A stretch of 64,000 bases of DNA from Flavobacterium croceum DSM 17960 (GTDB lineage: Bacteria > Bacteroidota > Bacteroidia > Flavobacteriales > Flavobacteriaceae). Both the position numbers and the translations under genes were made by a program. The stretch is taken from positions 1-64,000 of the forward strand of contig NZ_PQNY01000012.1 in NCBI RefSeq assembly GCF_002917885.1, given 5' to 3'. Positions 1-64,000 of the stretch are shown here, one piece after another (position 1 is the stretch's first letter; the number at the start of each line of letters is the position of its first letter). The notes below the pieces were generated by a model. That model ran no database searches. It was given only the letters and a program-made list of their open reading frames with translations, and was not told where the DNA came from.

Positions 1-528
1 TGGGTGTCAGACATTACTTATATCGGCAAAAGAGAAAAACCGTGTTATTTAAGTTTAATAACAGATGCTTATTCTAAAAAGATTGTTGGTTATAATGTAT
101 CGGATAATTTAAGTACTGAAAGTAGTTTAATTGCCTTGCGATTGGCTATAAAACAAAGGAAAAATAAAGATTTTGTATTAATACATCATTCTGATAGAGG
201 GTTACAATATTGTGCTAATGAATATCAGAAACTATTAAGCAAAAATAGGATTAAACCAAGCATGACACAAAACTCTGATCCGTATGAAAACGCTGTAGCA
301 GAAAGAATTAATGGTATTTTAAAACAAGAATTTTATATTGATAAATACCACAAGGACTTACCAATTATGAAACAAATTATAAAAGAAACCATTGAAATTT
401 ATAATGAGAAAAGACCGCATTTGTCAAACCAAATGCTTACTCCAAACCAAATGCACCAACAATGTGAAATTAAAATGAAAACCTATAAAACTAAAAACAG
501 CATCAAAAACGTTTTTGATGCTGTTTAA
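1..528 (+). CDS. IS3-family transposase, catalytic part (5' end outside window)
   Basis: This is the C-terminal catalytic half of an IS3-family (OrfB, rve/integrase core) transposase that acts by a DDE mechanism. The frame is open from the first base (W-V-S-D-I-T-Y), so the start lies before the window. The first catalytic Asp is in SDITYI, the second in HHSDRGLQY and the Glu in NAVAERINGIL. The last two are separated by 35 residues, the DD(35)E spacing of IS3 elements. The C-terminus (KRPHLSNQMLTPNQMH) resembles the usual IS3 ending. The catalytic triad is intact in the visible part, so the enzyme may be functional. The IS150 versus IS3 subgroup cannot be settled without the left end. Confidence 0.93.
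   Translation, partial: WVSDITYIGKREKPCYLSLITDAYSKKIVGYNVSDNLSTESSLIALRLAIKQRKNKDFVLIHHSDRGLQYCANEYQKLLSKNRIKPSMTQNSDPYENAVAERINGILKQEFYIDKYHKDLPIMKQIIKETIEIYNEKRPHLSNQMLTPNQMHQQCEIKMKTYKTKNSIKNVFDAV
495..526. terminator. Perfect 32-base palindrome at the transposase stop
   Basis: Two 16-base arms (495-510 and 511-526) are exact inverted copies with no loop base between them. The palindrome covers the last ten codons and ends on the first base of the stop codon. It has no long T-run, so it may act as a bidirectional terminator or as a barrier that insulates the element from outside transcription. Confidence 0.55.
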
Positions 529-592
529 TTTATCTATTTTTGTCTTATTAATCTGTATCGGTTTTTTAGGACAGGTCATAAAAAGTAATTAA

Positions 593-1354
593 TTACTTCA
601 TAGAAGCTTTTAAATATTCTCGATTCATACGAGCAATATTTTCAAGCGAAATTCCTTTTGGACATTCAATTTCGCAAGCTCCAGTGTTGGTACAGTTTCC
701 AAAACCTTCTTCGTCCATCTGGCGAACCATATTAAGTACACGTTGTGTAGCCTCTACTTTTCCTTGAGGCAATAGTGCATATTGTGATACTTTTGCTCCA
801 ACAAACAACATAGCAGAGCCGTTTTTACAAGTAGCCACACACGCACCACAACCAATACAAGCAGCAGCTTCAAACGATTTGTCTGCATCTGTTTTTGGAA
901 TTGGAATAGCATTGGCATCCATGGTTCTACCCGATGTGTTTACCGATACGAAACCACCCGCTTGCTGAATACGATCAAAGGCAGATCTATCTACCACTAA
1001 ATCTTTAATTACTGGAAATGCGCGACTTCTCCATGGCTCTACATAGATAGTATCACCGTCTTTAAACATACGCATGTGTAATTGACATGTTGTAATTCCG
1101 GTATCAGGGCCATGTGCACGTCCGTTAATGTACAACGAACACATACCGCAAATTCCTTCACGACAATCGTGATCAAAGGCTATAGGCTCTTTTCTTTCGC
1201 TTACTAGTTGTTCGTTCAATTGGTCTAACATTTCCAAAAACGAACTTGCTGTAGAAACATTATCTAGTTTGTATGTTTCTAATTGTCCTTTGGCTTTGGA
1301 GTCTTTTTGACGCCAAATTTTAAGGGTTATATTGATGTTTTTTGCTGCGCTCAT
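593..1354 (-). CDS. sdhB: Succinate dehydrogenase/fumarate reductase iron-sulfur subunit
   Basis: SdhB carries electrons from the SdhA flavin to quinone at the inner membrane through three Fe-S clusters. The 2Fe-2S ligands are C64, C69 and C72 (in CREGICGMC) and C90. The ferredoxin-like 4Fe-4S motif [11 protein letters not shown] is at 166-176, and the third cluster uses C221, C227 and C231 ([12 protein letters not shown]). At 253 residues it is full length for the Bacteroidota type, which pairs with a five-helix b-type SdhC. It is the last gene of sdhC-sdhA-sdhB but is separated from sdhA by a four-helix-bundle gene. An IS3 element lies just past its stop. Confidence 0.97.
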
Positions 1355-1365
1355 AATCTTTATTT

Positions 1366-1398
1366 TTAGCCAAAAGCCACAAAGGCATTAGGCATTAG
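1366..1398. repeat. Flanking repeat, sdhB side of the four-helix-bundle gene
   Basis: The segment contains the words TTAGCCAAAAGCC and GGCATTAGGCATTAG. The same two words occur, in inverted orientation, at 1779-1805 on the other side of the small gene. Together they frame the insert within the sdh operon. Confidence 0.5.
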
Positions 1399-1401
1399 TG
1401 A

Positions 1402-1776
1402 CTATTCTTTACTTTTTTCTAATTTATTTAAAAAGGAATTTATCATTTTGCTTTCTTCTGTAATTTGATTTATTAATTCAGAAAATAATTTTTCATCTTG
1501 AATAAAATCTAATTTTTTGGCAACTAATAATTGTGTTTCTAATTCACACAAAGAACCCCGAGCTATTTTTATAAATTGAATATAGTTTTGAGTTGATTGT
1601 CTACCATATCCTTCAGCTATATTTGAAGGAATTGATATTGAACTTCTTTTTATTTGACTTGATAAAGCATATAATTCATCTTTTGGAAAACTTGAAACTA
1701 TTTTATAAGTTAATGCAACTATTTCAATTCCTTTTTCCCAAATTAATAAATCTTTATATGATTTTATCTCACTCAT
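1402..1776 (-). CDS. Four-helix bundle protein (23S rRNA IVS protein family)
   Basis: This 124-residue protein has the family pattern: N-terminal SYKDLLIWEKG, central SQIKRSSISIPSNIAEGYGR and a terminal helix with GSLCELETQLLVA. The family (TIGR02436, S23-type) was first found encoded in intervening sequences of 23S rRNA genes and later in many Bacteroidota intergenic sites. It folds as a four-helix bundle and assembles into pentamers; its function is unknown. Here it interrupts the sdhA-sdhB pair in the same orientation, framed by related short repeats, which suggests insertion as a mobile unit. It probably depends on the sdh transcript. Family identity is secure; mobility is inference. Confidence 0.92.
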   Translation of the reverse strand: MSEIKSYKDLLIWEKGIEIVALTYKIVSSFPKDELYALSSQIKRSSISIPSNIAEGYGRQSTQNYIQFIKIARGSLCELETQLLVAKKLDFIQDEKLFSELINQITEESKMINSFLNKLEKSKE

Positions 1777-1778
1777 AC

Positions 1779-1805
1779 TATTGCCTTTTGGCTTATGCCT
1801 AATTA
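1779..1805. repeat. Flanking repeat, sdhA side of the four-helix-bundle gene
   Basis: It contains GCCTTTTGGCTTATGCC and overlaps the sdhA stop codon. Read on the minus strand it gives TTAGGCATAAGCCAAAAGGC, which shares an AGCCAAAAG core and a TTAGGCAT word with the repeat at 1366-1398. Confidence 0.5.
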
Positions 1806-3812
1806 CTTATAGTTTCTAGCTGCAATTTTGATAAACTCATATTTCAATTCTTCTTTGTGAAGTTCTTCTTTACTGATGTCTCCGCCTTTGTATTCCCAGG
1901 CTCCAACAAAAGAGAAGTTTTCATCATCGCGAAGGGTTTCTCCTTCTGCATCTTGATACTCTTCACGGAAGTGTCCTCCACAAGATTCATTACGTTGTAA
2001 AGCATCCATTGCCATAAGTTGTCCTAATTCCATAAAATCGGCTACACGAAGTGCTTTTTCCAATTCTGGATTTAATTCGTTTGCACTTCCTGGTACAAAT
2101 ACGTCTTTATGAAATTCTTCTTTAAGTTTAGCAATTTCTTCTATAGCCTCTTTTAAGCCTTGTGCATTACGTCCCATACCTACTTTATTCCACATAATAT
2201 GTCCTAAAGCTTTATGGAAATAATCTACAGATTTTGAACCATTGTTGTCTAAGAAAGTGTTAATTTGTTCTTTAACACGATTTTCAGCATCAATAAATTC
2301 TTGAGATTCTGTAGAGATTTTACCTGTACGAATATCATCGGCTAAATAATTAGAAACCGTGTAAGGTAGAACAAAATAGCCATCTGCTAATCCTTGCATT
2401 AATGCCGATGCTCCTAAGCGGTTTGCACCGTGATCAGAGAAATTAGCTTCACCCGCTACAAAACAACCTGGTATTGTAGATTGTAAGTTGTAATCAACCC
2501 AAACACCACCCATAGTATAGTGTACAGCAGGGTATATTTTCATTGGGGTTTCATACGGATTTTCGTCGGTAATTTTTTGATACATAGTAAACAAGTTACC
2601 GTATTTTTCTTCGAGCCAAGCTTTACCCAATTTGGTAATTTCTTCTGCGCTAGGATTGTGATTACCTTGTGCATAAGCGGCTTGTTTTCCTTTGTTTTGT
2701 ATTTCTGTAGAAAAATCTAAATAAACACCTTCATTGGTTGCATTGGCTTCTATACCATAACCTGCATCACAACGTTCTTTGGCTGCACGTGAAGCTACGT
2801 CACGAGGTACCAAGTTTCCAAAAGCAGGATAACGTCTTTCTAAGTAATAATCTCTATCTTCTTCGGCAATTTGCGTTGGTTTTAGTTTACCAGCACGAAT
2901 GGCTTCGGCATCTTCTTTTTTCTTAGGAACCCAAATACGGCCTGAGTTTCTTAAAGATTCAGACATCAATGTTAATTTTGATTGATTGGTTCCATGAACA
3001 GGAATACACGTTGGGTGAATTTGTACAAAACAAGGATTGGCAAACAATGCACCTTGTTTGTGTACTTTCCAAGAAGCTGTTACATTACTACCCATAGCGT
3101 TGGTAGATAAGAAATATACATTTCCATACCCTCCAGAAGCAATAATTACTGCGTGAGCAGAGTGTCTTTCTATTTCTCCTGTAATTAAATTACGAGCAAT
3201 AATACCGCGCGCTTTTCCATCTACTTTTACTAAATCTAGCATTTCATGACGGTTAAACATTTGTACGCGTCCTAATCCTATTTGTCTTGATAAAGCAGAA
3301 TAAGCTCCTAGTAATAATTGTTGTCCTGTTTGTCCAGCAGCATAAAAAGTTCTTTGTACTTGAGTTCCACCAAACGAACGATTGTCTAGCATACCGCCGT
3401 ATTCACGAGCAAAAGGAACACCTTGAGCTACACATTGGTCAATGATGTTTCCAGAAACTTCGGCCAAACGATGCACGTTTGCCTCACGAGCACGATAATC
3501 GCCTCCTTTTATAGTATCATAAAATAAACGGTATACAGAGTCACCATCATTTTGATAATTTTTTGCAGCATTGATTCCACCTTGTGCCGCAATTGAGTGT
3601 GCACGACGTGGCGAATCTTGAAAACAAAAAGCTTTTACATTATAACCCATTTCGCCAAGCGAAGCAGCTGCAGATGCACCTGCCAAACCAGTTCCAACAA
3701 CAATAATATCTATTTTAGGACGGTTATTGGGAGCAACAAGCTTTAAGTGATCTTTGTAATCGGTCCATTTTTTTGAAATATGACCTTCTGGTATTTTAGA
3801 ATCTAACTTCAT
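1803..3812 (-). CDS. sdhA: Succinate dehydrogenase/fumarate reductase flavoprotein subunit
   Basis: SdhA oxidises succinate to fumarate (or the reverse) using covalently bound FAD. The FAD-binding motif [15 protein letters not shown] is near residues 40-55. H72, in [11 protein letters not shown], matches the His that carries the covalent FAD. The later motifs HYTMGGVW and [14 protein letters not shown] belong to the substrate and FAD sites. I chose the ATG at 3812 (669 residues, [11 protein letters not shown]). An upstream start at 3866 would add 18 residues that overlap the end of sdhC and are not typical. It lies 16 bases downstream of sdhC in the same operon. The stop codon lies in a repeat shared with the small gene that follows. 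Confidence 0.97.
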
Positions 3813-3828
3813 AATATAGTGATGTTGA

Positions 3829-4707
3829 TTATTTTTTAAAATGTATAATGATTGGTATAATAGCAAACAATATTGGAACTACAATAGCAAATAGTTTTCC
3901 GAAACCTTTTATGGCTGGAGTAAACTTATTGTTAATTCCCAATGATTGAAATGCACTTTGAAAACCATGCCATAAGTGGAATGCTAACGCACCCATAGCA
4001 AGCACATATAGAATTGTTGCTAGAAGACCTGTTTTGGCATCTTTAAAGAAAGCTACAGTAATTTTGTGTAAGTCTTTTTGACCAATAAAAATAACTTCAC
4101 CATCTTTTTTGTTTACAATAGTAACCACATCTTTTTTGTACAAGTCATATTGACCTTGCGATTGGGTTTTGATATCATTTAATATTTTATCTGATATCGA
4201 GCCTTTTTCATCTACATTGAACATAGGATTTGGAGAATCTTTTGTTCCTACGGCTAGTTTTTGTGCCATCATTCCGTTATTCATTTCTTTCACTACAAGA
4301 GGCATGTTTTTGTCAAAATGCATTTTTGCCCAAAAATTTACCATGTGTGTTACAATGAAAACCAAAATAATTGTTCCTAAAACCGCCATGTTTCTAGAAG
4401 CTAAACTACTAGAAGAACCATCTGTTTTTGCATACCCAACTGGTCTTGCTGCTTTATTTTGAATTGTAAGCATAATACCGTCAATGGCATGAAATAAAAT
4501 GGAAACATACGTTAAGTAAGAAAGAATTTTTACCGCTGGATTTGTGGTCATAAACAATGCATAGTCGTTAAAATGCTTTGCATCGCTAAAAATCAATTGA
4601 AGATTTCCAGCCAAATGTCCTGCCAAAAACAAGCATAAAAATAAACCCGTAAGAGCCATCCAATATTTCTTTGCGATAGATGACTTTAAAAGTGCAGATT
4701 TTGCCAT
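3829..4707 (-). CDS. sdhC: Succinate dehydrogenase cytochrome b subunit (b558 family)
   Basis: This is the membrane anchor that binds heme b and quinone for the SdhAB pair. About five hydrophobic helices are visible (near 17-36, 57-78, 108-130, 225-250 and 268-290), with candidate heme-ligand histidines in [21 protein letters not shown] and FHLWHGF. At 292 residues it is longer than the roughly 220-230 I recall as usual for this family. The extra length is a hydrophilic loop of about 90 residues (about 135-225) between helices 3 and 4, rich in Lys and Asp. It is the first gene of the operon, and a good promoter lies 39-69 bases upstream. Confidence 0.95.
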
Positions 4708-4745
4708 AATTTTTATTGATTGAATAGTTTTTTAAAAAAATCAAA

Positions 4746-4776
4746 CAAAAATAAGGCATATTGCAAACAACTACAA
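4746..4776 (-). promoter_or_regulatory. sdhC promoter, Flavobacterium type
   Basis: On the minus strand, TTG (4776-4774) is followed after 20 bases by TATTTTTG (4753-4746). This matches the flavobacterial consensus TTG, 17-23 bases, TAnnTTTG. Transcription should begin about 30 bases before the sdhC ATG. Confidence 0.65.
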
Positions 4777-4908
4777 CCTTTTCGCTTTATTTATAATCAA
4801 TAAAAATGATTAATTAAAGTGTTGTTTATCAGTAAAATGAATTTAAATTTTGAAATTAAAGCCTAAATCAACAATTAAATTTTGCTAAAATAGTATACAA
4901 ATCGTTCT

Positions 4909-5778
4909 TTATTTTTTAAAAGTAGGATATAAGCCTCTTACACCCATATCTACAACTGTTTCCCCTATAGATGGTTCAAATTTTGAGTCGAAAGTTACTT
5001 CTTTCCATTCAAAACTTTTGTTTATAGAGAAAGAAGCATTTATTACAATATCTTCTGTTTCTTTGCCTGTAATGGTGAGTGGCGCAGGGAATTTCCCAGT
5101 TACAACACAAGAGTTTGAGGGTATAGGTGATGATGCAAATAACGGATTTGGAACAGTGGTTGCTCCTGCAAGTGTTTGTCCTTGTGAGGCATAGGGTTGT
5201 CCTTGCAAAGCAAAAGCCCAAAAACCTTGAGGTTTGTTTCCGTTTATATTAAAGATGTTGTTTTCTATAGAAAAATCGGTAATATAAGTATTAAAACCAA
5301 CAAAACTTGCAACGGTTCCAGTGTACAATTCATTTTGATGTTTTACCGTTATATCGTAGTTTTGATACGCAATAGAAACGCGTAACCATTCAAAAGTTCC
5401 TTTGCCTAATGTTGCTAATGGAATTTCGAGAAACACTTCATTATTGCCAATAATTTTACATTTTGAAAAATCGATTGCAGTTTCGCCACCTAGTGTAGTT
5501 TCGGGCGCATAATATACTATTGTACCTCCAAAAAGTGGTGTATTGGCATTGGGTGTTAATTCTATATAATGCGAAGAAATCCCTCTAAAATTTGGAGTTT
5601 GAGTTGCATTTGTAGGAGGTATAGAAACTTGTTGTCCAAAATTATTAAGACGAACTTGATTAGGATCTAGCGTAAATTTTACAATTAAATTGGGTGGTGG
5701 TGGATTATCGTCACGATCGCTACAAGAAACCAATGTAGTTATTAATAATGTAAATACTATATAGACTAATTTGTTCAT
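4909..5778 (-). CDS. Predicted outer-envelope lipoprotein, function unknown
   Basis: The 289-residue product starts with a lipoprotein signal peptide ending in TTLVSC, so Cys19 is the likely lipidated residue. A short polar and proline-rich tether follows (SDRDDNPPPP). The remainder has the alternating pattern of a beta-rich protein, with no transmembrane segment or catalytic motif I recognise. It is transcribed divergently from the Crp/Fnr regulator at 5934, and the two promoter regions lie within about 60 bases of each other. The regulator may therefore act on it. A candidate -7 box, TACTTTTG, lies on the minus strand at 5851-5844. I do not recognise the family. Confidence 0.85.
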   Translation of the reverse strand: MNKLVYIVFTLLITTLVSCSDRDDNPPPPNLIVKFTLDPNQVRLNNFGQQVSIPPTNATQTPNFRGISSHYIELTPNANTPLFGGTIVYYAPETTLGGETAIDFSKCKIIGNNEVFLEIPLATLGKGTFEWLRVSIAYQNYDITVKHQNELYTGTVASFVGFNTYITDFSIENNIFNINGNKPQGFWAFALQGQPYASQGQTLAGATTVPNPLFASSPIPSNSCVVTGKFPAPLTITGKETEDIVINASFSINKSFEWKEVTFDSKFEPSIGETVVDMGVRGLYPTFKK

Positions 5779-5883
5779 TTATTTTATTTAGATATCTGTA
5801 CCACACAAAGTATATGGTTTACAATACAACGAAATTTTTTTTGCAAAAGTATAAAAATCTATAATTTATTTATGTTTTGACAT

Positions 5884-5911
5884 TTGTTGTTTCCAGAAAA
5901 AGATATTTTTG
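5884..5911 (+). promoter_or_regulatory. Promoter of the Crp/Fnr-family gene
   Basis: TTG at 5884-5886 is followed after 17 bases by TATTTTTG at 5904-5911, an exact match to the flavobacterial consensus. Its position supports translation from the ATG at 5934 and rules out the earlier TTG at 5877, which lies upstream of the promoter. Confidence 0.6.
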
Positions 5912-5933
5912 TAGTGCAAGCAAGCTTTATTTT

Positions 5934-6521
5934 ATGGAAAATGTAACCGTTTTTTCAGATTTTATTCAGCAGTATACAAGTTTAGAAATACCAATAGATG
6001 TTGCATTTAATAATCAAATACTACATGTTTTTAAGCCTTTATTTTTAAAAAAGAATCAATACCTTGTTAAAGAACAAGATGTTTGTCGATATTTTTGTTT
6101 TGTAGAAAGCGGAATATTACAACATAATATTTTGGTAAATGATGAAGAGATAACATCTTATCTCGCTCTTAAACAAACAGTAACATCGTCGTTGAGTAGT
6201 TTTTTGTGTGAAAAACCATCTAGAAAAAGTATTAAAGCACTTGTAGATACTAAATTATGGGTTGTAGATTTGATAAATTTTAAAGAACTATTACAAAATA
6301 ACAGTACTTTTCGGCATTTTTATTACACTACTATTGAAAAGCAAATTTGTTTAATAGATGAGTATCGTATAGATTTACTCACACTTACTCCTGAAGAGCG
6401 TTATAGAAAACTATTGCAAACAGAACCCAAACTTTTGCAAGAAGTGCCTCTGCATTATTTAGCATCTTTTCTTGGTATTTCTTCAAGACACATGAGTCGT
6501 ATTCGTAAAAATATTTTGTAG
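5934..6521 (+). CDS. Crp/Fnr-family transcriptional regulator
   Basis: The 195-residue protein has an N-terminal cyclic-nucleotide-binding-like beta barrel (about 15-125, with FLKKNQYLVKEQDVCRYF and FCFVESGILQ). A C-terminal helix-turn-helix follows (VPLHYLASFLGISSRHMSRIRK). This is the architecture of the many short Crp/Fnr regulators of Bacteroidota, whose effector is usually unknown. No cysteine cluster for an FNR-type Fe-S centre is seen. The start at 5934 is chosen because the promoter lies immediately upstream. The divergent lipoprotein gene at 4909-5778 is the most obvious candidate target; this is inference. Confidence 0.9.
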   Translation: MENVTVFSDFIQQYTSLEIPIDVAFNNQILHVFKPLFLKKNQYLVKEQDVCRYFCFVESGILQHNILVNDEEITSYLALKQTVTSSLSSFLCEKPSRKSIKALVDTKLWVVDLINFKELLQNNSTFRHFYYTTIEKQICLIDEYRIDLLTLTPEERYRKLLQTEPKLLQEVPLHYLASFLGISSRHMSRIRKNIL

Positions 6522-6672
6522 TATTTTTTACTATTTTATACATAATCTACTTTTTTTAATGGAGATACTGATATATTAAAAAATAAAATAACGCCATTTG
6601 GCTATATAAAGTACTCAATTATTCTTTAATTTTGTTTAAGAATAAAGCTATACAAAAACAAATAAGTAACAT

Positions 6673-7965
6673 ATGAAATACCATCAAATAGACCGTAATT
6701 TATTTATTAAAAATAGAGCAAAATTTACGGCGCAAATGAAACCAAATGCAGTAGCAGTATTTAACAGTAATGATATTTACCCAGTTTCTGCCGATAGTAC
6801 ATTGCCTTTTGCACAACATAGAGATATATTTTATTTAAGTGGAGTAGACCAAGAAGAAAGTATATTGCTACTTTTTCCAGATGCGCCTTATGAGCATTTG
6901 CGTGAAATATTATTTTTAAAAGAAACCAATGAGCATATCGCTATTTGGGAAGGAGAAAAACTTACAAAACAAAAAGCCTTTGAGGTTTCTGGTATTAAAA
7001 CCGTAATTTGGTTACAAGATTTTCATAAAACCTTAAAGGAGATTATGACGTATGCCGATACTATATACATTAATACAAATGAACATTATAGAGCGGTAAT
7101 TGAAACAGAAACACGTGAAGCTCGTTTTATAAAATGGTGGAAAGAAAATTATCCTGCTCATAAAGTAGAAAAATCAAATCCAATTTTACAAAAAATACGT
7201 TCTGTAAAAGAACCCGAAGAGTTAGCCCTAATTCAAGAAGCTTGTAACATTACCGAAAAAGGTTTTCGCAGAGTATTAAATTTTGTGAAACCCGGAGTTA
7301 TGGAATATGAAATTGAAGCCGAATTTTCTCATGAGTTTTTGAGAAATCGTTCCAAAGGTTTTGCTTACACTCCTATTATAGCTTCGGGAAATAATGCCAA
7401 TGTATTGCATTATATAGAAAACAACCAACAATGTAAACAAGGCGATTTAATATTGCTTGATGTAGGTGCAGAATATGCTAATTATTCGAGTGATATGACG
7501 CGTATGATTCCTGTATCTGGACGTTTTTCAGACAGACAAAAAGAAGTCTACAATGCTGTTTTACGTGTTAAAAATGAGGCTACAAATATGTTAGTACCAG
7601 GCACATTATGGAAAGAATATCACGTAGAAGTAGGTAAAATAATGACATCTGAACTTTTAGGTTTAGGGTTGCTAGATAAAGCCGATGTACAAAATGAAAA
7701 TCCAGATTGGCCTGCCTACAAAAAATATTTTATGCATGGTACATCTCACCACATGGGGCTAGACACTCACGATTATGGTTTGTTGCATTTGCCTATGGAA
7801 CCCAATATGGTTTTTACAGTAGAACCAGGAATATATATTCCAGAAGAAGGTTTTGGGATAAGAATTGAAGACGATGTAGTAATTCAACCAACAGGTGCGC
7901 CTTTCAATTTAATGAAAAACATACCTATTGAAGTAGAGGAGATTGAAACTATTATGAATTCTTAA
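6673..7965 (+). CDS. pepP: Xaa-Pro aminopeptidase (M24B, aminopeptidase P)
   Basis: This cytoplasmic metallopeptidase releases an N-terminal residue that precedes proline. An N-terminal creatinase-like domain (1-170) is followed by the M24 pita-bread domain. All five metal ligands are present: Asp in LLDVGAEY, Asp in SSDMTRM, His in HGTSHHMGLDTHD, Glu in VEPGIYI and Glu in GIRIEDD. The length of 430 residues is normal for the family. It stands alone, with a candidate -7 box TAATTTTG (6627-6634) upstream and a strong terminator just after the stop. Confidence 0.95.
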   Translation: MKYHQIDRNLFIKNRAKFTAQMKPNAVAVFNSNDIYPVSADSTLPFAQHRDIFYLSGVDQEESILLLFPDAPYEHLREILFLKETNEHIAIWEGEKLTKQKAFEVSGIKTVIWLQDFHKTLKEIMTYADTIYINTNEHYRAVIETETREARFIKWWKENYPAHKVEKSNPILQKIRSVKEPEELALIQEACNITEKGFRRVLNFVKPGVMEYEIEAEFSHEFLRNRSKGFAYTPIIASGNNANVLHYIENNQQCKQGDLILLDVGAEYANYSSDMTRMIPVSGRFSDRQKEVYNAVLRVKNEATNMLVPGTLWKEYHVEVGKIMTSELLGLGLLDKADVQNENPDWPAYKKYFMHGTSHHMGLDTHDYGLLHLPMEPNMVFTVEPGIYIPEEGFGIRIEDDVVIQPTGAPFNLMKNIPIEVEEIETIMNS

Positions 7966-7992
7966 TTAGATAATCGATACAAGTTGAAATAG

Positions 7993-8025
7993 AAAAAACG
8001 GTTTGCTTAGGCGAACCGTTTTTTT
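7993..8025. terminator. Terminator between pepP and the DUF1398 gene
   Basis: A 12-base stem (AACGGTTTGC paired with GCGAACCGTT, one G-T pair) has a TTAG loop. An A-run precedes it and a T-run follows, so it can stop both converging transcripts. Confidence 0.85.
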
Positions 8026-8045
8026 AAACAACAAATTTTAAAAAA

Positions 8046-8438
8046 TTATAACGAAGGTATTGTTTCTACAATCATTTCTTTTCCAGCCTTGTCGAAATAA
8101 CTACAAGTCATTTTGTCCATTGCTACAATCCATTTCTCCACACCCGATTTTGCGCAGTCTTTTAGAAAAGTCATGTAATCGGTTTTCCCTTGTTGGTGCG
8201 ATTTTAAATCGGCTTTAAATTGTTCGAGATTGCTTTGTTCGGCAATTGTTAGAGTTTCAAAAAAGCCTTCAGATGAGGTTTGAAAATTGTTTATGCCATA
8301 GTACACAGTATGATTGTCAAACACAAAGGTTTCAAAAGCAGTAACACCAAGGGCAATAATATCTTGTATGTATTTCGGAAAATCGGCACCACTTTTTACT
8401 TTGCTATGAGCATCTTTAATTTGTTGAACTGTAAACAT
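8046..8438 (-). CDS. DUF1398 family protein (YbcV-like)
   Basis: This small soluble protein of 130 residues matches the DUF1398 pattern: MFTVQQIKDAHSKVKSG at the N-terminus, then GVTAFETFVFDNHTVYYG, and a C-terminal GVEKWIVAMDKMTCSYFD segment. Family members are single-domain proteins of unknown function, common in Bacteroidota and enterobacteria. No catalytic motif or signal peptide is visible. It lies 16 bases downstream of thiL in the same direction and may be the last gene of the dCMP deaminase-protease-thiL group. Confidence 0.85.
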   Translation of the reverse strand: MFTVQQIKDAHSKVKSGADFPKYIQDIIALGVTAFETFVFDNHTVYYGINNFQTSSEGFFETLTIAEQSNLEQFKADLKSHQQGKTDYMTFLKDCAKSGVEKWIVAMDKMTCSYFDKAGKEMIVETIPSL

Positions 8439-8454
8439 ATATAATAAGTGTTGG

Positions 8455-9501
8455 TTATTCTTCTAGAGCATTCCAACCTCTAGCTTTTAGCGGTATTTTT
8501 GTATGTGCTCGTGTTACCAAATGGCATCCGTTTTCTTTAGGTATTATATGTCCAATTACTGTAAAATTTGGATTGCCTTTTATTTTGTCAAAATCTTCTA
8601 AGTTTATTGTAAACAATAATTCGTAGTCTTCGCCACCATTTATAGCAAGAGTGGTACCGTCTATATTAAACTCTTCACACGTACTAATAAATTGCGGGTC
8701 TACAGGCAATTTTTCTTCATATAAATCGCAACCTACATTTGAGGCTTTACAAATATGTAATAATTCTGACGAAAGTCCATCAGAAATATCAATCATAGAC
8801 GTTGGTTTTACCTCAAGTTTTTCTAATAATTCTTTAATGTCTGTTCTTGCTTCGGGTTTGAGTTGTCGTTCAACTAAGTAGGTATAAGGTTCTAAATCGG
8901 GTTGATTGTTTGGATTTACTAAAAAAACTTGTTTTTCTCTTTCTAGAACTTGTAACCCCATATATGCCGAACCAATATCGCCAGTAACTACAATTAAATC
9001 GTTGGGTTTTGCCCCATTTCTATACACTATGTCTTCTTCTTTTGCTGTTCCAATAGCTGTTATAGATAATATTAATCCTTTTTGAGAAGAAGTGGTATCG
9101 CCACCCACAACATCTACTTTAAAAGTTTTAGATGCTAATGTAATTCCGGCATACAATTCTTCTAATGCTTCTAGAGGAAATCTATTGGAAACCGCTATAG
9201 AAACTGTAATTTGTGTAGGCGTCGCATTCATGGCGCAAATATCAGAAACATTTACAGCAACAGCCTTGTAGCCTAAGTGTTTAAGAGGCATATATGCCAA
9301 ATCAAAATGTACGCCTTCAATAAGTAAATCTGTAGAAATTACAGTTTTTTGAGTGCCAAAATCGAGAACTGCAGCATCATCACCTATGCCAAATTGCGTA
9401 GAAGGTTGGTTTATTTGAAAATGTTTAGTAAGATGTTCTATTAATTGAAATTCACCCAACTGACCTAAAGAGGTACGTTGAGGAGATTTGTCTTCTAGCA
9501 T
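8455..9501 (-). CDS. thiL: Thiamine-monophosphate kinase
   Basis: ThiL phosphorylates thiamine monophosphate to the cofactor thiamine diphosphate using ATP. The AIR-synthase-like fold is recognisable from the N-terminal FGIGDDAAVLDF, then STDLLIEGVHFDL with its metal-binding Asp, and VVGGDTTSS. The C-terminal half has DISDGLSSELLHIC and INGGEDYELLFTI. I chose the ATG at 9501 (MLEDKSPQRTSLGQLGEF, 348 residues). A start at 9558 would overlap the upstream protease gene and add an atypical leader. The length is normal. Confidence 0.95.
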   Translation of the reverse strand: MLEDKSPQRTSLGQLGEFQLIEHLTKHFQINQPSTQFGIGDDAAVLDFGTQKTVISTDLLIEGVHFDLAYMPLKHLGYKAVAVNVSDICAMNATPTQITVSIAVSNRFPLEALEELYAGITLASKTFKVDVVGGDTTSSQKGLILSITAIGTAKEEDIVYRNGAKPNDLIVVTGDIGSAYMGLQVLEREKQVFLVNPNNQPDLEPYTYLVERQLKPEARTDIKELLEKLEVKPTSMIDISDGLSSELLHICKASNVGCDLYEEKLPVDPQFISTCEEFNIDGTTLAINGGEDYELLFTINLEDFDKIKGNPNFTVIGHIIPKENGCHLVTRAHTKIPLKARGWNALEE

Positions 9502-9526
9502 AACTTTGTGTTTAGTGGTGGCAAAG

Positions 9527-11131
9527 TTAAGGAATAGAAGTGTTTTTTGCAGATACAAATTTTAAATGTTTAAAAACGGCTTGTATCATCGCATCATTTT
9601 TTAATGTTAATTTATAGTAATAGGGTTCGCCATAAAGTTGTCTTACTATTTCTGCAATAATATATTGATTTACTAGTTGGGAATTGTTTTTTAGTGAAAT
9701 ATCAAGTCCGTTTTTTGATAGAAATTTTTCAAAATCAGGAACAAAATTTTCTTTTTCTATTTTGTTTAAAACATCTTTTGCAATAGATTTTTTCCATTGT
9801 TTTCTATGATTATCAATGTATCTAAACGCAAACTGACCTGTAATACCCGATTGGAGTAGGTAATATAAATTTTCTTTGGCATGTGATGTTTCCAAAGGTA
9901 CAAAAATATCGGGTACAATACCACCGCCACCATATACCACACGCCCATTTTTGGTTTTAAATTTTAGAGAATCGGCAACTTTTATTTTGTCTTTTTCATA
10001 AAGTTCGCCACTGTTAAATCGGGTTTCAAATTCATTAAAATAGGCATCACTTTTACCTTTTGTATAGGGTTTTTGTATAGATCTTCCGCTTGGGGTGTAG
10101 TATCTTGCAATGGTAAGCCTTACGGCCGATCCGTCTTCAAAGTCCATTTCGCGTTGCACCAAACCTTTGCCAAAAGAGCGTCTGCCAACTACAATACCTC
10201 TGTCGTTATCTTGTATTGCTCCTGCTAAAACTTCGCTTGCAGAAGCCGAATTTTCATCGATAAGTATGTAAACTTTTCCGTTTTCAAAACCACCTTTATC
10301 TGTAGCGTAGGTTTTGTTTATAGTACCTTTTTTATTTTTGGTAAAAACGATTAGTTCTTTGCTTTTTAATAATTCGTCTGCTATTTCTATAGCTTTTTCA
10401 AGATATCCACCACCGTTGTTTCTTACATCTATTAGTAAACAAGATATGGGTTGTTGTAAGAGTTGATTTAATCCTTTTTTAAATTCGGTAGCTGTTGTTT
10501 CGGCAAAACGATTTATTTTTATATAGCCTACGTTATCAATTGTGGTAGCAATATCTACACTATTAATAGGGACTATATTTCGGATAATTTTGGTTTTAAA
10601 TGTTTTGTTTTCCGATTTTCTATACACTGTGAGAACAACTTCTGAGTTGGCTTCGCCTTTTAGCATAGAAAACACTTTATCATCGGCTATTTTTTTGCCA
10701 AAAAGAGGTTTGTTGTTGGCGTATAGAAGTCTGTCGCCTGCTTGTATACCTGCTTTTTGTGCTGGGCCATTGGGTATGGGTTTGATTACAGCGATTGTAT
10801 CATTCAATCGGTAAAAATTAATGCCAATTCCTACAAAATTACCTCGCATAGATTCTGCAATGGCTTTTTGTTCTTGTGCTGGAACATATACCGAGTGTGG
10901 GTCGAGTTCTGCTAGAATATTGGTTACAGTTTTATCTACAATAGAATCTGTTTGTACATTGTCTACATATTCTTTGTCTATAAAATCGATAAGTTTGTAA
11001 AGTTTTGTTTTTTGATTGTTTTTTAAAGAAAGACTTTTACTAGAAGCATTTGTTATAATACCGCCTATAAGTACTCCTAGAGCTATACAAGTAAATATAA
11101 GTATGGGCATAAAAACTTTAGAAAATTTCAT
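9527..11131 (-). CDS. S41 family carboxy-terminal processing protease
   Basis: This Prc/CtpA-like serine protease is anchored to the membrane and acts in the periplasm. A hydrophobic signal anchor (residues 1-30) is followed by a PDZ domain (about 85-175, with VGIGINFYRLNDTIAVI and GIQAGDRLLYANN) and the S41 catalytic domain. The catalytic Ser lies in ENSASASEVLAGA and the Lys in RRSFGKGLVQ. A C-terminal extension of about 150 residues follows. The ATG at 11131 is preferred over a TTG two codons earlier (534 residues). It starts 7 bases from the stop of the dCMP deaminase gene, so the two are probably co-transcribed. Confidence 0.93.
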   Translation of the reverse strand: MKFSKVFMPILIFTCIALGVLIGGIITNASSKSLSLKNNQKTKLYKLIDFIDKEYVDNVQTDSIVDKTVTNILAELDPHSVYVPAQEQKAIAESMRGNFVGIGINFYRLNDTIAVIKPIPNGPAQKAGIQAGDRLLYANNKPLFGKKIADDKVFSMLKGEANSEVVLTVYRKSENKTFKTKIIRNIVPINSVDIATTIDNVGYIKINRFAETTATEFKKGLNQLLQQPISCLLIDVRNNGGGYLEKAIEIADELLKSKELIVFTKNKKGTINKTYATDKGGFENGKVYILIDENSASASEVLAGAIQDNDRGIVVGRRSFGKGLVQREMDFEDGSAVRLTIARYYTPSGRSIQKPYTKGKSDAYFNEFETRFNSGELYEKDKIKVADSLKFKTKNGRVVYGGGGIVPDIFVPLETSHAKENLYYLLQSGITGQFAFRYIDNHRKQWKKSIAKDVLNKIEKENFVPDFEKFLSKNGLDISLKNNSQLVNQYIIAEIVRQLYGEPYYYKLTLKNDAMIQAVFKHLKFVSAKNTSIP

Positions 11132-11137
11132 ATTCAA

Positions 11138-11566
11138 TCAGTCAAAATTTTCTATTTGTATTACTTCTACACCAGCTCTTTTTAAAAAATCTATTCCAGA
11201 CATATCGCTATATCCTTGTTGGAATACAACTCTTTTTATTCCCGATTGATGTATGAGTTTGCTGCATTCTTTACAAGGAGATAAGGTAATGTATAGCGTG
11301 GCATTGTCGCACGATTGAGTAGAACGGGCTACTTTAAGTATAGCATTGGCTTCGGCATGAAGAACATACCAATTGGTGAGTCCGTTATGGTCTTCACAAC
11401 AGTTTTCAAATCCACTTGGTGTACCGTTGTAACCATCGGAAATTATCATGCGGTCTTTTACAATAATAGCGCCTACTTGTTTGCGTTTGCAATAGGATAG
11501 TTTACTCCATTCGGTTGCAATTCGTAAATAGGCTTTGTCGTATTTTTCTTGTTTTTCTTTGTTCAT
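11138..11566 (-). CDS. dCMP deaminase family protein (ComEB-like)
   Basis: The 142-residue protein is a zinc-dependent cytidine/deoxycytidylate deaminase. The zinc site is complete: HAEANAI supplies the His and the catalytic Glu, and PCKECSKLI supplies two Cys. CKRKQVGAIIVKD and ISDGYNGTPSGFENC are typical of the dCMP deaminase/ComEB group, which converts dCMP to dUMP for dTTP synthesis. It leads the group with the S41 protease and thiL. The divergent side (towards tyrS) holds a structured repeat. Confidence 0.93.
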   Translation of the reverse strand: MNKEKQEKYDKAYLRIATEWSKLSYCKRKQVGAIIVKDRMIISDGYNGTPSGFENCCEDHNGLTNWYVLHAEANAILKVARSTQSCDNATLYITLSPCKECSKLIHQSGIKRVVFQQGYSDMSGIDFLKRAGVEVIQIENFD

Positions 11567-11660
11567 ACTTTATAAAAGAGTAACAAACCTACATATTTTT
11601 TATTAGTTACATGTACATTATTATCATAAAAATGTTGTTACTATTTAAACGGTTTTTTCT

Positions 11661-11807
11661 CTAGCCCAGACTGTAGCGGTTACCCCGCAGCTCTACGGGT
11701 TTGTTTTTTGCAGTTTTTGTAGGGCGACCTTTGGAAGCCCCATACAAAAATGTGCAAAAACTGCCTGTAGAGCGAGGTGTAAAAGTGAAAGGCTGGAAAT
11801 AGCTTTT
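11661..11807 (+). repeat. Structured intergenic repeat, copy A (long form)
   Basis: The 322-base gap between the dCMP deaminase gene and tyrS is otherwise empty apart from the tyrS promoter. This segment starts CTAGCCCAGA and ends GGCTGGAAATAGCTTTT. Inside are nested complementary arms: CTCTAC (11691-11696) with GTAGAG (11767-11772), and GCAGTTTTTG (11710-11719) with CAAAAACTGC (11755-11764). A terminal hairpin GGCT-GGAAAT-AGCT closes it. A shorter relative lies at 40217-40286 on the minus strand. The element is upstream of the tyrS promoter, so it is not part of the tyrS leader. Confidence 0.65.
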
Positions 11808-11839
11808 GATGTATATTTTGAAATTTATAGGTTTTTGAG

Positions 11840-11871
11840 TTGAAAATCTTATAGAATTAAAGTTATATTTG
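11840..11871 (+). promoter_or_regulatory. tyrS promoter
   Basis: TTG at 11840-11842 is followed after 21 bases by TATATTTG at 11864-11871, matching the flavobacterial consensus. Only about 10-15 bases of leader would precede the tyrS ATG, so a long T-box-type leader is excluded. Confidence 0.65.
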
Positions 11872-11888
11872 CGCAAATTTAGTATAGC

Positions 11889-13184
11889 ATGAAAAATTTG
11901 GTAGAAGAGTTGCAGTGGAGAGGCTTGGTTCATGATATGATGCCAGGTACTGAGGAGCAATTATGTAAAGAGATGACCACTACATATATTGGTTTTGATC
12001 CTACAAGCGATTCGCTTCATATAGGTAGTTTGGTGCCGATATTGCTTTTGGTTCATTTAAAAAACTTTGGACACAAACCTATTGCTTTGGTTGGTGGTGC
12101 TACAGGTATGATAGGTGATCCTTCGGGTAAAAGTGATGAGAGAAATTTGCTTGACGAAGCTACATTAGAAAAAAATGTTGCAGGTATTAAATCTGTTTTG
12201 TCTCGCTTTCTAGATTTTAATGCTACAGATGCTAATGCTCCTATTTTAGTGAATAACTATGATTGGATGAAAGAGTTTTCGTTTATAAATTTTGCTCGTG
12301 ATGTAGGAAAACGTATTACCGTAAACTATATGATGGCAAAAGACTCTGTAAAAAAACGTTTGAGTGGCGAAAGTGGCTCAGGAATGAGTTTTACAGAGTT
12401 TACGTATCAATTAATTCAAGGATACGATTTTTATCATTTGCATAAATATTACAATTGTGTGTTGCAAATGGGAGGTAGCGACCAATGGGGGAATATTACA
12501 ACTGGAACTGAGTTGGTGCGCAGAATGAATGATGAACACGCCAAAGCATTTGCTATGACTTGCCCATTAATAACCAAAGCAGATGGTTCTAAATTTGGAA
12601 AGAGCGAAGGCGGAAATATTTGGCTTACTGCCGATAAAACATCTGTATATAAGTTTTACCAATTTTGGCTTAACACTACAGATATTGATGCAGAAAAGTA
12701 TATTAAAATTTTCACTTTTTTAGATAAAGAAACCATAGAGAGTTTGATTGCCACACACCACGAGGCACCACACATGAGAGTGTTACAAAAGCGATTGGCA
12801 GAAGAAGTTACGGTTTTGGTTCATGGAAAAGAAGAGTTTGAAAAAGCTGTATTTGCATCGGGTGCGTTTTTTAGTCCTACTATGGACGATTTAAAGCAAC
12901 TTGACGAGAAAACTTTTATTGAGGTTTTTGATGGCGTACCAAGCGCAACTATTTCTAAACAAGATATTGCAGAAGGTTTGGATATGATTGCTGCTTTGTC
13001 TGCCAAAACAGGTTTTTTGGCTTCAAATAGTGATGCTCGAAGGGAGTTAAAGCAAAACGCAATATCGTTGAACAAACAAAAAGTAGGCGAAGAATACAAA
13101 ATAACACCTACCGACTTGATTAACGATAAGTTTATTGTTCTCCAAAAAGGAAAAAAGAATTATTATTTACTTATAGTTTCTTAA
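11889..13184 (+). CDS. tyrS: Tyrosyl-tRNA synthetase
   Basis: This class I synthetase charges tRNA-Tyr. The HIGH-type motif is in [11 protein letters not shown], and the KMSKS-type motif reads KFGKS in [13 protein letters not shown], as is usual for bacterial Tyr[14 protein letters not shown] is the tyrosine-binding signature. The C-terminus (about 370-431) has an S4-like RNA-binding domain ([16 protein letters not shown]). The length of 431 residues is normal. It is monocistronic, with its own promoter and a strong terminator four bases past the stop. Confidence 0.97.
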
Positions 13185-13187
13185 TAC

Positions 13188-13211
13188 AAGCGATCTTTTG
13201 ATCGCTTTTTT
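13188..13211. terminator. Terminator after tyrS
   Basis: A perfect stem AAGCGATC-TTTT-GATCGCTT is followed by a T-run. It also sits two bases from the stop of the converging LuxE-like gene. Confidence 0.88.
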
Positions 13212-13213
13212 TA

Positions 13214-14215
13214 TTACAAAACCATAAGATTGCATCCTCGAATATCGGAGTTGTCAAAACGACCAAGTACTTCAAAAGAATTTGAACTTAAAGTTTTACC
13301 TAAATCTTGTGTTGCAATAAAAGAGCATGAATTGATGTTGGCTAGGTCAATCACATTTATACCTCCTGTTTTACCCTGAGTAACATACGAAAGAGCATCT
13401 TCGGTATCTCGAACCATGATTTTCATCCAATTTGGGGTTTCAAAAATTCCATTGCCAAACGAATAAGCTTGCGATAAAAGTTCTGTCATACCATACTCAG
13501 AATGGATAGTTTGTACACCAAAACCAGTACATAGTATAGTGTGGAGCTCTTCTCGAATGAGTTCTTTACGTTGTCCTTTCATACCGCCTGTTTCCATAAT
13601 GATAAGGTTACCGCCTAATTTTGACAGAGGAAAAGAGGTAGATTCTGCATATTCGATTAAATCAAGCAGCGCATAAGTAACACCAATTAAAATAACGTTT
13701 TGACCGTTGTGGTTTAATTTTTCGAGTTTTTGTAGTAATTCATCATGATTTCTAAGGTAAAAACCACTGTCATGATGGTTTGATTTTTCAATCAAATCGT
13801 TTACCATATAAATTAACGACGAACCTTTTCTGTCGAGATAGGAAGGTAGTAACGCTAAAACGGCATAATTTTCTATATCGCCGTAAAATTGAGCAAAAGC
13901 TCTATAGTAGCTTTCTTTATACCAATTTATATCGGTAACCAAGTGTTTGCTGGTTTGCATACCCGTTGTACCACTACTTGTAAAAATTTCTCGTACAGTG
14001 TTTGAACAAGAAACAACCTCGTGCGATTTGAAAAAAGCTATAGGTAAAAACGGAATTTGCTCAAGTGATTTTACTTGTTCTTTTTGGATATGTAGATAAT
14101 TACAAAACTGCCGATATATACTATTGTTTTCATATTGATAGCGAAATACTTTTAGAGCTATTTTATGAAACTGTTTATCGCTTGAAATACTAAATATATC
14201 GTTGTATTGAAACAC
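13214..14215 (-). CDS. LuxE-like acyl-protein synthetase / acyltransferase
   Basis: The 333-residue protein belongs to the LuxE/PaaK-type adenylating enzymes. In luminous bacteria LuxE activates a fatty acid with ATP and takes it on a cysteine. The adenylate-forming loop FTSSGTTGMQTS is near residue 90, and a second conserved block is IHSEYGMTELLSQAYS near 240-260. No luxC, luxD, luxA or luxB is in the window, so a role in luminescence is not supported. LuxE-like proteins without lux genes are common in Bacteroidota, and their substrate is unknown to me. It follows a strong terminator and appears to be monocistronic. Confidence 0.85.
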   Translation of the reverse strand: MFQYNDIFSISSDKQFHKIALKVFRYQYENNSIYRQFCNYLHIQKEQVKSLEQIPFLPIAFFKSHEVVSCSNTVREIFTSSGTTGMQTSKHLVTDINWYKESYYRAFAQFYGDIENYAVLALLPSYLDRKGSSLIYMVNDLIEKSNHHDSGFYLRNHDELLQKLEKLNHNGQNVILIGVTYALLDLIEYAESTSFPLSKLGGNLIIMETGGMKGQRKELIREELHTILCTGFGVQTIHSEYGMTELLSQAYSFGNGIFETPNWMKIMVRDTEDALSYVTQGKTGGINVIDLANINSCSFIATQDLGKTLSSNSFEVLGRFDNSDIRGCNLMVL

Positions 14216-14238
14216 TTTTTTTGTGCAAAGATAAAATA

Positions 14239-14268
14239 AAAAGCACCAACTTTGGTTGGTGCTTTTTT
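14239..14268 (-). terminator. Terminator of the T9SS-sorted protein gene
   Basis: The stem AAGCACCAAC-TTTG-GTTGGTGCTT has an A-run on its left and a T-run on its right. It lies between the T9SS gene (upstream on the minus strand) and the LuxE-like gene. Confidence 0.85.
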
Positions 14269-14274
14269 CTATTC

Positions 14275-14301
14275 TGTCATGCTGAATTTAGTTCAGCATC
14301 T
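14275..14301. repeat. Short palindromic repeat (CATGCTGAA type), intergenic copy
   Basis: The palindrome ATGCTGAA-TTTAG-TTCAGCAT is flanked by TGTC and CT. The same unit, with a slightly different loop, occurs inside the leuS coding region at 59052-59078. This copy lies just past the stop of the T9SS protein gene. Confidence 0.75.
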
Positions 14302-14303
14302 AA

Positions 14304-15209
14304 TTACTGAATAACTAATTTTTTAGTAGCTGTTTTACCTTCTTCAGTAACTTTTACAATATAAGCACCGCTCGATAAGTTAGCTACATTTATAGGTTGA
14401 GAAGAAACGGTTTCGTTTACAACTACTTTACCCAACATGTCATAAACTACAACATTTTTATCGCTAGAACTGTCTGAAGTAACAAATAATAAGTTATTAT
14501 TTGAATAAACTTGTAGGCCTGAAATTTCGTTTTGAGAAACAGATAAATTATTTGTGTTTCCTGTAACAACAACGTTGTCAATACTAAAATTTCCACCAGC
14601 AGCTTCAGCATCCCAAGCATAAAATCTAAATGTAACTGGAGTAGAAAGTCCCGTGAAAGTAGCTGGTAAAGTAATTGTGCTGCCTAATTGGTCTGCACTT
14701 GTTGCAGTTGCATCAAGAGTCCAAAAAAAGACGTTATTAGCATCTGTTGATAAATTTGAGTTTGCAGGATTTATCGAAGCAGGCAAGTTACTTGCATATC
14801 CATCTAAACTAGATCTTACAGCGTAATGTCTTACACCTGTACCCGATCTTCTCATTGCAAAGGTTATTTGAGTTAAATCAATAGTGTAATTAGCTTGAGG
14901 TGTAAGTGTTACTTGATAGTAAATGCCTAAGTCTATAGCGCCTGTAAAAGTTGCGTCATTTGCATTTGTAGCACCTACAGGCTGATTGGCAAAAGAAAAC
15001 CTACCAGCTCCAGATGAATTAGTTGGAGCAGTAGTCCCATTTACAGCAGAGAAACTACCAAAAGTAACTCCTGTAGCTGTTGGTACAGCAGTTGGGTCGG
15101 TTGCTCCAGAAGTTTGAGTTACAGACGCAAAATCATACGTACCTGTAAAGGCTTGACCAAACGAAAAAGTAGCAATAAGTAATGATGCTAAAAAGTAAAG
15201 TTTTTTCAT
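14304..15209 (-). CDS. Secreted protein with T9SS type A sorting domain
   Basis: The 301-residue product has a signal peptide (MKKLYFLASLLIATFSFGQA). A beta-rich body of about 200 residues follows, rich in Thr, Ser and Asn with no recognised catalytic motif. The T9SS type A C-terminal domain is about 228-301 (GLQVYSNNNLLFVTSD, VYDMLGKVV, LSSGAYIVKV, KLVIQ at the end). The protein should be exported by Sec and then passed to the cell surface or medium by the Por secretion system. The body resembles a carbohydrate-binding or adhesive beta-sandwich in composition only. A -7 box TATATTTG lies on the minus strand at 15241-15234. Confidence 0.9.
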   Translation of the reverse strand: MKKLYFLASLLIATFSFGQAFTGTYDFASVTQTSGATDPTAVPTATGVTFGSFSAVNGTTAPTNSSGAGRFSFANQPVGATNANDATFTGAIDLGIYYQVTLTPQANYTIDLTQITFAMRRSGTGVRHYAVRSSLDGYASNLPASINPANSNLSTDANNVFFWTLDATATSADQLGSTITLPATFTGLSTPVTFRFYAWDAEAAGGNFSIDNVVVTGNTNNLSVSQNEISGLQVYSNNNLLFVTSDSSSDKNVVVYDMLGKVVVNETVSSQPINVANLSSGAYIVKVTEEGKTATKKLVIQ

Positions 15210-15304
15210 AAATTTTAAAAATTAAATTGCATACAAATATACGTACAAATTTTTGAAGTGCTATTTTTTTGTGTAAAAAAATAGTTAATTAACAATGTAC
15301 GTAA

Positions 15305-15640
15305 TTATTTTACTATCAGCTTTCTAGTGGCTGTAGCATCACCTTCTTTTACTTGTACAATGTAAACGCCAGGCGATAAAGAAGAAATATTCAATTCTCT
15401 TGATGTTAAGGTAGTTTGAAGAACTTTTTTTCCTAAAACATCGTAAATTGTAATTTCTTTATCATCAGAAGATTTAGAAGTAATATAAACACGATCTCCA
15501 GTAGTTGGGTTTGGATAAATACTTAACCCTTCTATAGCGTTGTCTTGCGCTTTAGAATTACCTTTAGATTCTTGTGCTACTGCATTTGCAGTTCCAAGTA
15601 AACCAAATAAAAGGGTTATATAAAAGTATTTTTTAATCAT
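15305..15640 (-). CDS. Miniature T9SS-sorted protein (signal peptide plus sorting domain)
   Basis: The 111-residue precursor has a signal peptide ending near ANAVAQ. A linker of only about 15 residues (ESKGNSKAQDNAIEG) follows, and then a complete T9SS type A domain (LSIYPNPTTGDRVYI, ITIYDVLGKKVLQT, LSPGVYIVQV, RKLIVK). After removal of the signal and sorting domains almost no cargo is left. Its sorting domain resembles that of the neighbour at 14304-15209, and the two may derive from duplication. It has its own promoter at 15693-15660. Its function is unknown; it could be a T9SS substrate decoy, an anchor, or a decayed larger protein. Confidence 0.88.
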   Translation of the reverse strand: MIKKYFYITLLFGLLGTANAVAQESKGNSKAQDNAIEGLSIYPNPTTGDRVYITSKSSDDKEITIYDVLGKKVLQTTLTSRELNISSLSPGVYIVQVKEGDATATRKLIVK

Positions 15641-15659
15641 GTGTGATTGATATATATTA

Positions 15660-15693
15660 CAAATATAAAACTATTTTTCAATAAACATGCCAA
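15660..15693 (-). promoter_or_regulatory. Promoter of the miniature T9SS gene
   Basis: On the minus strand, TTG (15693-15691) is followed after 23 bases by TATATTTG (15667-15660), about 20 bases upstream of the ATG at 15640. Confidence 0.5.
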
Positions 15694-15758
15694 AGCATGA
15701 AAAATTTAGAAAAAATTTTAGAATTTATATCTGTTTTTATACAAATATCTTGTATGAC

Positions 15759-15796
15759 AAAAGCGGTATAGAAAGAATTTCGTATACCGCTTTTTG
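15759..15796 (-). terminator. Terminator of the beta-helix lipoprotein gene
   Basis: The 12-base arms AAAAGCGGTATA and TATACCGCTTTT enclose a 12-base loop. The hairpin lies 35 bases past the stop at 15831; the T-run is short in the minus direction. Confidence 0.7.
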
Positions 15797-15830
15797 AGTT
15801 TATATCTTTATTGTTATTCTAATAGATCAA

Positions 15831-17039
15831 CTATAAGTTACCCAATAGGTTTACACCATTTACAGTAGCCCAAGCACCACTTGTTAATGTTGCTCCTGTT
15901 GCTGTAGTACTTGTAGTCCAGTTTGTAGTAGGATTAAAACTATTTGCAGAAAGAGTAAAAGTTGATACACCTGATATAAAGGTATTATCGCAGTTTGAAA
16001 TTTTTAGGTTGTTTAATTTTATTTTTCCTCCTGCAATTTGATTGTTGTATGTGTTTAAATCTAATACTTGTAGTACACCACCATTGTAAGCTGTTGGAGT
16101 TGTTTGGTTTTTGTAACCGTCTATTACAATATTGCTGTAATCGCCATTTCCTTCTTTTTTAAATTGAATAGCATCGAGCTGAATTTCACTTTGAGATTCT
16201 GTGGTAGTACCAGCAGCTCTTTTTAAAGTGATGCCTACTACTTTAGGGCCAAAATTGTTGTTCACTCCTTTAGACTCTATTTCCATACCATAATTACCTA
16301 CTCCTGTTTGGTAAGCATACCAGTTTGTGTTGTCTTGACCTCTCCAACCGTCTTGCCAATCAAAAGAATCGTCTTTATTACCATAAGAAACAAGGTTTTT
16401 ACCACTTACAGTACCACCATAAAATTCAAATCCGTCGTCGTTACCCATATACGATACTAGATTTTCTAAAACAGTTCCGCTTCCTACTGAATAGAATGAA
16501 AATCCGTTATGCTCTTTACTATTTGTTGTAATTATTTGTCCTGCATACTCTACACGTACATATTTAAGTGTTCCGCCATTATGAGTAGCATTAGAACCTC
16601 CGTAAGTTAATGCTAATCCGTCTTCTGATGTTGCCGTTTGTGGCGCCGGATTGGTAGAAGAATTGACTATAGGTGCATCGCCATACATAATAATACCTGC
16701 CCAAGAACCTGGTATTTTAGATTTTTCTGTAAAAACAATAGGTGCATCAGCAGTTCCTACAGCTATTAATTTTCCTCCGTTTAAAATTACCAAACCGTTA
16801 TCTCCTGTTGTTTTATCTGCAGTTATAGTACTTCCTGCTTCAATAGTAAGTGTTACTCCAGCAGCAACTTTTACCATACCTTTTAGGGTATAGTTACCGT
16901 ATGGTAACGTTTTGTTTTCTGTTATTGTACCTGTAATTTCTCCTGTTGCAGGTGTTTTTGTAGTAGTTTCTTCATCGTTACTAGAGCAGCTTGTTAAAGC
17001 TAAAGTCATAGCAAAAAGACTTACAAATAATTTTTTCAT
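15831..17039 (-). CDS. Outer-membrane lipoprotein with right-handed beta-helix pattern
   Basis: The 402-residue lipoprotein has a signal peptide ending in LALTSC (lipidated Cys18) and an acidic/Thr-rich tether (SSNDEETTTKTP). Short repeating strands (GMVKVAAGVTLTIEAGS, GGKLIAVGTADAPIVFT, GGTLKYVRVEYAG, GFEFYGGTVSGKNLVSYGN) are typical of a parallel beta-helix. It lies directly downstream of a TonB-dependent receptor on the same strand, though a strong terminator separates them. Such lipoprotein/receptor pairs often work as a surface binding and uptake unit. The ligand is unknown. A -7 box TAGATTTG lies at 17076-17069. Confidence 0.85.
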   Translation of the reverse strand: MKKLFVSLFAMTLALTSCSSNDEETTTKTPATGEITGTITENKTLPYGNYTLKGMVKVAAGVTLTIEAGSTITADKTTGDNGLVILNGGKLIAVGTADAPIVFTEKSKIPGSWAGIIMYGDAPIVNSSTNPAPQTATSEDGLALTYGGSNATHNGGTLKYVRVEYAGQIITTNSKEHNGFSFYSVGSGTVLENLVSYMGNDDGFEFYGGTVSGKNLVSYGNKDDSFDWQDGWRGQDNTNWYAYQTGVGNYGMEIESKGVNNNFGPKVVGITLKRAAGTTTESQSEIQLDAIQFKKEGNGDYSNIVIDGYKNQTTPTAYNGGVLQVLDLNTYNNQIAGGKIKLNNLKISNCDNTFISGVSTFTLSANSFNPTTNWTTSTTATGATLTSGAWATVNGVNLLGNL

Positions 17040-17143
17040 TTTAATGTTTTTTTGTGTTGAATGATGTGCAAATCTAGCTTTGAAACTTTACAATAGGTTT
17101 ACCTAAAAATTATCTTATTTTAAAGAAAAAATAAGGTTAATGT

Positions 17144-17159
17144 TAGTAAATCGTTACTA
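17144..17159. promoter_or_regulatory. Palindromic candidate operator upstream of the lipoprotein gene
   Basis: TAGTAA-ATCG-TTACTA is a perfect inverted repeat with a four-base spacer. It lies about 105 bases upstream of the lipoprotein start and 68 bases upstream of its candidate -7 box. Confidence 0.4.
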
Positions 17160-17222
17160 TGTAAAGTAATACACGCGTTTTATTTTTAAGTACTCATATT
17201 CAAAAGGATATGGTTTTTAACC

Positions 17223-17262
17223 AAAAAAGTTTCACATCAAAACAATTTTGATGTGAAACTTT
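17223..17262 (-). terminator. Terminator of the TonB-dependent receptor gene
   Basis: A 17-base perfect stem (TTTCACATCAAAA paired with TTTTGATGTGAAA at its core) has a CAA loop. In the minus direction a T-run follows. It lies 22 bases past the receptor stop. Confidence 0.88.
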
Positions 17263-17284
17263 ATTATTTACAACGAATACTGTT

Positions 17285-20071
17285 TTAAAAAGTATACGAA
17301 AGGTTTAACGAAAATCCAGTTCCTCTTTTGTAATCTTTTATTGTAAGGTCGTTTTCGTAAATAGTGATGTCATTTTCTTTACCCATTTCTATTTTATACA
17401 ATGGATTTAAAATATTGTCTACACCCAATTTTAATTCCCATTTTTCAGAAAATTTATTACTCCAAATAAAATCCAATTTTCCAAAAGGCATCTCGTAGTA
17501 GTGGTCTAGTCCATTTGTACCAACGGCATAAATGCGTTTTCCATAAATATTGTAAACCAAAGTCATGGTGTTTTTCCAATTTTTGTTAAAGTCGGCTTCA
17601 TATTTTAAGTCGGCATTTATAAGCCAAGGCGAAGCTCCTTGTAAGTTACGAGTAGTTTTGTTTTTTCTCACAATGGTCTCTACAGCATTATTTTCTTTAT
17701 CTATTGTAGCTTGAGTAAGCATTAATGAGGTGTTAAATCCGACAGAAAAATTGCTTAACGACTCTGAAATGCGTTTCATTTGCAATAAAAACTCAAGTTC
17801 AGCACCATATAATACAGCCGATTTTGAGTTGTTGTAGGTAATTTGCAAACCACCACTACCTGCCGATTGCACAAACAAACGTTCGATAGGATTTTGTAGG
17901 TATTTTGAAAATAATGATACCGCAACCATTTCTTTATTGGTAGGAAAAAGTTCGTATTTTAAATCAAAATTATAGTTTTCGCTATTTTTTACATTCGGAT
18001 TACCGTTTTCTATAGTAGCATCTGGATTTACAAATTCCAAAGGATAAGATTCCATAACTACAGGTCGGGTTATGGTTTTGGATGCTGCAAAACGCAAATT
18101 GGATTTATCATTAAGTTTGTATTTTGAATTTACTGTAGGTAACACATAAAATTTGTCTACTTTTTTTACAATAAATGGAGCATCAAAATCGCCTGGTTCT
18201 CTGTATCGAGTTTCTCTAGAAGATTGTTCCAATCGGCTACCAAAATTAACATCAGTTTTTGAACCAAGTTTTAACGCAAGGTCTACATAACCTGCATTTA
18301 CAAATTCTTGTAGTTTGGCTTTGTAGCTTGCATTGGTACCTTCTCTATATGTAAAATTTAAGTTGTACAATTCAGATTGCAACGTAGCATCGGGAGCATT
18401 TACAGGAAAACTTACCGAATTACTCAACATATTTTGAGAAACCATAAATCTAAAAGACGATTCCATTTGGTTTAAATAGCCATTATATCCAACGGTAAGT
18501 TTGTGTGCTTTTGTAAGGTCGTCGCTTCCAAATTTCCAATTGTATTCTAGCAATCCAGATACATTATATTTACCATCAAAATCCATGTATTGACGTACAA
18601 TACTATTTCCAGTATAATTTAGGTTAATGGTATTGTTGTCTAATGTGCCTCTAAACGATTTTCTATCGGGTAATGAAAAATTGGTTTTTGCATACGAAAT
18701 ACCAGCCTTTACTTGATGTTTTTCGTTGGATGTAAGTTTATAATTAAATAGTAATTGAGAGTTTAAAAACGAAGTTTCTTGCAATTGATTAAGTCTAATA
18801 AACGTGTTGTTTTGATTGGTTTGAGAGTTGGTATATCCTAATTGATCTTGAATTAAATTTTCGGTTGTTTTTAAGTAAAATGTATTAGAAACAAGTTGTG
18901 CTCTATTCGATTTGTAAACAATAGAACCCAATAAAGAGGCATTGGTGGTAAATTTATATTTGGTTGCCACCAAGTTGTTGTCGTAATTACCCTGATTGGT
19001 ATTAAAAAAACGATCGAGGCCTTTTCTTACTTGATAAGAATTATCATAATTTACAGAAAATAAATACTGAATAGATTTTTTTGTGCCGAACGAATATTTA
19101 TCAGAATGTAATATCGAAATACTAGAATTTAAAGGCGATTTTGTTTCTTTTGCATCAAATCCAGAACCAAAACTTTTTATAGATTCTTGAGATGTAAACT
19201 GATAGTTTGAAGGTTTTGTGCCTACTATTTTTGGTAAATCTCTATCATTGCCAGAAAAACCAAAAAAATCGGAAGTAGAACTAGCATCAGAAGAAATAAT
19301 AAATTTTTGTAGATTGTTTTGTGTAGTAAAACCTGTTCCTATAGATAATTTTGTAGTAGGCTTGTTACTTGCAGTAGTTACAATGTTAAACGTTCCGCCT
19401 GCAAAATCACCATATAAATTGGAATTGAATGTTTTATAGGTTTCTAGTACACTCACAATATCGGTAGGGAACAAATCTAAAGCAATTATTTTTTTAAACG
19501 GATTGTTTGATGGAACAGCCAAATCATTAATAAGTAAGTTATTATACCTATCTTCTAAACCTCTTACAAACAAACCTCTACCATCTACTTTGGTAATACC
19601 TGTAATTTTGGTTAAACCTTCTTCTACATCGCTTACACCTTTTCTAGATAGCTCTTGTGCGCCAATACTTTGTTTAATTTCTACTGCTTTTTTTTGTTCG
19701 GTAAGCAAAGCTGTTTCTTTTTCTCTACTCGAAGCGGTTTTTTGGATAACCACTTCGTCTAAACTTTTACTAGAAGATTTTAAATAAATATTCTTTTCTT
19801 GTTTTTCATTCGAAGAAAAAATAATGGTTTCAGTACGTGTTTCATACCCCACGTAGCTAAAACTAACAGTGCATTTGTTTGCATTACTAGGTATAGAATA
19901 ACTTCCGTTTGTATCTGTTAAAGTTGATTTTTTTTCCGATTTTATAGATACCGTAACCCCATGCAATGGTGTTTTACTTTCTGCGTCTAAAACCTTTCCA
20001 AACACCGTTGCTTTTTGAGCAAAAGCGATAAAAGAACATAAGGTTAATACTAGTAATAATTTGATTTTCAT
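17285..20071 (-). CDS. TonB-dependent outer-membrane receptor
   Basis: The 928-residue protein starts with a signal peptide (MKIKLLLVLTLCSFIAFAQ). A carboxypeptidase-regulatory-like beta-sandwich follows (about 20-105, KATVFGKVLDAESKTPLHGV). A plug domain (about 115-230, KQSIGAQELSRKGVSDVEEG and GLFVRGLEDRYNN) and a 22-strand barrel complete it, ending in GFSLNLSYTF with a terminal Phe. It imports a ligand across the outer membrane using TonB energy. I chose the ATG at 20071 over an in-frame TTG at 20095. It is divergent from a PhoB/PhoR-like pair and upstream of a beta-helix lipoprotein, so it may be controlled by that pair. Confidence 0.93.
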   Translation of the reverse strand: MKIKLLLVLTLCSFIAFAQKATVFGKVLDAESKTPLHGVTVSIKSEKKSTLTDTNGSYSIPSNANKCTVSFSYVGYETRTETIIFSSNEKQEKNIYLKSSSKSLDEVVIQKTASSREKETALLTEQKKAVEIKQSIGAQELSRKGVSDVEEGLTKITGITKVDGRGLFVRGLEDRYNNLLINDLAVPSNNPFKKIIALDLFPTDIVSVLETYKTFNSNLYGDFAGGTFNIVTTASNKPTTKLSIGTGFTTQNNLQKFIISSDASSTSDFFGFSGNDRDLPKIVGTKPSNYQFTSQESIKSFGSGFDAKETKSPLNSSISILHSDKYSFGTKKSIQYLFSVNYDNSYQVRKGLDRFFNTNQGNYDNNLVATKYKFTTNASLLGSIVYKSNRAQLVSNTFYLKTTENLIQDQLGYTNSQTNQNNTFIRLNQLQETSFLNSQLLFNYKLTSNEKHQVKAGISYAKTNFSLPDRKSFRGTLDNNTINLNYTGNSIVRQYMDFDGKYNVSGLLEYNWKFGSDDLTKAHKLTVGYNGYLNQMESSFRFMVSQNMLSNSVSFPVNAPDATLQSELYNLNFTYREGTNASYKAKLQEFVNAGYVDLALKLGSKTDVNFGSRLEQSSRETRYREPGDFDAPFIVKKVDKFYVLPTVNSKYKLNDKSNLRFAASKTITRPVVMESYPLEFVNPDATIENGNPNVKNSENYNFDLKYELFPTNKEMVAVSLFSKYLQNPIERLFVQSAGSGGLQITYNNSKSAVLYGAELEFLLQMKRISESLSNFSVGFNTSLMLTQATIDKENNAVETIVRKNKTTRNLQGASPWLINADLKYEADFNKNWKNTMTLVYNIYGKRIYAVGTNGLDHYYEMPFGKLDFIWSNKFSEKWELKLGVDNILNPLYKIEMGKENDITIYENDLTIKDYKRGTGFSLNLSYTF

Positions 20072-20201
20072 AGTTGTGTTGTTAAATTTGCGCAAAGAAA
20101 AGAGTGTAATGTAAAGTTGAGGTTAGCCCTAATTTAATTTTTGGTTCCTGTAATATTATCTAAAAGTTACTACATTAAATTACGGTTAAGTTGGTTTTAA
20201 A

Positions 20202-20234
20202 TTGCGGATAGTTTTGCTATAAATAGTATCTTTA
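20202..20234 (+). promoter_or_regulatory. Promoter of the response regulator gene
   Basis: TTG at 20202-20204 is followed after 22 bases by TATCTTTA at 20227-20234, one base off the TAnnTTTG consensus. It lies about 30 bases upstream of the ATG at 20264. Confidence 0.45.
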
Positions 20235-20263
20235 CCACAATAAACACACAGCCATTTCTAGAA

Positions 20264-20947
20264 ATGAAAAAAAAAGAAATAAAAATTTTATTGGTAGACG
20301 ATGAACCAGATATTTTAGAAATAGTAGGGTTTAATTTATCGCAAGAAGGCTATAAAATCTACACAGCATCCAATGGTAGAGAAGCTATTGCAGTTGCCAA
20401 AAAAGAAAAACCGCATTTGATAATTTTGGACGTAATGATGTCCGAAATGGACGGTATGGAAGCCTGCGAAATTATTCGTAAAACACCCGAACTTTCTCAA
20501 ACTATAGTTACATTTCTTACAGCTAGAAACGAAGATTATTCTCAAGTAGCAGGTTTTGATGCTGGTGCCGACGATTATATTGCAAAACCAATAAAACCTA
20601 AATTATTGGTAAGTAAAGTAAAAGCTCTTTTGCGTAGATTTCAAGAAAGTGTAGTGGTTTCAGAAAACATTAGTGTAGGCCCTATAGAGATTAATAGAGA
20701 AGAATATAAAATAATGGTAAGTGGCAAAGAAATAATTTTACCACGCAAAGAGTTTGAATTATTCTACCTATTGGCGTCAAAACCAGGTAAGGTTTTTAAA
20801 AGAGACGAAATATTAGACAAAGTATGGGGTAATGAAGTTATTGTAGGCGGAAGAACCATAGATGTTCATATAAGGAAACTTCGAGAAAAGATAGGAGAAG
20901 ATTTTTTTAAAACAATAAAAGGCGTTGGCTATAAATTTGAGTTGTAA
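20264..20947 (+). CDS. OmpR/PhoB-type response regulator
   Basis: The 227-residue protein has a receiver domain (1-120; acidic pair in LLVDDEPD, phospho-acceptor Asp in LIILDVMMSEMDG, switch Thr in VTFLTARNE, Lys in DYIAKPIKP). A winged-helix DNA-binding domain follows (about 135-227; LPRKEFELFYLLASKPGKVF, TIDVHIRKLREKIG, IKGVGYKFEL). It is followed 14 bases later by its histidine kinase. The pair resembles PhoB/PhoR, but that fit does not prove phosphate sensing. The divergent TonB-dependent receptor is a likely target. Confidence 0.93.
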   Translation: MKKKEIKILLVDDEPDILEIVGFNLSQEGYKIYTASNGREAIAVAKKEKPHLIILDVMMSEMDGMEACEIIRKTPELSQTIVTFLTARNEDYSQVAGFDAGADDYIAKPIKPKLLVSKVKALLRRFQESVVVSENISVGPIEINREEYKIMVSGKEIILPRKEFELFYLLASKPGKVFKRDEILDKVWGNEVIVGGRTIDVHIRKLREKIGEDFFKTIKGVGYKFEL

Positions 20948-20961
20948 AACAGCTATATAAA

Positions 20962-21999
20962 GTGGTAAAGTTTAAAAAAACATATAAGTTTGCTGGAAAA
21001 TCATCGTTTTACATAACTTTATTTACCACAGGATTACTCATTGTTTTAGAGTTTTTATTTGATAAAGTTTCTTTGCCTGTAACTTTGATTTTTGCTATTT
21101 CGGTAGCTGTTTTCTCTTTTTTTGTTATACAATATAGAGTAGAACACTTTATTTACAGAGGCGTTAAAAAAATCTACGACGACGTTTCTATTTTAGACTC
21201 CGCCAGTTTAAGATCTCAAGCTATTACTACAGATATGGCAACACTTACCAAAGAGGTTAAAAAATTTGCTTCAGATAAAAAACTCGAAATCGAAACACTC
21301 AAAGTACGCGAAGAATATAGACGCGAGTTTATGGGAAACGTTTCGCATGAATTGAAAACACCTTTGTTTACCGTGCAAGGCTATATAGATACACTTATAG
21401 ATGGTGCTGTAAAAAATAAAGAACTCAGAACAAAATATTTAGAACGTGCCCAAAAAGGAGTCGAACGATTGGTTTATATTGTAGAAGACTTAGATATGAT
21501 TTCTAGATTAGAAATGGGCGAATTAAATTTAGAATACAAAAAATTTGACATTATAAATCTTATTCAAAATGTATTTGATTTGCTTGAAATGCAAGCCGAT
21601 AAGAAAAATATTATTTTAATGTTTGATAGAAAATACCGTAGTTCTATTTGTGTAAATGCCGATCAAGAAAAAATACAACAAGTGCTTACCAATCTTATTA
21701 TGAATTCTATAAAGTACGGAAAAGAAAACGGTACTACAGAAATTACAATAGAAGACTTAGTAAAAGATAAAATTATTGTACGGGTTCGTGATAATGGCGA
21801 AGGCATAGAAAAGCAAAATATTTCTAGACTATTCGAACGGTTTTATAGAGTAGACAAAAGTGGTTCTCGTGATGAAGGCGGCTCTGGACTAGGGCTTTCT
21901 ATAGTAAAACACATTATAGAGCGCCACAACGAAAAAATTTATGTAGAAAGCGAATTTGGCAAAGGTTCTGAGTTTTCGTTTACTTTAGAAAAATGCTAA
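20962..21999 (+). CDS. Membrane sensor histidine kinase (PhoR-like)
   Basis: The 345-residue kinase begins at a GTG; no ATG lies near the expected N-terminus. Two transmembrane helices (about 15-35 and 38-55) with almost no periplasmic loop suggest that it senses within the membrane or through a partner. A linker coiled coil (about 90-115) precedes the H-box GNVSHELKTPLFTVQGYID (phospho-acceptor His). The ATPase domain has the N box (LTNLIMNSIKYG), G1 (VRDNGEGI) and G2 (GGSGLGLSIV). It partners the response regulator upstream. Its last 20 bases overlap the converging glycosyltransferase gene. Confidence 0.92.
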   Translation: MVKFKKTYKFAGKSSFYITLFTTGLLIVLEFLFDKVSLPVTLIFAISVAVFSFFVIQYRVEHFIYRGVKKIYDDVSILDSASLRSQAITTDMATLTKEVKKFASDKKLEIETLKVREEYRREFMGNVSHELKTPLFTVQGYIDTLIDGAVKNKELRTKYLERAQKGVERLVYIVEDLDMISRLEMGELNLEYKKFDIINLIQNVFDLLEMQADKKNIILMFDRKYRSSICVNADQEKIQQVLTNLIMNSIKYGKENGTTEITIEDLVKDKIIVRVRDNGEGIEKQNISRLFERFYRVDKSGSRDEGGSGLGLSIVKHIIERHNEKIYVESEFGKGSEFSFTLEKC

Positions 22000-23038
22000 A
22001 CAATTCTTTCCAATTTGGCTCATAATCTACAGCAGGTAAACCTGTATAAAGCCAAACACTTTGCAAATCTTCGAGCTTAAAATCGTTTTGTTTTTTATAG
22101 GGTACTAATCCTTGTTTTTTTAACTTTCTTGCCAAATATTCTTGCTCAGGTTGCCCAGGTGTAGGTATAAAAAACGCTTTTTTGTGTAAATAGGCCAAGT
22201 CCATAATTGTTGTATACCCCGATCGAGATAAAACCATTTCACTTTCATTAAAAGCTTTTTCAAGCTCATCGGTTTTCATAAAATTGTAATACGTTACAGT
22301 GCCAATACTTTCAATGGTTTGTTGCGGTTCTATTTTTCCTTTTACAAAAAGTACCATTTCTGTAGTTTTTTGCAACTCATGTGTAATCTTTTCTTCCAGT
22401 AGAGTGCGCTGAGGTTCTGGCCCTGAAAGCAAGATCATAAAGTCGTATTTTTTTGGTAAATCGACTTTTTTAAATCGGCTTAAAGCACCAATGTATTTTA
22501 TTTTTAATCGTGTGTTTTTCAAATGGCCGAGTTTTCCAGATAAGTTTGGAAAATTTTCAAAATCGGGTACCCAACAAATATCAAATTTTTGCAATAGCAA
22601 TTGATTAATCATGCTCGATAATTTCGTAGTATTTCCAGAAAGAACATTTAATTGATGCGAAATACATACAGAGGGTATTTTTTTAGAATACACACCAAAC
22701 CTATTGTCTGATATAATGCCTGAAATGTTATACTCTCGAATCCAATTTTTTACAATTTTTTTCTCTTTTACTACAGATTTAATGGTTTTTGGACTGTTTT
22801 GTAAAAGTTTCCATTTAAATCCGTTAGCTTTTTTTGAATAGCGTATGTTATACGAAGGAAGTTCTAAATGTGTTAAACTAGGAAACTCTTTTTTTAAGAG
22901 TTCTAGCGCAACACCATCAGATGCAATAATAGGGTTGAAACCCTCTTGTAATAAAGCGTTTATAATAGGTATACATCGAGTTGCATGACCTAAACCCCAA
23001 TTGAGCGGAGCTACGAGTATGTTTTTTGTATTATTCAT
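21980..23038 (-). CDS. Glycosyltransferase family protein (GT-B type)
   Basis: The 352-residue protein starts VAPLNWGLGHATRCIPIINALL, the glycine/His-containing N-terminal motif of GT-B enzymes related to MurG and GT28. The C-terminal half has MILLSGPEPQRTLLEEK and the donor-binding stretch VLSRSGYTTIMDLAYLHKKAFFIPTPGQPEQEYLA. It probably transfers a sugar from a nucleotide donor to a cell-envelope acceptor, which the sequence does not identify. No signal peptide is present. The gene converges on the kinase gene with a 20-base overlap and is divergent from trmB. Confidence 0.85.
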   Translation of the reverse strand: MNNTKNILVAPLNWGLGHATRCIPIINALLQEGFNPIIASDGVALELLKKEFPSLTHLELPSYNIRYSKKANGFKWKLLQNSPKTIKSVVKEKKIVKNWIREYNISGIISDNRFGVYSKKIPSVCISHQLNVLSGNTTKLSSMINQLLLQKFDICWVPDFENFPNLSGKLGHLKNTRLKIKYIGALSRFKKVDLPKKYDFMILLSGPEPQRTLLEEKITHELQKTTEMVLFVKGKIEPQQTIESIGTVTYYNFMKTDELEKAFNESEMVLSRSGYTTIMDLAYLHKKAFFIPTPGQPEQEYLARKLKKQGLVPYKKQNDFKLEDLQSVWLYTGLPAVDYEPNWKELFSIFLK

Positions 23039-23101
23039 TTTTCAAAAATAAATATACAAGGTTAAGTTAAGATTTACTTACTTTTGTCAAAAAATTAAAT
23101 T

Positions 23102-23776
23102 TTGGGAAGTAAGAATAAGCTAAAACGATTTAAAGAGAACGAAACTTTTAACAATGTAATCCAACCAACTCGAGAAGAAGTGGTTTCGGGAAGTTTTCCA
23201 TACAAAGGGAAATGGAATTCAGATTTTTTTAAAAACAACAACCCAATAGTTGTAGAACTCGGTTGTGGCAAAGGCGAATATACTATTGGCTTAGCGCAAA
23301 GAAACCCTAATATTAATTACATAGGTATCGATGTAAAAGGAGCTCGTTTTTGGCGCGGAGCCAAAACTTCTCAAGAAGAAAACTTACACAATGTAGCTTT
23401 TATAAGAACTCAAATAGAACTTATTACCGATATTTTTGCTAAAAATGAATTGGACGAAATTTGGATAACGTTTCCAGATCCGCAAATAAAATACAAACGT
23501 ACCAAGCACAGAATGACAAATTCTGATTTTTTGCAGTTGTATAAAAAAATACTCAAACCAAACGGAGTTGTAAACCTTAAAACAGATAGTGAGTTTATGC
23601 ACGGCTATACATTGGGGTTGCTACATGGTGAAGGGCACGAAGTAATATATGCCAATCATAATGTGTATAAAAATGAAGGCGCACCTAGCGAAGTAATTGA
23701 TATTCAAACTTTTTACGAAAAACAATATTTAGAAATAGATAAAGCCATTACTTACATTAAATTTAAAATTAAATAA
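23102..23776 (+). CDS. trmB: tRNA (guanine-N7-)-methyltransferase
   Basis: TrmB makes m7G46 in the variable loop of tRNAs using S-adenosylmethionine. The SAM-binding motif is VVELGCGKGEYTIGLAQ, followed by YIGIDVKGARFWRGAK, and the tRNA-site motif is TFPDPQIKYKRTKHRMT. The start codon is TTG at 23102. It gives the N-terminus MGSKNKLKRF, which I recognise as the usual one for flavobacterial TrmB, so the TTG start is well supported (224 residues). Its stop overlaps the ATG of the LysE-type gene by one base (TAATG), so the three genes trmB, lysE-like and atl form an operon. Confidence 0.94.
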   Translation: MGSKNKLKRFKENETFNNVIQPTREEVVSGSFPYKGKWNSDFFKNNNPIVVELGCGKGEYTIGLAQRNPNINYIGIDVKGARFWRGAKTSQEENLHNVAFIRTQIELITDIFAKNELDEIWITFPDPQIKYKRTKHRMTNSDFLQLYKKILKPNGVVNLKTDSEFMHGYTLGLLHGEGHEVIYANHNVYKNEGAPSEVIDIQTFYEKQYLEIDKAITYIKFKIK

Positions 23777-24402
23777 TGTATTGTATTTTGGTTTTCATAT
23801 TAGCAACTATTTTTTCTGGAATTGGTGTTTTGCCACCAGGAATGCTGAATATGAATGCTGCCAATATAAGTGTACAACAAGGTATACCACAGGCTAAAAA
23901 GTTTGTATATGGCGTTTTGATAGCAACATTAGTTCAGGCATTTATTAGTTATTATTTTTCTAGTTTTATTAAGCAAAATCCATCTGTAAATCACGATTTA
24001 AAATTTGCAGGAAGTTTGATATTTTGTGTACTTACGCTTTTTTTCTTGTACAAAGGCATTCAAAATCGTTTTGCAGAAGAAGATGCACTTTTAAAACCCA
24101 AAAAAAGTAATCTTCCCCATTTTTCAAAAGGAATTCTACTTTCATCGCTCAATGTTTTGCCTATTCCTTATTTTTCATTTCTTAATTTATATTTCTCTTC
24201 TTTATTTCCTTACTATCAAAGTATTACAAACGGATTTTGTTTTGTATTAGGATGTGTTTTTGGCACAGCAATAGCGCTTTATTTGTATATTTATTTATTT
24301 AAAAAAGTACAAAACAAAGTAAGTTTTTTTATTAAAAACATCAATTTTGTTATTGCTATCATTACAGCCGTAGTAGCCTTTTTTACATTGTATAATTTAT
24401 AA
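23776..24402 (+). CDS. LysE-family membrane transporter
   Basis: The 208-residue integral membrane protein has about six hydrophobic helices. It shows the LysE/RhtB N-terminal signature FSGIGVLPPGMLNMNAANISVQQG, in which two prolines and glycines interrupt helix 1. A second conserved region is SKGILLSSLNVLPIPYFSF. LysE-type proteins export amino acids or related small molecules; the substrate here is unknown. The start overlaps the trmB stop and the gene is followed without a gap by the alkyltransferase-like gene. Confidence 0.85.
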   Translation: MYCILVFILATIFSGIGVLPPGMLNMNAANISVQQGIPQAKKFVYGVLIATLVQAFISYYFSSFIKQNPSVNHDLKFAGSLIFCVLTLFFLYKGIQNRFAEEDALLKPKKSNLPHFSKGILLSSLNVLPIPYFSFLNLYFSSLFPYYQSITNGFCFVLGCVFGTAIALYLYIYLFKKVQNKVSFFIKNINFVIAIITAVVAFFTLYNL

Positions 24403-24735
24403 ATGATGAGCAAGCCCGATGCAACTTTTTTCGATAAAGTGTATACTGTTGTAAAACAAATTCCTTTTGGTAAAGTAACTACCTATGGTGCTATTGCTAG
24501 AACAATAGGTTCTCCTCAATCTTCTAGAATGGTGGGTTGGGCCATGAATGCTTCACACACTCTTGCAGATGTTCCTGCTCATAGAGTGGTAAATAGAAAC
24601 GGAATGCTTACAGGAAAGCATCATTTTGAAGGTACCAATCTTATGCAGCAACTATTAGAAAGCGAAGGAATAGAAGTTGTAGGCAATAAAATTGTAAACT
24701 TTGAGGCGCATTTGTGGTTGCCAAATATAAAATAA
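24403..24735 (+). CDS. Alkyltransferase-like protein (MGMT fold, no catalytic Cys)
   Basis: The 110-residue protein has the DNA-binding domain of O6-methylguanine-DNA methyltransferases (IPFGKVTTYGAIARTIGSPQSSRMVGWAMN). In active MGMT the acceptor lies in a PCHR motif; here the site reads VPAHRVVNRNGML, so the Cys is Ala. This places it in the ATL group, which binds alkylated guanine, blocks direct repair and recruits nucleotide excision repair. The Arg finger region (SSRMVGWAMN) is kept. It abuts the LysE-like gene (stop TAA, then ATGATG). Confidence 0.9.
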   Translation: MMSKPDATFFDKVYTVVKQIPFGKVTTYGAIARTIGSPQSSRMVGWAMNASHTLADVPAHRVVNRNGMLTGKHHFEGTNLMQQLLESEGIEVVGNKIVNFEAHLWLPNIK

Positions 24736-24844
24736 ATCCAATTTTTTTCCCGAAAGATATTTTTTAGAAAACAAAATCATTATTTTTTGTAAGTAAAAAC
24801 TTTCAAAAATTTAAAATCTCTTATATTTTTTTAAATCTAGTTGT

Positions 24845-24872
24845 GTAACATAGGTTACTAAATCGTTTTAGT
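24845..24872. promoter_or_regulatory. Two overlapping palindromes upstream of the YceI operon
   Basis: GTAAC-ATAG-GTTAC (24845-24858) and ACTAAA-TCGT-TTTAGT (24857-24872) are both perfect inverted repeats and share two bases. They lie about 110-140 bases upstream of the first yceI start. The arrangement suggests operator sites for dimeric regulators; the first resembles a Crp/Fnr-type half-site layout. Confidence 0.4.
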
Positions 24873-24981
24873 AGGCTTTTATTAATAATATGACAATAAA
24901 TATTTAAAAACTTTGATAAAAGTCGTGTTCAAGTGTCTTTATTCGTTAGAAATTTGTCATATAATTAAAAACCTTATTAAA

Positions 24982-25566
24982 ATGAAAAGCTTAAAAACAG
25001 CCCAAAAACAAATATTTACCTTACTATTATTTGTGTTAGGGTTTTCGGTTACCTTTTCTCAAAACTCAAAATTGATTTCTGCAGAAAGTAAAATGACTGT
25101 TGATGGAACTTCCAATTTACACGACTGGACTATAACAGCAAAAACCATGTCTGGAAAAGCCGATTTTACTGTAGAAAATGGTGTTTTGAAAGATGTAAAC
25201 AGTTTAGATTTTGCTGTAGATGTAGACCAATTGAAAAGTGGTAAAGATGGTATGGATGAAAATACCATGAAAGCCATGAATGCAAAAGTGTATAAAAACG
25301 TTACTTTCAAAATGACAAAGTTGGTAAAAATAATCAAAACTTCAGACGGATATACTGTAGATACACAAGGGACATTGTCTATGGCAGGTTCTTCAAAAAC
25401 AATTAACCAAACATTTGCCGTAAAGCTTGTAGGTAAAAAAGTCGTGCTTTCTGGAAAACAAAAAATAGATATGACACTATATGGTATTAAACCACCAAAA
25501 GCACTTTTTGGAACAATTAAAACAGGAAAAGATGTTACTGTAGACTTTAAAGTAACATTTGATTAA
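24982..25566 (+). CDS. YceI family protein, secreted
   Basis: The 194-residue precursor has a signal peptide (about 1-28, FTLLLFVLGFSVTFSQ). A YceI lipocalin-like beta barrel follows (ESKMTVDGTSNLHDWTITA, with the family's T-S-N-L-H-D-W motif, and TGKDVTVDFKVTF at the end). YceI proteins bind polyisoprenoid or amphiphilic ligands in the periplasm. I start at the ATG 24982; an in-frame TTG at 24913 would put an unlikely stretch before the signal peptide. It leads a three-gene group with a barrel protein and a second YceI gene. Confidence 0.9.
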   Translation: MKSLKTAQKQIFTLLLFVLGFSVTFSQNSKLISAESKMTVDGTSNLHDWTITAKTMSGKADFTVENGVLKDVNSLDFAVDVDQLKSGKDGMDENTMKAMNAKVYKNVTFKMTKLVKIIKTSDGYTVDTQGTLSMAGSSKTINQTFAVKLVGKKVVLSGKQKIDMTLYGIKPPKALFGTIKTGKDVTVDFKVTFD

Positions 25567-25597
25567 AAATAACAAAACAATTTTATTTAATTTTATT

Positions 25598-27013
25598 ATG
25601 AGAACTTTTATTAAAATCTCTACGCTAGCTTTAGCATTCGGACTTACAACCACAATGCAAGCTCAGGTAACCTTTGGAAACATGCAAAATATGATTTCTA
25701 GAGATAAAAACGGTATCAACCAATTTGATGTAAAAAAAGATAATGTAGAATACAAAGGATTAAGTGTTGATTTAGGTGCTGCATTTGCACTTCAGTTTCA
25801 AGCCTTAAATTCATTCAATGGACATGAAAATTTACCAGCACCTATAGCAAATTATAGACTTAACGGTTTAGAAAACCAAATTAATTTACCAACAGCAAAC
25901 ATGACGTTTGGTGCTCAATTAGCCGATGGTGTTCGTGTAAATTTAGATTTGTATCTAGCTGCGAGACACCACAACGAAACTTGGGTAAAAGGGGGATATT
26001 TGCAAATAGATAAATTAGATTTCATTAAAAAAGATTTCCTTGCTGGATTTATGAAATATGCTACCATCAAGATTGGTCAAATGGAGAACAATTATGGTGA
26101 CGCCCACTTTAGAAGATCTGATAACGGTAGTGCATTGGTAAATCCGTTTATAGAAAGTAATATTATGGATTCTTTTACTACAGAGCCAGGTGTTGAAGTT
26201 TACTACAACAGAAGTGGTTTTGTAAGTATGCTAGGAGTTACAAATTCAAAATTAAATCAAAATGTTAATGAAATTGTTGCTTCTGCTCCAACAGCCTCTG
26301 CTCCAAACCCAAACACTACTGTTAGCCCAACGTTTTTAGCAAAATTTGGTTACGACAAACAAGTAGATAAAGATTTAAGAATACGTTTTACAGGGTCATT
26401 GTATCATTGTGCAAATACAAGTGGTAATTTATATTCTTCAGAAAGAGCAGGTAGCCGTTATTATTATGTAATGTCACACCAAACTTATACAGGAACTACA
26501 GGTCTAGTATACAATAATGCAACTCTAAATGCAGATGGAACTTCTACAGATGCTCTTGCTGGAAATGCTACAACCGGTAGATTCAATCCTGCATTTGGTA
26601 ACTGGGCTCGTTCATATATGTTTAACCCATTTGTAAAATATAAAGGCTTGGAATTTTTTGGAACTTTTGAAATAGCAACAGGTGGTGATAAAAAAGGAGT
26701 TGATGAAAAACGTACTGTAAATCAATATACAGCAGACTTGTTATATAGATTTGGAGCTAGCGAAAACTTTTATCTAGGAGCAAGATATGGTACTGTTTCA
26801 GGAAAACTTGCAAATGCAGATACAGACTCTATCACTATAAATAGAATTGAAGCAAGTGCTGGATGGTTTATGACTAAAAATATATTAGCAAAATTAGCTT
26901 ATATTAATCAAAACTATAAAAACTTTAAACAATTTGATGCAAAAGGAAATCCTAATGATTTATATCAGGGTAAATTCGATGGTTTAATGTTTGAAGCAGT
27001 AATTACATTCTAA
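25598..27013 (+). CDS. Predicted outer-membrane beta-barrel (porin-like) protein
   Basis: The 471-residue precursor has a signal peptide (MRTFIKISTLALAFGLTTTMQAQ), then amphipathic strands throughout and a C-terminal aromatic strand (GLMFEAVITF). TIKIGQMENNYGDAHFRRSDNG and FLGARYGTVSG-like segments recall phosphate-selective-porin-like (OprP-like) barrels of Bacteroidota, but no specific family is certain. The start is the ATG at 25598; an earlier in-frame ATG at 25559 would overlap the upstream gene and spoil the signal peptide. It lies between two YceI genes, which suggests a shared substrate that crosses the outer membrane. Confidence 0.82.
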   Translation: MRTFIKISTLALAFGLTTTMQAQVTFGNMQNMISRDKNGINQFDVKKDNVEYKGLSVDLGAAFALQFQALNSFNGHENLPAPIANYRLNGLENQINLPTANMTFGAQLADGVRVNLDLYLAARHHNETWVKGGYLQIDKLDFIKKDFLAGFMKYATIKIGQMENNYGDAHFRRSDNGSALVNPFIESNIMDSFTTEPGVEVYYNRSGFVSMLGVTNSKLNQNVNEIVASAPTASAPNPNTTVSPTFLAKFGYDKQVDKDLRIRFTGSLYHCANTSGNLYSSERAGSRYYYVMSHQTYTGTTGLVYNNATLNADGTSTDALAGNATTGRFNPAFGNWARSYMFNPFVKYKGLEFFGTFEIATGGDKKGVDEKRTVNQYTADLLYRFGASENFYLGARYGTVSGKLANADTDSITINRIEASAGWFMTKNILAKLAYINQNYKNFKQFDAKGNPNDLYQGKFDGLMFEAVITF

Positions 27014-27034
27014 TAATATAACCAATCAATCAAA

Positions 27035-27067
27035 TAAACCAAGAGGATTTTAGATTCTCTTGGTTTA
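27035..27067 (+). terminator. Hairpin between the porin-like gene and second yceI
   Basis: The 11-base arms TAAACCAAGAG and CTCTTGGTTTA enclose an 11-base loop, with no real T-run. It could weaken transcription into the second yceI gene or protect the upstream message. Confidence 0.6.
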
Positions 27068-27081
27068 TTCCCAAAAGAAAA

Positions 27082-27639
27082 ATGAGAAGTTTCAGTATAA
27101 TTTTACTTGTTTTGTTTGTAAGTTTTGGGTTTACTAAGTTGAAAACTAAAGTAAAAATTTCACCAAAAAGCGAAGTGATTATTAAAGGAAAATCCAACGT
27201 GAACTCATTTCAATGCAAATACGATTCTAGTTTTTTAAACAATGAAATTGCTGTAACATCTTTTCAAAATAATAATAAAACCTCATTTGAAGGAGCCAAA
27301 ATTGCCATTAAGAGTAAAGGTTTTGAGTGTGCTCCAAAAATGATAACCAAAGATTTAAAAACTACACTAAAAGCAACAGAATATCCTACTATAGACATTG
27401 AGTTGAATGAGTTAGTTATCAACAAAACCGATTATATAGCCAATATAACAGTACAAATAGCAGGAAAGTCTAAACAATATTCATTGCAAGTTGTTTTTAA
27501 TCCAAAGAATTATAATGTAAGTGGGCAATTAAAAATCAATATCAAAGATTTTGATTTGAAACCACCAAAAAAAATGTTGGGATTAGTAGAAGTCAATGAA
27601 AATGTTGTTATTGATTTTAATTTATACCTACAATACTAA
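27082..27639 (+). CDS. YceI-like protein, second copy
   Basis: The 185-residue protein has a short signal peptide (SIILLVLFVSFGFTK) and the YceI barrel pattern in diverged form: VIIKGKSNVNSFQCKYD replaces the T-S-N-L-H-D-W motif, TLKATEYPTIDIELNELV is the central strand pair, and the end reads KPPKKMLGLVEVNENVVIDF. The C-terminal KPPK-G-V motif is shared with the first YceI protein (KPPKALFGTIKTGKDVTVDF), which supports a common origin. It probably binds a related ligand. It follows the barrel gene after a hairpin and is closed by a strong terminator. Confidence 0.82.
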   Translation: MRSFSIILLVLFVSFGFTKLKTKVKISPKSEVIIKGKSNVNSFQCKYDSSFLNNEIAVTSFQNNNKTSFEGAKIAIKSKGFECAPKMITKDLKTTLKATEYPTIDIELNELVINKTDYIANITVQIAGKSKQYSLQVVFNPKNYNVSGQLKINIKDFDLKPPKKMLGLVEVNENVVIDFNLYLQY

Positions 27640-27667
27640 ATAATTCAATTTTTTTCATTTGGTTTGG

Positions 27668-27704
27668 AAGAGCGAAATCTTACAGGAGATTTCGCTCTTT
27701 TTTT
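27668..27704 (+). terminator. Terminator of the YceI operon
   Basis: A perfect 12-base stem (AAGAGCGAAATC and GATTTCGCTCTT) with an 8-base loop is followed by five T. Confidence 0.9.
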
Positions 27705-27833
27705 GCAGTATAAATGCTAAATATAACCAATAGAAACTACCTATTTTACTATAACAAAACTTTAAACCTCTAAGTTTTTAAACTCTTAAACTTCTTACTA
27801 TCTTTGCAATTCATATTCAGTTTAAATAAAACA

Positions 27834-28970
27834 ATGAAACTCGATAGAAAAGAAATACTCAAAGCGCTAGAAACCATTACGGTAGCTGGTGAAGGAAAAA
27901 ATATGGTAGAAAGCGGTGCTGTAAAAAATGTAATTACTTTTGCAGACGAAGTGGTGGTAGAACTTACACTAAACACGCCTGCTTTACATATTAAAAAAAG
28001 AGCAGAAGTAGATATTATAAAAGCAATTCACGCACATGTTTACGAAAAAGCCAAAGTAAAAGTGAATATAAAAGTAGAAGCTCCCGAAAAAGCACAATCT
28101 AGCGTTATTAAAGGAAATGCTATTCCAGGAATTAACAATATTATTGCTGTAGCTTCTGGTAAAGGAGGTGTTGGAAAATCTACTACTACAGCCAATATTG
28201 CGGTTACTCTTGCCAAAATGGGCTTTAAAGTAGGAGTGCTCGATGCCGATATTTATGGGCCTAGTATGCCTATAATGTTCGATGTTGAGAATGAGAAACC
28301 TATTTCTGTAGAGGTAGATGGAAAATCAAAAATGAAACCCGTAGAAAGCTACGAAATAAAACTTTTATCAATAGGCTTTTTTACATCTCCAAGTCAGGCA
28401 GTAATTTGGCGCGGTCCTATGGCAGCAAAAGCGCTCAATCAGATGATTTTTGATGCAGCTTGGGGCGAATTGGATTTCTTACTCATCGATTTACCACCAG
28501 GTACTGGCGATATACACTTATCTATTATGCAATCGTTGCCTATTACAGGAGCAGTAGTAGTAAGTACACCACAAGCGGTAGCACTTGCCGATGCAAAAAA
28601 AGGAGTGGCTATGTTTTTAAGCGAAGCAATACAAGTCCCTGTTTTAGGAATTATAGAAAATATGGCGTATTTTACTCCAGAAGAATTGCCAAACAATAAA
28701 TATTATATTTTTGGTAAAGAAGGTGCCAAAAACTTAGCAGAAGATTTACAAATACCATTTTTAGGCGAAGTGCCATTGGTACAAAGTATACGAGAAGCAG
28801 GCGATTATGGACGTCCAGCAGCACTACAAACCGCATCTGTTTTAGAAAAGGTATATGAAGAAGTTACCCGAAATGTGGTAAGCCAAGTCGTATTAAGAAA
28901 TGAAAGTTTACCTCCCACAGAAGCTATAAAAATTACAACAATGGCAGGTTGTTCTGCCGTTAAAAAATAA
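27834..28970 (+). CDS. Mrp/NBP35-family P-loop ATPase, Fe-S assembly
   Basis: The 378-residue protein has an N-terminal MIP18/DUF59 domain (about 1-85) and a Mrp ATPase domain with the deviant Walker A motif ASGKGGVGKSTTT, DADIYGPSMPIMF and LIDLPPGTGDIHLS. Family members carry and deliver Fe-S clusters. The CxxC that binds the cluster in the ApbC/NBP35 type is missing: the corresponding region reads ENMAYFTPEELPNNKYY. The start is the ATG at 27834; an in-frame TTG at 27804 falls inside a candidate -7 box (TATCTTTG, 27799-27806). A NifU-domain gene follows, in line with a joint role. Confidence 0.92.
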   Translation: MKLDRKEILKALETITVAGEGKNMVESGAVKNVITFADEVVVELTLNTPALHIKKRAEVDIIKAIHAHVYEKAKVKVNIKVEAPEKAQSSVIKGNAIPGINNIIAVASGKGGVGKSTTTANIAVTLAKMGFKVGVLDADIYGPSMPIMFDVENEKPISVEVDGKSKMKPVESYEIKLLSIGFFTSPSQAVIWRGPMAAKALNQMIFDAAWGELDFLLIDLPPGTGDIHLSIMQSLPITGAVVVSTPQAVALADAKKGVAMFLSEAIQVPVLGIIENMAYFTPEELPNNKYYIFGKEGAKNLAEDLQIPFLGEVPLVQSIREAGDYGRPAALQTASVLEKVYEEVTRNVVSQVVLRNESLPPTEAIKITTMAGCSAVKK

Positions 28971-28974
28971 GTAA

Positions 28975-29040
28975 ATAATTAGATAATTTGTCAATGAGAT
29001 AATTTGTTTTCAAATTGACATATTTCTAAATTGATACATT
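28975..29040. repeat. AT-rich intergenic repeat-like segment with inverted words
   Basis: The gap before the NifU-domain gene is made of recurring words (ATAATTTG twice, TTGTCAAT and its inverse ATTGACA, AAATTGA). The inverted pair TGTCAAT/ATTGACA could form a hairpin. It resembles flavobacterial intergenic repeats I have seen, but a genome-wide count is needed to confirm. Confidence 0.35.
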
Positions 29041-29041
29041 A

Positions 29042-29284
29042 ATGAGTATGACACACGAAGAATTAACCCAAAATATTGAAAAGGCATTAGCAGAAATACG
29101 CCCATTTTTAAATTCTGATGGAGGAGATGTTCACTTAGTTGCTATAGAAGATGAAAAACATGTAAAGGTAAAATTTGAAGGTACTTGTACCCATTGTAGC
29201 GTAAACCAAATGACACTAAAAGCTGGTGTAGAAACTACCATAAAAAAATACGCTCCACAAATCGAAACCGTTATAAATATTTAG
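29042..29284 (+). CDS. NifU C-terminal domain protein (Nfu-type Fe-S scaffold)
   Basis: The 80-residue protein is a bare Nfu domain: IEKALAEIRPFLNSDGGDVHLVAI at the N-terminus, then the CxxC cluster-binding motif in EGTCTHCSVNQMTLK, ending in ETTIKKYAPQIETV. Nfu proteins hold a bridging 4Fe-4S cluster as dimers and pass it to target enzymes. It is directly downstream of the Mrp ATPase gene, which suggests co-expression. Start ATG at 29042; a second ATG two codons on is an alternative. Confidence 0.93.
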   Translation: MSMTHEELTQNIEKALAEIRPFLNSDGGDVHLVAIEDEKHVKVKFEGTCTHCSVNQMTLKAGVETTIKKYAPQIETVINI

Positions 29285-29486
29285 TTGAATAGTAGTTGTT
29301 GTTATAACAATAAATCTCCAAATTTATTCTTTAAGCGCACTGCAATTATTTCAAAAAATAAATAAAGAATACTATTTTATGTCTAATGTACGATTGTAAC
29401 ACAAGTAACATAAGCCATAAAAACTGATATTTATCATACTACTGAGCCTCATAAACCACCAAATTTGCAACACTAATTAATTAAAC

Positions 29487-30539
29487 ATGATAGAAACCGA
29501 TATACTCATAATAGGAGCAGGCCCTACTGGGCTTTTTGCAGTTTTCGAAGCAGGATTATTACAATTAAAATGTCATATCATAGATGCTTTACCTCAACCA
29601 GGTGGCCAATTGGCAGAATTATATCCTAAAAAACCTATTTTTGATATACCTGGTTATCCAGAAGTTTTGGCAGGCGATTTGGTAAACAATTTAATGGAGC
29701 AAATAAAACAGTTTCAACCTGGTTTTACTTTGGCAGAAACAGCAGAAACTATAGATAAACTAGATGACGGAACGTTTATTGTTACAACCAACAAAGGCAC
29801 AAAACATTACGCAAAAGCTGTAGCTATTGCAGGTGGTTTAGGCACATTTGAACCAAGAAAACCAGCCCTAGAAAATATTTCTTTTTACGAAGAAAAGGGC
29901 GTGGAATATTTTGTAAAAGATCCAGAATTGTTTAGAGATAAAGATATTGTAATTGCTGGTGGAGGCGATTCTGCTTTAGATTGGAGTATTTTTTTGTCAA
30001 ATGTTGCTAAAACCGTTACTTTGGTACATAGAAGAAACGAATTTAGAGGAGCTTTAGATTCTGTAGAAAAAGTACAAGAATTAAAAAAACTAGGAAAAAT
30101 AAACCTAATAACTCCAGCAGAAGTAGTAGCAATACAAGGTGTAGATCATGTAGAAAGCATTACTTTGGATAAAAATGGGGAGCAAGAAACAATAAAAACA
30201 GATTATTTTATACCACTTTTTGGGCTTACACCCAAACTAGGTGCTATTGCAAATTGGGGCTTAGAAATAGAGAAAAATGCCATAAAAGTAAATAATGCTT
30301 TAGATTACCAAACCAATATTGACGGAATTTATGCTATAGGTGATGTCAATATTTACCCAGGTAAATTAAAACTTATTTTATGCGGTTTTCATGAGGCAAC
30401 ACTTATGTGTCAAAGTGTGCACAATCGTATCAATCCAGGTAAAAAGTATGTGTTGAAATACACTACAGTTTCTGGAGTAGATGGTTTTGATGGCACTAGA
30501 AAAGAAGCTGAAAAAGCAGTTGTAAAATCGATAGATTAA
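29487..30539 (+). CDS. Ferredoxin-NADP reductase, thioredoxin-reductase-like type
   Basis: The 350-residue flavoprotein has an N-terminal FAD motif (LIIGAGPTGLFAVFEAG), a central NADPH domain (IVIAGGGDSALDWSIFL, then LVHRRNEFRG) and a C-terminal FAD motif (GIYAIGDVNIYPGKLKLI). It lacks the CxxC of thioredoxin reductase, which fits the FNR type found in Firmicutes and Bacteroidota that reduces ferredoxin or the reverse. A ferredoxin gene lies 667 bases downstream, but two small genes of another kind have come between them. The 202-base gap upstream holds TGTAAC and GTAACA words (near 29395-29410) and no clear promoter. Confidence 0.93.
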   Translation: MIETDILIIGAGPTGLFAVFEAGLLQLKCHIIDALPQPGGQLAELYPKKPIFDIPGYPEVLAGDLVNNLMEQIKQFQPGFTLAETAETIDKLDDGTFIVTTNKGTKHYAKAVAIAGGLGTFEPRKPALENISFYEEKGVEYFVKDPELFRDKDIVIAGGGDSALDWSIFLSNVAKTVTLVHRRNEFRGALDSVEKVQELKKLGKINLITPAEVVAIQGVDHVESITLDKNGEQETIKTDYFIPLFGLTPKLGAIANWGLEIEKNAIKVNNALDYQTNIDGIYAIGDVNIYPGKLKLILCGFHEATLMCQSVHNRINPGKKYVLKYTTVSGVDGFDGTRKEAEKAVVKSID

Positions 30540-30557
30540 ATTTTTTATATTTGTAAT

Positions 30558-30770
30558 ATGGAAAGTATAAAATTGGATAGAAGTGTTACGAGTAAATCTT
30601 CATTTCAAGAAGCTGACGATCATGTAACTTTTTACAAAGATAAAACACCTCTTGAGCGTTTAAATTATGCTTGCGATATTATAAATTCTATTTTTGATTC
30701 AAGTCCAGAAAAAAAAGTAGATAGAACAGTTTTTTCTTCAAGAAAACATGCCCAACTTATTCAATATTGA
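30558..30770 (+). CDS. Small protein paired with a nucleotidyltransferase gene
   Basis: The 70-residue hydrophilic protein (MESIKLDRSVTSKSSFQEAD, then KTPLERLNYACDIINSIF, DRTVFSSRKHAQLIQ) has no signal peptide or membrane segment. It is followed, with a 23-base overlap, by an MNT-fold nucleotidyltransferase gene. I recall the same two-gene order in other Bacteroidota, which suggests a toxin-antitoxin-like unit in which this would be the regulatory partner. The sequence itself shows no DNA-binding motif. The pair sits inside the reductase-ferredoxin operon. Confidence 0.75.
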   Translation: MESIKLDRSVTSKSSFQEADDHVTFYKDKTPLERLNYACDIINSIFDSSPEKKVDRTVFSSRKHAQLIQY

Positions 30771-31206
30771 TTTTTTAGAATTTTTACAACTTTTAGATAA
30801 ACATGAAGTTGATTATTTATTAGTAGGAGGGTATGCTGTAATTCTCCATGGCTATGGAAGAAGTACAGGAGATATGGATTTGTGGATAAATAAAACTACC
30901 CAAAATTATAATAAATTAAAGTTGGTTTATCAAGATTTTGGAGTTCCTGTTTTTTCAATTGATGATTTTGAAAGCGAAAAAATTGATGTTTGGAGTATTG
31001 GAATAGAACCAAGAAAGATTGAAATATTGACTAAAGTAAGTGGTTTAAGTTTTAATGAGGCATTCAAAAATCGTTTATTCTTAAATCTAGAAAACTTTAA
31101 AGTTCCCTATATCGATTTTGAAGATTTAATTAAAAATAAATTAACTTCTGGAAGATTTAAAGATTTAGCAGATATTGAACAATTAAAAAAATTGAAAGAA
31201 AACTAA
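30748..31206 (+). CDS. Nucleotidyltransferase-fold protein (AbiEii/DUF6036-like)
   Basis: The 152-residue protein shows the minimal nucleotidyltransferase core: a helix ending in VDYLLVGGYAVILHG, then GRSTGDMDLWI with the two metal-binding acidic residues (D-M-D), and a C-terminal YIDFEDLIKNKLTSGRFKDLADIEQL. Proteins of this AbiEii-like group act as toxins that nucleotidylate tRNA or other targets, or as antitoxins; the substrate here is unknown. Its start overlaps the small upstream gene, and its stop overlaps the ferredoxin ATG by one base (TAATG). Expression is therefore likely coupled through the whole operon. Confidence 0.82.
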   Translation: MPNLFNIDFLEFLQLLDKHEVDYLLVGGYAVILHGYGRSTGDMDLWINKTTQNYNKLKLVYQDFGVPVFSIDDFESEKIDVWSIGIEPRKIEILTKVSGLSFNEAFKNRLFLNLENFKVPYIDFEDLIKNKLTSGRFKDLADIEQLKKLKEN

Positions 31207-31538
31207 TGCTACAAGACGTAACAGTTTATATTACAGATAGAAACGGAGTTCGACACGAAGTACAAGCTCCTACAGATATGAATATGAATATTATGGAACT
31301 CATTCGTGCTTATGAACTCGCCGAAGAAGGAACCGTAGGAGTTTGTGGCGGAATGGCCATGTGCGCATCTTGTCAATGCTACGTATTAAATGATGTTATT
31401 TCATTAGAAAGAAACCCAGATGAAGAAGCCATGCTTTGGGAAGCCTATCATGTTAAAGATAATTCTCGATTAGGATGTCAAATACCTATTACCGAAGATA
31501 TTAATGGTTTAGAAATAGAAATAGCTCCAGAACAATAA
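31206..31538 (+). CDS. 2Fe-2S ferredoxin, adrenodoxin type
   Basis: The 110-residue ferredoxin has the ligand pattern C-x5-C-x2-C in CGGMAMCASCQCYV and a fourth Cys in RLGCQIPIT, the adrenodoxin/Isc-ferredoxin arrangement. It is the probable partner of the reductase at 29487-30539. Its ATG overlaps the stop of the nucleotidyltransferase gene by one base. It ends the operon. Confidence 0.94.
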   Translation: MLQDVTVYITDRNGVRHEVQAPTDMNMNIMELIRAYELAEEGTVGVCGGMAMCASCQCYVLNDVISLERNPDEEAMLWEAYHVKDNSRLGCQIPITEDINGLEIEIAPEQ

Positions 31539-31632
31539 AAAAGATAGAATTAATTTTAGCTTTTTTTGTAACAAAATTTTAACACTTGCGTATAATCAAA
31601 ATATCCTACTATAATAATTGGGTTTTATTTTG

Positions 31633-31995
31633 ATGCATCACAACACGTATTCTCCAGGACTTCACAAATTAGTTACTCTTCAAGTAAATAATTTAGAAAA
31701 ACTTACCAATAGTTTAGCCTTTATCAATTTTTCAAATCAAATAATTGTAGAAAATGGTTTAGAAAAAGTAGGCGAGATTACACATAATTTTGAGAATAAT
31801 AGTTTCACTATTGCTTTTTGTTTAAAAGAATCACACATTTGTATACATACTTGGCCCGAGTTTAAACAACTCACTCTCGACGTATATTTATGTAATTATT
31901 TACAAGATAATTCTGCAAAAGTTAAAGTTATAACTGAAAAGTTTATAGAATATTTCCAAGCAGTTGTTTTAAAAGAATTTGAAATCAATAGGTAA
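31633..31995 (+). CDS. speH: S-adenosylmethionine decarboxylase, prokaryotic class 1B
   Basis: The enzyme makes decarboxylated SAM, the aminopropyl donor for spermidine. In LKESHICIHTWPEF, Ser67 is the self-cleavage site that becomes the pyruvoyl group. His72 and Cys87 (LDVYLC) follow at +5 and +20, the same spacing as Ser63, His68 and Cys83 of the Thermotoga enzyme, so all catalytic residues are present. I chose the ATG at 31633 (120 residues) over an earlier TTG. It leads a seven-gene run that also encodes a membrane aminopropyltransferase, so the product is probably used by its neighbour. Confidence 0.93.
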   Translation: MHHNTYSPGLHKLVTLQVNNLEKLTNSLAFINFSNQIIVENGLEKVGEITHNFENNSFTIAFCLKESHICIHTWPEFKQLTLDVYLCNYLQDNSAKVKVITEKFIEYFQAVVLKEFEINR

Positions 31996-32000
31996 AAGCT

Positions 32001-33203
32001 ATGGAAATTACTTGTACTAAATGTTCTACAACAACAAAGCTAGATCTTAGTTTTGAGGCTAGTTATTTTGCTTGTCCAAATTGTAAAACAATCTATTTTA
32101 AAGCTAGAAACGATGAGTTTGCTTTTAAGACTTCATGTAGCGAAAAAACATACCTTTATGCCTTTTCTGTTGGCCAAAAAGCTACTTTTAATAATAAAGA
32201 GTATAAGGTAACAGGCGTGTTAATAAAAAAATACAAAAATGTTTTAAGATGGGCAGAGTATATTTTACAAAATTATGAAGGATCGTTTTTGTACCTTTCA
32301 GAGTCAGATGGTAATTTTATTTTGTTGGAAGAAATTGAGTATGAAAAAAAAGTAGGAAACCATCCTTTGGTCATAGAACATGAAAACCTGAGTTTTGATC
32401 AGTATGATTATTCTTATCCTAATTTAAGCTACGCTTCAGGTTTTTTTGATTTTAATATTTTAGAGCGAATAGAACTTATAGAGTATATAAATCCTCCTTA
32501 TATTTTATCATTTGAAAAATTTGAAAAAACACAAATAGCATATTATGGTAAACATATTTCTAGAAGCGCTGTAAAAAAAGCATTCAAAACATCTTCAATA
32601 CCTTCAAAATCAGGAATAGGAGTGGTGCAAGTTTTTCCAATAAATGTTAGAAATTTAGCCATAATATTTTGCACAGTAGCAATACTCATACTCTTTTCTC
32701 AATTATACATAAACAAAGACAGAAAATCTCAAGAAGTATTAAATACTTCGGTTCCGTTTAACGGATTTGTTTCTAAAGATTTTGTGAGTCCTTCATTTGA
32801 ATTAAAAGGAGGTTCGGCACCCTTACAAATTAATGTTTCTTCCAATGTAGATAATTCTTGGGCAAATGTTCAAGTAGCATTGGTAAACGAAATTACCAAC
32901 GAAGAAATTTATGCTTCTAAAGATATAGAATATTACCACGGATATACTGAGGGAGAAAATTGGACAGAAGGGAGTACTACAGAAAACTTCAATATTTGTG
33001 GTGTTTCAGCGGGTAAATATCATGTAACCGTTGTTCCAACCAAAGCACCAGAAGATACTTCAAATAGCTTTGTAACCATTAAAGCTACGTGGAATGAACC
33101 TTCGTTGAGGAATTTTTTTATGACAATAATTTTTATGGCAGTATTTGTAATACTAGTATATTATTGGTCTAAGTATTTTGAATATAAAAGATGGGAGGAA
33201 TAA
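32001..33203 (+). CDS. DUF4178 membrane protein with N-terminal zinc ribbon
   Basis: The 400-residue protein starts with a zinc-ribbon pattern (CTKCSTTTKL and ACPNCKTIYF), followed by a DUF4178 domain (about 50-190; FSVGQKATFNNKEYKVTGVLIKK, YLSESDGNFILLEEIEY). Two transmembrane helices (about 217-232 and 372-392) enclose an extracytoplasmic beta-rich region of about 140 residues. DUF4178 proteins occur with DUF350, AdoMetDC-like and spermidine-synthase-like genes in several phyla; their function is unknown. It starts five bases after speH. Confidence 0.85.
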   Translation: MEITCTKCSTTTKLDLSFEASYFACPNCKTIYFKARNDEFAFKTSCSEKTYLYAFSVGQKATFNNKEYKVTGVLIKKYKNVLRWAEYILQNYEGSFLYLSESDGNFILLEEIEYEKKVGNHPLVIEHENLSFDQYDYSYPNLSYASGFFDFNILERIELIEYINPPYILSFEKFEKTQIAYYGKHISRSAVKKAFKTSSIPSKSGIGVVQVFPINVRNLAIIFCTVAILILFSQLYINKDRKSQEVLNTSVPFNGFVSKDFVSPSFELKGGSAPLQINVSSNVDNSWANVQVALVNEITNEEIYASKDIEYYHGYTEGENWTEGSTTENFNICGVSAGKYHVTVVPTKAPEDTSNSFVTIKATWNEPSLRNFFMTIIFMAVFVILVYYWSKYFEYKRWEE

Positions 33204-33206
33204 TTT

Positions 33207-33389
33207 ATGAGAAATAGTATACATTTTATTAAAGAAAATTATTTGGCTATATTATTAGGTTTGTTCTTCTACGGAGTTTTTTTGTACTATACTATAGAAG
33301 GCAATAGGTTGTGCGATTGCGAATCGACAGAGAATTATAAACCAACAACTTCTAGCCATAGTAGCGTAAATCGTTTTTATCACAAATAA
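33207..33389 (+). CDS. Small single-pass membrane protein
   Basis: The 60-residue protein has one hydrophobic helix (about 13-28, YLAILLGLFFYGVFLYY). A polar tail follows with a C-D-C pair (RLCDCEST) and a Ser/Thr/His-rich end. It starts three bases after the DUF4178 stop, so it is surely translated with it. I do not recognise a family. Its place in the polyamine operon suggests an accessory or assembly role; this is inference. Confidence 0.7.
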   Translation: MRNSIHFIKENYLAILLGLFFYGVFLYYTIEGNRLCDCESTENYKPTTSSHSSVNRFYHK

Positions 33390-33495
33390 AAAGTATAGTA
33401 TATAATCGTCATTTACAATAAGATTGCACAAGCAAGCCACTGTAATTAGAAACACGATTATAAGCTATGTTATAATAAAAATAAATTTTAAACAC

Positions 33496-33705
33496 ATGGA
33501 TACAAATCAAATGATTATCAACTCTTTATTGTTTTCTGCACTTGGAATTGTAATACTTTTTGCAGCTTATTTTATTATTGAAAAAATAACTCCCGAAAAC
33601 ACTTGGAAAAAAATAACTCAAGAAAACAATATAGCTGTTGCTATAGTTTTTGGAGCCTTAATTATTGGAATTTCAATGATTATTAGCGCAGCAATTCATG
33701 GGTAA
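33496..33705 (+). CDS. DUF350 family membrane protein
   Basis: The 69-residue protein has two transmembrane helices (about 9-28 and 45-66). The conserved segment ENNIAVAIVFGALIIGISMIIS is typical of DUF350, and full family members often carry two or more such units. E. coli YjfL belongs to the family, and its genes often neighbour PspA-, spermidine- and ATP-grasp-related genes. The start is the ATG at 33496; an in-frame upstream start at 33424 would add an unlikely leader. The stop overlaps the aminopropyltransferase ATG by eight bases. Confidence 0.85.
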   Translation: MDTNQMIINSLLFSALGIVILFAAYFIIEKITPENTWKKITQENNIAVAIVFGALIIGISMIISAAIHG

Positions 33706-35215
33706 AAATAGAGTTAAGTTTGAATTTTTATTACTTTTTGCCGTTTTTACTATCGCTACTTGTGGTTTAGTTTATGAGTTGGTGGCAGGTACTTTGGCAA
33801 GTTATTTATTGGGCGATTCGGTAAAACAATTCTCATTTATTATTGGAGTCTATCTTTTTTCTATGGGAGTTGGTTCATACTTTTCGAAGTTTATCACCAA
33901 AAATTTACTCAATACTTTTGTAGAAATTGAAATTTTAGTAGGTCTAATTGGCGGATTGAGTTCTGTTGTACTTTTTTTATTGTTTGAAACCGATTTTGCA
34001 TTTCAATTTATTCTTTACTCTTTAGTTTTTGTAACTGGGTGTTTAGTAGGTCTTGAAATACCATTGTTAATGAATATTTTAAAAGACAAAGTAGAATTTA
34101 AAGATCTAGTTTCAAATGTGTTTACCTTTGACTATATTGGTGCTTTACTAGCATCAATTTTGTTTCCCTTACTGTTAGTTCCAAAGCTTGGCATTATGGG
34201 TACATCATTATTCTTCGGAATGATAAATGTATCAATAGCCATCGCTCTATGCTATTTTTTAAAATTAGAATTAAAAAAAGTTATAGTACTGCGAGCAAAA
34301 GCTATAGTCTCTTTTTTGATACTATTTACAGCTTTTATTTTTTCTGAAAATATACTCTCTTTTTCAGAAGGAAAACTATATGGAGAAAATATTATTTATA
34401 CCCACTCAACGCCTTATCAACGAATTGTTTTAACACACAACAAAAACGATTACCGCTTGTATTTAAACAACAACCTCCAGTTTAGTTCTCTAGATGAATA
34501 CCGCTATCACGAGGCACTTGTGCATCCTGCTATGTCTATGGCAACAAAAGTTAGTAATATTTTAGTACTAGGTGGAGGCGATGGTTTGGCAGTTCGAGAA
34601 ATATTAAAATACAAACAGGTACAAAAAATTACAGTTGTAGACCTAGATGAAGGAATGACAAAGTTGTTTAAAACTAATCAAGTTTTAGTAAACTTTAATA
34701 AAAATTCTTTAAACAATTCAAAAGTTACTGTATATAATAAAGACGCATATATTTGGACAAAAGCGTGTAAAGAAAAGTTTGATGTAGTTATTATAGACTT
34801 TCCAGATCCATCAAATTACAGTTTAGGAAAATTATATTCGTTAAACTTTTACAAAACCGTTCAAAACTTACTGCATACTGATGCGGTAGTAGTAATACAA
34901 ACCACTTCGCCCTATTTTGCTCCAAAATCATTTTGGTGTATTAATAAAACCGTCATGAATGTTTTACCTCAAATAGATGCTTATCATGCTTATGTTCCTT
35001 CATTTGGAGAATGGGGCTTCACTATAGCAATCAATGGATTTGGAACTCATTTTAACAAAGTTAATAGAAAGGCTGATGGATTGCGGTTTTACAATTATCA
35101 ATTTGAAAAATACAATTACTTTAACAAAGATATGATTGCTAAAGATATTGAAATTAATAGGCTAGATAATCAAATTTTAGTACGTTATTTTGATGAAGAG
35201 TGGGGGAAATTATAA
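33698..35215 (+). CDS. Membrane-fused spermidine-synthase-like aminopropyltransferase
   Basis: The N-terminal half (about 1-220) has seven hydrophobic helices. The C-terminal half is a spermidine synthase domain: QFSSLDEYRYHEALVHPAM near 265-283 (substrate loop), LGGGDGLAVREIL (SAM-type nucleotide site), TVVDLDEGM, and IIDFPDPSNYSLGKLYS with the acidic pair for amine binding. The key residues of active polyamine aminopropyltransferases are in place. Such membrane-fused versions are widespread, and some are thought to modify amines at the envelope. It overlaps the genes on both sides (8 and 23 bases) and shares the operon with the enzyme that makes its likely donor. Confidence 0.93.
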   Translation: MGKNRVKFEFLLLFAVFTIATCGLVYELVAGTLASYLLGDSVKQFSFIIGVYLFSMGVGSYFSKFITKNLLNTFVEIEILVGLIGGLSSVVLFLLFETDFAFQFILYSLVFVTGCLVGLEIPLLMNILKDKVEFKDLVSNVFTFDYIGALLASILFPLLLVPKLGIMGTSLFFGMINVSIAIALCYFLKLELKKVIVLRAKAIVSFLILFTAFIFSENILSFSEGKLYGENIIYTHSTPYQRIVLTHNKNDYRLYLNNNLQFSSLDEYRYHEALVHPAMSMATKVSNILVLGGGDGLAVREILKYKQVQKITVVDLDEGMTKLFKTNQVLVNFNKNSLNNSKVTVYNKDAYIWTKACKEKFDVVIIDFPDPSNYSLGKLYSLNFYKTVQNLLHTDAVVVIQTTSPYFAPKSFWCINKTVMNVLPQIDAYHAYVPSFGEWGFTIAINGFGTHFNKVNRKADGLRFYNYQFEKYNYFNKDMIAKDIEINRLDNQILVRYFDEEWGKL

Positions 35216-36806
35216 CAGTTCAAGAAGGAATTTTTTTAAAATTTTAGGCTCAACCGTACTGATTGTTCCTTTTCTAGATGCTTGTAAAGAAAAAGTTGTT
35301 ACTTTTTTAATTCGTTTATCGGGAACCAACCATATTTTGGGTCATAAACTTCGAGTTAAAAATTTTCCAAAACCTTCAAAACAAATTCAAATACCTTATT
35401 TAATTGTTGGCGGAGGTATTACAGGTTTATCTGCAGCTAGACAATTTGTTAAAAAAGGCATCTCCGATTTTTTATTGGTAGAACTAGAAAATCATTTGGG
35501 CGGAAATTCTTCAAATAGTCAAAATAAGTATTCTAAATATCCTCTCGGAGCACATTATTTGCCTTTACCAAACCTTGAAGATAAAGAATTATTAAAATTT
35601 CTGGAAGAAGAAAATATTATTCTAGGTTATGATGAAAAAGGATTTCCAAATTTTGATGAGTTGCAACTTACTTTTGCTCCAGATGAGCGTTTGTTTTATA
35701 AAAATAATTGGCAAGAAGGTATTGTTCCTCGAGAAGGAAATTCTACAGCAGAAAACATCGAGTTAAATCGGTTTTTTAAGATGATGGAAGAGTTTAGATC
35801 TAAAAAAGATGCTACAGGACTATATTGGTTTATGATTCCGATGCAACTAAGCTCCAAAGAACCAGAGCTTAAAGAATTGGATAACCTTACAATGAAAGAG
35901 TGGTTGCAAAAACAAAACTTTACATCAAAACCTCTATATACGTATGTAGATTATTGCTGTAGAGACGACTTTGGTTTGGGTATTGAGTTTGTTTCGGCTT
36001 ACGCAGGCATACATTATTTTGCCGCAAGAAAACAAAATAGTAGCCCCGAAAAAACAGAAACCGTATTAACTTGGCCCGAAGGCAATGCAAGACTAGCACA
36101 TCATTTAAAAAAATATTCCACAGAAAAAACATTGAAAAATCATTTGGTTTATGAAGTAAAAATCAAAAATGATAAAGCTGTGGCTTTGGTTTTTGATGAT
36201 AAAACAAAAACTTCTATCGAGATTATTGCCGATAAAATTATTATGGCAACGCCACAATTTGTAAATCAATATTTAGTTGAAGATAGAAAACAATTTACCA
36301 AAAACTTTCATTATGCTCCATGGCTTTTGGCAACATTGGTGGTTTCCGATTTAACTGATAATTCCAGCTTTCCATTGAGTTGGGATAATGTAGCACATGG
36401 TTCAAAAGGATTAGGATATATTTATAATCAACACCAATCTTTGCAGCAAGTTCAAGATAAAAAAGTAATCACTTATTACTATAGTTTTTCATCTTCCGAT
36501 TGCGGAAAAAGCAGAAGAGAAATCTATAAAAAACCAAAAGAATATTGGAAAAATTTAGTAATTAATGATTTAAAAATTTCGCATCCAAACATAGAAGAAG
36601 TAACAGAAAGTATTGATATTCATATTTTAGGACATGGAATGATAAGTCCAAAAACAGGTTTTTTATTTAGTGAGAGCAAACATAAAGCATCAAAATCTAT
36701 TGCTGACAAAATATTTTTTGCTCATAGTGATTTGTCAGGAATTTCAATTTTTGAAGAAGCGTTTCATCAAGGAATTAATGTAGTAAACAAAGTTATTTTA
36801 TCATGA
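35193..36806 (+). CDS. Exported FAD-dependent amine-oxidase-like protein (Tat signal, lipobox)
   Basis: The 537-residue protein begins with a twin-arginine motif (SSRRNFFKI), a short hydrophobic stretch and LDAC, which reads as a lipobox. It is therefore predicted to be folded in the cytoplasm, exported by Tat and lipidated. The FAD-binding Rossmann motif is IPYLIVGGGITGLSAARQF near residues 70-90, followed by LLVELENHLGGNSSN. The C-terminus has FAHSDLSGISIFEEAFHQG, the second FAD block of the amine oxidase superfamily. Its probable substrate is a polyamine or its derivative, inferred from the neighbours. The ATG at 35193 lies within the preceding gene (23-base overlap). Confidence 0.86.
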   Translation: MKSGGNYNSSRRNFFKILGSTVLIVPFLDACKEKVVTFLIRLSGTNHILGHKLRVKNFPKPSKQIQIPYLIVGGGITGLSAARQFVKKGISDFLLVELENHLGGNSSNSQNKYSKYPLGAHYLPLPNLEDKELLKFLEEENIILGYDEKGFPNFDELQLTFAPDERLFYKNNWQEGIVPREGNSTAENIELNRFFKMMEEFRSKKDATGLYWFMIPMQLSSKEPELKELDNLTMKEWLQKQNFTSKPLYTYVDYCCRDDFGLGIEFVSAYAGIHYFAARKQNSSPEKTETVLTWPEGNARLAHHLKKYSTEKTLKNHLVYEVKIKNDKAVALVFDDKTKTSIEIIADKIIMATPQFVNQYLVEDRKQFTKNFHYAPWLLATLVVSDLTDNSSFPLSWDNVAHGSKGLGYIYNQHQSLQQVQDKKVITYYYSFSSSDCGKSRREIYKKPKEYWKNLVINDLKISHPNIEEVTESIDIHILGHGMISPKTGFLFSESKHKASKSIADKIFFAHSDLSGISIFEEAFHQGINVVNKVILS

Positions 36807-37816
36807 TACAACCTTGGATACATAAAGCAAAAACAGATATCTTTTTTATACTAATGCCACCATTTTTTGTGCTAGCAATTGTATTTCTGTTTCAAAAACA
36901 ATTAGCAAAAATAGAACAAGATTATTCTTTTTATACGTGGTTGCTATTGATTGTTTTTGTAGATGTGGCACATGTTTATGCAACATTATTTAAAACTTAC
37001 TTTGTGAAATCAGAATTTATTAGCAGAAAAAAATTATACATTGGATTGCCCGTTTTTTGTTTTCTTTTAGGCTTTGTGTTGTTTCTTTTTGGTAGTAAAG
37101 TGTTTTGGTCTTCATTGGCCTATGTAGCTGTTTTTCATTTTATTAGACAACAGTATGGTTTTATGCGTTTGTATGCAAGAACTGAAGACAAAAGCTATGC
37201 GTGGATTGACAAGTTCGTTATTTATACAGCTACTTTGTATCCAATGCTATATTGGTTTTTATCTCCAAAAAAAGAATTTAACTGGTTTGTTGAAAATGAA
37301 TTTTTTACATATCCAATTCCGTTTTTACTTTATATTCTTACTTGGATTTACTTTATTATAGTGTTTTTCTATGTGGTAAGAACAATGTATTTATTGTTGA
37401 AATATAGATTTTTTAACATTCCAAAAAACGCAGTAATTGTTGGAACATTTTTATCATGGTATTTTGGCATTGTGTATTTTAATAACGATTTGATATTTAC
37501 GTTACTCAATGTTGTATCGCATGGTATTCCTTATATAGCGTTAATTTATGTAACAGAAATAGAGAAGAAAACCAATGAAGATTTAGGTTGTCTAAACAAG
37601 TTTAAACATTACAAAGGGTTGTTGTTTTTTTTAATTTTTTTATTTCTTGTAGCTTCTTTTGAGGAATTTACATGGGATATTTTGGTTTGGCAAGAACAGT
37701 TTTCAAAACCAAAGTTTAATGTTTCGGCATGGCAATTTATTTTAGTGCCTTTGCTTACAGTACCTCAATTTACACATTATTTATTAGATGGTTTTATTTG
37801 GAAAAACAAAAAGTAA
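36803..37816 (+). CDS. Polytopic membrane protein with conserved-looking histidines
   Basis: The 337-residue protein has about eight or nine hydrophobic helices. Histidines recur in or near the membrane: VDVAHVYATLF, AVFHFIRQQYGFMRLYAR, NVVSHGIPYIALIY and FTHYLLDGFIWK. Such spacing suggests binding of a metal or heme, perhaps as electron acceptor for the neighbouring flavoprotein, but I do not recognise the family. The ATG overlaps the preceding stop (ATGA), which indicates coupled translation. It is the last gene of the operon, and its stop directly abuts the stop of the converging phosphoesterase gene. Confidence 0.8.
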   Translation: MIQPWIHKAKTDIFFILMPPFFVLAIVFLFQKQLAKIEQDYSFYTWLLLIVFVDVAHVYATLFKTYFVKSEFISRKKLYIGLPVFCFLLGFVLFLFGSKVFWSSLAYVAVFHFIRQQYGFMRLYARTEDKSYAWIDKFVIYTATLYPMLYWFLSPKKEFNWFVENEFFTYPIPFLLYILTWIYFIIVFFYVVRTMYLLLKYRFFNIPKNAVIVGTFLSWYFGIVYFNNDLIFTLLNVVSHGIPYIALIYVTEIEKKTNEDLGCLNKFKHYKGLLFFLIFLFLVASFEEFTWDILVWQEQFSKPKFNVSAWQFILVPLLTVPQFTHYLLDGFIWKNKK

Positions 37817-38716
37817 TCAACCGCAATAATCGCTCAATTTACGAGGCACTTCAATATATTCTTTTACAATTTGTAGCGTACCATCATCTTTAGTATCAAT
37901 AAACCATTTCACTAAGGCAATAGTTCCTTCTGCAATTTCTATTCCCGTAATACTTCTAGGATGTACACAACTCCCGTCGTTAAAGTAGTTTATAGCATTT
38001 TCGGTCGGACTAGGAAAATGTGGGCGGTGTGTATGACCAACAATTGTAATAATGTTTTTGTTGTTTACAATCCACTGTTTTATTCTACGTTCTACTTTTA
38101 TTTGCTCTAGGTAGTTTTTCGCAGGGCTTGTAGGGTCTTTTATACCCCAAACTTGCAACGGTTTCCACAACACACGAACTAAAAATTTATTGAGCTTCCA
38201 GCCTACATAATTCATAAAATCAGCTTGATGCCCATGAGTTAAAAATAGTTCTTGTCCTGTTTCGGCGTGTTGTAAAACAATACCTTCATAAAATTGTAAA
38301 TGGGGCATTAAAGGAAGTTTTTTACCTTCTGTATTGTCAAAATATTCCGAAAAATTTTTCTTAACAATGTTTGGATTACGGTAAACCATATCATGATTGC
38401 CCCAAATCATGTGAAGTTTGTTTTGTAAATAAAATTTTTGAAGTAGTAAAAACACATTTTTATTAGATTCAAAAATGTCTTTAAAAAATAAGTTTTCCCA
38501 CAACTCATCTCCATCGCCCAATTCGATATACTGAAAACCATTTTGCAGGTATTGTTTCAACGCATGAAAATAAATATTTCGGTTGTTTGCAAAATCATCG
38601 GCAAAACTACCATCACCTCTATGACAATCACTAAACAAAATAAATTTATCTTGATTGTTAAACGAGATTCTTTTGGCTTGTTGGTAGGCTCTTGTAAGTC
38701 GAGTTTGCGAAGACAT
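37817..38716 (-). CDS. Calcineurin-like metallophosphoesterase
   Basis: The 299-residue cytoplasmic protein carries the full metal-binding series of the family: FSDCHRGDG (D-x-H), LGDGDELWEN (G-D-x2-E, here with D-G-D), WGNHDMVYR, LTHGHQAD and GHTHRPHFP. It resembles the UDP-2,3-diacylglucosamine hydrolase (LpxH/YbbF-like) branch, but the substrate is not certain. No signal peptide. Its stop codon touches that of the polyamine operon, so there is no spacer between the converging genes. Confidence 0.9.
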   Translation of the reverse strand: MSSQTRLTRAYQQAKRISFNNQDKFILFSDCHRGDGSFADDFANNRNIYFHALKQYLQNGFQYIELGDGDELWENLFFKDIFESNKNVFLLLQKFYLQNKLHMIWGNHDMVYRNPNIVKKNFSEYFDNTEGKKLPLMPHLQFYEGIVLQHAETGQELFLTHGHQADFMNYVGWKLNKFLVRVLWKPLQVWGIKDPTSPAKNYLEQIKVERRIKQWIVNNKNIITIVGHTHRPHFPSPTENAINYFNDGSCVHPRSITGIEIAEGTIALVKWFIDTKDDGTLQIVKEYIEVPRKLSDYCG

Positions 38717-38853
38717 ATTGGTTTACTAGTAAAAAAGTGATGTTGTTTGTAGCGCCAAAAATACACAGAAAAAATCAATTGTAGTATACCATTGTACAAC
38801 AGTTGGTGTGCTATGAAAACTAAAGTTTAAAGAGGTTGATTTTTGCTCACAAA

Positions 38854-38881
38854 AAAAGAGCTCCAAAATAGGAGCTCTTAA
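38854..38881 (-). terminator. Terminator of the acyl-CoA dehydrogenase gene
   Basis: The 9-base arms AAGAGCTCC and GGAGCTCTT enclose a 6-base loop. In the minus direction seven T follow. It lies 30 bases beyond the stop at 38911. Confidence 0.87.
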
Positions 38882-38910
38882 ATATGTGTAAAATATTTAT
38901 ATTTCTGCTC

Positions 38911-40089
38911 TTACTTAAAAGCAGGCATACCTGTAATATCGGCACCCGTAATCAACAAATGAATATCGTGTGTTCCTTCATAAGTAATTACAGATTCTAA
39001 GTTCATACTATGGCGCATAATAGAATATTCACCTGTAATACCCATTCCGCCAAGCATTTGTCTAGCTTCTCGAGCTATGTTTATAGCCATATCAACATTG
39101 TTTCTTTTCGCCATCGAAATTTGAGCTGTTGTAGCTTTTCCTTCATTTCTTAAAACACCCAAACGCCAAGTTAATAATTGCGCTTTGGTAATTTCGGTTA
39201 TCATTTCGGCCAATTTTTTCTGTTGCAATTGTGTAGCAGCAATAGGTTTGTCAAATTGTACACGCTCTTTGGCATAACGCAAAGCAGTATCATAACAATC
39301 CATAGCAGCACCAATAGCACCCCAAGCAATTCCATAACGAGCAGAATCTAAACACATCATAGGAGCACCTAAACCAGATTTTCCAGGTAATAAATTTTCT
39401 TTTGGAACCTTTACATTATCAAAAATTAACTCGCCAGTTGCCGAAGCACGTAAAGACCATTTGTTGTGTGTTTCAGGCGTAGAAAAACCTTCCATGCCAC
39501 GTTCTACAATAAGTCCGTGAATTCTTCCTTCTTCATTTTTTGCCCAAACAACGGCAATATCTGCAAAAGGAGCATTAGATATCCACATTTTGGCGCCATT
39601 TAATAAATAGTGGTCGCCCATATCTTTAAAATTGGTTACTAAACCACTTGGGTTCGACCCATAGTCAGGCTCTGTGAGTCCAAAACAACCCATAAATTCA
39701 CCTGTAGCTAGTTTTGGTAAATATTTCATGCGTTGCTCTTCGGTTCCAAATTTCCAAATAGGGTACATAACCAAAGACGATTGAACTGATGATGTTGAAC
39801 GCACACCCGAATCGCCTCTTTCAATTTCTTGCATAATCAATCCGTACGAAATTTGGTCTAAACCAGCACCACCATATTCTTCTGGAATATAAGGTCCAAA
39901 ACCACCTATTTCACCCAAACCTTTAATTATTTGTTTTGGAAATTCGGCACGTTGCGCATAATCTTCTATAATAGGAGAAACTTCACGTTTTACCCATGCA
40001 CGAGCAGCATCGCGTACTAATTTGTGCTCTTCTGTTAATAAATCGTCTAGCAAATAATAATCAGGAGCTTGAAATAAATCTGGTTTCAT
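38911..40089 (-). CDS. Acyl-CoA dehydrogenase, glutaryl-CoA dehydrogenase-like
   Basis: The 392-residue flavoenzyme matches the glutaryl-CoA dehydrogenase branch. The catalytic Glu is in VITYEGTHDIHLLI, FAD-contact motifs are CFGLTEPDYGSNPSG and WISNAPFADIAVVWAK, and DSARYGIAWGAIGAA is typical of the branch. In that branch the reaction is oxidation and decarboxylation of glutaryl-CoA to crotonyl-CoA in Lys and Trp breakdown. The Arg expected in the glutarate site cannot be assigned with certainty. It is monocistronic, preceded by a structured repeat. Confidence 0.9.
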   Translation of the reverse strand: MKPDLFQAPDYYLLDDLLTEEHKLVRDAARAWVKREVSPIIEDYAQRAEFPKQIIKGLGEIGGFGPYIPEEYGGAGLDQISYGLIMQEIERGDSGVRSTSSVQSSLVMYPIWKFGTEEQRMKYLPKLATGEFMGCFGLTEPDYGSNPSGLVTNFKDMGDHYLLNGAKMWISNAPFADIAVVWAKNEEGRIHGLIVERGMEGFSTPETHNKWSLRASATGELIFDNVKVPKENLLPGKSGLGAPMMCLDSARYGIAWGAIGAAMDCYDTALRYAKERVQFDKPIAATQLQQKKLAEMITEITKAQLLTWRLGVLRNEGKATTAQISMAKRNNVDMAINIAREARQMLGGMGITGEYSIMRHSMNLESVITYEGTHDIHLLITGADITGMPAFK

Positions 40090-40216
40090 ATCTTCTTAAA
40101 AAATGATTAGTAATTAATGATTTGGTAATGAGTTCAAAAAAACACACAATTACGAAATCGTTTGCAAAATTACAGAAACATTTTTAAGAAATAAGCGAAC
40201 AGGTATTTATTTTTAT

Positions 40217-40286
40217 GGAGCTTTTTCCAGCTTTCGCCTTTATCTCTCCATTTCATTACGAGGATATCGGCTCTATCTGGGCTAGG
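40217..40286 (-). repeat. Structured intergenic repeat, copy B (short form)
   Basis: Read on the minus strand it starts CTAGCCCAGATAGAGCC and ends GCTGGAAAAAGCTCC. Start and end match copy A (11661-11807), with a shorter middle. The end forms AGCT-GGAAAA-AGCT; the equivalent in copy A is GGCT-GGAAAT-AGCT, with one A-T pair replaced by G-T. The copy starts two bases past the trmN6 stop codon, in the direction of transcription. Confidence 0.65.
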
Positions 40287-40287
40287 G

Positions 40288-40995
40288 TTACATTTTTATA
40301 TAAAAATCTTTAGTAAGACTAATATATGCATCAGTATATTGATGCCTTGAGGTTTCAATAACTAATTCATCGGCTGATAAAGTGCTTAATTCGTATCGTT
40401 TAAAAGCCAATAAACTTCTTTTAATTTCTGTAGTTGGAGTGCCTTTTACACGAGTAATTTTTACAGGATAAAGCTCTACTTGAGCACACAAATCAATAAA
40501 CTTTTCTTCTTCTTTATACGGAATTATTACTGCAAAAATCCCGTTTTCTGAAAGTAACAAATCGGCAGCATCGATTAAGTCTTCAAAAGGCAAAGCATCT
40601 TGAAATCGAGCTATATCACGTTGGGTATTATCTGTTTTAAAATCTTCAGAATAAAAAGGCGGATTAGAAATAATTATGTCGTACTCATCTTCGGGTTCAT
40701 CTACAAATTCGTCCAATCCAGCATGAAAGCAAAACAAACGGTCGCTCCAAGGCGAAGTTTCAAAATTTTCTACACACTGTTCGTAGGCCTCTTCATCAAT
40801 TTCAAGAGCATCAATTTGCTCGGCATTGCTGCGTTGCGCTATCATTAACGAAAGTATTCCGGTACCAGCACCAATATCCAAAACCGAATACGGATTATTT
40901 TCAAGAGGACACCATGCACCAAGCAATACAGCATCGGTGCCAATTTTCATAGCACATTGGTCTTGTTGAACCGTAAATTGTTTGAATTTAAACAC
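40288..40995 (-). CDS. trmN6: tRNA1(Val) (adenine(37)-N6)-methyltransferase
   Basis: The 235-residue class I methyltransferase has the SAM-binding motif SVLDIGAGTGILSLM and the N6-adenine motif IIISNPPFYSED (NPPF). The N-terminus FKFKQFTVQQDQCAMKIGTDAVLLGAW is typical of the TrmN6/YfiC group, which methylates A37 of tRNA1-Val. Length is normal. A structured repeat begins immediately after its stop codon. The rimM-rpsP genes lie upstream on the same strand, with a 74-base gap. Confidence 0.9.
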   Translation of the reverse strand: MFKFKQFTVQQDQCAMKIGTDAVLLGAWCPLENNPYSVLDIGAGTGILSLMIAQRSNAEQIDALEIDEEAYEQCVENFETSPWSDRLFCFHAGLDEFVDEPEDEYDIIISNPPFYSEDFKTDNTQRDIARFQDALPFEDLIDAADLLLSENGIFAVIIPYKEEEKFIDLCAQVELYPVKITRVKGTPTTEIKRSLLAFKRYELSTLSADELVIETSRHQYTDAYISLTKDFYIKM

Positions 40996-41069
40996 AGTAA
41001 ATATTGAATAAAGAGTAACGAATATCGATTTTAGAACCTAGCGAATTTTAGATGCCACCAAAATAGTGT

Positions 41070-41594
41070 TTAAAGATACATTTCAACCAAACCTTCAGGT
41101 AAATTCATGATAACTTTTTTGTTTTCTCTATCAATTTTAACCAAAAATTGGTCAATCATGGGTACAAGTATTTCAATGGTACCGTTTACCACTTCAAAAA
41201 GAGGTTGTGCAGAAGAATCGTTTATAGAAGTAATTTTTCCAAAAACGCCCAAGCGCTGATCTTCTATGTCAAAACCTATTACTTCGTGATAATAAAATTT
41301 ATTACCTTCTAATTTTGGTAAAGCCGATAAAGGTAAGTACACAGCAGATCCAATAATTTCATCGGCTTGTTGCTCTGTATCTACATCTTCAAATTTAACT
41401 TTTAAGAAGTCGTTTTTGTGTAATGAAGAGTTTTCAATAAAAAATGGAACCAAATTTTTGCCAAACTCGACAAAAATTGATTCCATTTCTTCGTAAATTT
41501 CAGGTTCGTCTGTATCCAAATAGATAAGAACTTCACCTTTGAAACTAAATTTTTTAGCGATTTTGCCAAGATAGAAACAGTCTTCTTTACGCAT
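41070..41594 (-). CDS. rimM: 16S rRNA-processing protein RimM
   Basis: The 174-residue protein assists maturation of the 30S head and binds S19. The N-terminal beta barrel (CFYLGKIAKKFSFKGEVLIYL, VKFEDVDTEQQADEIIGSAVYLP) is followed by a PRC barrel (YYHEVIGFDIEDQRLGVFGKI, LVPMIDQFLVKIDRENKKVIMNLPEGL). It lies 14 bases downstream of rpsP, the usual partner. Confidence 0.95.
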   Translation of the reverse strand: MRKEDCFYLGKIAKKFSFKGEVLIYLDTDEPEIYEEMESIFVEFGKNLVPFFIENSSLHKNDFLKVKFEDVDTEQQADEIIGSAVYLPLSALPKLEGNKFYYHEVIGFDIEDQRLGVFGKITSINDSSAQPLFEVVNGTIEILVPMIDQFLVKIDRENKKVIMNLPEGLVEMYL

Positions 41595-41608
41595 TACCGC
41601 AATATTTA

Positions 41609-42172
41609 TTAAGCTTCTGTAGTTTCGTTGTTTTCTTCTGTAGCTGGAGCTTCTTCGGCAACAGTTTCAGTTTCTTCGGCAGCTACTTCTTCTGTAGTAG
41701 CTTCAGCTTCAGCAGCTTTTAAAGCTTCAGCAGCAGCTTTTGCACGATTTTCATTTACTTCTTTTTCTGCTTGTAAAGCTTTAGCTTTTGCATCGTCTTT
41801 AGCTTTAGCTAATCCGTCTTTTTTAGCACTTACTTTGTTTGATTTTTCTTCCATCCAAGTTGCTAATTTAGCATCTGCTTGCTCTTGAGTTAAAGCACCT
41901 TTGCGTACGCCTCCGTCTAGGTGGTGTTTCAATAAAGCACCTTTGTAAGACAAAATAGCACGAGCAGTATCTGTAGGTTGTGCACCATTGTGTAACCATT
42001 GTACCGCTTTGTCTAGGTTTAAATCAATAATTGCCGGATTGGCTGTTGGATTGTAAGTTCCTAGTTTTTCTAAAAATTTACCATCTCTTTTTGAACGAGC
42101 ATCTGCCGCTACAATCCAGTAAAAAGGTTTTCCTTTTTTACCGTGTCTTTGTAATCTAATTTTTACTGACAT
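41609..42172 (-). CDS. rpsP: 30S ribosomal protein S16 with acidic C-terminal extension
   Basis: The first 80-85 residues are the S16 fold (KIRLQRHGKKGKPFYWIVAA, then DGKFLEKLGTYNP, and DTARAILSYKGALLKHHL). The remaining 100 or so are low-complexity, rich in Ala, Glu and Lys, ending in a Glu/Thr/Ala run; the extension probably forms a helix and then a disordered acidic tail. Such extensions are usual in Bacteroidota S16 and are not an artefact. It leads rpsP-rimM and has a hairpin in its leader. Confidence 0.97.
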   Translation of the reverse strand: MSVKIRLQRHGKKGKPFYWIVAADARSKRDGKFLEKLGTYNPTANPAIIDLNLDKAVQWLHNGAQPTDTARAILSYKGALLKHHLDGGVRKGALTQEQADAKLATWMEEKSNKVSAKKDGLAKAKDDAKAKALQAEKEVNENRAKAAAEALKAAEAEATTEEVAAEETETVAEEAPATEENNETTEA

Positions 42173-42191
42173 AATCTATTTGATTAATTTT

Positions 42192-42230
42192 GAGGTTCTC
42201 GACCTCGGTTATTTTAAGGGTGCAAATATA
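42192..42230 (-). promoter_or_regulatory. rpsP promoter -7 box and leader hairpin
   Basis: On the minus strand a -7 box TATATTTG (42230-42223) would start transcription near 42216. The leader then contains the stem GAGGT-CGAGA-ACCTC (42206-42192), 20 bases before the ATG. No TTG box at the usual distance is seen. A hairpin in an S16 leader may be a site for autogenous control. Confidence 0.45.
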
Positions 42231-42371
42231 TAAAAGTTTTTGTTTGAAACCATTGTATTGTTAAATTTTATCTTTTTTTTAGTTTTACTTTAAATATTAT
42301 TAGGTCAATAAACTAAAAAAACTATTTTTGTAGTTGTTTTACAACGTATTTTATTAAAAACATAAATATAA

Positions 42372-43121
42372 ATGAAAAAGTTACTTTTCTTTGTTTTGGC
42401 GGTGTCTGTTTTTTCTTCTTGTGGTGAAGATGTAGAATTTAATAATCCTACAATACAGGCGTACAAAAACGATGTTCTTTTTAGAGGAGTGAATATACAA
42501 GCCTACCAATCGGCTGCAACGGGCAGAATACGAATGGTGGCTACTACACAAAGCGAACAGTTGGAGCTTAAAATAGGCGATCCTGCTCTAGGCACTTATT
42601 ATTTGGGTACCACCAATACAAATAACAAAGCAACTTATACGTCGAGTTTAAACGATATAAATGTTACATATGCTACAGTTCCAGTACAAGGTTCTGTTTC
42701 AAAGGTTGATTCGGCAATAGTAACAGGCGGATCAGGATACACTTCAGATTGTACATTAATAAATGGGCAATGGGTTTGTGGTACATCTCACACTACTACA
42801 GGTGGCTCAGGAGTTGGTCTTACAGTTTCATTAATTACAACAAATGGAGTAGTAACTTCTGCCAAAGTAGCTTCGCCAGGTAACAATTATTATCCAGGAG
42901 ATGTTATTACTGTTAATGGCGGTACTACCGATGCTAAATTAAAAGTTCTTAATACTCAAGACAGTAACGGAGAGATTGTTTTAAGTTCAACAAAAGATGG
43001 ATATTTAAGCGGAACTTTTAAGTTTAATGCAGTTAAATTGATTGGGCCTCAAACAGAAGATGCTGTTATCAACTTTCAGCATGGTACTTTTTACAATGTG
43101 CCAGTGGTTCCAGAGCCTTAA
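42372..43121 (+). CDS. Lipoprotein of the DUF6252 type
   Basis: The 249-residue lipoprotein has a signal peptide ending in VFSSC (Cys17). DUF6252-like features are the N-terminal FNNPTIQAYKNDVLFRG and the late YLSGTFKFNAV with GTFYNVPV at the end. The middle (about 115-195) is a Gly/Ser/Thr-rich insert (TGGSGYTSDC, CGTSHTTTGGSGVG) with three Cys. A -7 box TATTTTTG lies at 42323-42330. It is monocistronic with a strong terminator. The function is unknown. Confidence 0.8.
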   Translation: MKKLLFFVLAVSVFSSCGEDVEFNNPTIQAYKNDVLFRGVNIQAYQSAATGRIRMVATTQSEQLELKIGDPALGTYYLGTTNTNNKATYTSSLNDINVTYATVPVQGSVSKVDSAIVTGGSGYTSDCTLINGQWVCGTSHTTTGGSGVGLTVSLITTNGVVTSAKVASPGNNYYPGDVITVNGGTTDAKLKVLNTQDSNGEIVLSSTKDGYLSGTFKFNAVKLIGPQTEDAVINFQHGTFYNVPVVPEP

Positions 43122-43141
43122 TAGAAAAAACATTCAAATAT

Positions 43142-43181
43142 AACCAAAGCCTCAGTACACATACTGAGGCTTTGGTTTTTT
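43142..43181 (+). terminator. Terminator of the DUF6252 lipoprotein gene
   Basis: The 15-base arms AACCAAAGCCTCAGT and ACTGAGGCTTTGGTT enclose a 6-base loop, followed by a T-run. Confidence 0.92.
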
Positions 43182-43342
43182 ATAGTACTATTGTTAATAA
43201 CTATAATTGAAATTTAGTACTATAAAATGTATTTTTGAAGCAACATAAAAGTTGAGTTTTAAACCTCAAAATGATTATGGTTTGTCTAAGTATATTAGCT
43301 CAAACAAAATCAAATTAGAACTTTTTTACTAGCATTTTTATT

Positions 43343-46300
43343 ATGTATTTAATTTTTGATACCGAAACCACAGGGTTGCCACGTAGTTGGGCAGCACCAA
43401 TAACCGATACAGACAATTGGCCTCGTTGTGTACAAATAGCCTGGCAATTGCACGACGATATGGGAAAACTATTGGAGCATCAAGACTATTTGGTTTTTCC
43501 AGAAGGGTATAATATTCCTTATGATGCCGAGAGAATACATGGAATTTCTACCGAGTTGGCTCAGCAAAAAGGTGTTGCTTTGCATGATGTTTTGTTAAAA
43601 TTTAATGAAGCATTATCAAAAACTAAATATATTGTTGGTCAAAATGTAGGTTTTGATGTCAATATTATGGGCTGTGAGTTCCATAGAATGGGTATAGAAA
43701 CCCAACTTTCAAAGCTTCCTATATTAGATACCTGTACCGAAACTACAGCCGAATTATTAAAATTGCCTGGAGGTAGAGGTGGAAAATTTAAACTACCTAC
43801 ACTTACAGAACTTCATCAATATCTTTTTGGAGAGCCTTTTGCAGAGGCGCATAATGCTACTGCCGACGTAGAAGCAACGACCAAATGTTTTTTAGAACTT
43901 ATAAAAAGAGAGGTTTTTACCAAAGAAGAACTTCATGCAACAGAAGAATATTATGTCGATTTTCGCAGAAATAATCCAGAAACAATTCCGCTTATAGGGT
44001 TAAAACATACCAATTTAAAACAAGCGTCAGATGAAATAAGAAAGCAATTAGAAACCGATGTCAGTACAAAATCTTCCAAAGAACTTGAAGAAAACACCAA
44101 GGCACTCGCCGATGTTTCGTTTGCACATTTACATAATCACACACAGTTTTCGGTACTACAATCTACTATTTCTGTAAAAGATTTGGTTAGCGCAGCCGTA
44201 AAACACAAAATGCCAGCGGTAGCCATGACAGATACAGCCAATATGATGGGTGCATTTCATTTTGTTCGCGATGTTTTGGCACATAATAAGTCTGCAAAAA
44301 GTAAAAATGATCAAGCTTTAGAAAATGGAGAGCAACCCACAGAACCAATTCTAAAACCCATTGTAGGTTGTGAATTTAATATTTGCGAAAACCATACAGA
44401 TAAATCGAAGAAAGACAATGGTTACCAAGTAGTGTTTTTGGCAAAAAATAAAAAAGGCTATCACAATTTGGCAAAAATGGCTTCTATTGCGTATACCAAT
44501 GGCTTTTATTATGTGCCTAGAATCGACAAGGATATTGTTGAAAAATATAAATCTGATATTATTGTACTTACTGGAGGTTTGTATGGTGAAGTGCCTAGTA
44601 AATTACTCAATATTGGAGAAAAACAAGCAGAAGAAGCACTGCTTTGGTGGAAAAATTTATTTGCCGATGATTTATATATTGAGCTTTTGCGTCATAATCA
44701 AGAAGATGAAAATAGAGTAAATACAACATTAATTGATTTCTCTAAAAAACATAACATTAAACTTGTTGCTGCCAACAATGTGTTTTATATTAATAAAGAA
44801 GATGCCAATGCTCACGATATTTTATTGTGTGTTCGCGATGGAGAAAAACAGTCTACACCAATAGGGCGAGGGCGAGGCTATAGATTTGGGTTGCCAAATC
44901 AAGAGTACTATTTCAAATCTACCGATGAGATGAAAGTACTTTTTAATGATATACCACAAGCGATTACCAATATTGCTGAAGTAGTAGATAAAATAGAAGT
45001 TTATGATTTGTCTAGAGATGTTTTATTACCAAAATTTGATATTCCCTCGGAGTTTCAAATACCAGAAGATTTGAAAGATGGTGGTAAACGCGGAGAGAAT
45101 GCCTACCTTAAACATCTAACCTACGAAGGTGCAAAAATACGTTATGGAGAACTAACAACAGAAATACAAGAACGATTAGATTTTGAATTAAAAACCATAC
45201 AAAACACAGGTTACCCAGGTTATTTCTTAATTGTACAAGATTTTATCGCGGCAGCCCGTAAAATGGGTGTTTCTGTAGGGCCTGGTAGGGGTTCTGCAGC
45301 GGGTTCGGTAGTTGCTTATTGCCTTTGGATTACCAATATCGATCCTATGAAATACGATTTGCTATTTGAGCGTTTTTTAAACCCAGATAGGGTTTCAATG
45401 CCCGATATTGATATTGATTTTGATGATGAGGGGCGAAGCAAAGTAATGGATTATGTTATTGATAAATATGGATCAAACCAAGTAGCACAAATTATTACCT
45501 ATGGTACTATGGCAGCCAAATCATCGGTGCGAGATACGGCTCGTGTACTCGATTTACCTTTGTTTGAAGCCGATAAAATTGCCAAATTGATACCTAATAA
45601 CCTCAATTTAGCAAAAATATTTTCTTTAGAATTAGATAAATTAAAAGCAGCAGTTCGATCGGAAGAGTTTGATAAAGTGAAAGAACTAATCGAGCTTGCT
45701 CAAGCCGAAAATTTAGCTTCAGAAACTATCAATCAAGCAAAAATATTAGAAGGAAATCTTCGTAATACGGGTATTCACGCCTGCGGAGTTATTATTACAC
45801 CCAGCGACATTACCGATTATGTGCCAGTAGCTACAGCCAAAGATTCAGATTTGTATGTAACCCAGTTTGATAACTCGGTAGTAGAAAGCGCAGGGCTACT
45901 CAAAATGGATTTCTTAGGTTTAAAAACTTTAACGTTAATAAAAGATACCGTAAAACTCGTTAAATACCGCACAGGCATAGAGCTTGATCCAGATGCTTTC
46001 CCAATAGATGATACCAAAACATACGAATTATTTCAGCGTGGAGAAACAGTAGGGATTTTTCAGTACGAGTCACCAGGTATGCAAAAGTATTTGCGTGATT
46101 TAAAACCGACTGTTTTTGGCGATTTAATTGCCATGAATGCTCTATACAGACCAGGACCTTTAGAATATATTCCATCATTTGTTCGTAGAAAAAATGGAGA
46201 AGAACCCATTACCTACGATTTAGATGCTTGTGCCGAATATTTACAAGAAACCTACGGAATTACAGTGTATCAAGAACAAGTAATGTTACTTTCGCAAAAA

Positions 46301-47833
46301 TTGGCTGGTTTTTCCAAAGGTGATGCCGATGTATTGCGTAAGGCAATGGGTAAAAAGCAGAAAGATGTTTTGGATAAAATGAAATCCAAATTTATTGACC
46401 AAGCGGTTGCCAATGGACACGATGCCGAAAAGTTAGATAAAATTTGGAAAGACTGGGAAGCATTTGCTAGTTATGCGTTCAACAAATCACATTCTACTTG
46501 CTACGCTTGGGTTGCTTATCAAACAGCATATCTAAAAGCTCATTATCCTGCAGAATATATGGCAGCAGTACTTTCAAACAATATGAACGATATAAAATCG
46601 GTATCATTTTTTATGGAAGAGTGTAAGCGTATGGGACTAACCGTTCTTGGACCTGATGTAAACGAATCGTATTATAAATTTACAGTAAACGAAAATTACG
46701 CCATTCGTTTTGGAATGGGAGCCATAAAAGGAGTAGGGCAAGGTGCTGTAGATACTATTGTAGATCATAGAAAATCAGGAAAGTATAAATCTATTTTCGA
46801 TTTAGCAAAACGCATCGACTTGCGTGCCGCAAACAAAAAAGCTTTCGAAAATTTAGCATTGGCAGGAGGTTTTGACTGTTTTGCAGACACTCATCGCGCA
46901 CAATATTTTTATACCGATGGCGATAATAGCACTTTTTTGGAAAAAGCAATACGTTTTGGTTCAAAATTCCAAGAAAACGAAAATTCATCGCAAGTATCGT
47001 TGTTTGGAGATGCTAGCGAAGTGCAGATAGCCGAACCGCAAATTCCACCTTGCGAAACGTGGAGTACTATGGAAAAATTGGCTCGAGAACGCGATGTAGT
47101 AGGTATTTATATTTCGGGGCATCCGCTTGACGATTATAAATTTGAAATGAAATATTTTTGCAATGTAAAACTAGAAGCTTTAAAATATTTAGAGCCTTAC
47201 ATAAATAAATCACTCACATTTGCAGGCATTGTAACCAATGTGCAATACCGCACAGGCAAAAGCGGAAAAGATTGGGCTATGTTTACTTTGGAAGGCTATG
47301 ATGAAAGTCATGAATTTAGAATTTTTGACGAAGAATATTTAAAATTCAGGCATTTTATTACTAATAATCAGTTTGTTTATTTTAAAGTAAATGTAAAAGA
47401 AGGCTGGGTAAATAGAGAAACAGGTAAAAAATCTGATCCAAGAATTCAATTTACCGATGTAAAACTTTTGCCCGATGTACTTCCTTCTTTTGCCAAAAAA
47501 TTGATTATTCAAATGGAAATAAAAGAGTTGCAAAAAAATATGATAGAGCAATTAAATAATCTTTTTAAAAAACACCAAGGCGACAAACAAATTGCATTTG
47601 AAGTAATGGAAATAGAAAAAATAAAAAAAAACATTACCAACGAAGAGTTAATAAAAGAAGAAACCGATGCAGAAGTAGACGATGTTTCAACCGATTTGGC
47701 AGAACCAACTATCGAAGAAGAAATAAAGGTTGTTACATTTATGAATTTGCCAAGTCGAAAAGTAAAAATAAATATAAATAAAGAACTATTAGTAGAATTA
47801 GAAAAAATGCAAATGAGTTTCAAACTCAATTAA
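43343..47833 (+). CDS. dnaE: DNA polymerase III alpha subunit with fused proofreading exonuclease
   Basis: The 1496-residue replicative polymerase begins with a DEDDh exonuclease domain (1-195): FDTETTGLP, GQNVGFDVNIM and HNATADVEAT keep all catalytic residues. A PHP domain follows (about 260-500, AHLHNHTQFSVLQ), then the C-family polymerase core with the catalytic acids in MPDIDIDFDDEGR, the tau/beta regions, a helix-hairpin-helix (AIKGVGQGAVDTI) and an OB domain (SLTFAGIVTNVQYRTGK). In E. coli the exonuclease is a separate protein (DnaQ); fusion to DnaE is known in Bacteroidota. The last 130 residues are charged and rich in Lys and Glu. Confidence 0.96.
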   Translation: MYLIFDTETTGLPRSWAAPITDTDNWPRCVQIAWQLHDDMGKLLEHQDYLVFPEGYNIPYDAERIHGISTELAQQKGVALHDVLLKFNEALSKTKYIVGQNVGFDVNIMGCEFHRMGIETQLSKLPILDTCTETTAELLKLPGGRGGKFKLPTLTELHQYLFGEPFAEAHNATADVEATTKCFLELIKREVFTKEELHATEEYYVDFRRNNPETIPLIGLKHTNLKQASDEIRKQLETDVSTKSSKELEENTKALADVSFAHLHNHTQFSVLQSTISVKDLVSAAVKHKMPAVAMTDTANMMGAFHFVRDVLAHNKSAKSKNDQALENGEQPTEPILKPIVGCEFNICENHTDKSKKDNGYQVVFLAKNKKGYHNLAKMASIAYTNGFYYVPRIDKDIVEKYKSDIIVLTGGLYGEVPSKLLNIGEKQAEEALLWWKNLFADDLYIELLRHNQEDENRVNTTLIDFSKKHNIKLVAANNVFYINKEDANAHDILLCVRDGEKQSTPIGRGRGYRFGLPNQEYYFKSTDEMKVLFNDIPQAITNIAEVVDKIEVYDLSRDVLLPKFDIPSEFQIPEDLKDGGKRGENAYLKHLTYEGAKIRYGELTTEIQERLDFELKTIQNTGYPGYFLIVQDFIAAARKMGVSVGPGRGSAAGSVVAYCLWITNIDPMKYDLLFERFLNPDRVSMPDIDIDFDDEGRSKVMDYVIDKYGSNQVAQIITYGTMAAKSSVRDTARVLDLPLFEADKIAKLIPNNLNLAKIFSLELDKLKAAVRSEEFDKVKELIELAQAENLASETINQAKILEGNLRNTGIHACGVIITPSDITDYVPVATAKDSDLYVTQFDNSVVESAGLLKMDFLGLKTLTLIKDTVKLVKYRTGIELDPDAFPIDDTKTYELFQRGETVGIFQYESPGMQKYLRDLKPTVFGDLIAMNALYRPGPLEYIPSFVRRKNGEEPITYDLDACAEYLQETYGITVYQEQVMLLSQKLAGFSKGDADVLRKAMGKKQKDVLDKMKSKFIDQAVANGHDAEKLDKIWKDWEAFASYAFNKSHSTCYAWVAYQTAYLKAHYPAEYMAAVLSNNMNDIKSVSFFMEECKRMGLTVLGPDVNESYYKFTVNENYAIRFGMGAIKGVGQGAVDTIVDHRKSGKYKSIFDLAKRIDLRAANKKAFENLALAGGFDCFADTHRAQYFYTDGDNSTFLEKAIRFGSKFQENENSSQVSLFGDASEVQIAEPQIPPCETWSTMEKLARERDVVGIYISGHPLDDYKFEMKYFCNVKLEALKYLEPYINKSLTFAGIVTNVQYRTGKSGKDWAMFTLEGYDESHEFRIFDEEYLKFRHFITNNQFVYFKVNVKEGWVNRETGKKSDPRIQFTDVKLLPDVLPSFAKKLIIQMEIKELQKNMIEQLNNLFKKHQGDKQIAFEVMEIEKIKKNITNEELIKEETDAEVDDVSTDLAEPTIEEEIKVVTFMNLPSRKVKININKELLVELEKMQMSFKLN

Positions 47834-47884
47834 ACTATTGATTATTGTAATAAAAAAATAGTTAAAAATAATGCAAGTTACATT

Positions 47885-47912
47885 TTGATACTAAAATGTT
47901 TCTGTAATTTTA
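47885..47912 (+). promoter_or_regulatory. trxA promoter
   Basis: TTG at 47885-47887 is followed after 17 bases by TAATTTTA at 47905-47912, one base off the TAnnTTTG consensus. It gives a leader of about 40 bases. Confidence 0.45.
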
Positions 47913-47957
47913 CAACCTGAAACTTGAAACAATTTCAAACTTTTAAATAAAAAATAT

Positions 47958-48275
47958 ATGGCTTTAGCAATAACAGACGCTACTTTTGAAGAAGTAGTTT
48001 TAAAATCAGATAAACCTGTAGTAGTAGATTTTTGGGCAGCTTGGTGTGGCCCGTGTAGAATGGTTGGTCCAGTAATAGAGGAAATCGCTTCAGAATATGA
48101 AGGAAAAGCAGTAGTAGGAAAAGTTGATGTAGATGCAAACCAAGAATTTGCTGCCAAGTTTGGTATTAGAAACATTCCTACTGTATTGGTGTTTCAAAAT
48201 GGAGAAGTAGTAGGTCGTCAAGTAGGAGTTGCTCCTAAAAAAACCTATACCGATGCTATTGATGCATTGTTGTAA
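47958..48275 (+). CDS. trxA: Thioredoxin
   Basis: The 105-residue protein is a classical cytoplasmic thioredoxin with the active site AWCGPCRM (redox-active Cys pair) and the cis-Pro loop IRNIPTVLVFQNGEVV. It reduces disulfides in ribonucleotide reductase, peroxiredoxins and other targets. No signal peptide. It is monocistronic, with a terminator 26 bases past the stop. Confidence 0.97.
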   Translation: MALAITDATFEEVVLKSDKPVVVDFWAAWCGPCRMVGPVIEEIASEYEGKAVVGKVDVDANQEFAAKFGIRNIPTVLVFQNGEVVGRQVGVAPKKTYTDAIDALL

Positions 48276-48301
48276 ATAATTTTAATATTTAAGATATATA
48301 G

Positions 48302-48327
48302 GGTTCGGCAAAAGCTGAGCCTTTTTT
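48302..48327 (+). terminator. Terminator of trxA
   Basis: GGTTCGGC and GCTGAGCC pair with two G-T pairs around an AAAA loop, followed by six T. Confidence 0.85.
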
Positions 48328-48349
48328 ATTTGTTAAAATAATTTTTAAA

Positions 48350-48383
48350 TTGAATTCATTTTCAAAATTTCAAATTATATTTG
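48350..48383 (+). promoter_or_regulatory. Promoter of the DUF58 gene, almost no leader
   Basis: TTG at 48350-48352 is followed after 23 bases by TATATTTG at 48376-48383. The ATG is at 48388, only four bases after the -7 box, so the message would begin at or next to its start codon. Confidence 0.45.
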
Positions 48384-48387
48384 AAAC

Positions 48388-49314
48388 ATGAAGATAGAAT
48401 CTCAAAAAGAACTTATTTCGGGTTTTCAACACTTAGAATTATTAGCAAATCAAGTCGTTGAAGGCTTTATTTCGGGCATGCACAAGTCTCCTTTTCATGG
48501 GTTTTCTGCCGAATTTGCGGAGCATAAAGTATATAACAAAGGCGAAAGCACGAAACACATAGATTGGAAACTTTATGCAAAAACAGATAGACTTTACACT
48601 AAAAAATTTGAAGAAGAAACCAATTTAAGATGCCATCTTATTATCGATAATTCTTCATCGATGCACTATCCAAAGTTAAATTCCAATCAGCTTTTTTATC
48701 AAAGCAAAATAGGGTTTTCAGTATTGGCATCGGCAGTATTAATGAATTTATTAAAAAAACAACGCGACGCAGTAGGTTTAAGCATTTATTCTGATAAATA
48801 CGAGTATTATGCTCCAGAAAAAGGTAGTGATAGGCATCATAGAATGTTGCTCAATCAGCTCGAAAACACACTTACTGCATCGGTTTCAAATAAAAGTACA
48901 GACACTGTAACTTATTTACATCAAATAGCCGAAAAAATGCACCGCAGGTCTATGATTGTGCTTTTTACAGATATGTTTCAATATGCAGATTCGGATAAAT
49001 TATTTAACGCACTACAACATTTAAAACACGATAAACATAAAGTAATTGTTTTTCATGTAATTGATGAGGAAACAGAGCTTAAATTTGATTTTGATGCAAC
49101 ACCTCGAAAATTTATAGATTTGGAAACGGGAGAAATGATAAACCTTTTTGCAGATCAAGTTAAGCAAGATTATTTCAAAACGGCTCAAAATTATTTTAAA
49201 GAAATCGCTTTAGTGTGTGCGCAAAATAAAATTAAATATGTACCTGTAAATGTTGGCGCAAATTTTGAAAAAATATTAACCACATACCTTGCTGAAAAAC
49301 AAATGTTTGGATAA
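48388..49314 (+). CDS. DUF58 domain protein (MoxR-associated, vWA-like)
   Basis: The 308-residue protein has the DUF58 signature FSAEFAEHKVYNKGESTKHIDWKLYAKTD (position 38-66; note the G-D/E-x-x-R/K-x-I-D-W block) followed by a von Willebrand A-like domain with the MIDAS-type start LIIDNSSSMHYP and later VLFTDMFQY. DUF58 proteins usually act with a MoxR AAA+ ATPase as chaperone-like modules. No moxR gene is adjacent here. No signal peptide or membrane helix is seen. Confidence 0.9.
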   Translation: MKIESQKELISGFQHLELLANQVVEGFISGMHKSPFHGFSAEFAEHKVYNKGESTKHIDWKLYAKTDRLYTKKFEEETNLRCHLIIDNSSSMHYPKLNSNQLFYQSKIGFSVLASAVLMNLLKKQRDAVGLSIYSDKYEYYAPEKGSDRHHRMLLNQLENTLTASVSNKSTDTVTYLHQIAEKMHRRSMIVLFTDMFQYADSDKLFNALQHLKHDKHKVIVFHVIDEETELKFDFDATPRKFIDLETGEMINLFADQVKQDYFKTAQNYFKEIALVCAQNKIKYVPVNVGANFEKILTTYLAEKQMFG

Positions 49315-49352
49315 TTTTGATAAAAAAGTTTAAAAAAAACCACTAAAAGTAC

Positions 49353-49382
49353 TTGTGTAAATAAAAAAGTGTTGTATATTTG
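49353..49382 (+). promoter_or_regulatory. tRNA-Asp promoter
   Basis: TTG at 49353-49355, a 19-base spacer and TATATTTG at 49375-49382 match the flavobacterial consensus, 20 bases before the mature tRNA. Confidence 0.75.
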
Positions 49383-49401
49383 CAACCGCAATTAAGGCGA
49401 A

Positions 49402-49475
49402 GGTTTGGTAGTTCAGTTGGTTAGAATACATGCCTGTCACGCATGGGGTCGCGGGTTCGAGTCCCGTCCAGACCG
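49402..49475 (+). tRNA. tRNA-Asp (GTC)
   Basis: The cloverleaf has an acceptor stem GGTTTGG/CCAGACC (one G-T pair), a D arm with AGTTCAGTTGGTTAGA, an anticodon stem around the loop CTGTCAC (anticodon GTC, Asp) and a T arm GCGGGTTCGAGTCCCGT. The discriminator base is G, as expected for Asp. The 3' CCA is not encoded. Confidence 0.96.
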
Positions 49476-49494
49476 CTAAATTGGGAAAATTAAT

Positions 49495-49525
49495 AAAAGC
49501 GTTCCGTATTTCGGAGCGCTTTTTT
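49495..49525 (+). terminator. Terminator of tRNA-Asp
   Basis: AAAAGCGTTCCG and CGGAGCGCTTTT (one G-T pair) enclose a TATTT loop, with a T-run after it. The rest of 49526-49635 holds only a small hairpin GTTCCGA-GAAA-TCGGAAC and no gene. Confidence 0.85.
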
Positions 49526-49635
49526 GCCCAAAAAAGCAAATGAAATGTTTTGGAAAACAACAGCAAAACATTCAAAATAGTTGTGTTGTTTCGTTCCGAG
49601 AAATCGGAACAAAAGGTTTAGTAGTTAGACCAATG

Positions 49636-49669
49636 AAAAGCTTTTCGCCTCTTGGCGAATAGCTTTTTT
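49636..49669. terminator. Terminator of the dihydroorotase operon
   Basis: AAAAGCTTTTCGCC and GGCGAATAGCTTTT pair with one mismatch around a TCTT loop. A-runs and T-runs on both sides make it usable in both directions; it lies 15 bases past the DUF4296 stop. Confidence 0.8.
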
Positions 49670-49683
49670 ATTTTACAACTTTT

Positions 49684-50028
49684 TTATTTTTTTGTAGGAG
49701 TACTTTTTTGCTGAATTTCTTCTTGAATTCTATCCAATACAGACTGATTCATTTTTTGATATTCTTTAATATCAGACGCATAGTATTTGTCGTTATTCGC
49801 AAATGTTAAACTATCTATATTGTATTTGTTTTTGAGTAATTCTACTGGAGTAGGATAGGGAATATTGTTTGGGTTTTGCGATTTAATCGCTTCTAGTACA
49901 GCCATATCATACATAATTTCAATCATTTTTTGCTTTTCAATGAAATGATTAGGTTTTGGAACGGCTTTTTCTTTGCAGGCAAAAACAAAAAGTAGGGTAA
50001 TTATTAAAATCAATTTATTTGCTTTCAT
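49684..50028 (-). CDS. DUF4296 lipoprotein
   Basis: The 114-residue lipoprotein has a signal peptide ending in LFVFAC (Cys18). The DUF4296 core is FIEKQKMIEIMYDMAVLEAIKSQN, then LLKNKYNIDSLTFANNDKYYASD, a helix-rich domain found only in Bacteroidota. It follows the dihydroorotase gene after 123 bases, an order I recall from other flavobacteria. Function unknown. Confidence 0.9.
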   Translation of the reverse strand: MKANKLILIITLLFVFACKEKAVPKPNHFIEKQKMIEIMYDMAVLEAIKSQNPNNIPYPTPVELLKNKYNIDSLTFANNDKYYASDIKEYQKMNQSVLDRIQEEIQQKSTPTKK

Positions 50029-50151
50029 ATATAGGTATTTATTGCTTTGATGTAATGTAGTAAACGTTGTTAATTTTATTTCTCAGTCGCAAAATACATA
50101 CTTCAAATTGTGTCTGCTAATTACAATTAATTAAAAGAAATTACTATCTAT

Positions 50152-51489
50152 TTATCGGTTAAAAGTTAGTCTTTTTCCAGCTTTTACTTCGTTGAAGACA
50201 CCTTGGTTGTAAACCAAACTGCCATTTACAAATGTATGGGTTATTTTACATTGAAATAATTCATTTTCAAAAGGAGACCATCCGCATTTGTATAAAATAT
50301 TTTCTTGTTGTACTTGCCACGGACTATTCAAATTAAACAAAACAATATCGGCAAAATAGCCTTCTTTTATAAAACCTCTTTTTTCTATTTTGAATATTTT
50401 AGCTGGATTATGGCACATTTTTTCAACAATTTTTTCTAGAGATATTTTACTTTTTTTATAATTTTCAAGCATGGCTACTAGCGCATGTTGCACAAGTGGG
50501 CCGCCCGAAGGGGCTTGTAGGTATTTATTTTGTTTTTCTTCTTTAGTATGCGGAGCATGATCGGTAGCAATTACATCTATTTTATCTGACAAAAGAGCTT
50601 GCCAAAGAGCTTCTCTGTCTTGTTCGGTTTTAACAGCAGGATTCCATTTTATAAAATTCCCTTTGTTTATATAGTCTTGGTCGGTAAACCATAAATGATG
50701 TATACATACTTCGGCTGTAATTTGTTTTTCTTCTACTGGTATAGTGTTGGTAAAAAGTTCTAATTCTTTTGCAGTCGAGATATGAAAAATATGCAATCTA
50801 GCACCTGTTTTTTTTGCTAATGCTACAGCTTTTGAAGAAGAGATATAGCACGCTTCTGCACTACGTATAGCACTGTGGCAAGTTACAGGAATGTCTTCGC
50901 CGTAAATAGATTTATAGTGAGCTAAATTATTTTTTATAGTCGTTTCATCTTCGCAATGTACAGCAATAAGTGTTTTTACATTAGAGAATATTTTTTCTAA
51001 AGTATCTGGATTATCGACCAACATATTCCCTGTAGACGATCCTAAAAAAAGCTTAATGCCAGCCACATTTTTTACATCTGTTTTTAACAACTCATCGAGG
51101 TTGTCATTAGTGCCTCCCATCATAAAAGAATAATTGGCATAAGACGTTTGTGCTGCTATTTGATACTTTTGTTCGAGCAACTCTTGCGTTGTAGCATTGG
51201 GTACTGTATTGGGTTGTTCTATAAAAGAAGTAATACCTCCGGCAACAGCCGCTTTACTTTCGGTTTCTATAGTAGCTTTGTGTGTGAGTCCAGGTTCTCT
51301 AAAATGTACTTGATCGTCTATAACACCAGGCATTGCGTACAAGCCTTCTGCATTTATAACAATAGCGTTTTTTGGAATAGGGATATTCACATCTATTTTT
51401 GTGATATAATCATTTTCAATCAATATATCACTAACGATAATTTTGTTTTCGTTAATAACAGATGCGTTTTTTATAATATACAAACCCAT
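50152..51489 (-). CDS. pyrC: Dihydroorotase, class I-like
   Basis: The 445-residue enzyme closes carbamoyl-aspartate to dihydroorotate in pyrimidine synthesis. The carboxylated Lys is in AGIKLFLGSSTGNML. His ligands occur in VHCEDE and CHSAIRSAEAC, and the catalytic Asp in ATDHAPHT. The metal motif, normally D-x-H-x-H, reads VIDDQVHFREPG, so the first His is Gln. I recall this variant from other Bacteroidota dihydroorotases, so it is probably not a defect, but the metal site must differ. It starts one base after the preceding gene's stop. Confidence 0.9.
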   Translation of the reverse strand: MGLYIIKNASVINENKIIVSDILIENDYITKIDVNIPIPKNAIVINAEGLYAMPGVIDDQVHFREPGLTHKATIETESKAAVAGGITSFIEQPNTVPNATTQELLEQKYQIAAQTSYANYSFMMGGTNDNLDELLKTDVKNVAGIKLFLGSSTGNMLVDNPDTLEKIFSNVKTLIAVHCEDETTIKNNLAHYKSIYGEDIPVTCHSAIRSAEACYISSSKAVALAKKTGARLHIFHISTAKELELFTNTIPVEEKQITAEVCIHHLWFTDQDYINKGNFIKWNPAVKTEQDREALWQALLSDKIDVIATDHAPHTKEEKQNKYLQAPSGGPLVQHALVAMLENYKKSKISLEKIVEKMCHNPAKIFKIEKRGFIKEGYFADIVLFNLNSPWQVQQENILYKCGWSPFENELFQCKITHTFVNGSLVYNQGVFNEVKAGKRLTFNR

Positions 51490-51490
51490 G

Positions 51491-52216
51491 TTACAGTTTA
51501 TTGAATAGTTTTCTTATTCTTAGTGAGATCACGCCAAAAACAGCTTCTTTAATAATAGCTCCACTCATTTTAGACTGTCCTTTGGTTCTATCGGTAAAAA
51601 TGACAGGGACTTCCTTAATGTTAAAGTTTTTGCAAAAGGCTCTATACTTCATTTCTATTTGAAAAGCATAACCTATAAATTTTATCTTATCTAAGTTTAT
51701 GGCTTCTAAAACCGATTTTCTATAACAAATAAAACCAGCAGTAGCATCCATAATTTTCATGCCCGTAATAAGCCTTACATATACCGAGGCAAAATAAGAA
51801 AGCAGCACTCTATTAAGGGGCCAATTTACCACATTTACACCTGTAACATACCGTGAACCTATAGCCAAATCTGCGGTATCCAAATGGCAAGCATCGTATA
51901 GTTTTTCTAAGTCGTGTGGATTATGAGAAAAATCGGCATCCATTTCGTAAATGTATTCATACTGATGTTGTAATGCCCATTTAAATCCATGCACATAAGC
52001 TGTTCCTAGTCCTGATTTTTTTTGACGAATTTCCAAAAACAAATTTTCAGGAAATTCTTCTTGAAGTTGTTTTACTTTATCGGCGGTTTTATCGGGAGAA
52101 TTATCATCTACAATAAGAATATGAAAACGTTTTTGTAAAGAAAAAACAGCTCTTATAATGCTTTCTATATTTTCTATCTCGTTGTAAGTAGGAATGATAA
52201 CTAAACCGCAATTCAT
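51491..52216 (-). CDS. Polyprenol monophosphomannose synthase-like GT2 glycosyltransferase
   Basis: The 241-residue protein is a family 2 glycosyltransferase of the DPM1 type: VIIPTYNEIENIESII, LIVDDNSPDKTA (nucleotide-binding Asp pair), YEMDADFSHNP (D-x-D metal site) and ATAGFICYRKSVL. It would transfer mannose or a related sugar to polyprenyl phosphate on the cytoplasmic face. No membrane helices are present, as in single-domain DPM1. It is the first gene of the GT2-dihydroorotase-DUF4296 operon and is divergent from the DUF4271 gene. Confidence 0.9.
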   Translation of the reverse strand: MNCGLVIIPTYNEIENIESIIRAVFSLQKRFHILIVDDNSPDKTADKVKQLQEEFPENLFLEIRQKKSGLGTAYVHGFKWALQHQYEYIYEMDADFSHNPHDLEKLYDACHLDTADLAIGSRYVTGVNVVNWPLNRVLLSYFASVYVRLITGMKIMDATAGFICYRKSVLEAINLDKIKFIGYAFQIEMKYRAFCKNFNIKEVPVIFTDRTKGQSKMSGAIIKEAVFGVISLRIRKLFNKL

Positions 52217-52311
52217 TTGAAAAAATTTTTACAAAAGTACATTTTTTAAAACTTTTTCTTCTTAAATATATTGTAATAAGTGTAAAGAAATAATTTATAC
52301 TTTTGCCTATC

Positions 52312-52977
52312 ATGAAAAATCTCGATTTGCATTTACGTTCTATAGAAAACAAAGATTGGGCAACTTTGCTCTTTTTGTTGTGTTTTGCAGTTGTAGTTAT
52401 CGCAAAAACTTTTTTTGACTCAAGGTTTCATGATTATATGCGGTTATTGTTTTCAAATAAGTACATAAAAATTTACAAAGATTCGAGCCACATGCTGAGC
52501 ATTTTTAATGTGCTGCTGTTTTTTGTAAACTTGGTTTCGTTGTCTTTTTTTATTCAAATTACGTTGGAGCATTTTGGTTATGGAAATCGGCACGATTGGG
52601 TTTTATTTATACGAATATTTACTTTATTGGCTGTGTTTATTCTGTCTAAATATTTATTTGAAAAAATTATTGCCGTTGTGTTTAACATCGAAGAAGTTTT
52701 GGAACAGTTTAGTGCGGCAAAAGTGAGCTATAGAACCTATCTTGGGTTGCTACTATTGCCTTTTGTACTTGTTATCTATTTTAATGATTTTGAGATAAAT
52801 TCGTTAATATTAACGCTTATTGCCATAATATTGATAATTAATGCAGTAACATATTTACTTTCGTTAAGAAATTATCAAAAATTCGTGGCGGGTTATATGT
52901 TTTATTTTATTTTGTATCTTTGCGCACTTGAAATAACGCCCTATTATTTCATATATTATTTGGTTACAAAAAAATAG
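52312..52977 (+). CDS. DUF4271 membrane protein
   Basis: The 221-residue integral membrane protein has six or seven helices with basic linkers. It shows the DUF4271 features: RSIENKDWATLLFLLCF at the start, SKYLFEKIIAVVFNIEE centrally and CALEITPYYFIYYLV at the end. The family is confined to Bacteroidota and nearly always precedes hemD, as here. Function unknown. The start at ATG 52312 follows a -7 box TACTTTTG (52298-52305). Confidence 0.88.
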   Translation: MKNLDLHLRSIENKDWATLLFLLCFAVVVIAKTFFDSRFHDYMRLLFSNKYIKIYKDSSHMLSIFNVLLFFVNLVSLSFFIQITLEHFGYGNRHDWVLFIRIFTLLAVFILSKYLFEKIIAVVFNIEEVLEQFSAAKVSYRTYLGLLLLPFVLVIYFNDFEINSLILTLIAIILIINAVTYLLSLRNYQKFVAGYMFYFILYLCALEITPYYFIYYLVTKK

Positions 52978-52986
52978 TGCATTAGA

Positions 52987-53745
52987 ATGTCAAATTTGAA
53001 AGTTAAAACAATTTTGGTGTCACAGCCAGAGCCAAAGGTAGAAAATTCGCCCTATCACGAAATTCAGCAAAAGCATAAAGTGAAGATAGATTTTAGACCT
53101 TTTATTCATGTAGAAGGTGTAAGTGCCAAAGATATTAGGGCTCAAAAAATAGACCTAAGTCATTATAATGCAATTATTCTTACGAGTAAAAATTCTGTAG
53201 ATCACTTTTTTAGAGTAGCAGAAGAAATGCGCTATAAAGTTCCAGAAGATTTGCGGTATTTTTGTCAATCAGAGGCAGTTGCATATTATTTACAAAAATA
53301 TGTAGTGTATAGAAAACGCAAAATTTATGTTGGGCAAAAGGATTTTGCCGATATGACTTCTTTATTTAAAAAGTATAAAGACGAAAAATACTTATTACCT
53401 GCTTCAGATCAGCTAAATGCAGATGTGCCTCAAACACTAAACAGTTTAAAACTTGATTGGACACAAGGTATTTTTTATAAAACAGTAATGAGTGATTTGT
53501 CTGATTTGGCAGATGTTTACTATGATATTTTAGCATTTTTTAGTCCTACGGGTATAAAATCGTTGTTTAAAAACTTTCCAGATTTTCAACAAAATAATAC
53601 AAGAATCGCTGTATTTGGTAGCACTACACAAAAAGAAGCCCTAGAAAACGGATTGAGAGTAGATATTATGGCTCCTTCTCCAGAAGCGCCATCGATGACA
53701 ATGGCTTTAGAAAAATATCTTGCAGAGGTAAACAAAGCAAAATAG
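52987..53745 (+). CDS. hemD: Uroporphyrinogen-III synthase
   Basis: HemD closes hydroxymethylbilane into uroporphyrinogen III in heme synthesis. The family is very variable in sequence, but the two-domain pattern is seen: TILVSQPEPKVENSPY, then AIILTSKNSVDHFF, and ILAFFSPTGIKSLF with RIAVFGSTTQKEALENGL. Length 252 is normal. It follows DUF4271 after nine bases, the usual Bacteroidota order, which supports the assignment. Confidence 0.9.
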   Translation: MSNLKVKTILVSQPEPKVENSPYHEIQQKHKVKIDFRPFIHVEGVSAKDIRAQKIDLSHYNAIILTSKNSVDHFFRVAEEMRYKVPEDLRYFCQSEAVAYYLQKYVVYRKRKIYVGQKDFADMTSLFKKYKDEKYLLPASDQLNADVPQTLNSLKLDWTQGIFYKTVMSDLSDLADVYYDILAFFSPTGIKSLFKNFPDFQQNNTRIAVFGSTTQKEALENGLRVDIMAPSPEAPSMTMALEKYLAEVNKAK

Positions 53746-53770
53746 TTAAATATCGTATAGAAATAGTATA

Positions 53771-53804
53771 AAAAAACTTCCGTTATGTAGCGGAAGTTTT
53801 TTTT
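53771..53804. terminator. Bidirectional terminator between hemD and a small gene
   Basis: The 12-base arms AAAAAACTTCCG and CGGAAGTTTTTT enclose an 8-base loop. The stop codon of the converging small gene lies in the loop, so the right arm is also its last codons. Confidence 0.88.
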
Positions 53805-53989
53805 ATGTTTTTAAAAATTTTGAATGCCCATATAAATAAAATAAAGCCAGCAAAATATACCCATTCATCTATAGGCGTTCCTGGAGGTACAGGAGAAGCT
53901 GGAGGTGGAGGGTTTGGCGCAGCAAAAGTAAAACTGCAAACCAATAAAAGTATAATCAACGATAATAATTTCATGCTACTTTTTTTCAT
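53783..53989 (-). CDS. Small membrane protein with Pro-rich segment
   Basis: The 68-residue product (start ATG 53989; ATG 53974 is also possible) has a signal peptide (LLSLIILLLVCSFTFA), a proline-rich linker (APNPPPPASPVPPGTPIDEW) and one C-terminal helix (VYFAGFILFIWAFKIFKNI). Similar short secreted P-rich proteins with a final helix are frequent in Flavobacteriaceae, and their role is unknown. Its stop codon lies inside the hemD terminator. Confidence 0.72.
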   Translation of the reverse strand: MKKSSMKLLSLIILLLVCSFTFAAPNPPPPASPVPPGTPIDEWVYFAGFILFIWAFKIFKNIKKTSAT

Positions 53990-54077
53990 TTGCGGTAAAA
54001 GTATAAAAAAAATCACATATTATAAAACAAAATAGATGATTGTACGATTTTATCGTTTATCTTTTACAAATTAGGTT

Positions 54078-54695
54078 TTAAAAGGCTTCTTTTTTAATGC
54101 TATCGTGCGATTGTGTAGGAATTCCGTTATTAATAGCTGTTAAAATATCTGTAGCTACTGCGGCACCACTTCCTGCGGCTATAGATAATTGACTTCTACA
54201 CCCAGCTAGAGTTCCTGCTACATAAATGCCTTCGGTTACTTTGTTGTCGTCATTAATGAGTTGTATACGCTGTTTTTCGGGATTTGTTTTTTTATGAGGA
54301 ATTACATAGTCCATTAACCCTTCAATAGCAAACATATTAGAATTCCCTGTGGCGACAACGATATTTTTAGCAGTATACGTGTTTTTGTTGGTAAATACCT
54401 CAATTCCAAAAGGTTGCTTTACTATTTTAAGCACTTTTTCATCTTCAATAACAGCTACTTCTGGATAATATGTTGTTAATTGCTTTAAACTGTTTTCAAG
54501 CAAATCTTTTCCTAAAGTTCCAGCAGGTATGCCATACGCATTATAAAAAATAGCTTCTTGCAATGCAGATGATTTTTGATGTGCAATAACACCAATTTTT
54601 TTATCTGCCATAAAAGGTTTTTTGAGTGCAGAACCCAGTATTAAGGCGCACGAAATACCAGAAACGCCTCCACCTATTATAAGCACTTCAAACAT
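54078..54695 (-). CDS. Short FAD-dependent oxidoreductase (thioredoxin-reductase-like)
   Basis: The 205-residue flavoprotein has the FAD motif VLIIGGGVSGISCALILG and a closing GIYVAGTLAGCRSQLSIAAGSGAAVATDIL. It lacks the separate NAD(P)H domain and the CxxC of thioredoxin reductase, which makes it one of the short pyridine-nucleotide-disulfide-like proteins. The electron donor is unknown. Its ATG and the stop of the following small gene overlap by one base, so the two are probably co-transcribed with the small membrane gene first. Confidence 0.85.
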   Translation of the reverse strand: MFEVLIIGGGVSGISCALILGSALKKPFMADKKIGVIAHQKSSALQEAIFYNAYGIPAGTLGKDLLENSLKQLTTYYPEVAVIEDEKVLKIVKQPFGIEVFTNKNTYTAKNIVVATGNSNMFAIEGLMDYVIPHKKTNPEKQRIQLINDDNKVTEGIYVAGTLAGCRSQLSIAAGSGAAVATDILTAINNGIPTQSHDSIKKEAF

Positions 54696-54895
54696 TAGTT
54701 GTTTTTTGATTGTTCTACAACTTTTTTAGATAATCTAAATATAAGTAAAATTAACACAGCACAAATAGATGCTGCTGCACCAATAATAGCAACCAAACTA
54801 TTTCCTTCTGTAGGATTCTTAAAATCAATAAGAGTAATGTTAAATACAATTAATGCAATGGCAAGAACCAATAATATTGTTGTAAAAATTTTCAT
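54695..54895 (-). CDS. Small two-helix membrane protein
   Basis: The 66-residue protein has two hydrophobic helices (about 4-22 and 35-54) joined by a polar loop (DFKNPTEGNS), and a basic tail. I recall similar proteins in other Flavobacteriaceae, always small and unnamed. It is upstream of the short FAD oxidoreductase, with overlap at TAATG-type junction (54695), so it may anchor or serve that enzyme. Function unknown. Confidence 0.75.
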   Translation of the reverse strand: MKIFTTILLVLAIALIVFNITLIDFKNPTEGNSLVAIIGAAASICAVLILLIFRLSKKVVEQSKNN

Positions 54896-54932
54896 TGTAA
54901 AATATTATACTACAAATTTATTAATATAAATG

Positions 54933-55514
54933 TTAAATGAACAACCCTTTAACATTTGCAGCAAATAATTTAACAGCAATTGCGAGTAATACTACCCCAA
55001 ATGTTTTTCGTACCACACCCAAACCATTTTCGCCCAATAGTTTTTCTATTTTTGAAGACGATTTTAAAACAGCATAAACCACAATAATATTGCCTAGAAT
55101 AGCCAAAACGATATTAATAGTAGCGTATTGAGAGCGCAAAGATAGCAAAGTGGTCATTGTACCTGCTCCAGCAATAAGCGGAAAAGCCAACGGAACAATA
55201 GATGCCGATTTTGCTTCTTGCTCTCTATACAATCGTATGCCTAAAATCATTTCTAAAGCTAAGAAAAATAAAACAAAAGACCCTGCAACTGCAAAAGAAT
55301 GTACATCAATACCAATAAGCTTTAATAACTCTTTACCTATAAATAAAAAGGTAATCATGATAACCCCCGATACTATAGCTGCTTTTTCAGATTCTATATG
55401 TCCGAATTTGCTTCTTAAATCTACAATCACAGGTATAGAACCAATAATGTCAATTACAGCAAAAAGTACCATACCTACCGTAATTATTTCTTTTAAATCT
55501 AGTCCAAACATCAT
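54933..55514 (-). CDS. MarC family membrane protein
   Basis: The 193-residue protein has six transmembrane helices. The MarC/UPF0056 signature is seen in LFAVIDIIGSIPVIVDLRSKFG, ALEMILGIRLYRE and PLAFPLIAGAGTMTTLL. E. coli MarC was once linked to multiple antibiotic resistance, but that role is not supported; the true substrate is unknown. It lies 37 bases upstream of the small membrane gene on the same strand. Confidence 0.92.
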   Translation of the reverse strand: MMFGLDLKEIITVGMVLFAVIDIIGSIPVIVDLRSKFGHIESEKAAIVSGVIMITFLFIGKELLKLIGIDVHSFAVAGSFVLFFLALEMILGIRLYREQEAKSASIVPLAFPLIAGAGTMTTLLSLRSQYATINIVLAILGNIIVVYAVLKSSSKIEKLLGENGLGVVRKTFGVVLLAIAVKLFAANVKGLFI

Positions 55515-55594
55515 TTTTTTTGCAAAAATAATTAAATATAATGAGCTATTATTACTAAAAATTCTACTCTATCTTTGCATCAAATAAAAATGAT

Positions 55595-56185
55595 ATGTTT
55601 CAATTAGGAAAAACAATAGTATCTGAAGATATATTAGAAAAAGAATTTGTTTGTAATTTATCAGCATGCCACGGCGCTTGTTGTATAGATGGCGATGCAG
55701 GAGCTCCTTTAAGTAAAGAAGAAACCAAGATTTTGGAAGAAATTTACCCCAAAGTTAAACCCTATTTGCGTAAAGAAGGTCAAGATATTATTGAAGAAAA
55801 AGGAACATGGGTTGTAGGAACCGAACAAGATCTTGAAACACCTCTTATAGACGATAAAGATTGTGCTTACGTAATATTTGACGGAAAAACAGCCTTGTGT
55901 GGTATAGAACAAGCTTACAATGAAGGGGTTATAGATTGGAAAAAACCCGTTTCATGTCATTTATATCCTATACGAGTAAAAGATTTTACAGAATTTGCCG
56001 CTGTTAATTACGACCGTTGGGATATTTGTTCAGATGCTTGTACGTTGGGCAAAGAGTTGCAAGTTCCTGTGTATAAATTTGTAAAAGAAGCACTTGTGCG
56101 CAGATTTGGGGAAAATTGGTATTTGGAACTTGAAAAAGTGGCTAACGAATTAGAAGCCGAACGAAAAAATAAAAGCCGCAAGTAA
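55595..56185 (+). CDS. DUF3109 cysteine-rich protein
   Basis: The 196-residue cytoplasmic protein belongs to DUF3109. Cys clusters are in CNLSACHGACCIDGDAGAPL at the N-terminus, KDCAYVI and ALCGIEQA centrally, KPVSCHLYPIRV, and WDICSDACTLG. The layout recalls Fe-S or zinc binding as in the YkgJ-type CxxCxxCC proteins. Function unknown. A -7 box TATCTTTG (55570-55577) lies upstream. A terminator overlaps the last codons. Confidence 0.9.
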   Translation: MFQLGKTIVSEDILEKEFVCNLSACHGACCIDGDAGAPLSKEETKILEEIYPKVKPYLRKEGQDIIEEKGTWVVGTEQDLETPLIDDKDCAYVIFDGKTALCGIEQAYNEGVIDWKKPVSCHLYPIRVKDFTEFAAVNYDRWDICSDACTLGKELQVPVYKFVKEALVRRFGENWYLELEKVANELEAERKNKSRK

Positions 56186-56203
56186 AAATACTAACGGCTT
56201 TTG
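56171..56203. terminator. Shared terminator of the DUF3109 and tRNA-Ala genes
   Basis: AAAAGCCG and CGGCTTTT enclose a 17-base loop, with T-rich sequence on the minus strand. It overlaps the last DUF3109 codons and ends one base from the tRNA. Confidence 0.75.
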
Positions 56204-56277
56204 TGGAGAAGATGGGGCTCGAACCCACGACCTCTTGACTGCCAGTCAAGCACTCTAGCCAACTGAGCTACATCCCC
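56204..56277 (-). tRNA. tRNA-Ala (GGC)
   Basis: On the minus strand: acceptor GGGGATG paired with CTTCTCC (one G-T pair and one mismatch), D arm GCTCAGTTGGCTAGAGT, anticodon stem CTTGA/TCAAG around CTGGCAG (anticodon GGC) and T arm GTGGGTTCGAGCCCCAT. The discriminator is A. CCA is not encoded. Confidence 0.94.
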
Positions 56278-56289
56278 AAAACAGGAAAG

Positions 56290-56321
56290 CAAATATAGAA
56301 ATTTATTGCTATATAAAACAA
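56290..56321 (-). promoter_or_regulatory. tRNA-Ala promoter
   Basis: On the minus strand TTG (56321-56319), a 21-base spacer and TATATTTG (56297-56290) match the consensus. It lies 13 bases from the mature tRNA. Confidence 0.75.
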
Positions 56322-56362
56322 GATTGCCCAAAAATAACTACTTTTATTAAAAAATATTCATT

Positions 56363-57055
56363 ATGTCTACAGGAAAATTTCTGTTTTTATTTTTTGTTTT
56401 TTCTATTTCTTGTTTGGCTCAAAACGATTCACTAAGCACCAAAGTAGATTCGCTTTATCGTGAAGATCAATTTTATTTTACACTTACTTACAATAATTTG
56501 CAAAAAACACCTTCAGGATTAACCCAAAATAATTTATCGCCAGGGCTTGCTGTTGGATTTTTACGAGATATGCCTGTAAATAACAATAGAACATATAGTG
56601 TGGCTCTTGGTGCAGGTTATGCTTACAATAAATGCAACATGAATTTATACATATCAAACGCTTCCAATGGAGGTTATCAATATGAAGTTTTATCAAAAAA
56701 TATTTATTACGACAAGAGCAATTATAGTTTTCATGCAGTAGAAATACCTTTGGAATTACGTTGGCGAAATTCCGATTTTGTATCGCATCGTTTTTGGAGA
56801 ATATATACAGGTTTTAAAATGAGTTATATACTATCGAGTACATATACTTTTGTAAATGATGCTCAAAATATATCGCTTAAAAACAATCCAGATGTTAATA
56901 AATTTCAATACGGTTGTTACATAGCAGCAGGGTGGAACACATGGAATATTTATGCTTATTATGGGTTTTCGCCTATGTTTAAAAATGTACAAATACAGCA
57001 AAAAAACCTCGATATGAATACTATAAATATAGGTTTGCAGTTTTATATTTTATAG
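56363..57055 (+). CDS. PorT-like outer-membrane barrel protein
   Basis: The 230-residue precursor has a signal peptide (MSTGKFLFLFFVFSISCLAQ) and an eight-strand barrel pattern. The blocks YREDQFYFTLTYN, SPGLAVGFLRDMPVN, RFWRIYTGFKMSYIL and AAGWNTWNIYAYYG-SPMFK match what I recall of PorT, a protein needed for the type IX secretion system, ending in INIGLQFYIL. Two T9SS-sorted proteins are encoded at 14304-15640, so a functional T9SS is expected. A generic OmpW/OprF-like barrel is the alternative. Confidence 0.75.
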   Translation: MSTGKFLFLFFVFSISCLAQNDSLSTKVDSLYREDQFYFTLTYNNLQKTPSGLTQNNLSPGLAVGFLRDMPVNNNRTYSVALGAGYAYNKCNMNLYISNASNGGYQYEVLSKNIYYDKSNYSFHAVEIPLELRWRNSDFVSHRFWRIYTGFKMSYILSSTYTFVNDAQNISLKNNPDVNKFQYGCYIAAGWNTWNIYAYYGFSPMFKNVQIQQKNLDMNTINIGLQFYIL

Positions 57056-57664
57056 CCAAAAATACATCAACATTAATTGCGGAAGCAAACCACAAAAATA
57101 GCCTATTATAAGTTCTTTATTGGTGTGAGCATGTAGTGCTAGTCTAGAAGAAGCTACTAATCCGGTACAAAAAAAGACAAGCGCAATGCTATAAAAGTTA
57201 TTTTGTTGTGTGGTTATTGAAATGCATATCATAAAAATACTTAATGCACTCATACCCATCATGTGTATACTTGCTTTTATTTTAAAAAAGATAAGTACAA
57301 AAACTACGAGAGCACTTAAAATTCCTCCTAAAAAATAAAAATACAATTCAGGAAATAAATCTAGCGTAATTGTTTTTTGAAGCAATACCGATGTTAAAGC
57401 CATTTGCATAAGTAAAGGCATTTTACGTTGGTTTACATCAGAAACCATAAGGCTATCAACTCTTCCGTATAGTTTGAGCAATTGTAAAAAAGCCATAGGC
57501 AGTAAACAAGTAATAATAACTACTTGAAAAATAAGTAGTTTTCCTTGTTGTTGCGCTGCATAATTTTCGCTGTAAAAAATATACCAAAGCGTGCCGAAAA
57601 ACGCCGTAAATATTGGGTGAAACAAGTATGAAAAAAACGGAAGTATCTTTTTTGAAAACCACAT
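57050..57664 (-). CDS. PAP2-like membrane protein
   Basis: The 204-residue protein has five or six hydrophobic helices. A degenerate type 2 phosphatidic acid phosphatase pattern may be present: KIKASIHMMGMSAL near 130-145 and ASSRLALHAHTNKELIIGYFCG near 170-190, which would supply the S-R and His of the C-terminal motif. The usual K-x6-RP motif is only partly seen (QRKMPL), so activity is uncertain. It converges with the PorT-like gene (6-base overlap) and follows leuS at 44 bases. Confidence 0.7.
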   Translation of the reverse strand: MWFSKKILPFFSYLFHPIFTAFFGTLWYIFYSENYAAQQQGKLLIFQVVIITCLLPMAFLQLLKLYGRVDSLMVSDVNQRKMPLLMQMALTSVLLQKTITLDLFPELYFYFLGGILSALVVFVLIFFKIKASIHMMGMSALSIFMICISITTQQNNFYSIALVFFCTGLVASSRLALHAHTNKELIIGYFCGLLPQLMLMYFWL

Positions 57665-57707
57665 TATTTATTGTTTTTATGTTAAAAATACTTCCGCTTC
57701 TATATGT

Positions 57708-60700
57708 TTATCCTACTAAATTGATGATTTTTCCTGGTACAATAATCACTTTGTTAGGTGTTCTACCTTGTAATTGTTGTTGCGTGCGCTCGTCTGCCAT
57801 AACGATTTCTTCTATTTGGGCAGGAGTTAAATCAAGCGGTAATTTTATAGTAAAACGCATTTTACCATTAAACGAAACTGGGTATTCTTTTTCTGATTCT
57901 ACGACATATTTTTCTTCAAATTTTGGAAAAGAAATGGTCGAAACAGAACTTTCATGCCCCAAAGCACTCCATAGCTCTTCTGCAATATGTGGTGCATAAG
58001 GCGAAATTAATACAGCTAATGGTTCTAAAATAGCACGGTGGTGGCATTTTTGTTGTGCCAATTCGTTTACGCAAATCATAAATTGAGATACTGATGTATT
58101 GAATGAGAAATTCTCAATATCTTCGGTAACTTTTTTAATGGTTTTGTGTAACGATTTGTACATTTCTGCCGTTGGTTCATCATTAGTAACATGTAAACCA
58201 TTATCGTCAAAATACAAGCGCCATAATTTTTTTAAGAAACCATAAACCCCTGTAATACCCGCTGTATTCCAAGGTTTGGCTTGCTCCAATGGGCCTAAAA
58301 ACATTTCGTACAAGCGCAACGTATCGGCACCATATTCTTCGCAAATATCATCTGGATTGACTACATTGTATTTTGATTTGGACATTTTTTCTACTTCGCG
58401 ACCTACTTTATAAACGTCATTTCCGTTAATGATTATTTGTTTATTTTCACCAATAAAAACCGCATCTTTAAATTCTTTTCCAAATTCATTGTCAGATTTT
58501 AATTCATATATATTAAGCTCATCTGATAAATTAACAAATTTGACATTGACATGTAAATCATTAAAAATAACACCTGCAATTTTGTTTAAAGTATTCTCAT
58601 CAAATTCTTTTGTTATGTTATCAGTTGCTAATCCAACCAAAAAATTCTTTTCATACGTTTTGTCATGGACAATTTTGTCTCGAATAGATTTTGAAACATA
58701 AATTTTTGATGATTTTAAAAAATCTTTATTTTCAATGGTAGCAATAACTACTCTATAAACAAACGCACTCATTCCCAAAATCATGCCTTGATTAATCAAC
58801 TTTTTGAAGGGTTCTTCTGTTGGTGCGAAACCTCTATCTTTTAAGAATTTGTTCCAAAAACGTGAATACAATAAATGTCCGGTTGCGTGTTCGCTTCCGC
58901 CAATATATAAATCTACATTTTCCCAATATTTCAAAGCATCGGCTGAGGCAAATTCGTTTTCATTGTGTGCATCCATATAGCGCATCCAATACCACGAACT
59001 TCCTGCCCAACCTGGCATAGTGTTTAATTCTAAAGGGAAAACTCCGTTGTGAGATGCTGAATCAAGTTCAGCATGACAAAGTTTATTTGATACTACTTTG
59101 TTATTGATACTATCCCAAGCCCAAGTTGTGGCATTGCCTAATGGTGGTTGCCCGTCTTCGGTGGGTAAGTATTTTTCTACTTCGGGCAGAACAATTGGTA
59201 AATATTTGGCATCAATCATTTGTGGCAATCCATTTACATAATACACTGGAAATGGCTCGCCCCAATAACGTTGGCGAGAAAAAACAGCATCACGCAAACG
59301 GTAATTTACTTTGGCTTTTCCTGCTCCAATTTTTTCTAATTCTTCAATGACTTTTTTAGTTGCTGCTTTGTAATCTAAACCATTTAAAAAATCAGAATTT
59401 TTGAAAACAAATCCATCTTTTTTTGAAAATGCTTCTTCTTTGATACAATTATCAGAAGTGTCAATTCCCCCTTCGGGGGTTAGGGGGCTTATTATATTTT
59501 TAATTTCGGGCATTCCGTGAGTTCCTTTAAAGAAATTTGCAAAAGCATAATCACGCTCATCTCCACAAGGTACAGCCATAACCGCACCTGTGCCATAGCC
59601 TGCCAATACATAATCGCCAATCCAAACCGGAATAGCTTCTTTTGTAAATGGATGTTCTGCATACGCACCTGTAAATACGCCAGAAATGGTTTTTACATCG
59701 GCCATTCTTTCTCTTTCTGAACGCTTTGCTGTGGCTTCAACGTAGGCTTCAACAGCAGCTTTTTGCTCTAGGGTTGTAATTTGAGAAACTAGTTCGTGTT
59801 CTGGAGCCAAAGTCATGAAAGTCACTCCAAAAATGGTGTCAGGTCTAGTTGTGAAGACTTCTATATAGTCGAAAGTTGAAAGTCCAATGTCTGAAAGTTT
59901 ACTGTCTTTTGACTTTTGACTTTTGACTTTGAACTTCACTAATGCACCAACCGATTTTCCAATCCAATTACGTTGTGATTCTTTTATCGACTCGCTCCAA
60001 TCAATAGTTTCTAAACCTTGCAATAAACGTTCGGCATACGCAGAAATACGCATAGACCATTGTGTCATTTTTTTACGAATAACAGGGTGACCTCCACGCT
60101 CGGAAACACCATTTACAATTTCGTCGTTTGCCAAAACAGTTCCTAATGCCGGACACCAATTTACTTCGGTTTCTGCCAAATAGGTCAATCTATATTGCAA
60201 TAGTATTCTTTGTTGTTGCTCTGATGAAAATGAATTCCATTCTGAAGCTGAAAAATTTTGAATATCATCATCACAAACAGCATTTACGGTATTGTTTCCT
60301 TCTTTTTCAAAAATAGATACTAGCGTTGTAATGTTTTCGGCTTTATCGGTATTTTTATTGTACCACGAATTAAATAGTTGAATAAAAATCCATTGTGTAT
60401 GTTTGTAATAATCGGGGTTTGAAGTACGCACTTCTCTATCCCAATCAAATGAGAAACCTATTTTATCGAGTTGTTCACGGTAGCGAGTAATATTTTCACG
60501 AGTAGTTTTTTCTGGATGTTGCCCTGTTTGTATAGCATATTGCTCAGCAGGTAATCCAAAGCTGTCATATCCTTGTGGGTGCAACACATTAAAACCTTGA
60601 TGTCTTTTATATCGAGCCACAATATCTGATGCGATATAACCCAGCGGATGCCCAACGTGTAAGCCTGCTCCACTTGGGTAAGGAAACATATCTAATACAT

Positions 60701-60800
60701 AATATTTTGGTTTGTCTGAATTATTTTTTGCAGCAAAAGTTTTGTGTTCTGCCCAATATTTTTGCCATTTGGCTTCGATTTCGTTATGGAAGTATTTCAT
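57708..60800 (-). CDS. leuS: Leucyl-tRNA synthetase with three repeat-derived inserts
   Basis: This class I synthetase charges tRNA-Leu. HIGH is HVGH (47-50, in SGAGLHVGHPLGY) and KMSKS is at 805-809 (VEKMSKSKYN). The editing domain and C-terminal anticodon-binding region are present. At 1030 residues it is about 80-100 longer than the LeuRS length I recall for the phylum. Part of the surplus is three in-frame segments that read like translated intergenic repeats: about 292-313 (KVKSQKSKDSKLSDIGLS), 437-450 (SPLTPEGGIDTSDN) and 573-586 (KLCHAELDSASHNG). The frame stays open throughout and all essential motifs remain, so the gene is probably functional. Confidence 0.96.
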   Translation of the reverse strand: MKYFHNEIEAKWQKYWAEHKTFAAKNNSDKPKYYVLDMFPYPSGAGLHVGHPLGYIASDIVARYKRHQGFNVLHPQGYDSFGLPAEQYAIQTGQHPEKTTRENITRYREQLDKIGFSFDWDREVRTSNPDYYKHTQWIFIQLFNSWYNKNTDKAENITTLVSIFEKEGNNTVNAVCDDDIQNFSASEWNSFSSEQQQRILLQYRLTYLAETEVNWCPALGTVLANDEIVNGVSERGGHPVIRKKMTQWSMRISAYAERLLQGLETIDWSESIKESQRNWIGKSVGALVKFKVKSQKSKDSKLSDIGLSTFDYIEVFTTRPDTIFGVTFMTLAPEHELVSQITTLEQKAAVEAYVEATAKRSERERMADVKTISGVFTGAYAEHPFTKEAIPVWIGDYVLAGYGTGAVMAVPCGDERDYAFANFFKGTHGMPEIKNIISPLTPEGGIDTSDNCIKEEAFSKKDGFVFKNSDFLNGLDYKAATKKVIEELEKIGAGKAKVNYRLRDAVFSRQRYWGEPFPVYYVNGLPQMIDAKYLPIVLPEVEKYLPTEDGQPPLGNATTWAWDSINNKVVSNKLCHAELDSASHNGVFPLELNTMPGWAGSSWYWMRYMDAHNENEFASADALKYWENVDLYIGGSEHATGHLLYSRFWNKFLKDRGFAPTEEPFKKLINQGMILGMSAFVYRVVIATIENKDFLKSSKIYVSKSIRDKIVHDKTYEKNFLVGLATDNITKEFDENTLNKIAGVIFNDLHVNVKFVNLSDELNIYELKSDNEFGKEFKDAVFIGENKQIIINGNDVYKVGREVEKMSKSKYNVVNPDDICEEYGADTLRLYEMFLGPLEQAKPWNTAGITGVYGFLKKLWRLYFDDNGLHVTNDEPTAEMYKSLHKTIKKVTEDIENFSFNTSVSQFMICVNELAQQKCHHRAILEPLAVLISPYAPHIAEELWSALGHESSVSTISFPKFEEKYVVESEKEYPVSFNGKMRFTIKLPLDLTPAQIEEIVMADERTQQQLQGRTPNKVIIVPGKIINLVG
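59052..59078. repeat. CATGCTGAA-type palindrome inside leuS
   Basis: AGATGCTGAA-TCAAG-TTCAGCATGACA forms the same palindromic core (ATGCTGAA/TTCAGCAT) as the intergenic copy at 14275-14301. In leuS it is translated as CHAELDSAS (residues 575-583). Confidence 0.8.
59464..59488. repeat. CCCCCTTCGGGGG-type repeat inside leuS
   Basis: The G/C-rich unit CCCCCTTCGGGGGTTAGGGGG stands out in AT-rich DNA and folds as CCCC-CTTC-GGGG. It encodes the SPLTPEGGI peptide (residues 437-445). I recall this unit as a common Bacteroidota intergenic repeat. Confidence 0.75.
59861..59934. repeat. GACTTTTGACTTTTGAC-type repeat inside leuS
   Basis: GACTTTTGACTTTTGACTTT is followed in the same stretch by related words (GAAAGTTGAAAGTCC). 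In the coding direction it reads AAAGTCAAAAGTCAAAAGAC and encodes the Lys/Ser-rich peptide FKVKSQKSKDSKLS (residues 290-303) and the next ten residues. Confidence 0.7.
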
Positions 60801-60958
60801 TCGTGTTTTTTACTATTTTAATTGTGGTATGCTTTTGCATACTCAAATTCTATTTACATTTTTTAGCTTCAAGGAAACAATAGTTTGTTGCAAAGAGCTA
60901 TCTTTTAAAACGTGCAAATTTATTGTTTAAATATTAAAGTAAAAAATGAGTAAACAGA

Positions 60959-62542
60959 TTAGTTTTTTTCGTCTTTTTTGCTTTTTTCAAACGCTTCGAA
61001 TTCTTCTTGTGTTACTTTTTTATCTTTTATAATATAGTAGGTCGTAGTTGTATTTGTTTGTTTGTTGTATTGGGTTTGTGCACCATGCTTTTGTTGGTTT
61101 TTATACCGACTAATGTTGTAGCTTCCGTTTTGGAAATAATAGGTTTGTGTGTAATTATTGTTGTCTTCGTATTCTGTTATGGTTTGTAAAAAGGGTTCTC
61201 CACTATAATAATTATAGTTTTTATGTATGCCTATGGGTTTGCTTTGTTCGTTGTAATAGTTTTCTGTTAGTTTATTTCCTTGTAAATCATAAAAAGTTTG
61301 AACAGCCGTGTTGTTTGGTAATTTTTGATATTTTGTGGTTAGTGTTCCAGAGGGTAAATATTCTAGAGTTTGCTCAACATTGCCATTGGTATAGCTATAT
61401 TCTGCTTTAAGCGTTTCGGTTTTATTATCGTATAGTTTTCTGGTTTGAATAATACCGTTTTTATAGTTTTCAAGGCTTTCTATTTTGCCTTTGTAATAGG
61501 TTGTTTGTGTTCCGTGAATACTATCATTAAGGTAATTTGTTTCTTTGCTTAGTTCGTTGGAGTAAGAATTATATTGTTTCCAATTTCCTGTTTTTTTCCC
61601 TTCGTTGTCATAATATTCTTCGGCATATAGTCTTCCTTTTTCACTAATATTTTTGTGCGTTCCTATTTTTTTACCGTTTTTATATTCCAGTTTATTATAA
61701 AGATTTCCTTTGGTATCATAAAACTCGCAAATACCATCAACTACTCCAAACTTATATGGAATTTTTGCAGACAAAGTTTCTGTTTCAGGATAATATTCTA
61801 GAAAATCACCATCAATAGTATTGTTTGTTTTTGTAGAATATTGTCGTTTTAGTTTATTTTGATAATATTCTTTAAAAGTACCTTTTTCTAAATCGTTTGG
61901 TAAAATATAATAGTAATAATCTGAAATTTTATAGGTTAAATCTCCTATGATTGCTCCATTTTCATAATTGCCAGATAGAGATATTTGTTCGTCTCTACGT
62001 GGTATATAGTAGGTTCTTATGCCGTTTTTTATATTATTTTTATAACGTGTTTCTAGTATTAAATTTCCGTTTTTATCATATATTTTATGAAGCCCATTTG
62101 CCATGCCTTTTTTAAATTCAAATTCTTGAAAAAGAGTTCCATCTACAAAAAAGAAACTAATTTTTCCGTCGAGCAGCCCATTTTTGTAGGTAGATTTGTA
62201 AAATTCAAATCCATTTAGTGTGGCGGTAACTGTTGTAATTCCATTTTGTTTTTGGTAAGAATAATCTAATGATGGAATATTAAAATCGTTAAAATAATGA
62301 TATTCTTTTGGAGCAGAATTTTTAAATAAATCTATTTCTTTTTTAAAAGCATTTGTTTTTAAATCTGAAAGATTTACGGGCATCATAAGTGGACTAAATT
62401 CATATTCGCAACTGTAAAAATTATCCATATCTGTTTTAGAGCTAAATCGGAATGAAAAATTGGAATACGAATCGATATTTTGAGCTTGCGTAAAAAAACA
62501 ACCCAACAGAAAGATAAAAAGAATATGTATTTTTCTAGACAT
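60959..62542 (-). CDS. YwqK/MORN-repeat protein, exported
   Basis: The 527-residue protein has a signal peptide (MSRKIHILFIFLLGCFFTQAQ). Many MORN_2-like repeats of about 22-24 residues follow (GLLDGKISFFFVDGTLFQEFEF, KNGKKIGTHKNIS, GKIESLENYKNGI and others), each with a G-x-x-x-x-Y/F core. Databases label this the YwqK antitoxin family, but nothing here supports a toxin-antitoxin role. It probably forms an elongated beta scaffold in the periplasm or at the surface. The start is the ATG at 62542, four bases after the WG-repeat gene; the two form an operon. Confidence 0.85.
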   Translation of the reverse strand: MSRKIHILFIFLLGCFFTQAQNIDSYSNFSFRFSSKTDMDNFYSCEYEFSPLMMPVNLSDLKTNAFKKEIDLFKNSAPKEYHYFNDFNIPSLDYSYQKQNGITTVTATLNGFEFYKSTYKNGLLDGKISFFFVDGTLFQEFEFKKGMANGLHKIYDKNGNLILETRYKNNIKNGIRTYYIPRRDEQISLSGNYENGAIIGDLTYKISDYYYYILPNDLEKGTFKEYYQNKLKRQYSTKTNNTIDGDFLEYYPETETLSAKIPYKFGVVDGICEFYDTKGNLYNKLEYKNGKKIGTHKNISEKGRLYAEEYYDNEGKKTGNWKQYNSYSNELSKETNYLNDSIHGTQTTYYKGKIESLENYKNGIIQTRKLYDNKTETLKAEYSYTNGNVEQTLEYLPSGTLTTKYQKLPNNTAVQTFYDLQGNKLTENYYNEQSKPIGIHKNYNYYSGEPFLQTITEYEDNNNYTQTYYFQNGSYNISRYKNQQKHGAQTQYNKQTNTTTTYYIIKDKKVTQEEFEAFEKSKKDEKN

Positions 62543-62546
62543 AATA

Positions 62547-64000
62547 TTAATTTTTGTAATACAACATTCCGTTTGCATTGGCATATCCTATTAAGTTTCC
62601 GCGATCATCTTTAAGGATAATTAATTGAATGGTGTTTTGCACTTTATTGGTGCTATAACTATAATAAGCACGGTTGTTTTGATTAGGATAATTGGTGTAT
62701 ATAGTTGCTACAGGATAATCAAAATTTGGTTCAACTACCTTTATACTTCCATTTAATAAATATATAGCACCATATTTACTGCCTTTTTTGGTTTTCTGTA
62801 TGTAGGTGTAGTTTTCGTCGTATGAACTTTGCTGATTATTAAAATCTATAGTATCATATTCGGGATTTAAAATAATATCTCCGCTGGTAGCGATAAGTCC
62901 GTATTTAGTATCGTTTTTTACAAGAAGACATTTTCCTTTATAGTTTACGTTGCTTATCTCTTTTATTTCATCGTACCAATTACTCGAAGTTGATGTAGTT
63001 GATAATAGAAATAAATTGTATTTAAGTTTTGTGTTAAATTTTTTACCTACCACTATTGATGTGCCATTGTCTAAATTGTTGTAATAATAGAATTGTTTTT
63101 TTGAAATAGAGTCAAAATAAATAGGCTCGAAAGGTTTGTTTATTAAAATTAAGCCTTGTTTTGCGTTGTTTTTAATTTTTAAAAAGTTGCTACAAGTTAT
63201 CAATGTATCTTGATTTTTGTATTTGTATGAGGCATTTACAATTTCAAAATCTTTGTAAGGAAGTGTTTTACTAGCTTTAGTATTGGGAGTATTATACCAT
63301 ACTAAATCTATTGCTGCTTTGGTATTAACCTTGGTAAAAACAGCATAACCAGAAACAGTTTTAGACACCGTTTTCTGCCCCATATAATCACCCCTTTGAT
63401 CTGGATCTCCTTTAACGCTTTCTACCATTACAACATCGTTGTCAATAGATCTATCAGTACCACTTCCAGAACCATATTCAGAATAAGTATCACGACTATC
63501 ATGATATTTATCCCTATATTTTTTTGACATTGAAGCAAATTTGTCGGCATATTTAACTTGCCAAATATTTTGATTTTGAGGTGCTTTTTCTACCGGAGTT
63601 TTAGAAAAATTCCAGCTCTCTGTTACCAAGCCCCCATTGGCTGTTTTTTTTGCATTTATACTGGTAAATTCGGCACGTGTTTTTAAAATATCCAACGAAT
63701 AATAATTTTTGTAAAGCCACTGTTCTATAGCATAATTTTTTTCGTTTAAAGTGAAAATACTTTCAGTATAATCGGGGTGTACTATTTCAAAAAGTAGTAA
63801 ATTGTCTTTAAGATTGTGAATGTCGGCCACAACTATAGGAAAGTTTAACACCGGTTTTCCTTCGGGAGTAATAAGTTCGGTACTTTTTCCATTTTGTATT
63901 AAAACAATAATATTATTTTTTGTATAGATTCTATCATAGATACTATTTGCTATAATTTTGCCATTTACAATAAGACCTTTTTTATCTTTATTAAACGTGT
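62547..64000 (-). CDS. WG-repeat protein, 5' end outside window
   Basis: The frame is open to the last base of the window, so the true start lies beyond it; an internal GTG at 63851 is not the start. WG-type repeats (about 35 residues, K-x-G-L-I/A-x-x-x-G-x-I-x-x-P-x-Y-D) are seen at KKGLIVNGKIIANSIYDRIY, KYGLIATSGDIILNPEYDTI and KYGAIYLLNGSIKVVEPNFD. A middle segment with KPFEPIYFDSISKKQFYYYN and a charged region (YGSGSGTDRSID) follow other patterns. It precedes the YwqK-type gene by four bases. Both are repeat scaffolds; their function is unknown. Confidence 0.82.
   Translation of the reverse strand, partial: TFNKDKKGLIVNGKIIANSIYDRIYTKNNIIVLIQNGKSTELITPEGKPVLNFPIVVADIHNLKDNLLLFEIVHPDYTESIFTLNEKNYAIEQWLYKNYYSLDILKTRAEFTSINAKKTANGGLVTESWNFSKTPVEKAPQNQNIWQVKYADKFASMSKKYRDKYHDSRDTYSEYGSGSGTDRSIDNDVVMVESVKGDPDQRGDYMGQKTVSKTVSGYAVFTKVNTKAAIDLVWYNTPNTKASKTLPYKDFEIVNASYKYKNQDTLITCSNFLKIKNNAKQGLILINKPFEPIYFDSISKKQFYYYNNLDNGTSIVVGKKFNTKLKYNLFLLSTTSTSSNWYDEIKEISNVNYKGKCLLVKNDTKYGLIATSGDIILNPEYDTIDFNNQQSSYDENYTYIQKTKKGSKYGAIYLLNGSIKVVEPNFDYPVATIYTNYPNQNNRAYYSYSTNKVQNTIQLIILKDDRGNLIGYANANGMLYYKN

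Follow-up and report, generated by a model that had tools for sequence, protein, structure and literature searches.

Seven adjacent genes in the window (the whole 64,000-nucleotide stretch of Flavobacterium croceum DNA that was analysed) make up a real, conserved bacterial gene set, which is best explained as a pared-down version of the known 7TM (MFS)-spermidine-synthase module. The cassette probably attaches part of decarboxylated S-adenosylmethionine (dcSAM) to a target that lies beyond the inner membrane, and this target is possibly the last lysine of sp60, a small membrane protein encoded within the set. Our main reading, to which we assign a probability of roughly 0.4, is that the C-terminal lysine of sp60 is aminopropylated in the periplasm and then oxidised by an FAD protein acting with the polytopic protein Pol7. 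The features are as follows:

31633..31995, + strand: AdoMetDC (SpeD class 1b homologue), a pyruvoyl enzyme, from PF02675 and triad spacing.
32001..33203, + strand: zinc-ribbon DUF4178 protein with two TM segments, from PF13785 and hydropathy.
33207..33389, + strand: sp60, a 60-residue single-TM protein with the tail NRFYHK, from Lys-ending counterparts and net charge.
33381..33386, + strand: codons for the C-terminal His-Lys of sp60, from tail comparison.
33496..33705, + strand: DUF350 protein (YjfL family), short two-helix form, from PF03994 and hydropathy.
33698..35215, + strand: 7TM-aminopropyltransferase fusion, from NF002956, aligned catalytic residues and charge.
35193..36806, + strand: FAD amine-oxidase-family protein, predicted Tat lipoprotein, from PF01593, R12/R13/C32 and fold matches.
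36803..37816, + strand: Pol7, polytopic, of no named family, from invariant D/H residues.

All seven genes were recovered by an ORF check, and all lie on the + strand, as a first-pass annotation of this DNA had described. The overlaps that it reported among the last four are borne out by start and stop coordinates: the synthase gene starts at 33698, ahead of the DUF350 stop at 33705; the FAD gene starts at 35193 and the synthase gene stops at 35215; Pol7 starts at 36803 and the FAD gene stops at 36806. For the FAD gene, the ATG at 35193 is a more likely start than the listed TTG at 35190. PADLOC suggested no defence system, its sole match being a partial mad2 in the synthase domain. Co-conservation outside close relatives, on which the earlier proposal had been made to depend, was found in two clades: in one, 31 loci (a figure that includes near-copies) hold the FAD and Pol7 genes together with the 7TM aminopropyltransferase, and 6 loci of the other, a distant one, do so too.

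The first gene product matches AdoMet_dc (PF02675, 3.5e-18) in Pfam and misses the cut-off of the NCBIfam AdoMetDC equivalog TIGR03330 (61.9 vs 75.65 bits). Its triad consists of a Ser, a His at +5 and a Cys at +20, a spacing equal to that of S63/H68/C83 in the Thermotoga maritima enzyme as given in the available text of PMC10407285; the triad reported earlier is thus confirmed. The Pro of the HTWPE motif is found in 53/54 aligned homologues. Two observations count against our main explanation: Ser replaces the catalytic Cys in 14 of the 54, and ornithine and arginine decarboxylases occur among the relatives of AdoMetDC (PMC10407285, same portion). The window protein is predicted to supply dcSAM. 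The AdoMetDC family is present in 17/17 genomes with an intact Pol7 and in 0/11 other genomes, while the deoxyhypusine-synthase family, which includes the homospermidine synthase SpeY, is present in 27/28, with or without the cassette. The AdoMetDC therefore looks dedicated to the cassette, and housekeeping polyamines look separate. The organism's own genome holds only one other Spermine_synth match above the cut-off, which reads GVAGGS; a third falls under it.

The fusion enzyme matches Spermine_synth (6.8e-38) in Pfam and the NCBIfam polyamine aminopropyltransferase model NF002956 well above its cut-off (635.9 bits vs 472; 4e-191), and it misses that of the SpeE equivalog TIGR00417 (137.8 vs 249.55 bits). 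Residues ~1-220 form the TM domain and ~229-505 the catalytic one. Among 79 aligned rows, the acidic residue of the GGG(D/E)G dcSAM site (D295 in the window enzyme) is D or E in all, and both D of the DxxD motif are kept in all. Seven hydrophobic segments were counted in 79/79 rows (78 different), and charge places the N-terminus inside in every one, with a mean K+R of 9.6 inside and 1.4 outside; this topology was derived solely from hydropathy and charge, and its loop limits were transferred from the window enzyme. When proteins were taken one by one, seven segments and an inside N-terminus were obtained for 16 of 17 enzymes, the remaining one (L052) having six. With seven segments and an inside N-terminus, the catalytic domain is predicted to be periplasmic, in which case dcSAM must cross the membrane. 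The synthase domain fused to seven helices that the first-pass annotation described is present, and the coupling of dcSAM production to a membrane aminopropyltransferase that it proposed is supported. What changes is the site of transfer, which the charge pattern would put outside the cytoplasm.

The most striking part of the cassette is sp60, a protein that had been listed without comment, because its C-terminal lysine is conserved. Pfam holds no family for it at E <= 1. At 41 of 43 comparable type A loci, the protein in the corresponding position has Lys as its last residue, the two misses being L106, where no tail frame was found, and L135, where frames are broken. Thirty-seven of the 41 tails end in His-Lys, with both His codons in use (CAT 20, CAC 17), and the Lys-ending loci include plasmids of Alphaproteobacteria and Gemmatimonadota. 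As background, 122 of 857 long ORFs (14%) end in K, 3 in HK and 6 in GK. Type B loci carry a lipoprotein that ends in GK in 18/18 cases (6 of the 18 built the profile, with the tail left out), and where a GSP_synth-type ligase is adjacent, the partner has a GG terminus in 3/3 (two of the three built the GG profile). YjfM and YgiB of Escherichia coli, which adjoin the ligases YjfC and YgiC, are also GG-ended. Of 8 listed type B loci, 7 have a lipobox in the tail protein, which places that tail outside the cytoplasm. Support for an N-in/C-out orientation of sp60 is weak: judged by net charge next to the TM segment, 33/41 have this orientation, 2 the opposite one and 6 a tie, while K+R alone gives C-out in 19, the opposite in 9 and ties in 13; over its whole tail, window sp60 counts 2 K+R on the inside and 4 on the outside. 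We consider sp60 a candidate aminopropyl acceptor, a conserved tail not being proof that a protein is a substrate. In literature listings and in the article passages covered, which come from neither Li 2019 nor Iyer 2009, the conserved tails are not mentioned.

Type A tails were collected at loci with a DUF4178 and a short DUF350 gene, as the TM-bearing open frame that ends between both; where frames were fused to DUF4178 (L015, L022, L101), the frame end was taken. This rule yielded 34 rows. In seven of them (L018, L049, L062, L123, L129, L136, L137), which had extra non-Lys frames, the choice was made by position and homology. Another seven rows were picked manually out of wider listings: L012, L019, L021 and L103, whose DUF350 frame is over-extended; L052, whose TM score (1.25) is below the limit of 1.4; L127, without a DUF350 match; and L144, with a different gene order. 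The lipoprotein profile recognises 18 of the 20 type B proteins; the other two, L115 (fused) and L122, were assigned by eye. Overall, tails were assigned at 64 of 77 loci (41 type A, 20 type B and 3 GG), a count in which L011/L012, L015/L022 and L112/L113 are near-copies from close relatives. Counting against our main explanation, nine of the 77 carry the enzyme with no Lys or GG tail detected (L105, L106, L135, L139, L140, L142, L143, L145, L146); in five of these, all of a single family, neither DUF350 nor AdoMetDC is present in the stretch seen. The tail of L121 is uncertain, and L023 (L117 cluster), L152 (partner contig of L153) and L158 (no gene match) stand outside the tail count.

Among the remaining products, DUF350 (PF03994, 3.4e-14) is the two-helix form by hydropathy, and the DUF4178 protein (PF13785, 6.1e-7) has two TM segments with ~135 residues between them and a zinc ribbon recognised by eye from Cys pairs. 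The FAD protein matches Amino_oxidase (PF01593, 8e-10; 39.0 vs 19.8 bits) and reached no polyamine-oxidase equivalog cut-off among the NCBIfam matches listed (25 of 32). Its twin Arg (R12, R13) and lipobox Cys (C32) are invariant in 14/14 aligned homologues, so that it is predicted to be a Tat lipoprotein, in support of the exported flavoprotein proposed earlier. Pol7 has no Pfam family (E <= 1), no NCBIfam match and no PDB match. D54, H57, H112, H240, H325 and D329, four of them His, do not vary across 18 near and 9 distant rows. Its AlphaFold2 model, built with 6 sequences, was poor (pLDDT 48). Ancestry shared with the Brp/Blh carotene dioxygenases was not supported (hhalign probability 0.2%, against the two usable sequences from six BCD loci found). 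Neighbouring genes of the stand-alone distant homologues (5 of the 9 aligned) gave no functional clue.

We infer the following order of steps. AdoMetDC would make dcSAM in the cytoplasm, and the membrane half of the fusion enzyme would carry or receive it, perhaps with the help of DUF350. Catalysis would then occur on the periplasmic side, with an envelope component as aminopropyl acceptor instead of free putrescine. The most likely acceptor would be the C-terminal Lys of sp60, through its side-chain amine: the aminobutyl group of this residue resembles putrescine, and sp60 would hold it on the outer surface of the inner membrane. The added amine may finally be oxidised in the periplasm by the Tat-exported FAD lipoprotein together with the His-rich Pol7. 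A broader statement strikes us as doubtful: that bacteria have periplasmic protein aminopropyltransferases, each encoded with its own exported acceptor in which the final Lys (HK or GK tail) is modified, that sister systems with an ATP-grasp ligase attach spermidine to a C-terminal GG acceptor, that dcSAM passes through the transporter-like half of the enzyme, and that FAD-Pol7 oxidise the modified Lys in the present variant.

The proposal of the first-pass annotation, aminopropyl transfer to a small or lipid amine of the envelope (a periplasmic polyamine or an amine lipid) followed by oxidation by the FAD protein, is somewhat unlikely and is the best of the alternatives; sp60 would then be no more than an assembly or regulatory subunit. 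The FAD protein is nearest in sequence to the polyamine oxidase FMS1 (residues 67-167 only), and its low-confidence structure model (pLDDT 55.9) resembles amine oxidases, putrescine oxidase and spermidine dehydrogenase among them, at Foldseek TM-scores of ~0.3-0.45 that were used at the fold level only. The Pseudomonas aeruginosa spermidine dehydrogenase carries a Tat signal, according to the available text of PMC11107197. This proposal, however, leaves unexplained why differently built exported partners usually end in Lys and why GG ends occur beside a ligase. Less probable is an anchoring role, in which the Lys amine of sp60 is joined to peptidoglycan and the transferase tunes or blocks this link or acts elsewhere. 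Braun's lipoprotein uses its C-terminal Lys in this manner, the end of sp60 is compatible with it, and the type B tail is extracytoplasmic, but this role does not account for GG tails next to ATP-grasp ligases. Ordinary cytoplasmic spermidine synthesis by a membrane-tethered enzyme is very improbable: the catalytic residues are intact, but the charge topology, the missed SpeE cut-off and a deoxyhypusine-synthase-family gene found irrespective of the cassette argue against it, and the fusions of Li et al. 2019 reportedly do not replace SpeE.

The cassette can be placed among known systems. Ravi et al. 2024 (PMC11237479, available text) describe operons in which the 7TM-spermidine synthase occurs together with DUF350, DUF4178 and a lipoprotein, as well as variants that contain AdoMetDC and polyamine oxidase. 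As this is the core of the cassette, we regard the latter as a variant, and most of the gene set is already in the literature. New with respect to that text are the predicted periplasmic catalytic domain, the apparent dedication of AdoMetDC to Pol7 genomes and the conserved tails. The CesT/Tir-PspA operons described there share with the window the 7TM-synthase, DUF350, DUF4178, AdoMetDC, oxidase and a small exported partner; in contrast, the window has sp60 in place of the lipoprotein (Ctha_1186), a short DUF350 and the addition of Pol7. PspA and CesT profiles gave no match at E <= 1e-3 between positions 29001 and 41000. Li et al. (2019, Biochem J) are said to have linked AdoMetDC with an MFS-SpdSyn fusion and DUF350 and to have raised the idea of a non-polyamine acceptor; the cassette core and that idea are shared, whereas here a particular acceptor is proposed, together with a periplasmic location. 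The E. coli yjfIJKLMC and ygiBC loci are alike in DUF350 (yjf operon) and in an exported partner with fixed C-terminal residues, and differ in the GG tail and in the annotated peptide-spermidine ligases YjfC and YgiC; no aminopropyltransferase is annotated in the stretches seen. As a precedent, a fungal enzyme also has seven helices followed by a spermidine-synthase-like domain, and methylates an N-terminal His of secreted proteins (PMC10349129, available text). It transfers methyl instead of aminopropyl groups, and the acidic GxG(D/E)G residue present in the window enzyme is missing from it.

In its available text, PMC11237479, citing Li et al. 2019, mentions 'aminopropylation of other substrates' by the 7TM-spermidine-synthase fusion. 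The C-terminal Lys of the exported partner, which recurs in Bacteroidota as well as on Pseudomonadota and Gemmatimonadota plasmids, offers one concrete acceptor and one compartment for this widespread fusion. If true, proteins would be modified in a novel way that also gives dcSAM a new role, with a tie to envelope-stress (PspA) systems at related loci.

ORF calls, profile searches and hydropathy analysis bore out the first-pass annotation of seven same-strand genes, together with their profile matches and overlaps:

31633-37816, one strand, in this order: S-adenosylmethionine decarboxylase (AdoMetDC); DUF4178 protein; sp60; short DUF350 protein; seven-transmembrane (7TM) aminopropyltransferase; FAD protein; Pol7.

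The DUF4178 protein has a zinc ribbon and two transmembrane (TM) segments, sp60 has 60 residues and one TM segment, the FAD protein belongs to the amine-oxidase family, and Pol7 is polytopic. Overlaps join the final four genes. The FAD protein carries SRRNFFK and a lipobox Cys, and its twin Arg and lipobox Cys are unchanged throughout 14 aligned homologues. Part of the synthase domain (34541-34954) matches the PADLOC mad2 model (1.4e-14), probably through a shared fold only.

The C-terminal ends of the small partner proteins were compared; among the 77 loci examined, no Lys or GG tail was detected at nine, and one more is uncertain. In loci of the window's kind (type A), Lys is the last residue of the sp60 counterpart at 41/43. 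Of these tails, 34 were located by rule (a TM-bearing frame ending between DUF4178 and short DUF350, or the end of a fused DUF4178 frame) and seven were assigned manually; no such tail was obtained for L106 and L135. His-Lys ends 37 of the 41 tails, with His encoded by CAT in 20 and by CAC in 17. For loci with a lipoprotein partner (type B), a profile of that protein made without the last 25 residues matched 18 loci, six of which had been used to build it, and all 18 partners end in GK. Among the long ORFs of the same loci (n = 857), taken as background, 122 end in K, three in HK and six in GK. As the loci are related, these counts do not represent independent events, but Lys-ended partners are also found on plasmids. 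Two of these plasmids are alphaproteobacterial, one with a His-Lys end (L120) and one with a different Lys end (L123); a gemmatimonad plasmid (L119) likewise carries a Lys end other than His-Lys. Where a GSP_synth-type gene is present (three loci), the partner ends in GG; the gene was tested for L109 and matches PF03738 (1e-75). YjfM and YgiB of E. coli also end in GG, and their neighbouring genes are annotated as peptide-spermidine ligase.

Of 41 sp60-type proteins, 33 have the greater net charge near the TM segment on its N side, two have it on the other side and six are tied; if only K+R are counted, the numbers are 19, 9 and 13, respectively. An N-in/C-out orientation is only favoured. Some genomes (L115, 7760-8464; L015, L022 and L101) encode the Lys-tailed segment as part of the DUF4178 protein, a fusion which suggests that both act jointly.

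When the seven segments of the window's enzyme were projected onto 79 enzymes (78 different), all seven were hydrophobic in every row, and every row had a Lys+Arg excess on the N-terminal side (mean 9.6 vs 1.4). Judged protein by protein, seven segments and an inside N-terminus were obtained in 16/17, with only six segments in L052. An odd number of helices after an inside N-terminus would place the catalytic domain outside the cytoplasm. An identical layout is described for a fungal N-terminal histidine methyltransferase, reported to reside in the endoplasmic reticulum; the modification was abolished upon removal of its TM region (PMC10349129).

Enzymes of the spermidine-synthase-type fold normally use putrescine as acceptor, and the side chain of a C-terminal Lys presents a similar aminobutyl group. 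Beyond gene content and sequence signals, we infer the following steps: the C-terminal Lys of sp60 would react with decarboxylated SAM (dcSAM) to yield N-epsilon-aminopropyl-lysine, which the periplasmic flavoprotein of amine-oxidase fold might then oxidize. A precedent for an exported oxidase is a spermidine dehydrogenase reported to carry a Tat signal (PMC11107197). Invariant residues of Pol7 (D54, H57, H112, H240, H325 and D329, in 18 near and nine distant rows) suggest a metal or heme site, perhaps one that receives electrons from the flavin, a reading offered as a guess.

A survey of dcSAM supply involved 28 chosen genomes, 17 with intact Pol7 and 11 others (10 Pol7-less congeners and G405, a genome with decayed Pol7). 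The AdoMetDC family was found in 17/17 of the former vs 0/11 of the latter. The deoxyhypusine-synthase family, reported to include the homospermidine synthase SpeY (PMC10407285), was found in 27, missing only in G059, a genome of another family of the order that is 83% complete. The sole other Spermine_synth match over the cut-off in the F. croceum genome (2.95 Mb) has GVAGGS at the acidic-residue site; one further match lies under the cut-off. From this distribution and the GVAGGS homologue, we infer that dcSAM would serve the cassette rather than bulk polyamines.

In L011-L022 the six larger genes are collinear at 12/12 loci, and sp60 was detected by tblastn in 10; the remaining two encode the sp60 counterpart as an extension of the DUF4178 end. 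The identical six genes keep their order at 7/7 further loci, L047-L052 (which represent three more families within the order and class) and L062 (an additional congener). The five named loci comprise four from Flavobacterium and one from Paenimyroides baculatum. Pol7 is patchy in the genus (8/37 genomes, the window's own included), and a search of 392 Bacteroidota genomes gave 11 strong matches and 11 weak, distant matches, plus a single decayed copy. The 7TM enzyme exceeded the cut-off in 27 of the 392, of which 11 have a strong Pol7 match; within the stretch fetched, two of the other 16 have FAD without Pol7 and 14 have neither. Two of these 14, G313 and G345, are congeners that retain the rest of the cassette. 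By eye, the G313 cassette lies, as in the window, between a ferredoxin gene and metallophosphatase and acyl-CoA dehydrogenase genes, differing by three extra genes on the latter side; in G345 the metallophosphatase/dehydrogenase flank, the only one covered, also matches. Among 16 Pol7-less congeners searched, seven have the metallophosphatase or dehydrogenase within 1.5 kb beside the ferredoxin gene (45 bases separate metallophosphatase and ferredoxin genes in L165), and short flanks did not settle the remaining nine. Given this adjacency and the shared flanks, the cassette looks, for at least some members of the genus, like an accessory element with a fixed location. G405, with decayed Pol7 pieces only (L060, 9073-9389) and no AdoMetDC family match, is on sequence grounds a genome in the process of losing it.

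Near this site, two small genes of the window (30558-31206) separate the ferredoxin reductase gene from that of ferredoxin, one of them nucleotidyltransferase-like by eye; they are perhaps toxin-antitoxin-like. The reductase and ferredoxin genes are almost side by side in L016-L018 and L159. Larger stand-alone Pol7 relatives (355-441 aa) that share the invariant His/Asp occur in L053-L059, L061 and L063; those scanned hit no named family over the cut-off.

In a tree of 79 enzymes, those associated with FAD and Pol7 form one group of 31 rows within the type A clade (near-copies counted, as well as L135, whose frames are split) and another of six within a type B clade. Starred branches separate the two groups and force at least four label gains or losses. 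The pair could have joined the enzyme twice, or the association could be old with losses; either history argues for a functional tie to the enzyme. L149 and L150 have two 7TM enzymes each, one accompanied by Pol7 and FAD, and in L155 and L156 a lone enzyme with both lies inside a type B operon, that of L155 also carrying PspA and CesT. A single stretch of G059 holds a PspA gene and a 7TM enzyme accompanied by both Pol7 and FAD; facing it are a second 7TM enzyme, long DUF350, lipoprotein, DUF4178, ion channel, AdoMetDC, PspA and CesT. A Novosphingobium plasmid encodes SPFH, two DUF4178, a 48-residue protein, DUF350, the enzyme, FAD and speD, with no Pol7 match. In five loci of one bacterial family (L139, L140, L142, L143 and L145) the 7TM enzyme occurs with no DUF350, AdoMetDC or Lys-tail partner in the stretch seen, and perhaps has a different function there. 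Adjoining the enzyme gene of L143 (7775-8507), five identical short ORFs spaced 154 bases apart form a direct repeat.

Ravi et al. (2024) report 7TM-spermidine synthase with DUF350, DUF4178, lipoprotein and PspA, as well as variants that include AdoMetDC and a polyamine oxidase; citing Li et al. (2019), they suggest that other substrates are aminopropylated (PMC11237479). Mention of Pol7, sp60 or the tails was not found in a literature search that covered listings and selected passages. The earlier interpretation, transfer of an aminopropyl group to an amine and oxidation of the product by the exported flavoprotein, was correct in outline, but placed novelty too high for the core and too low for sp60. 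The proposed modification at the centre of the cassette is possibly novel, and it is testable.
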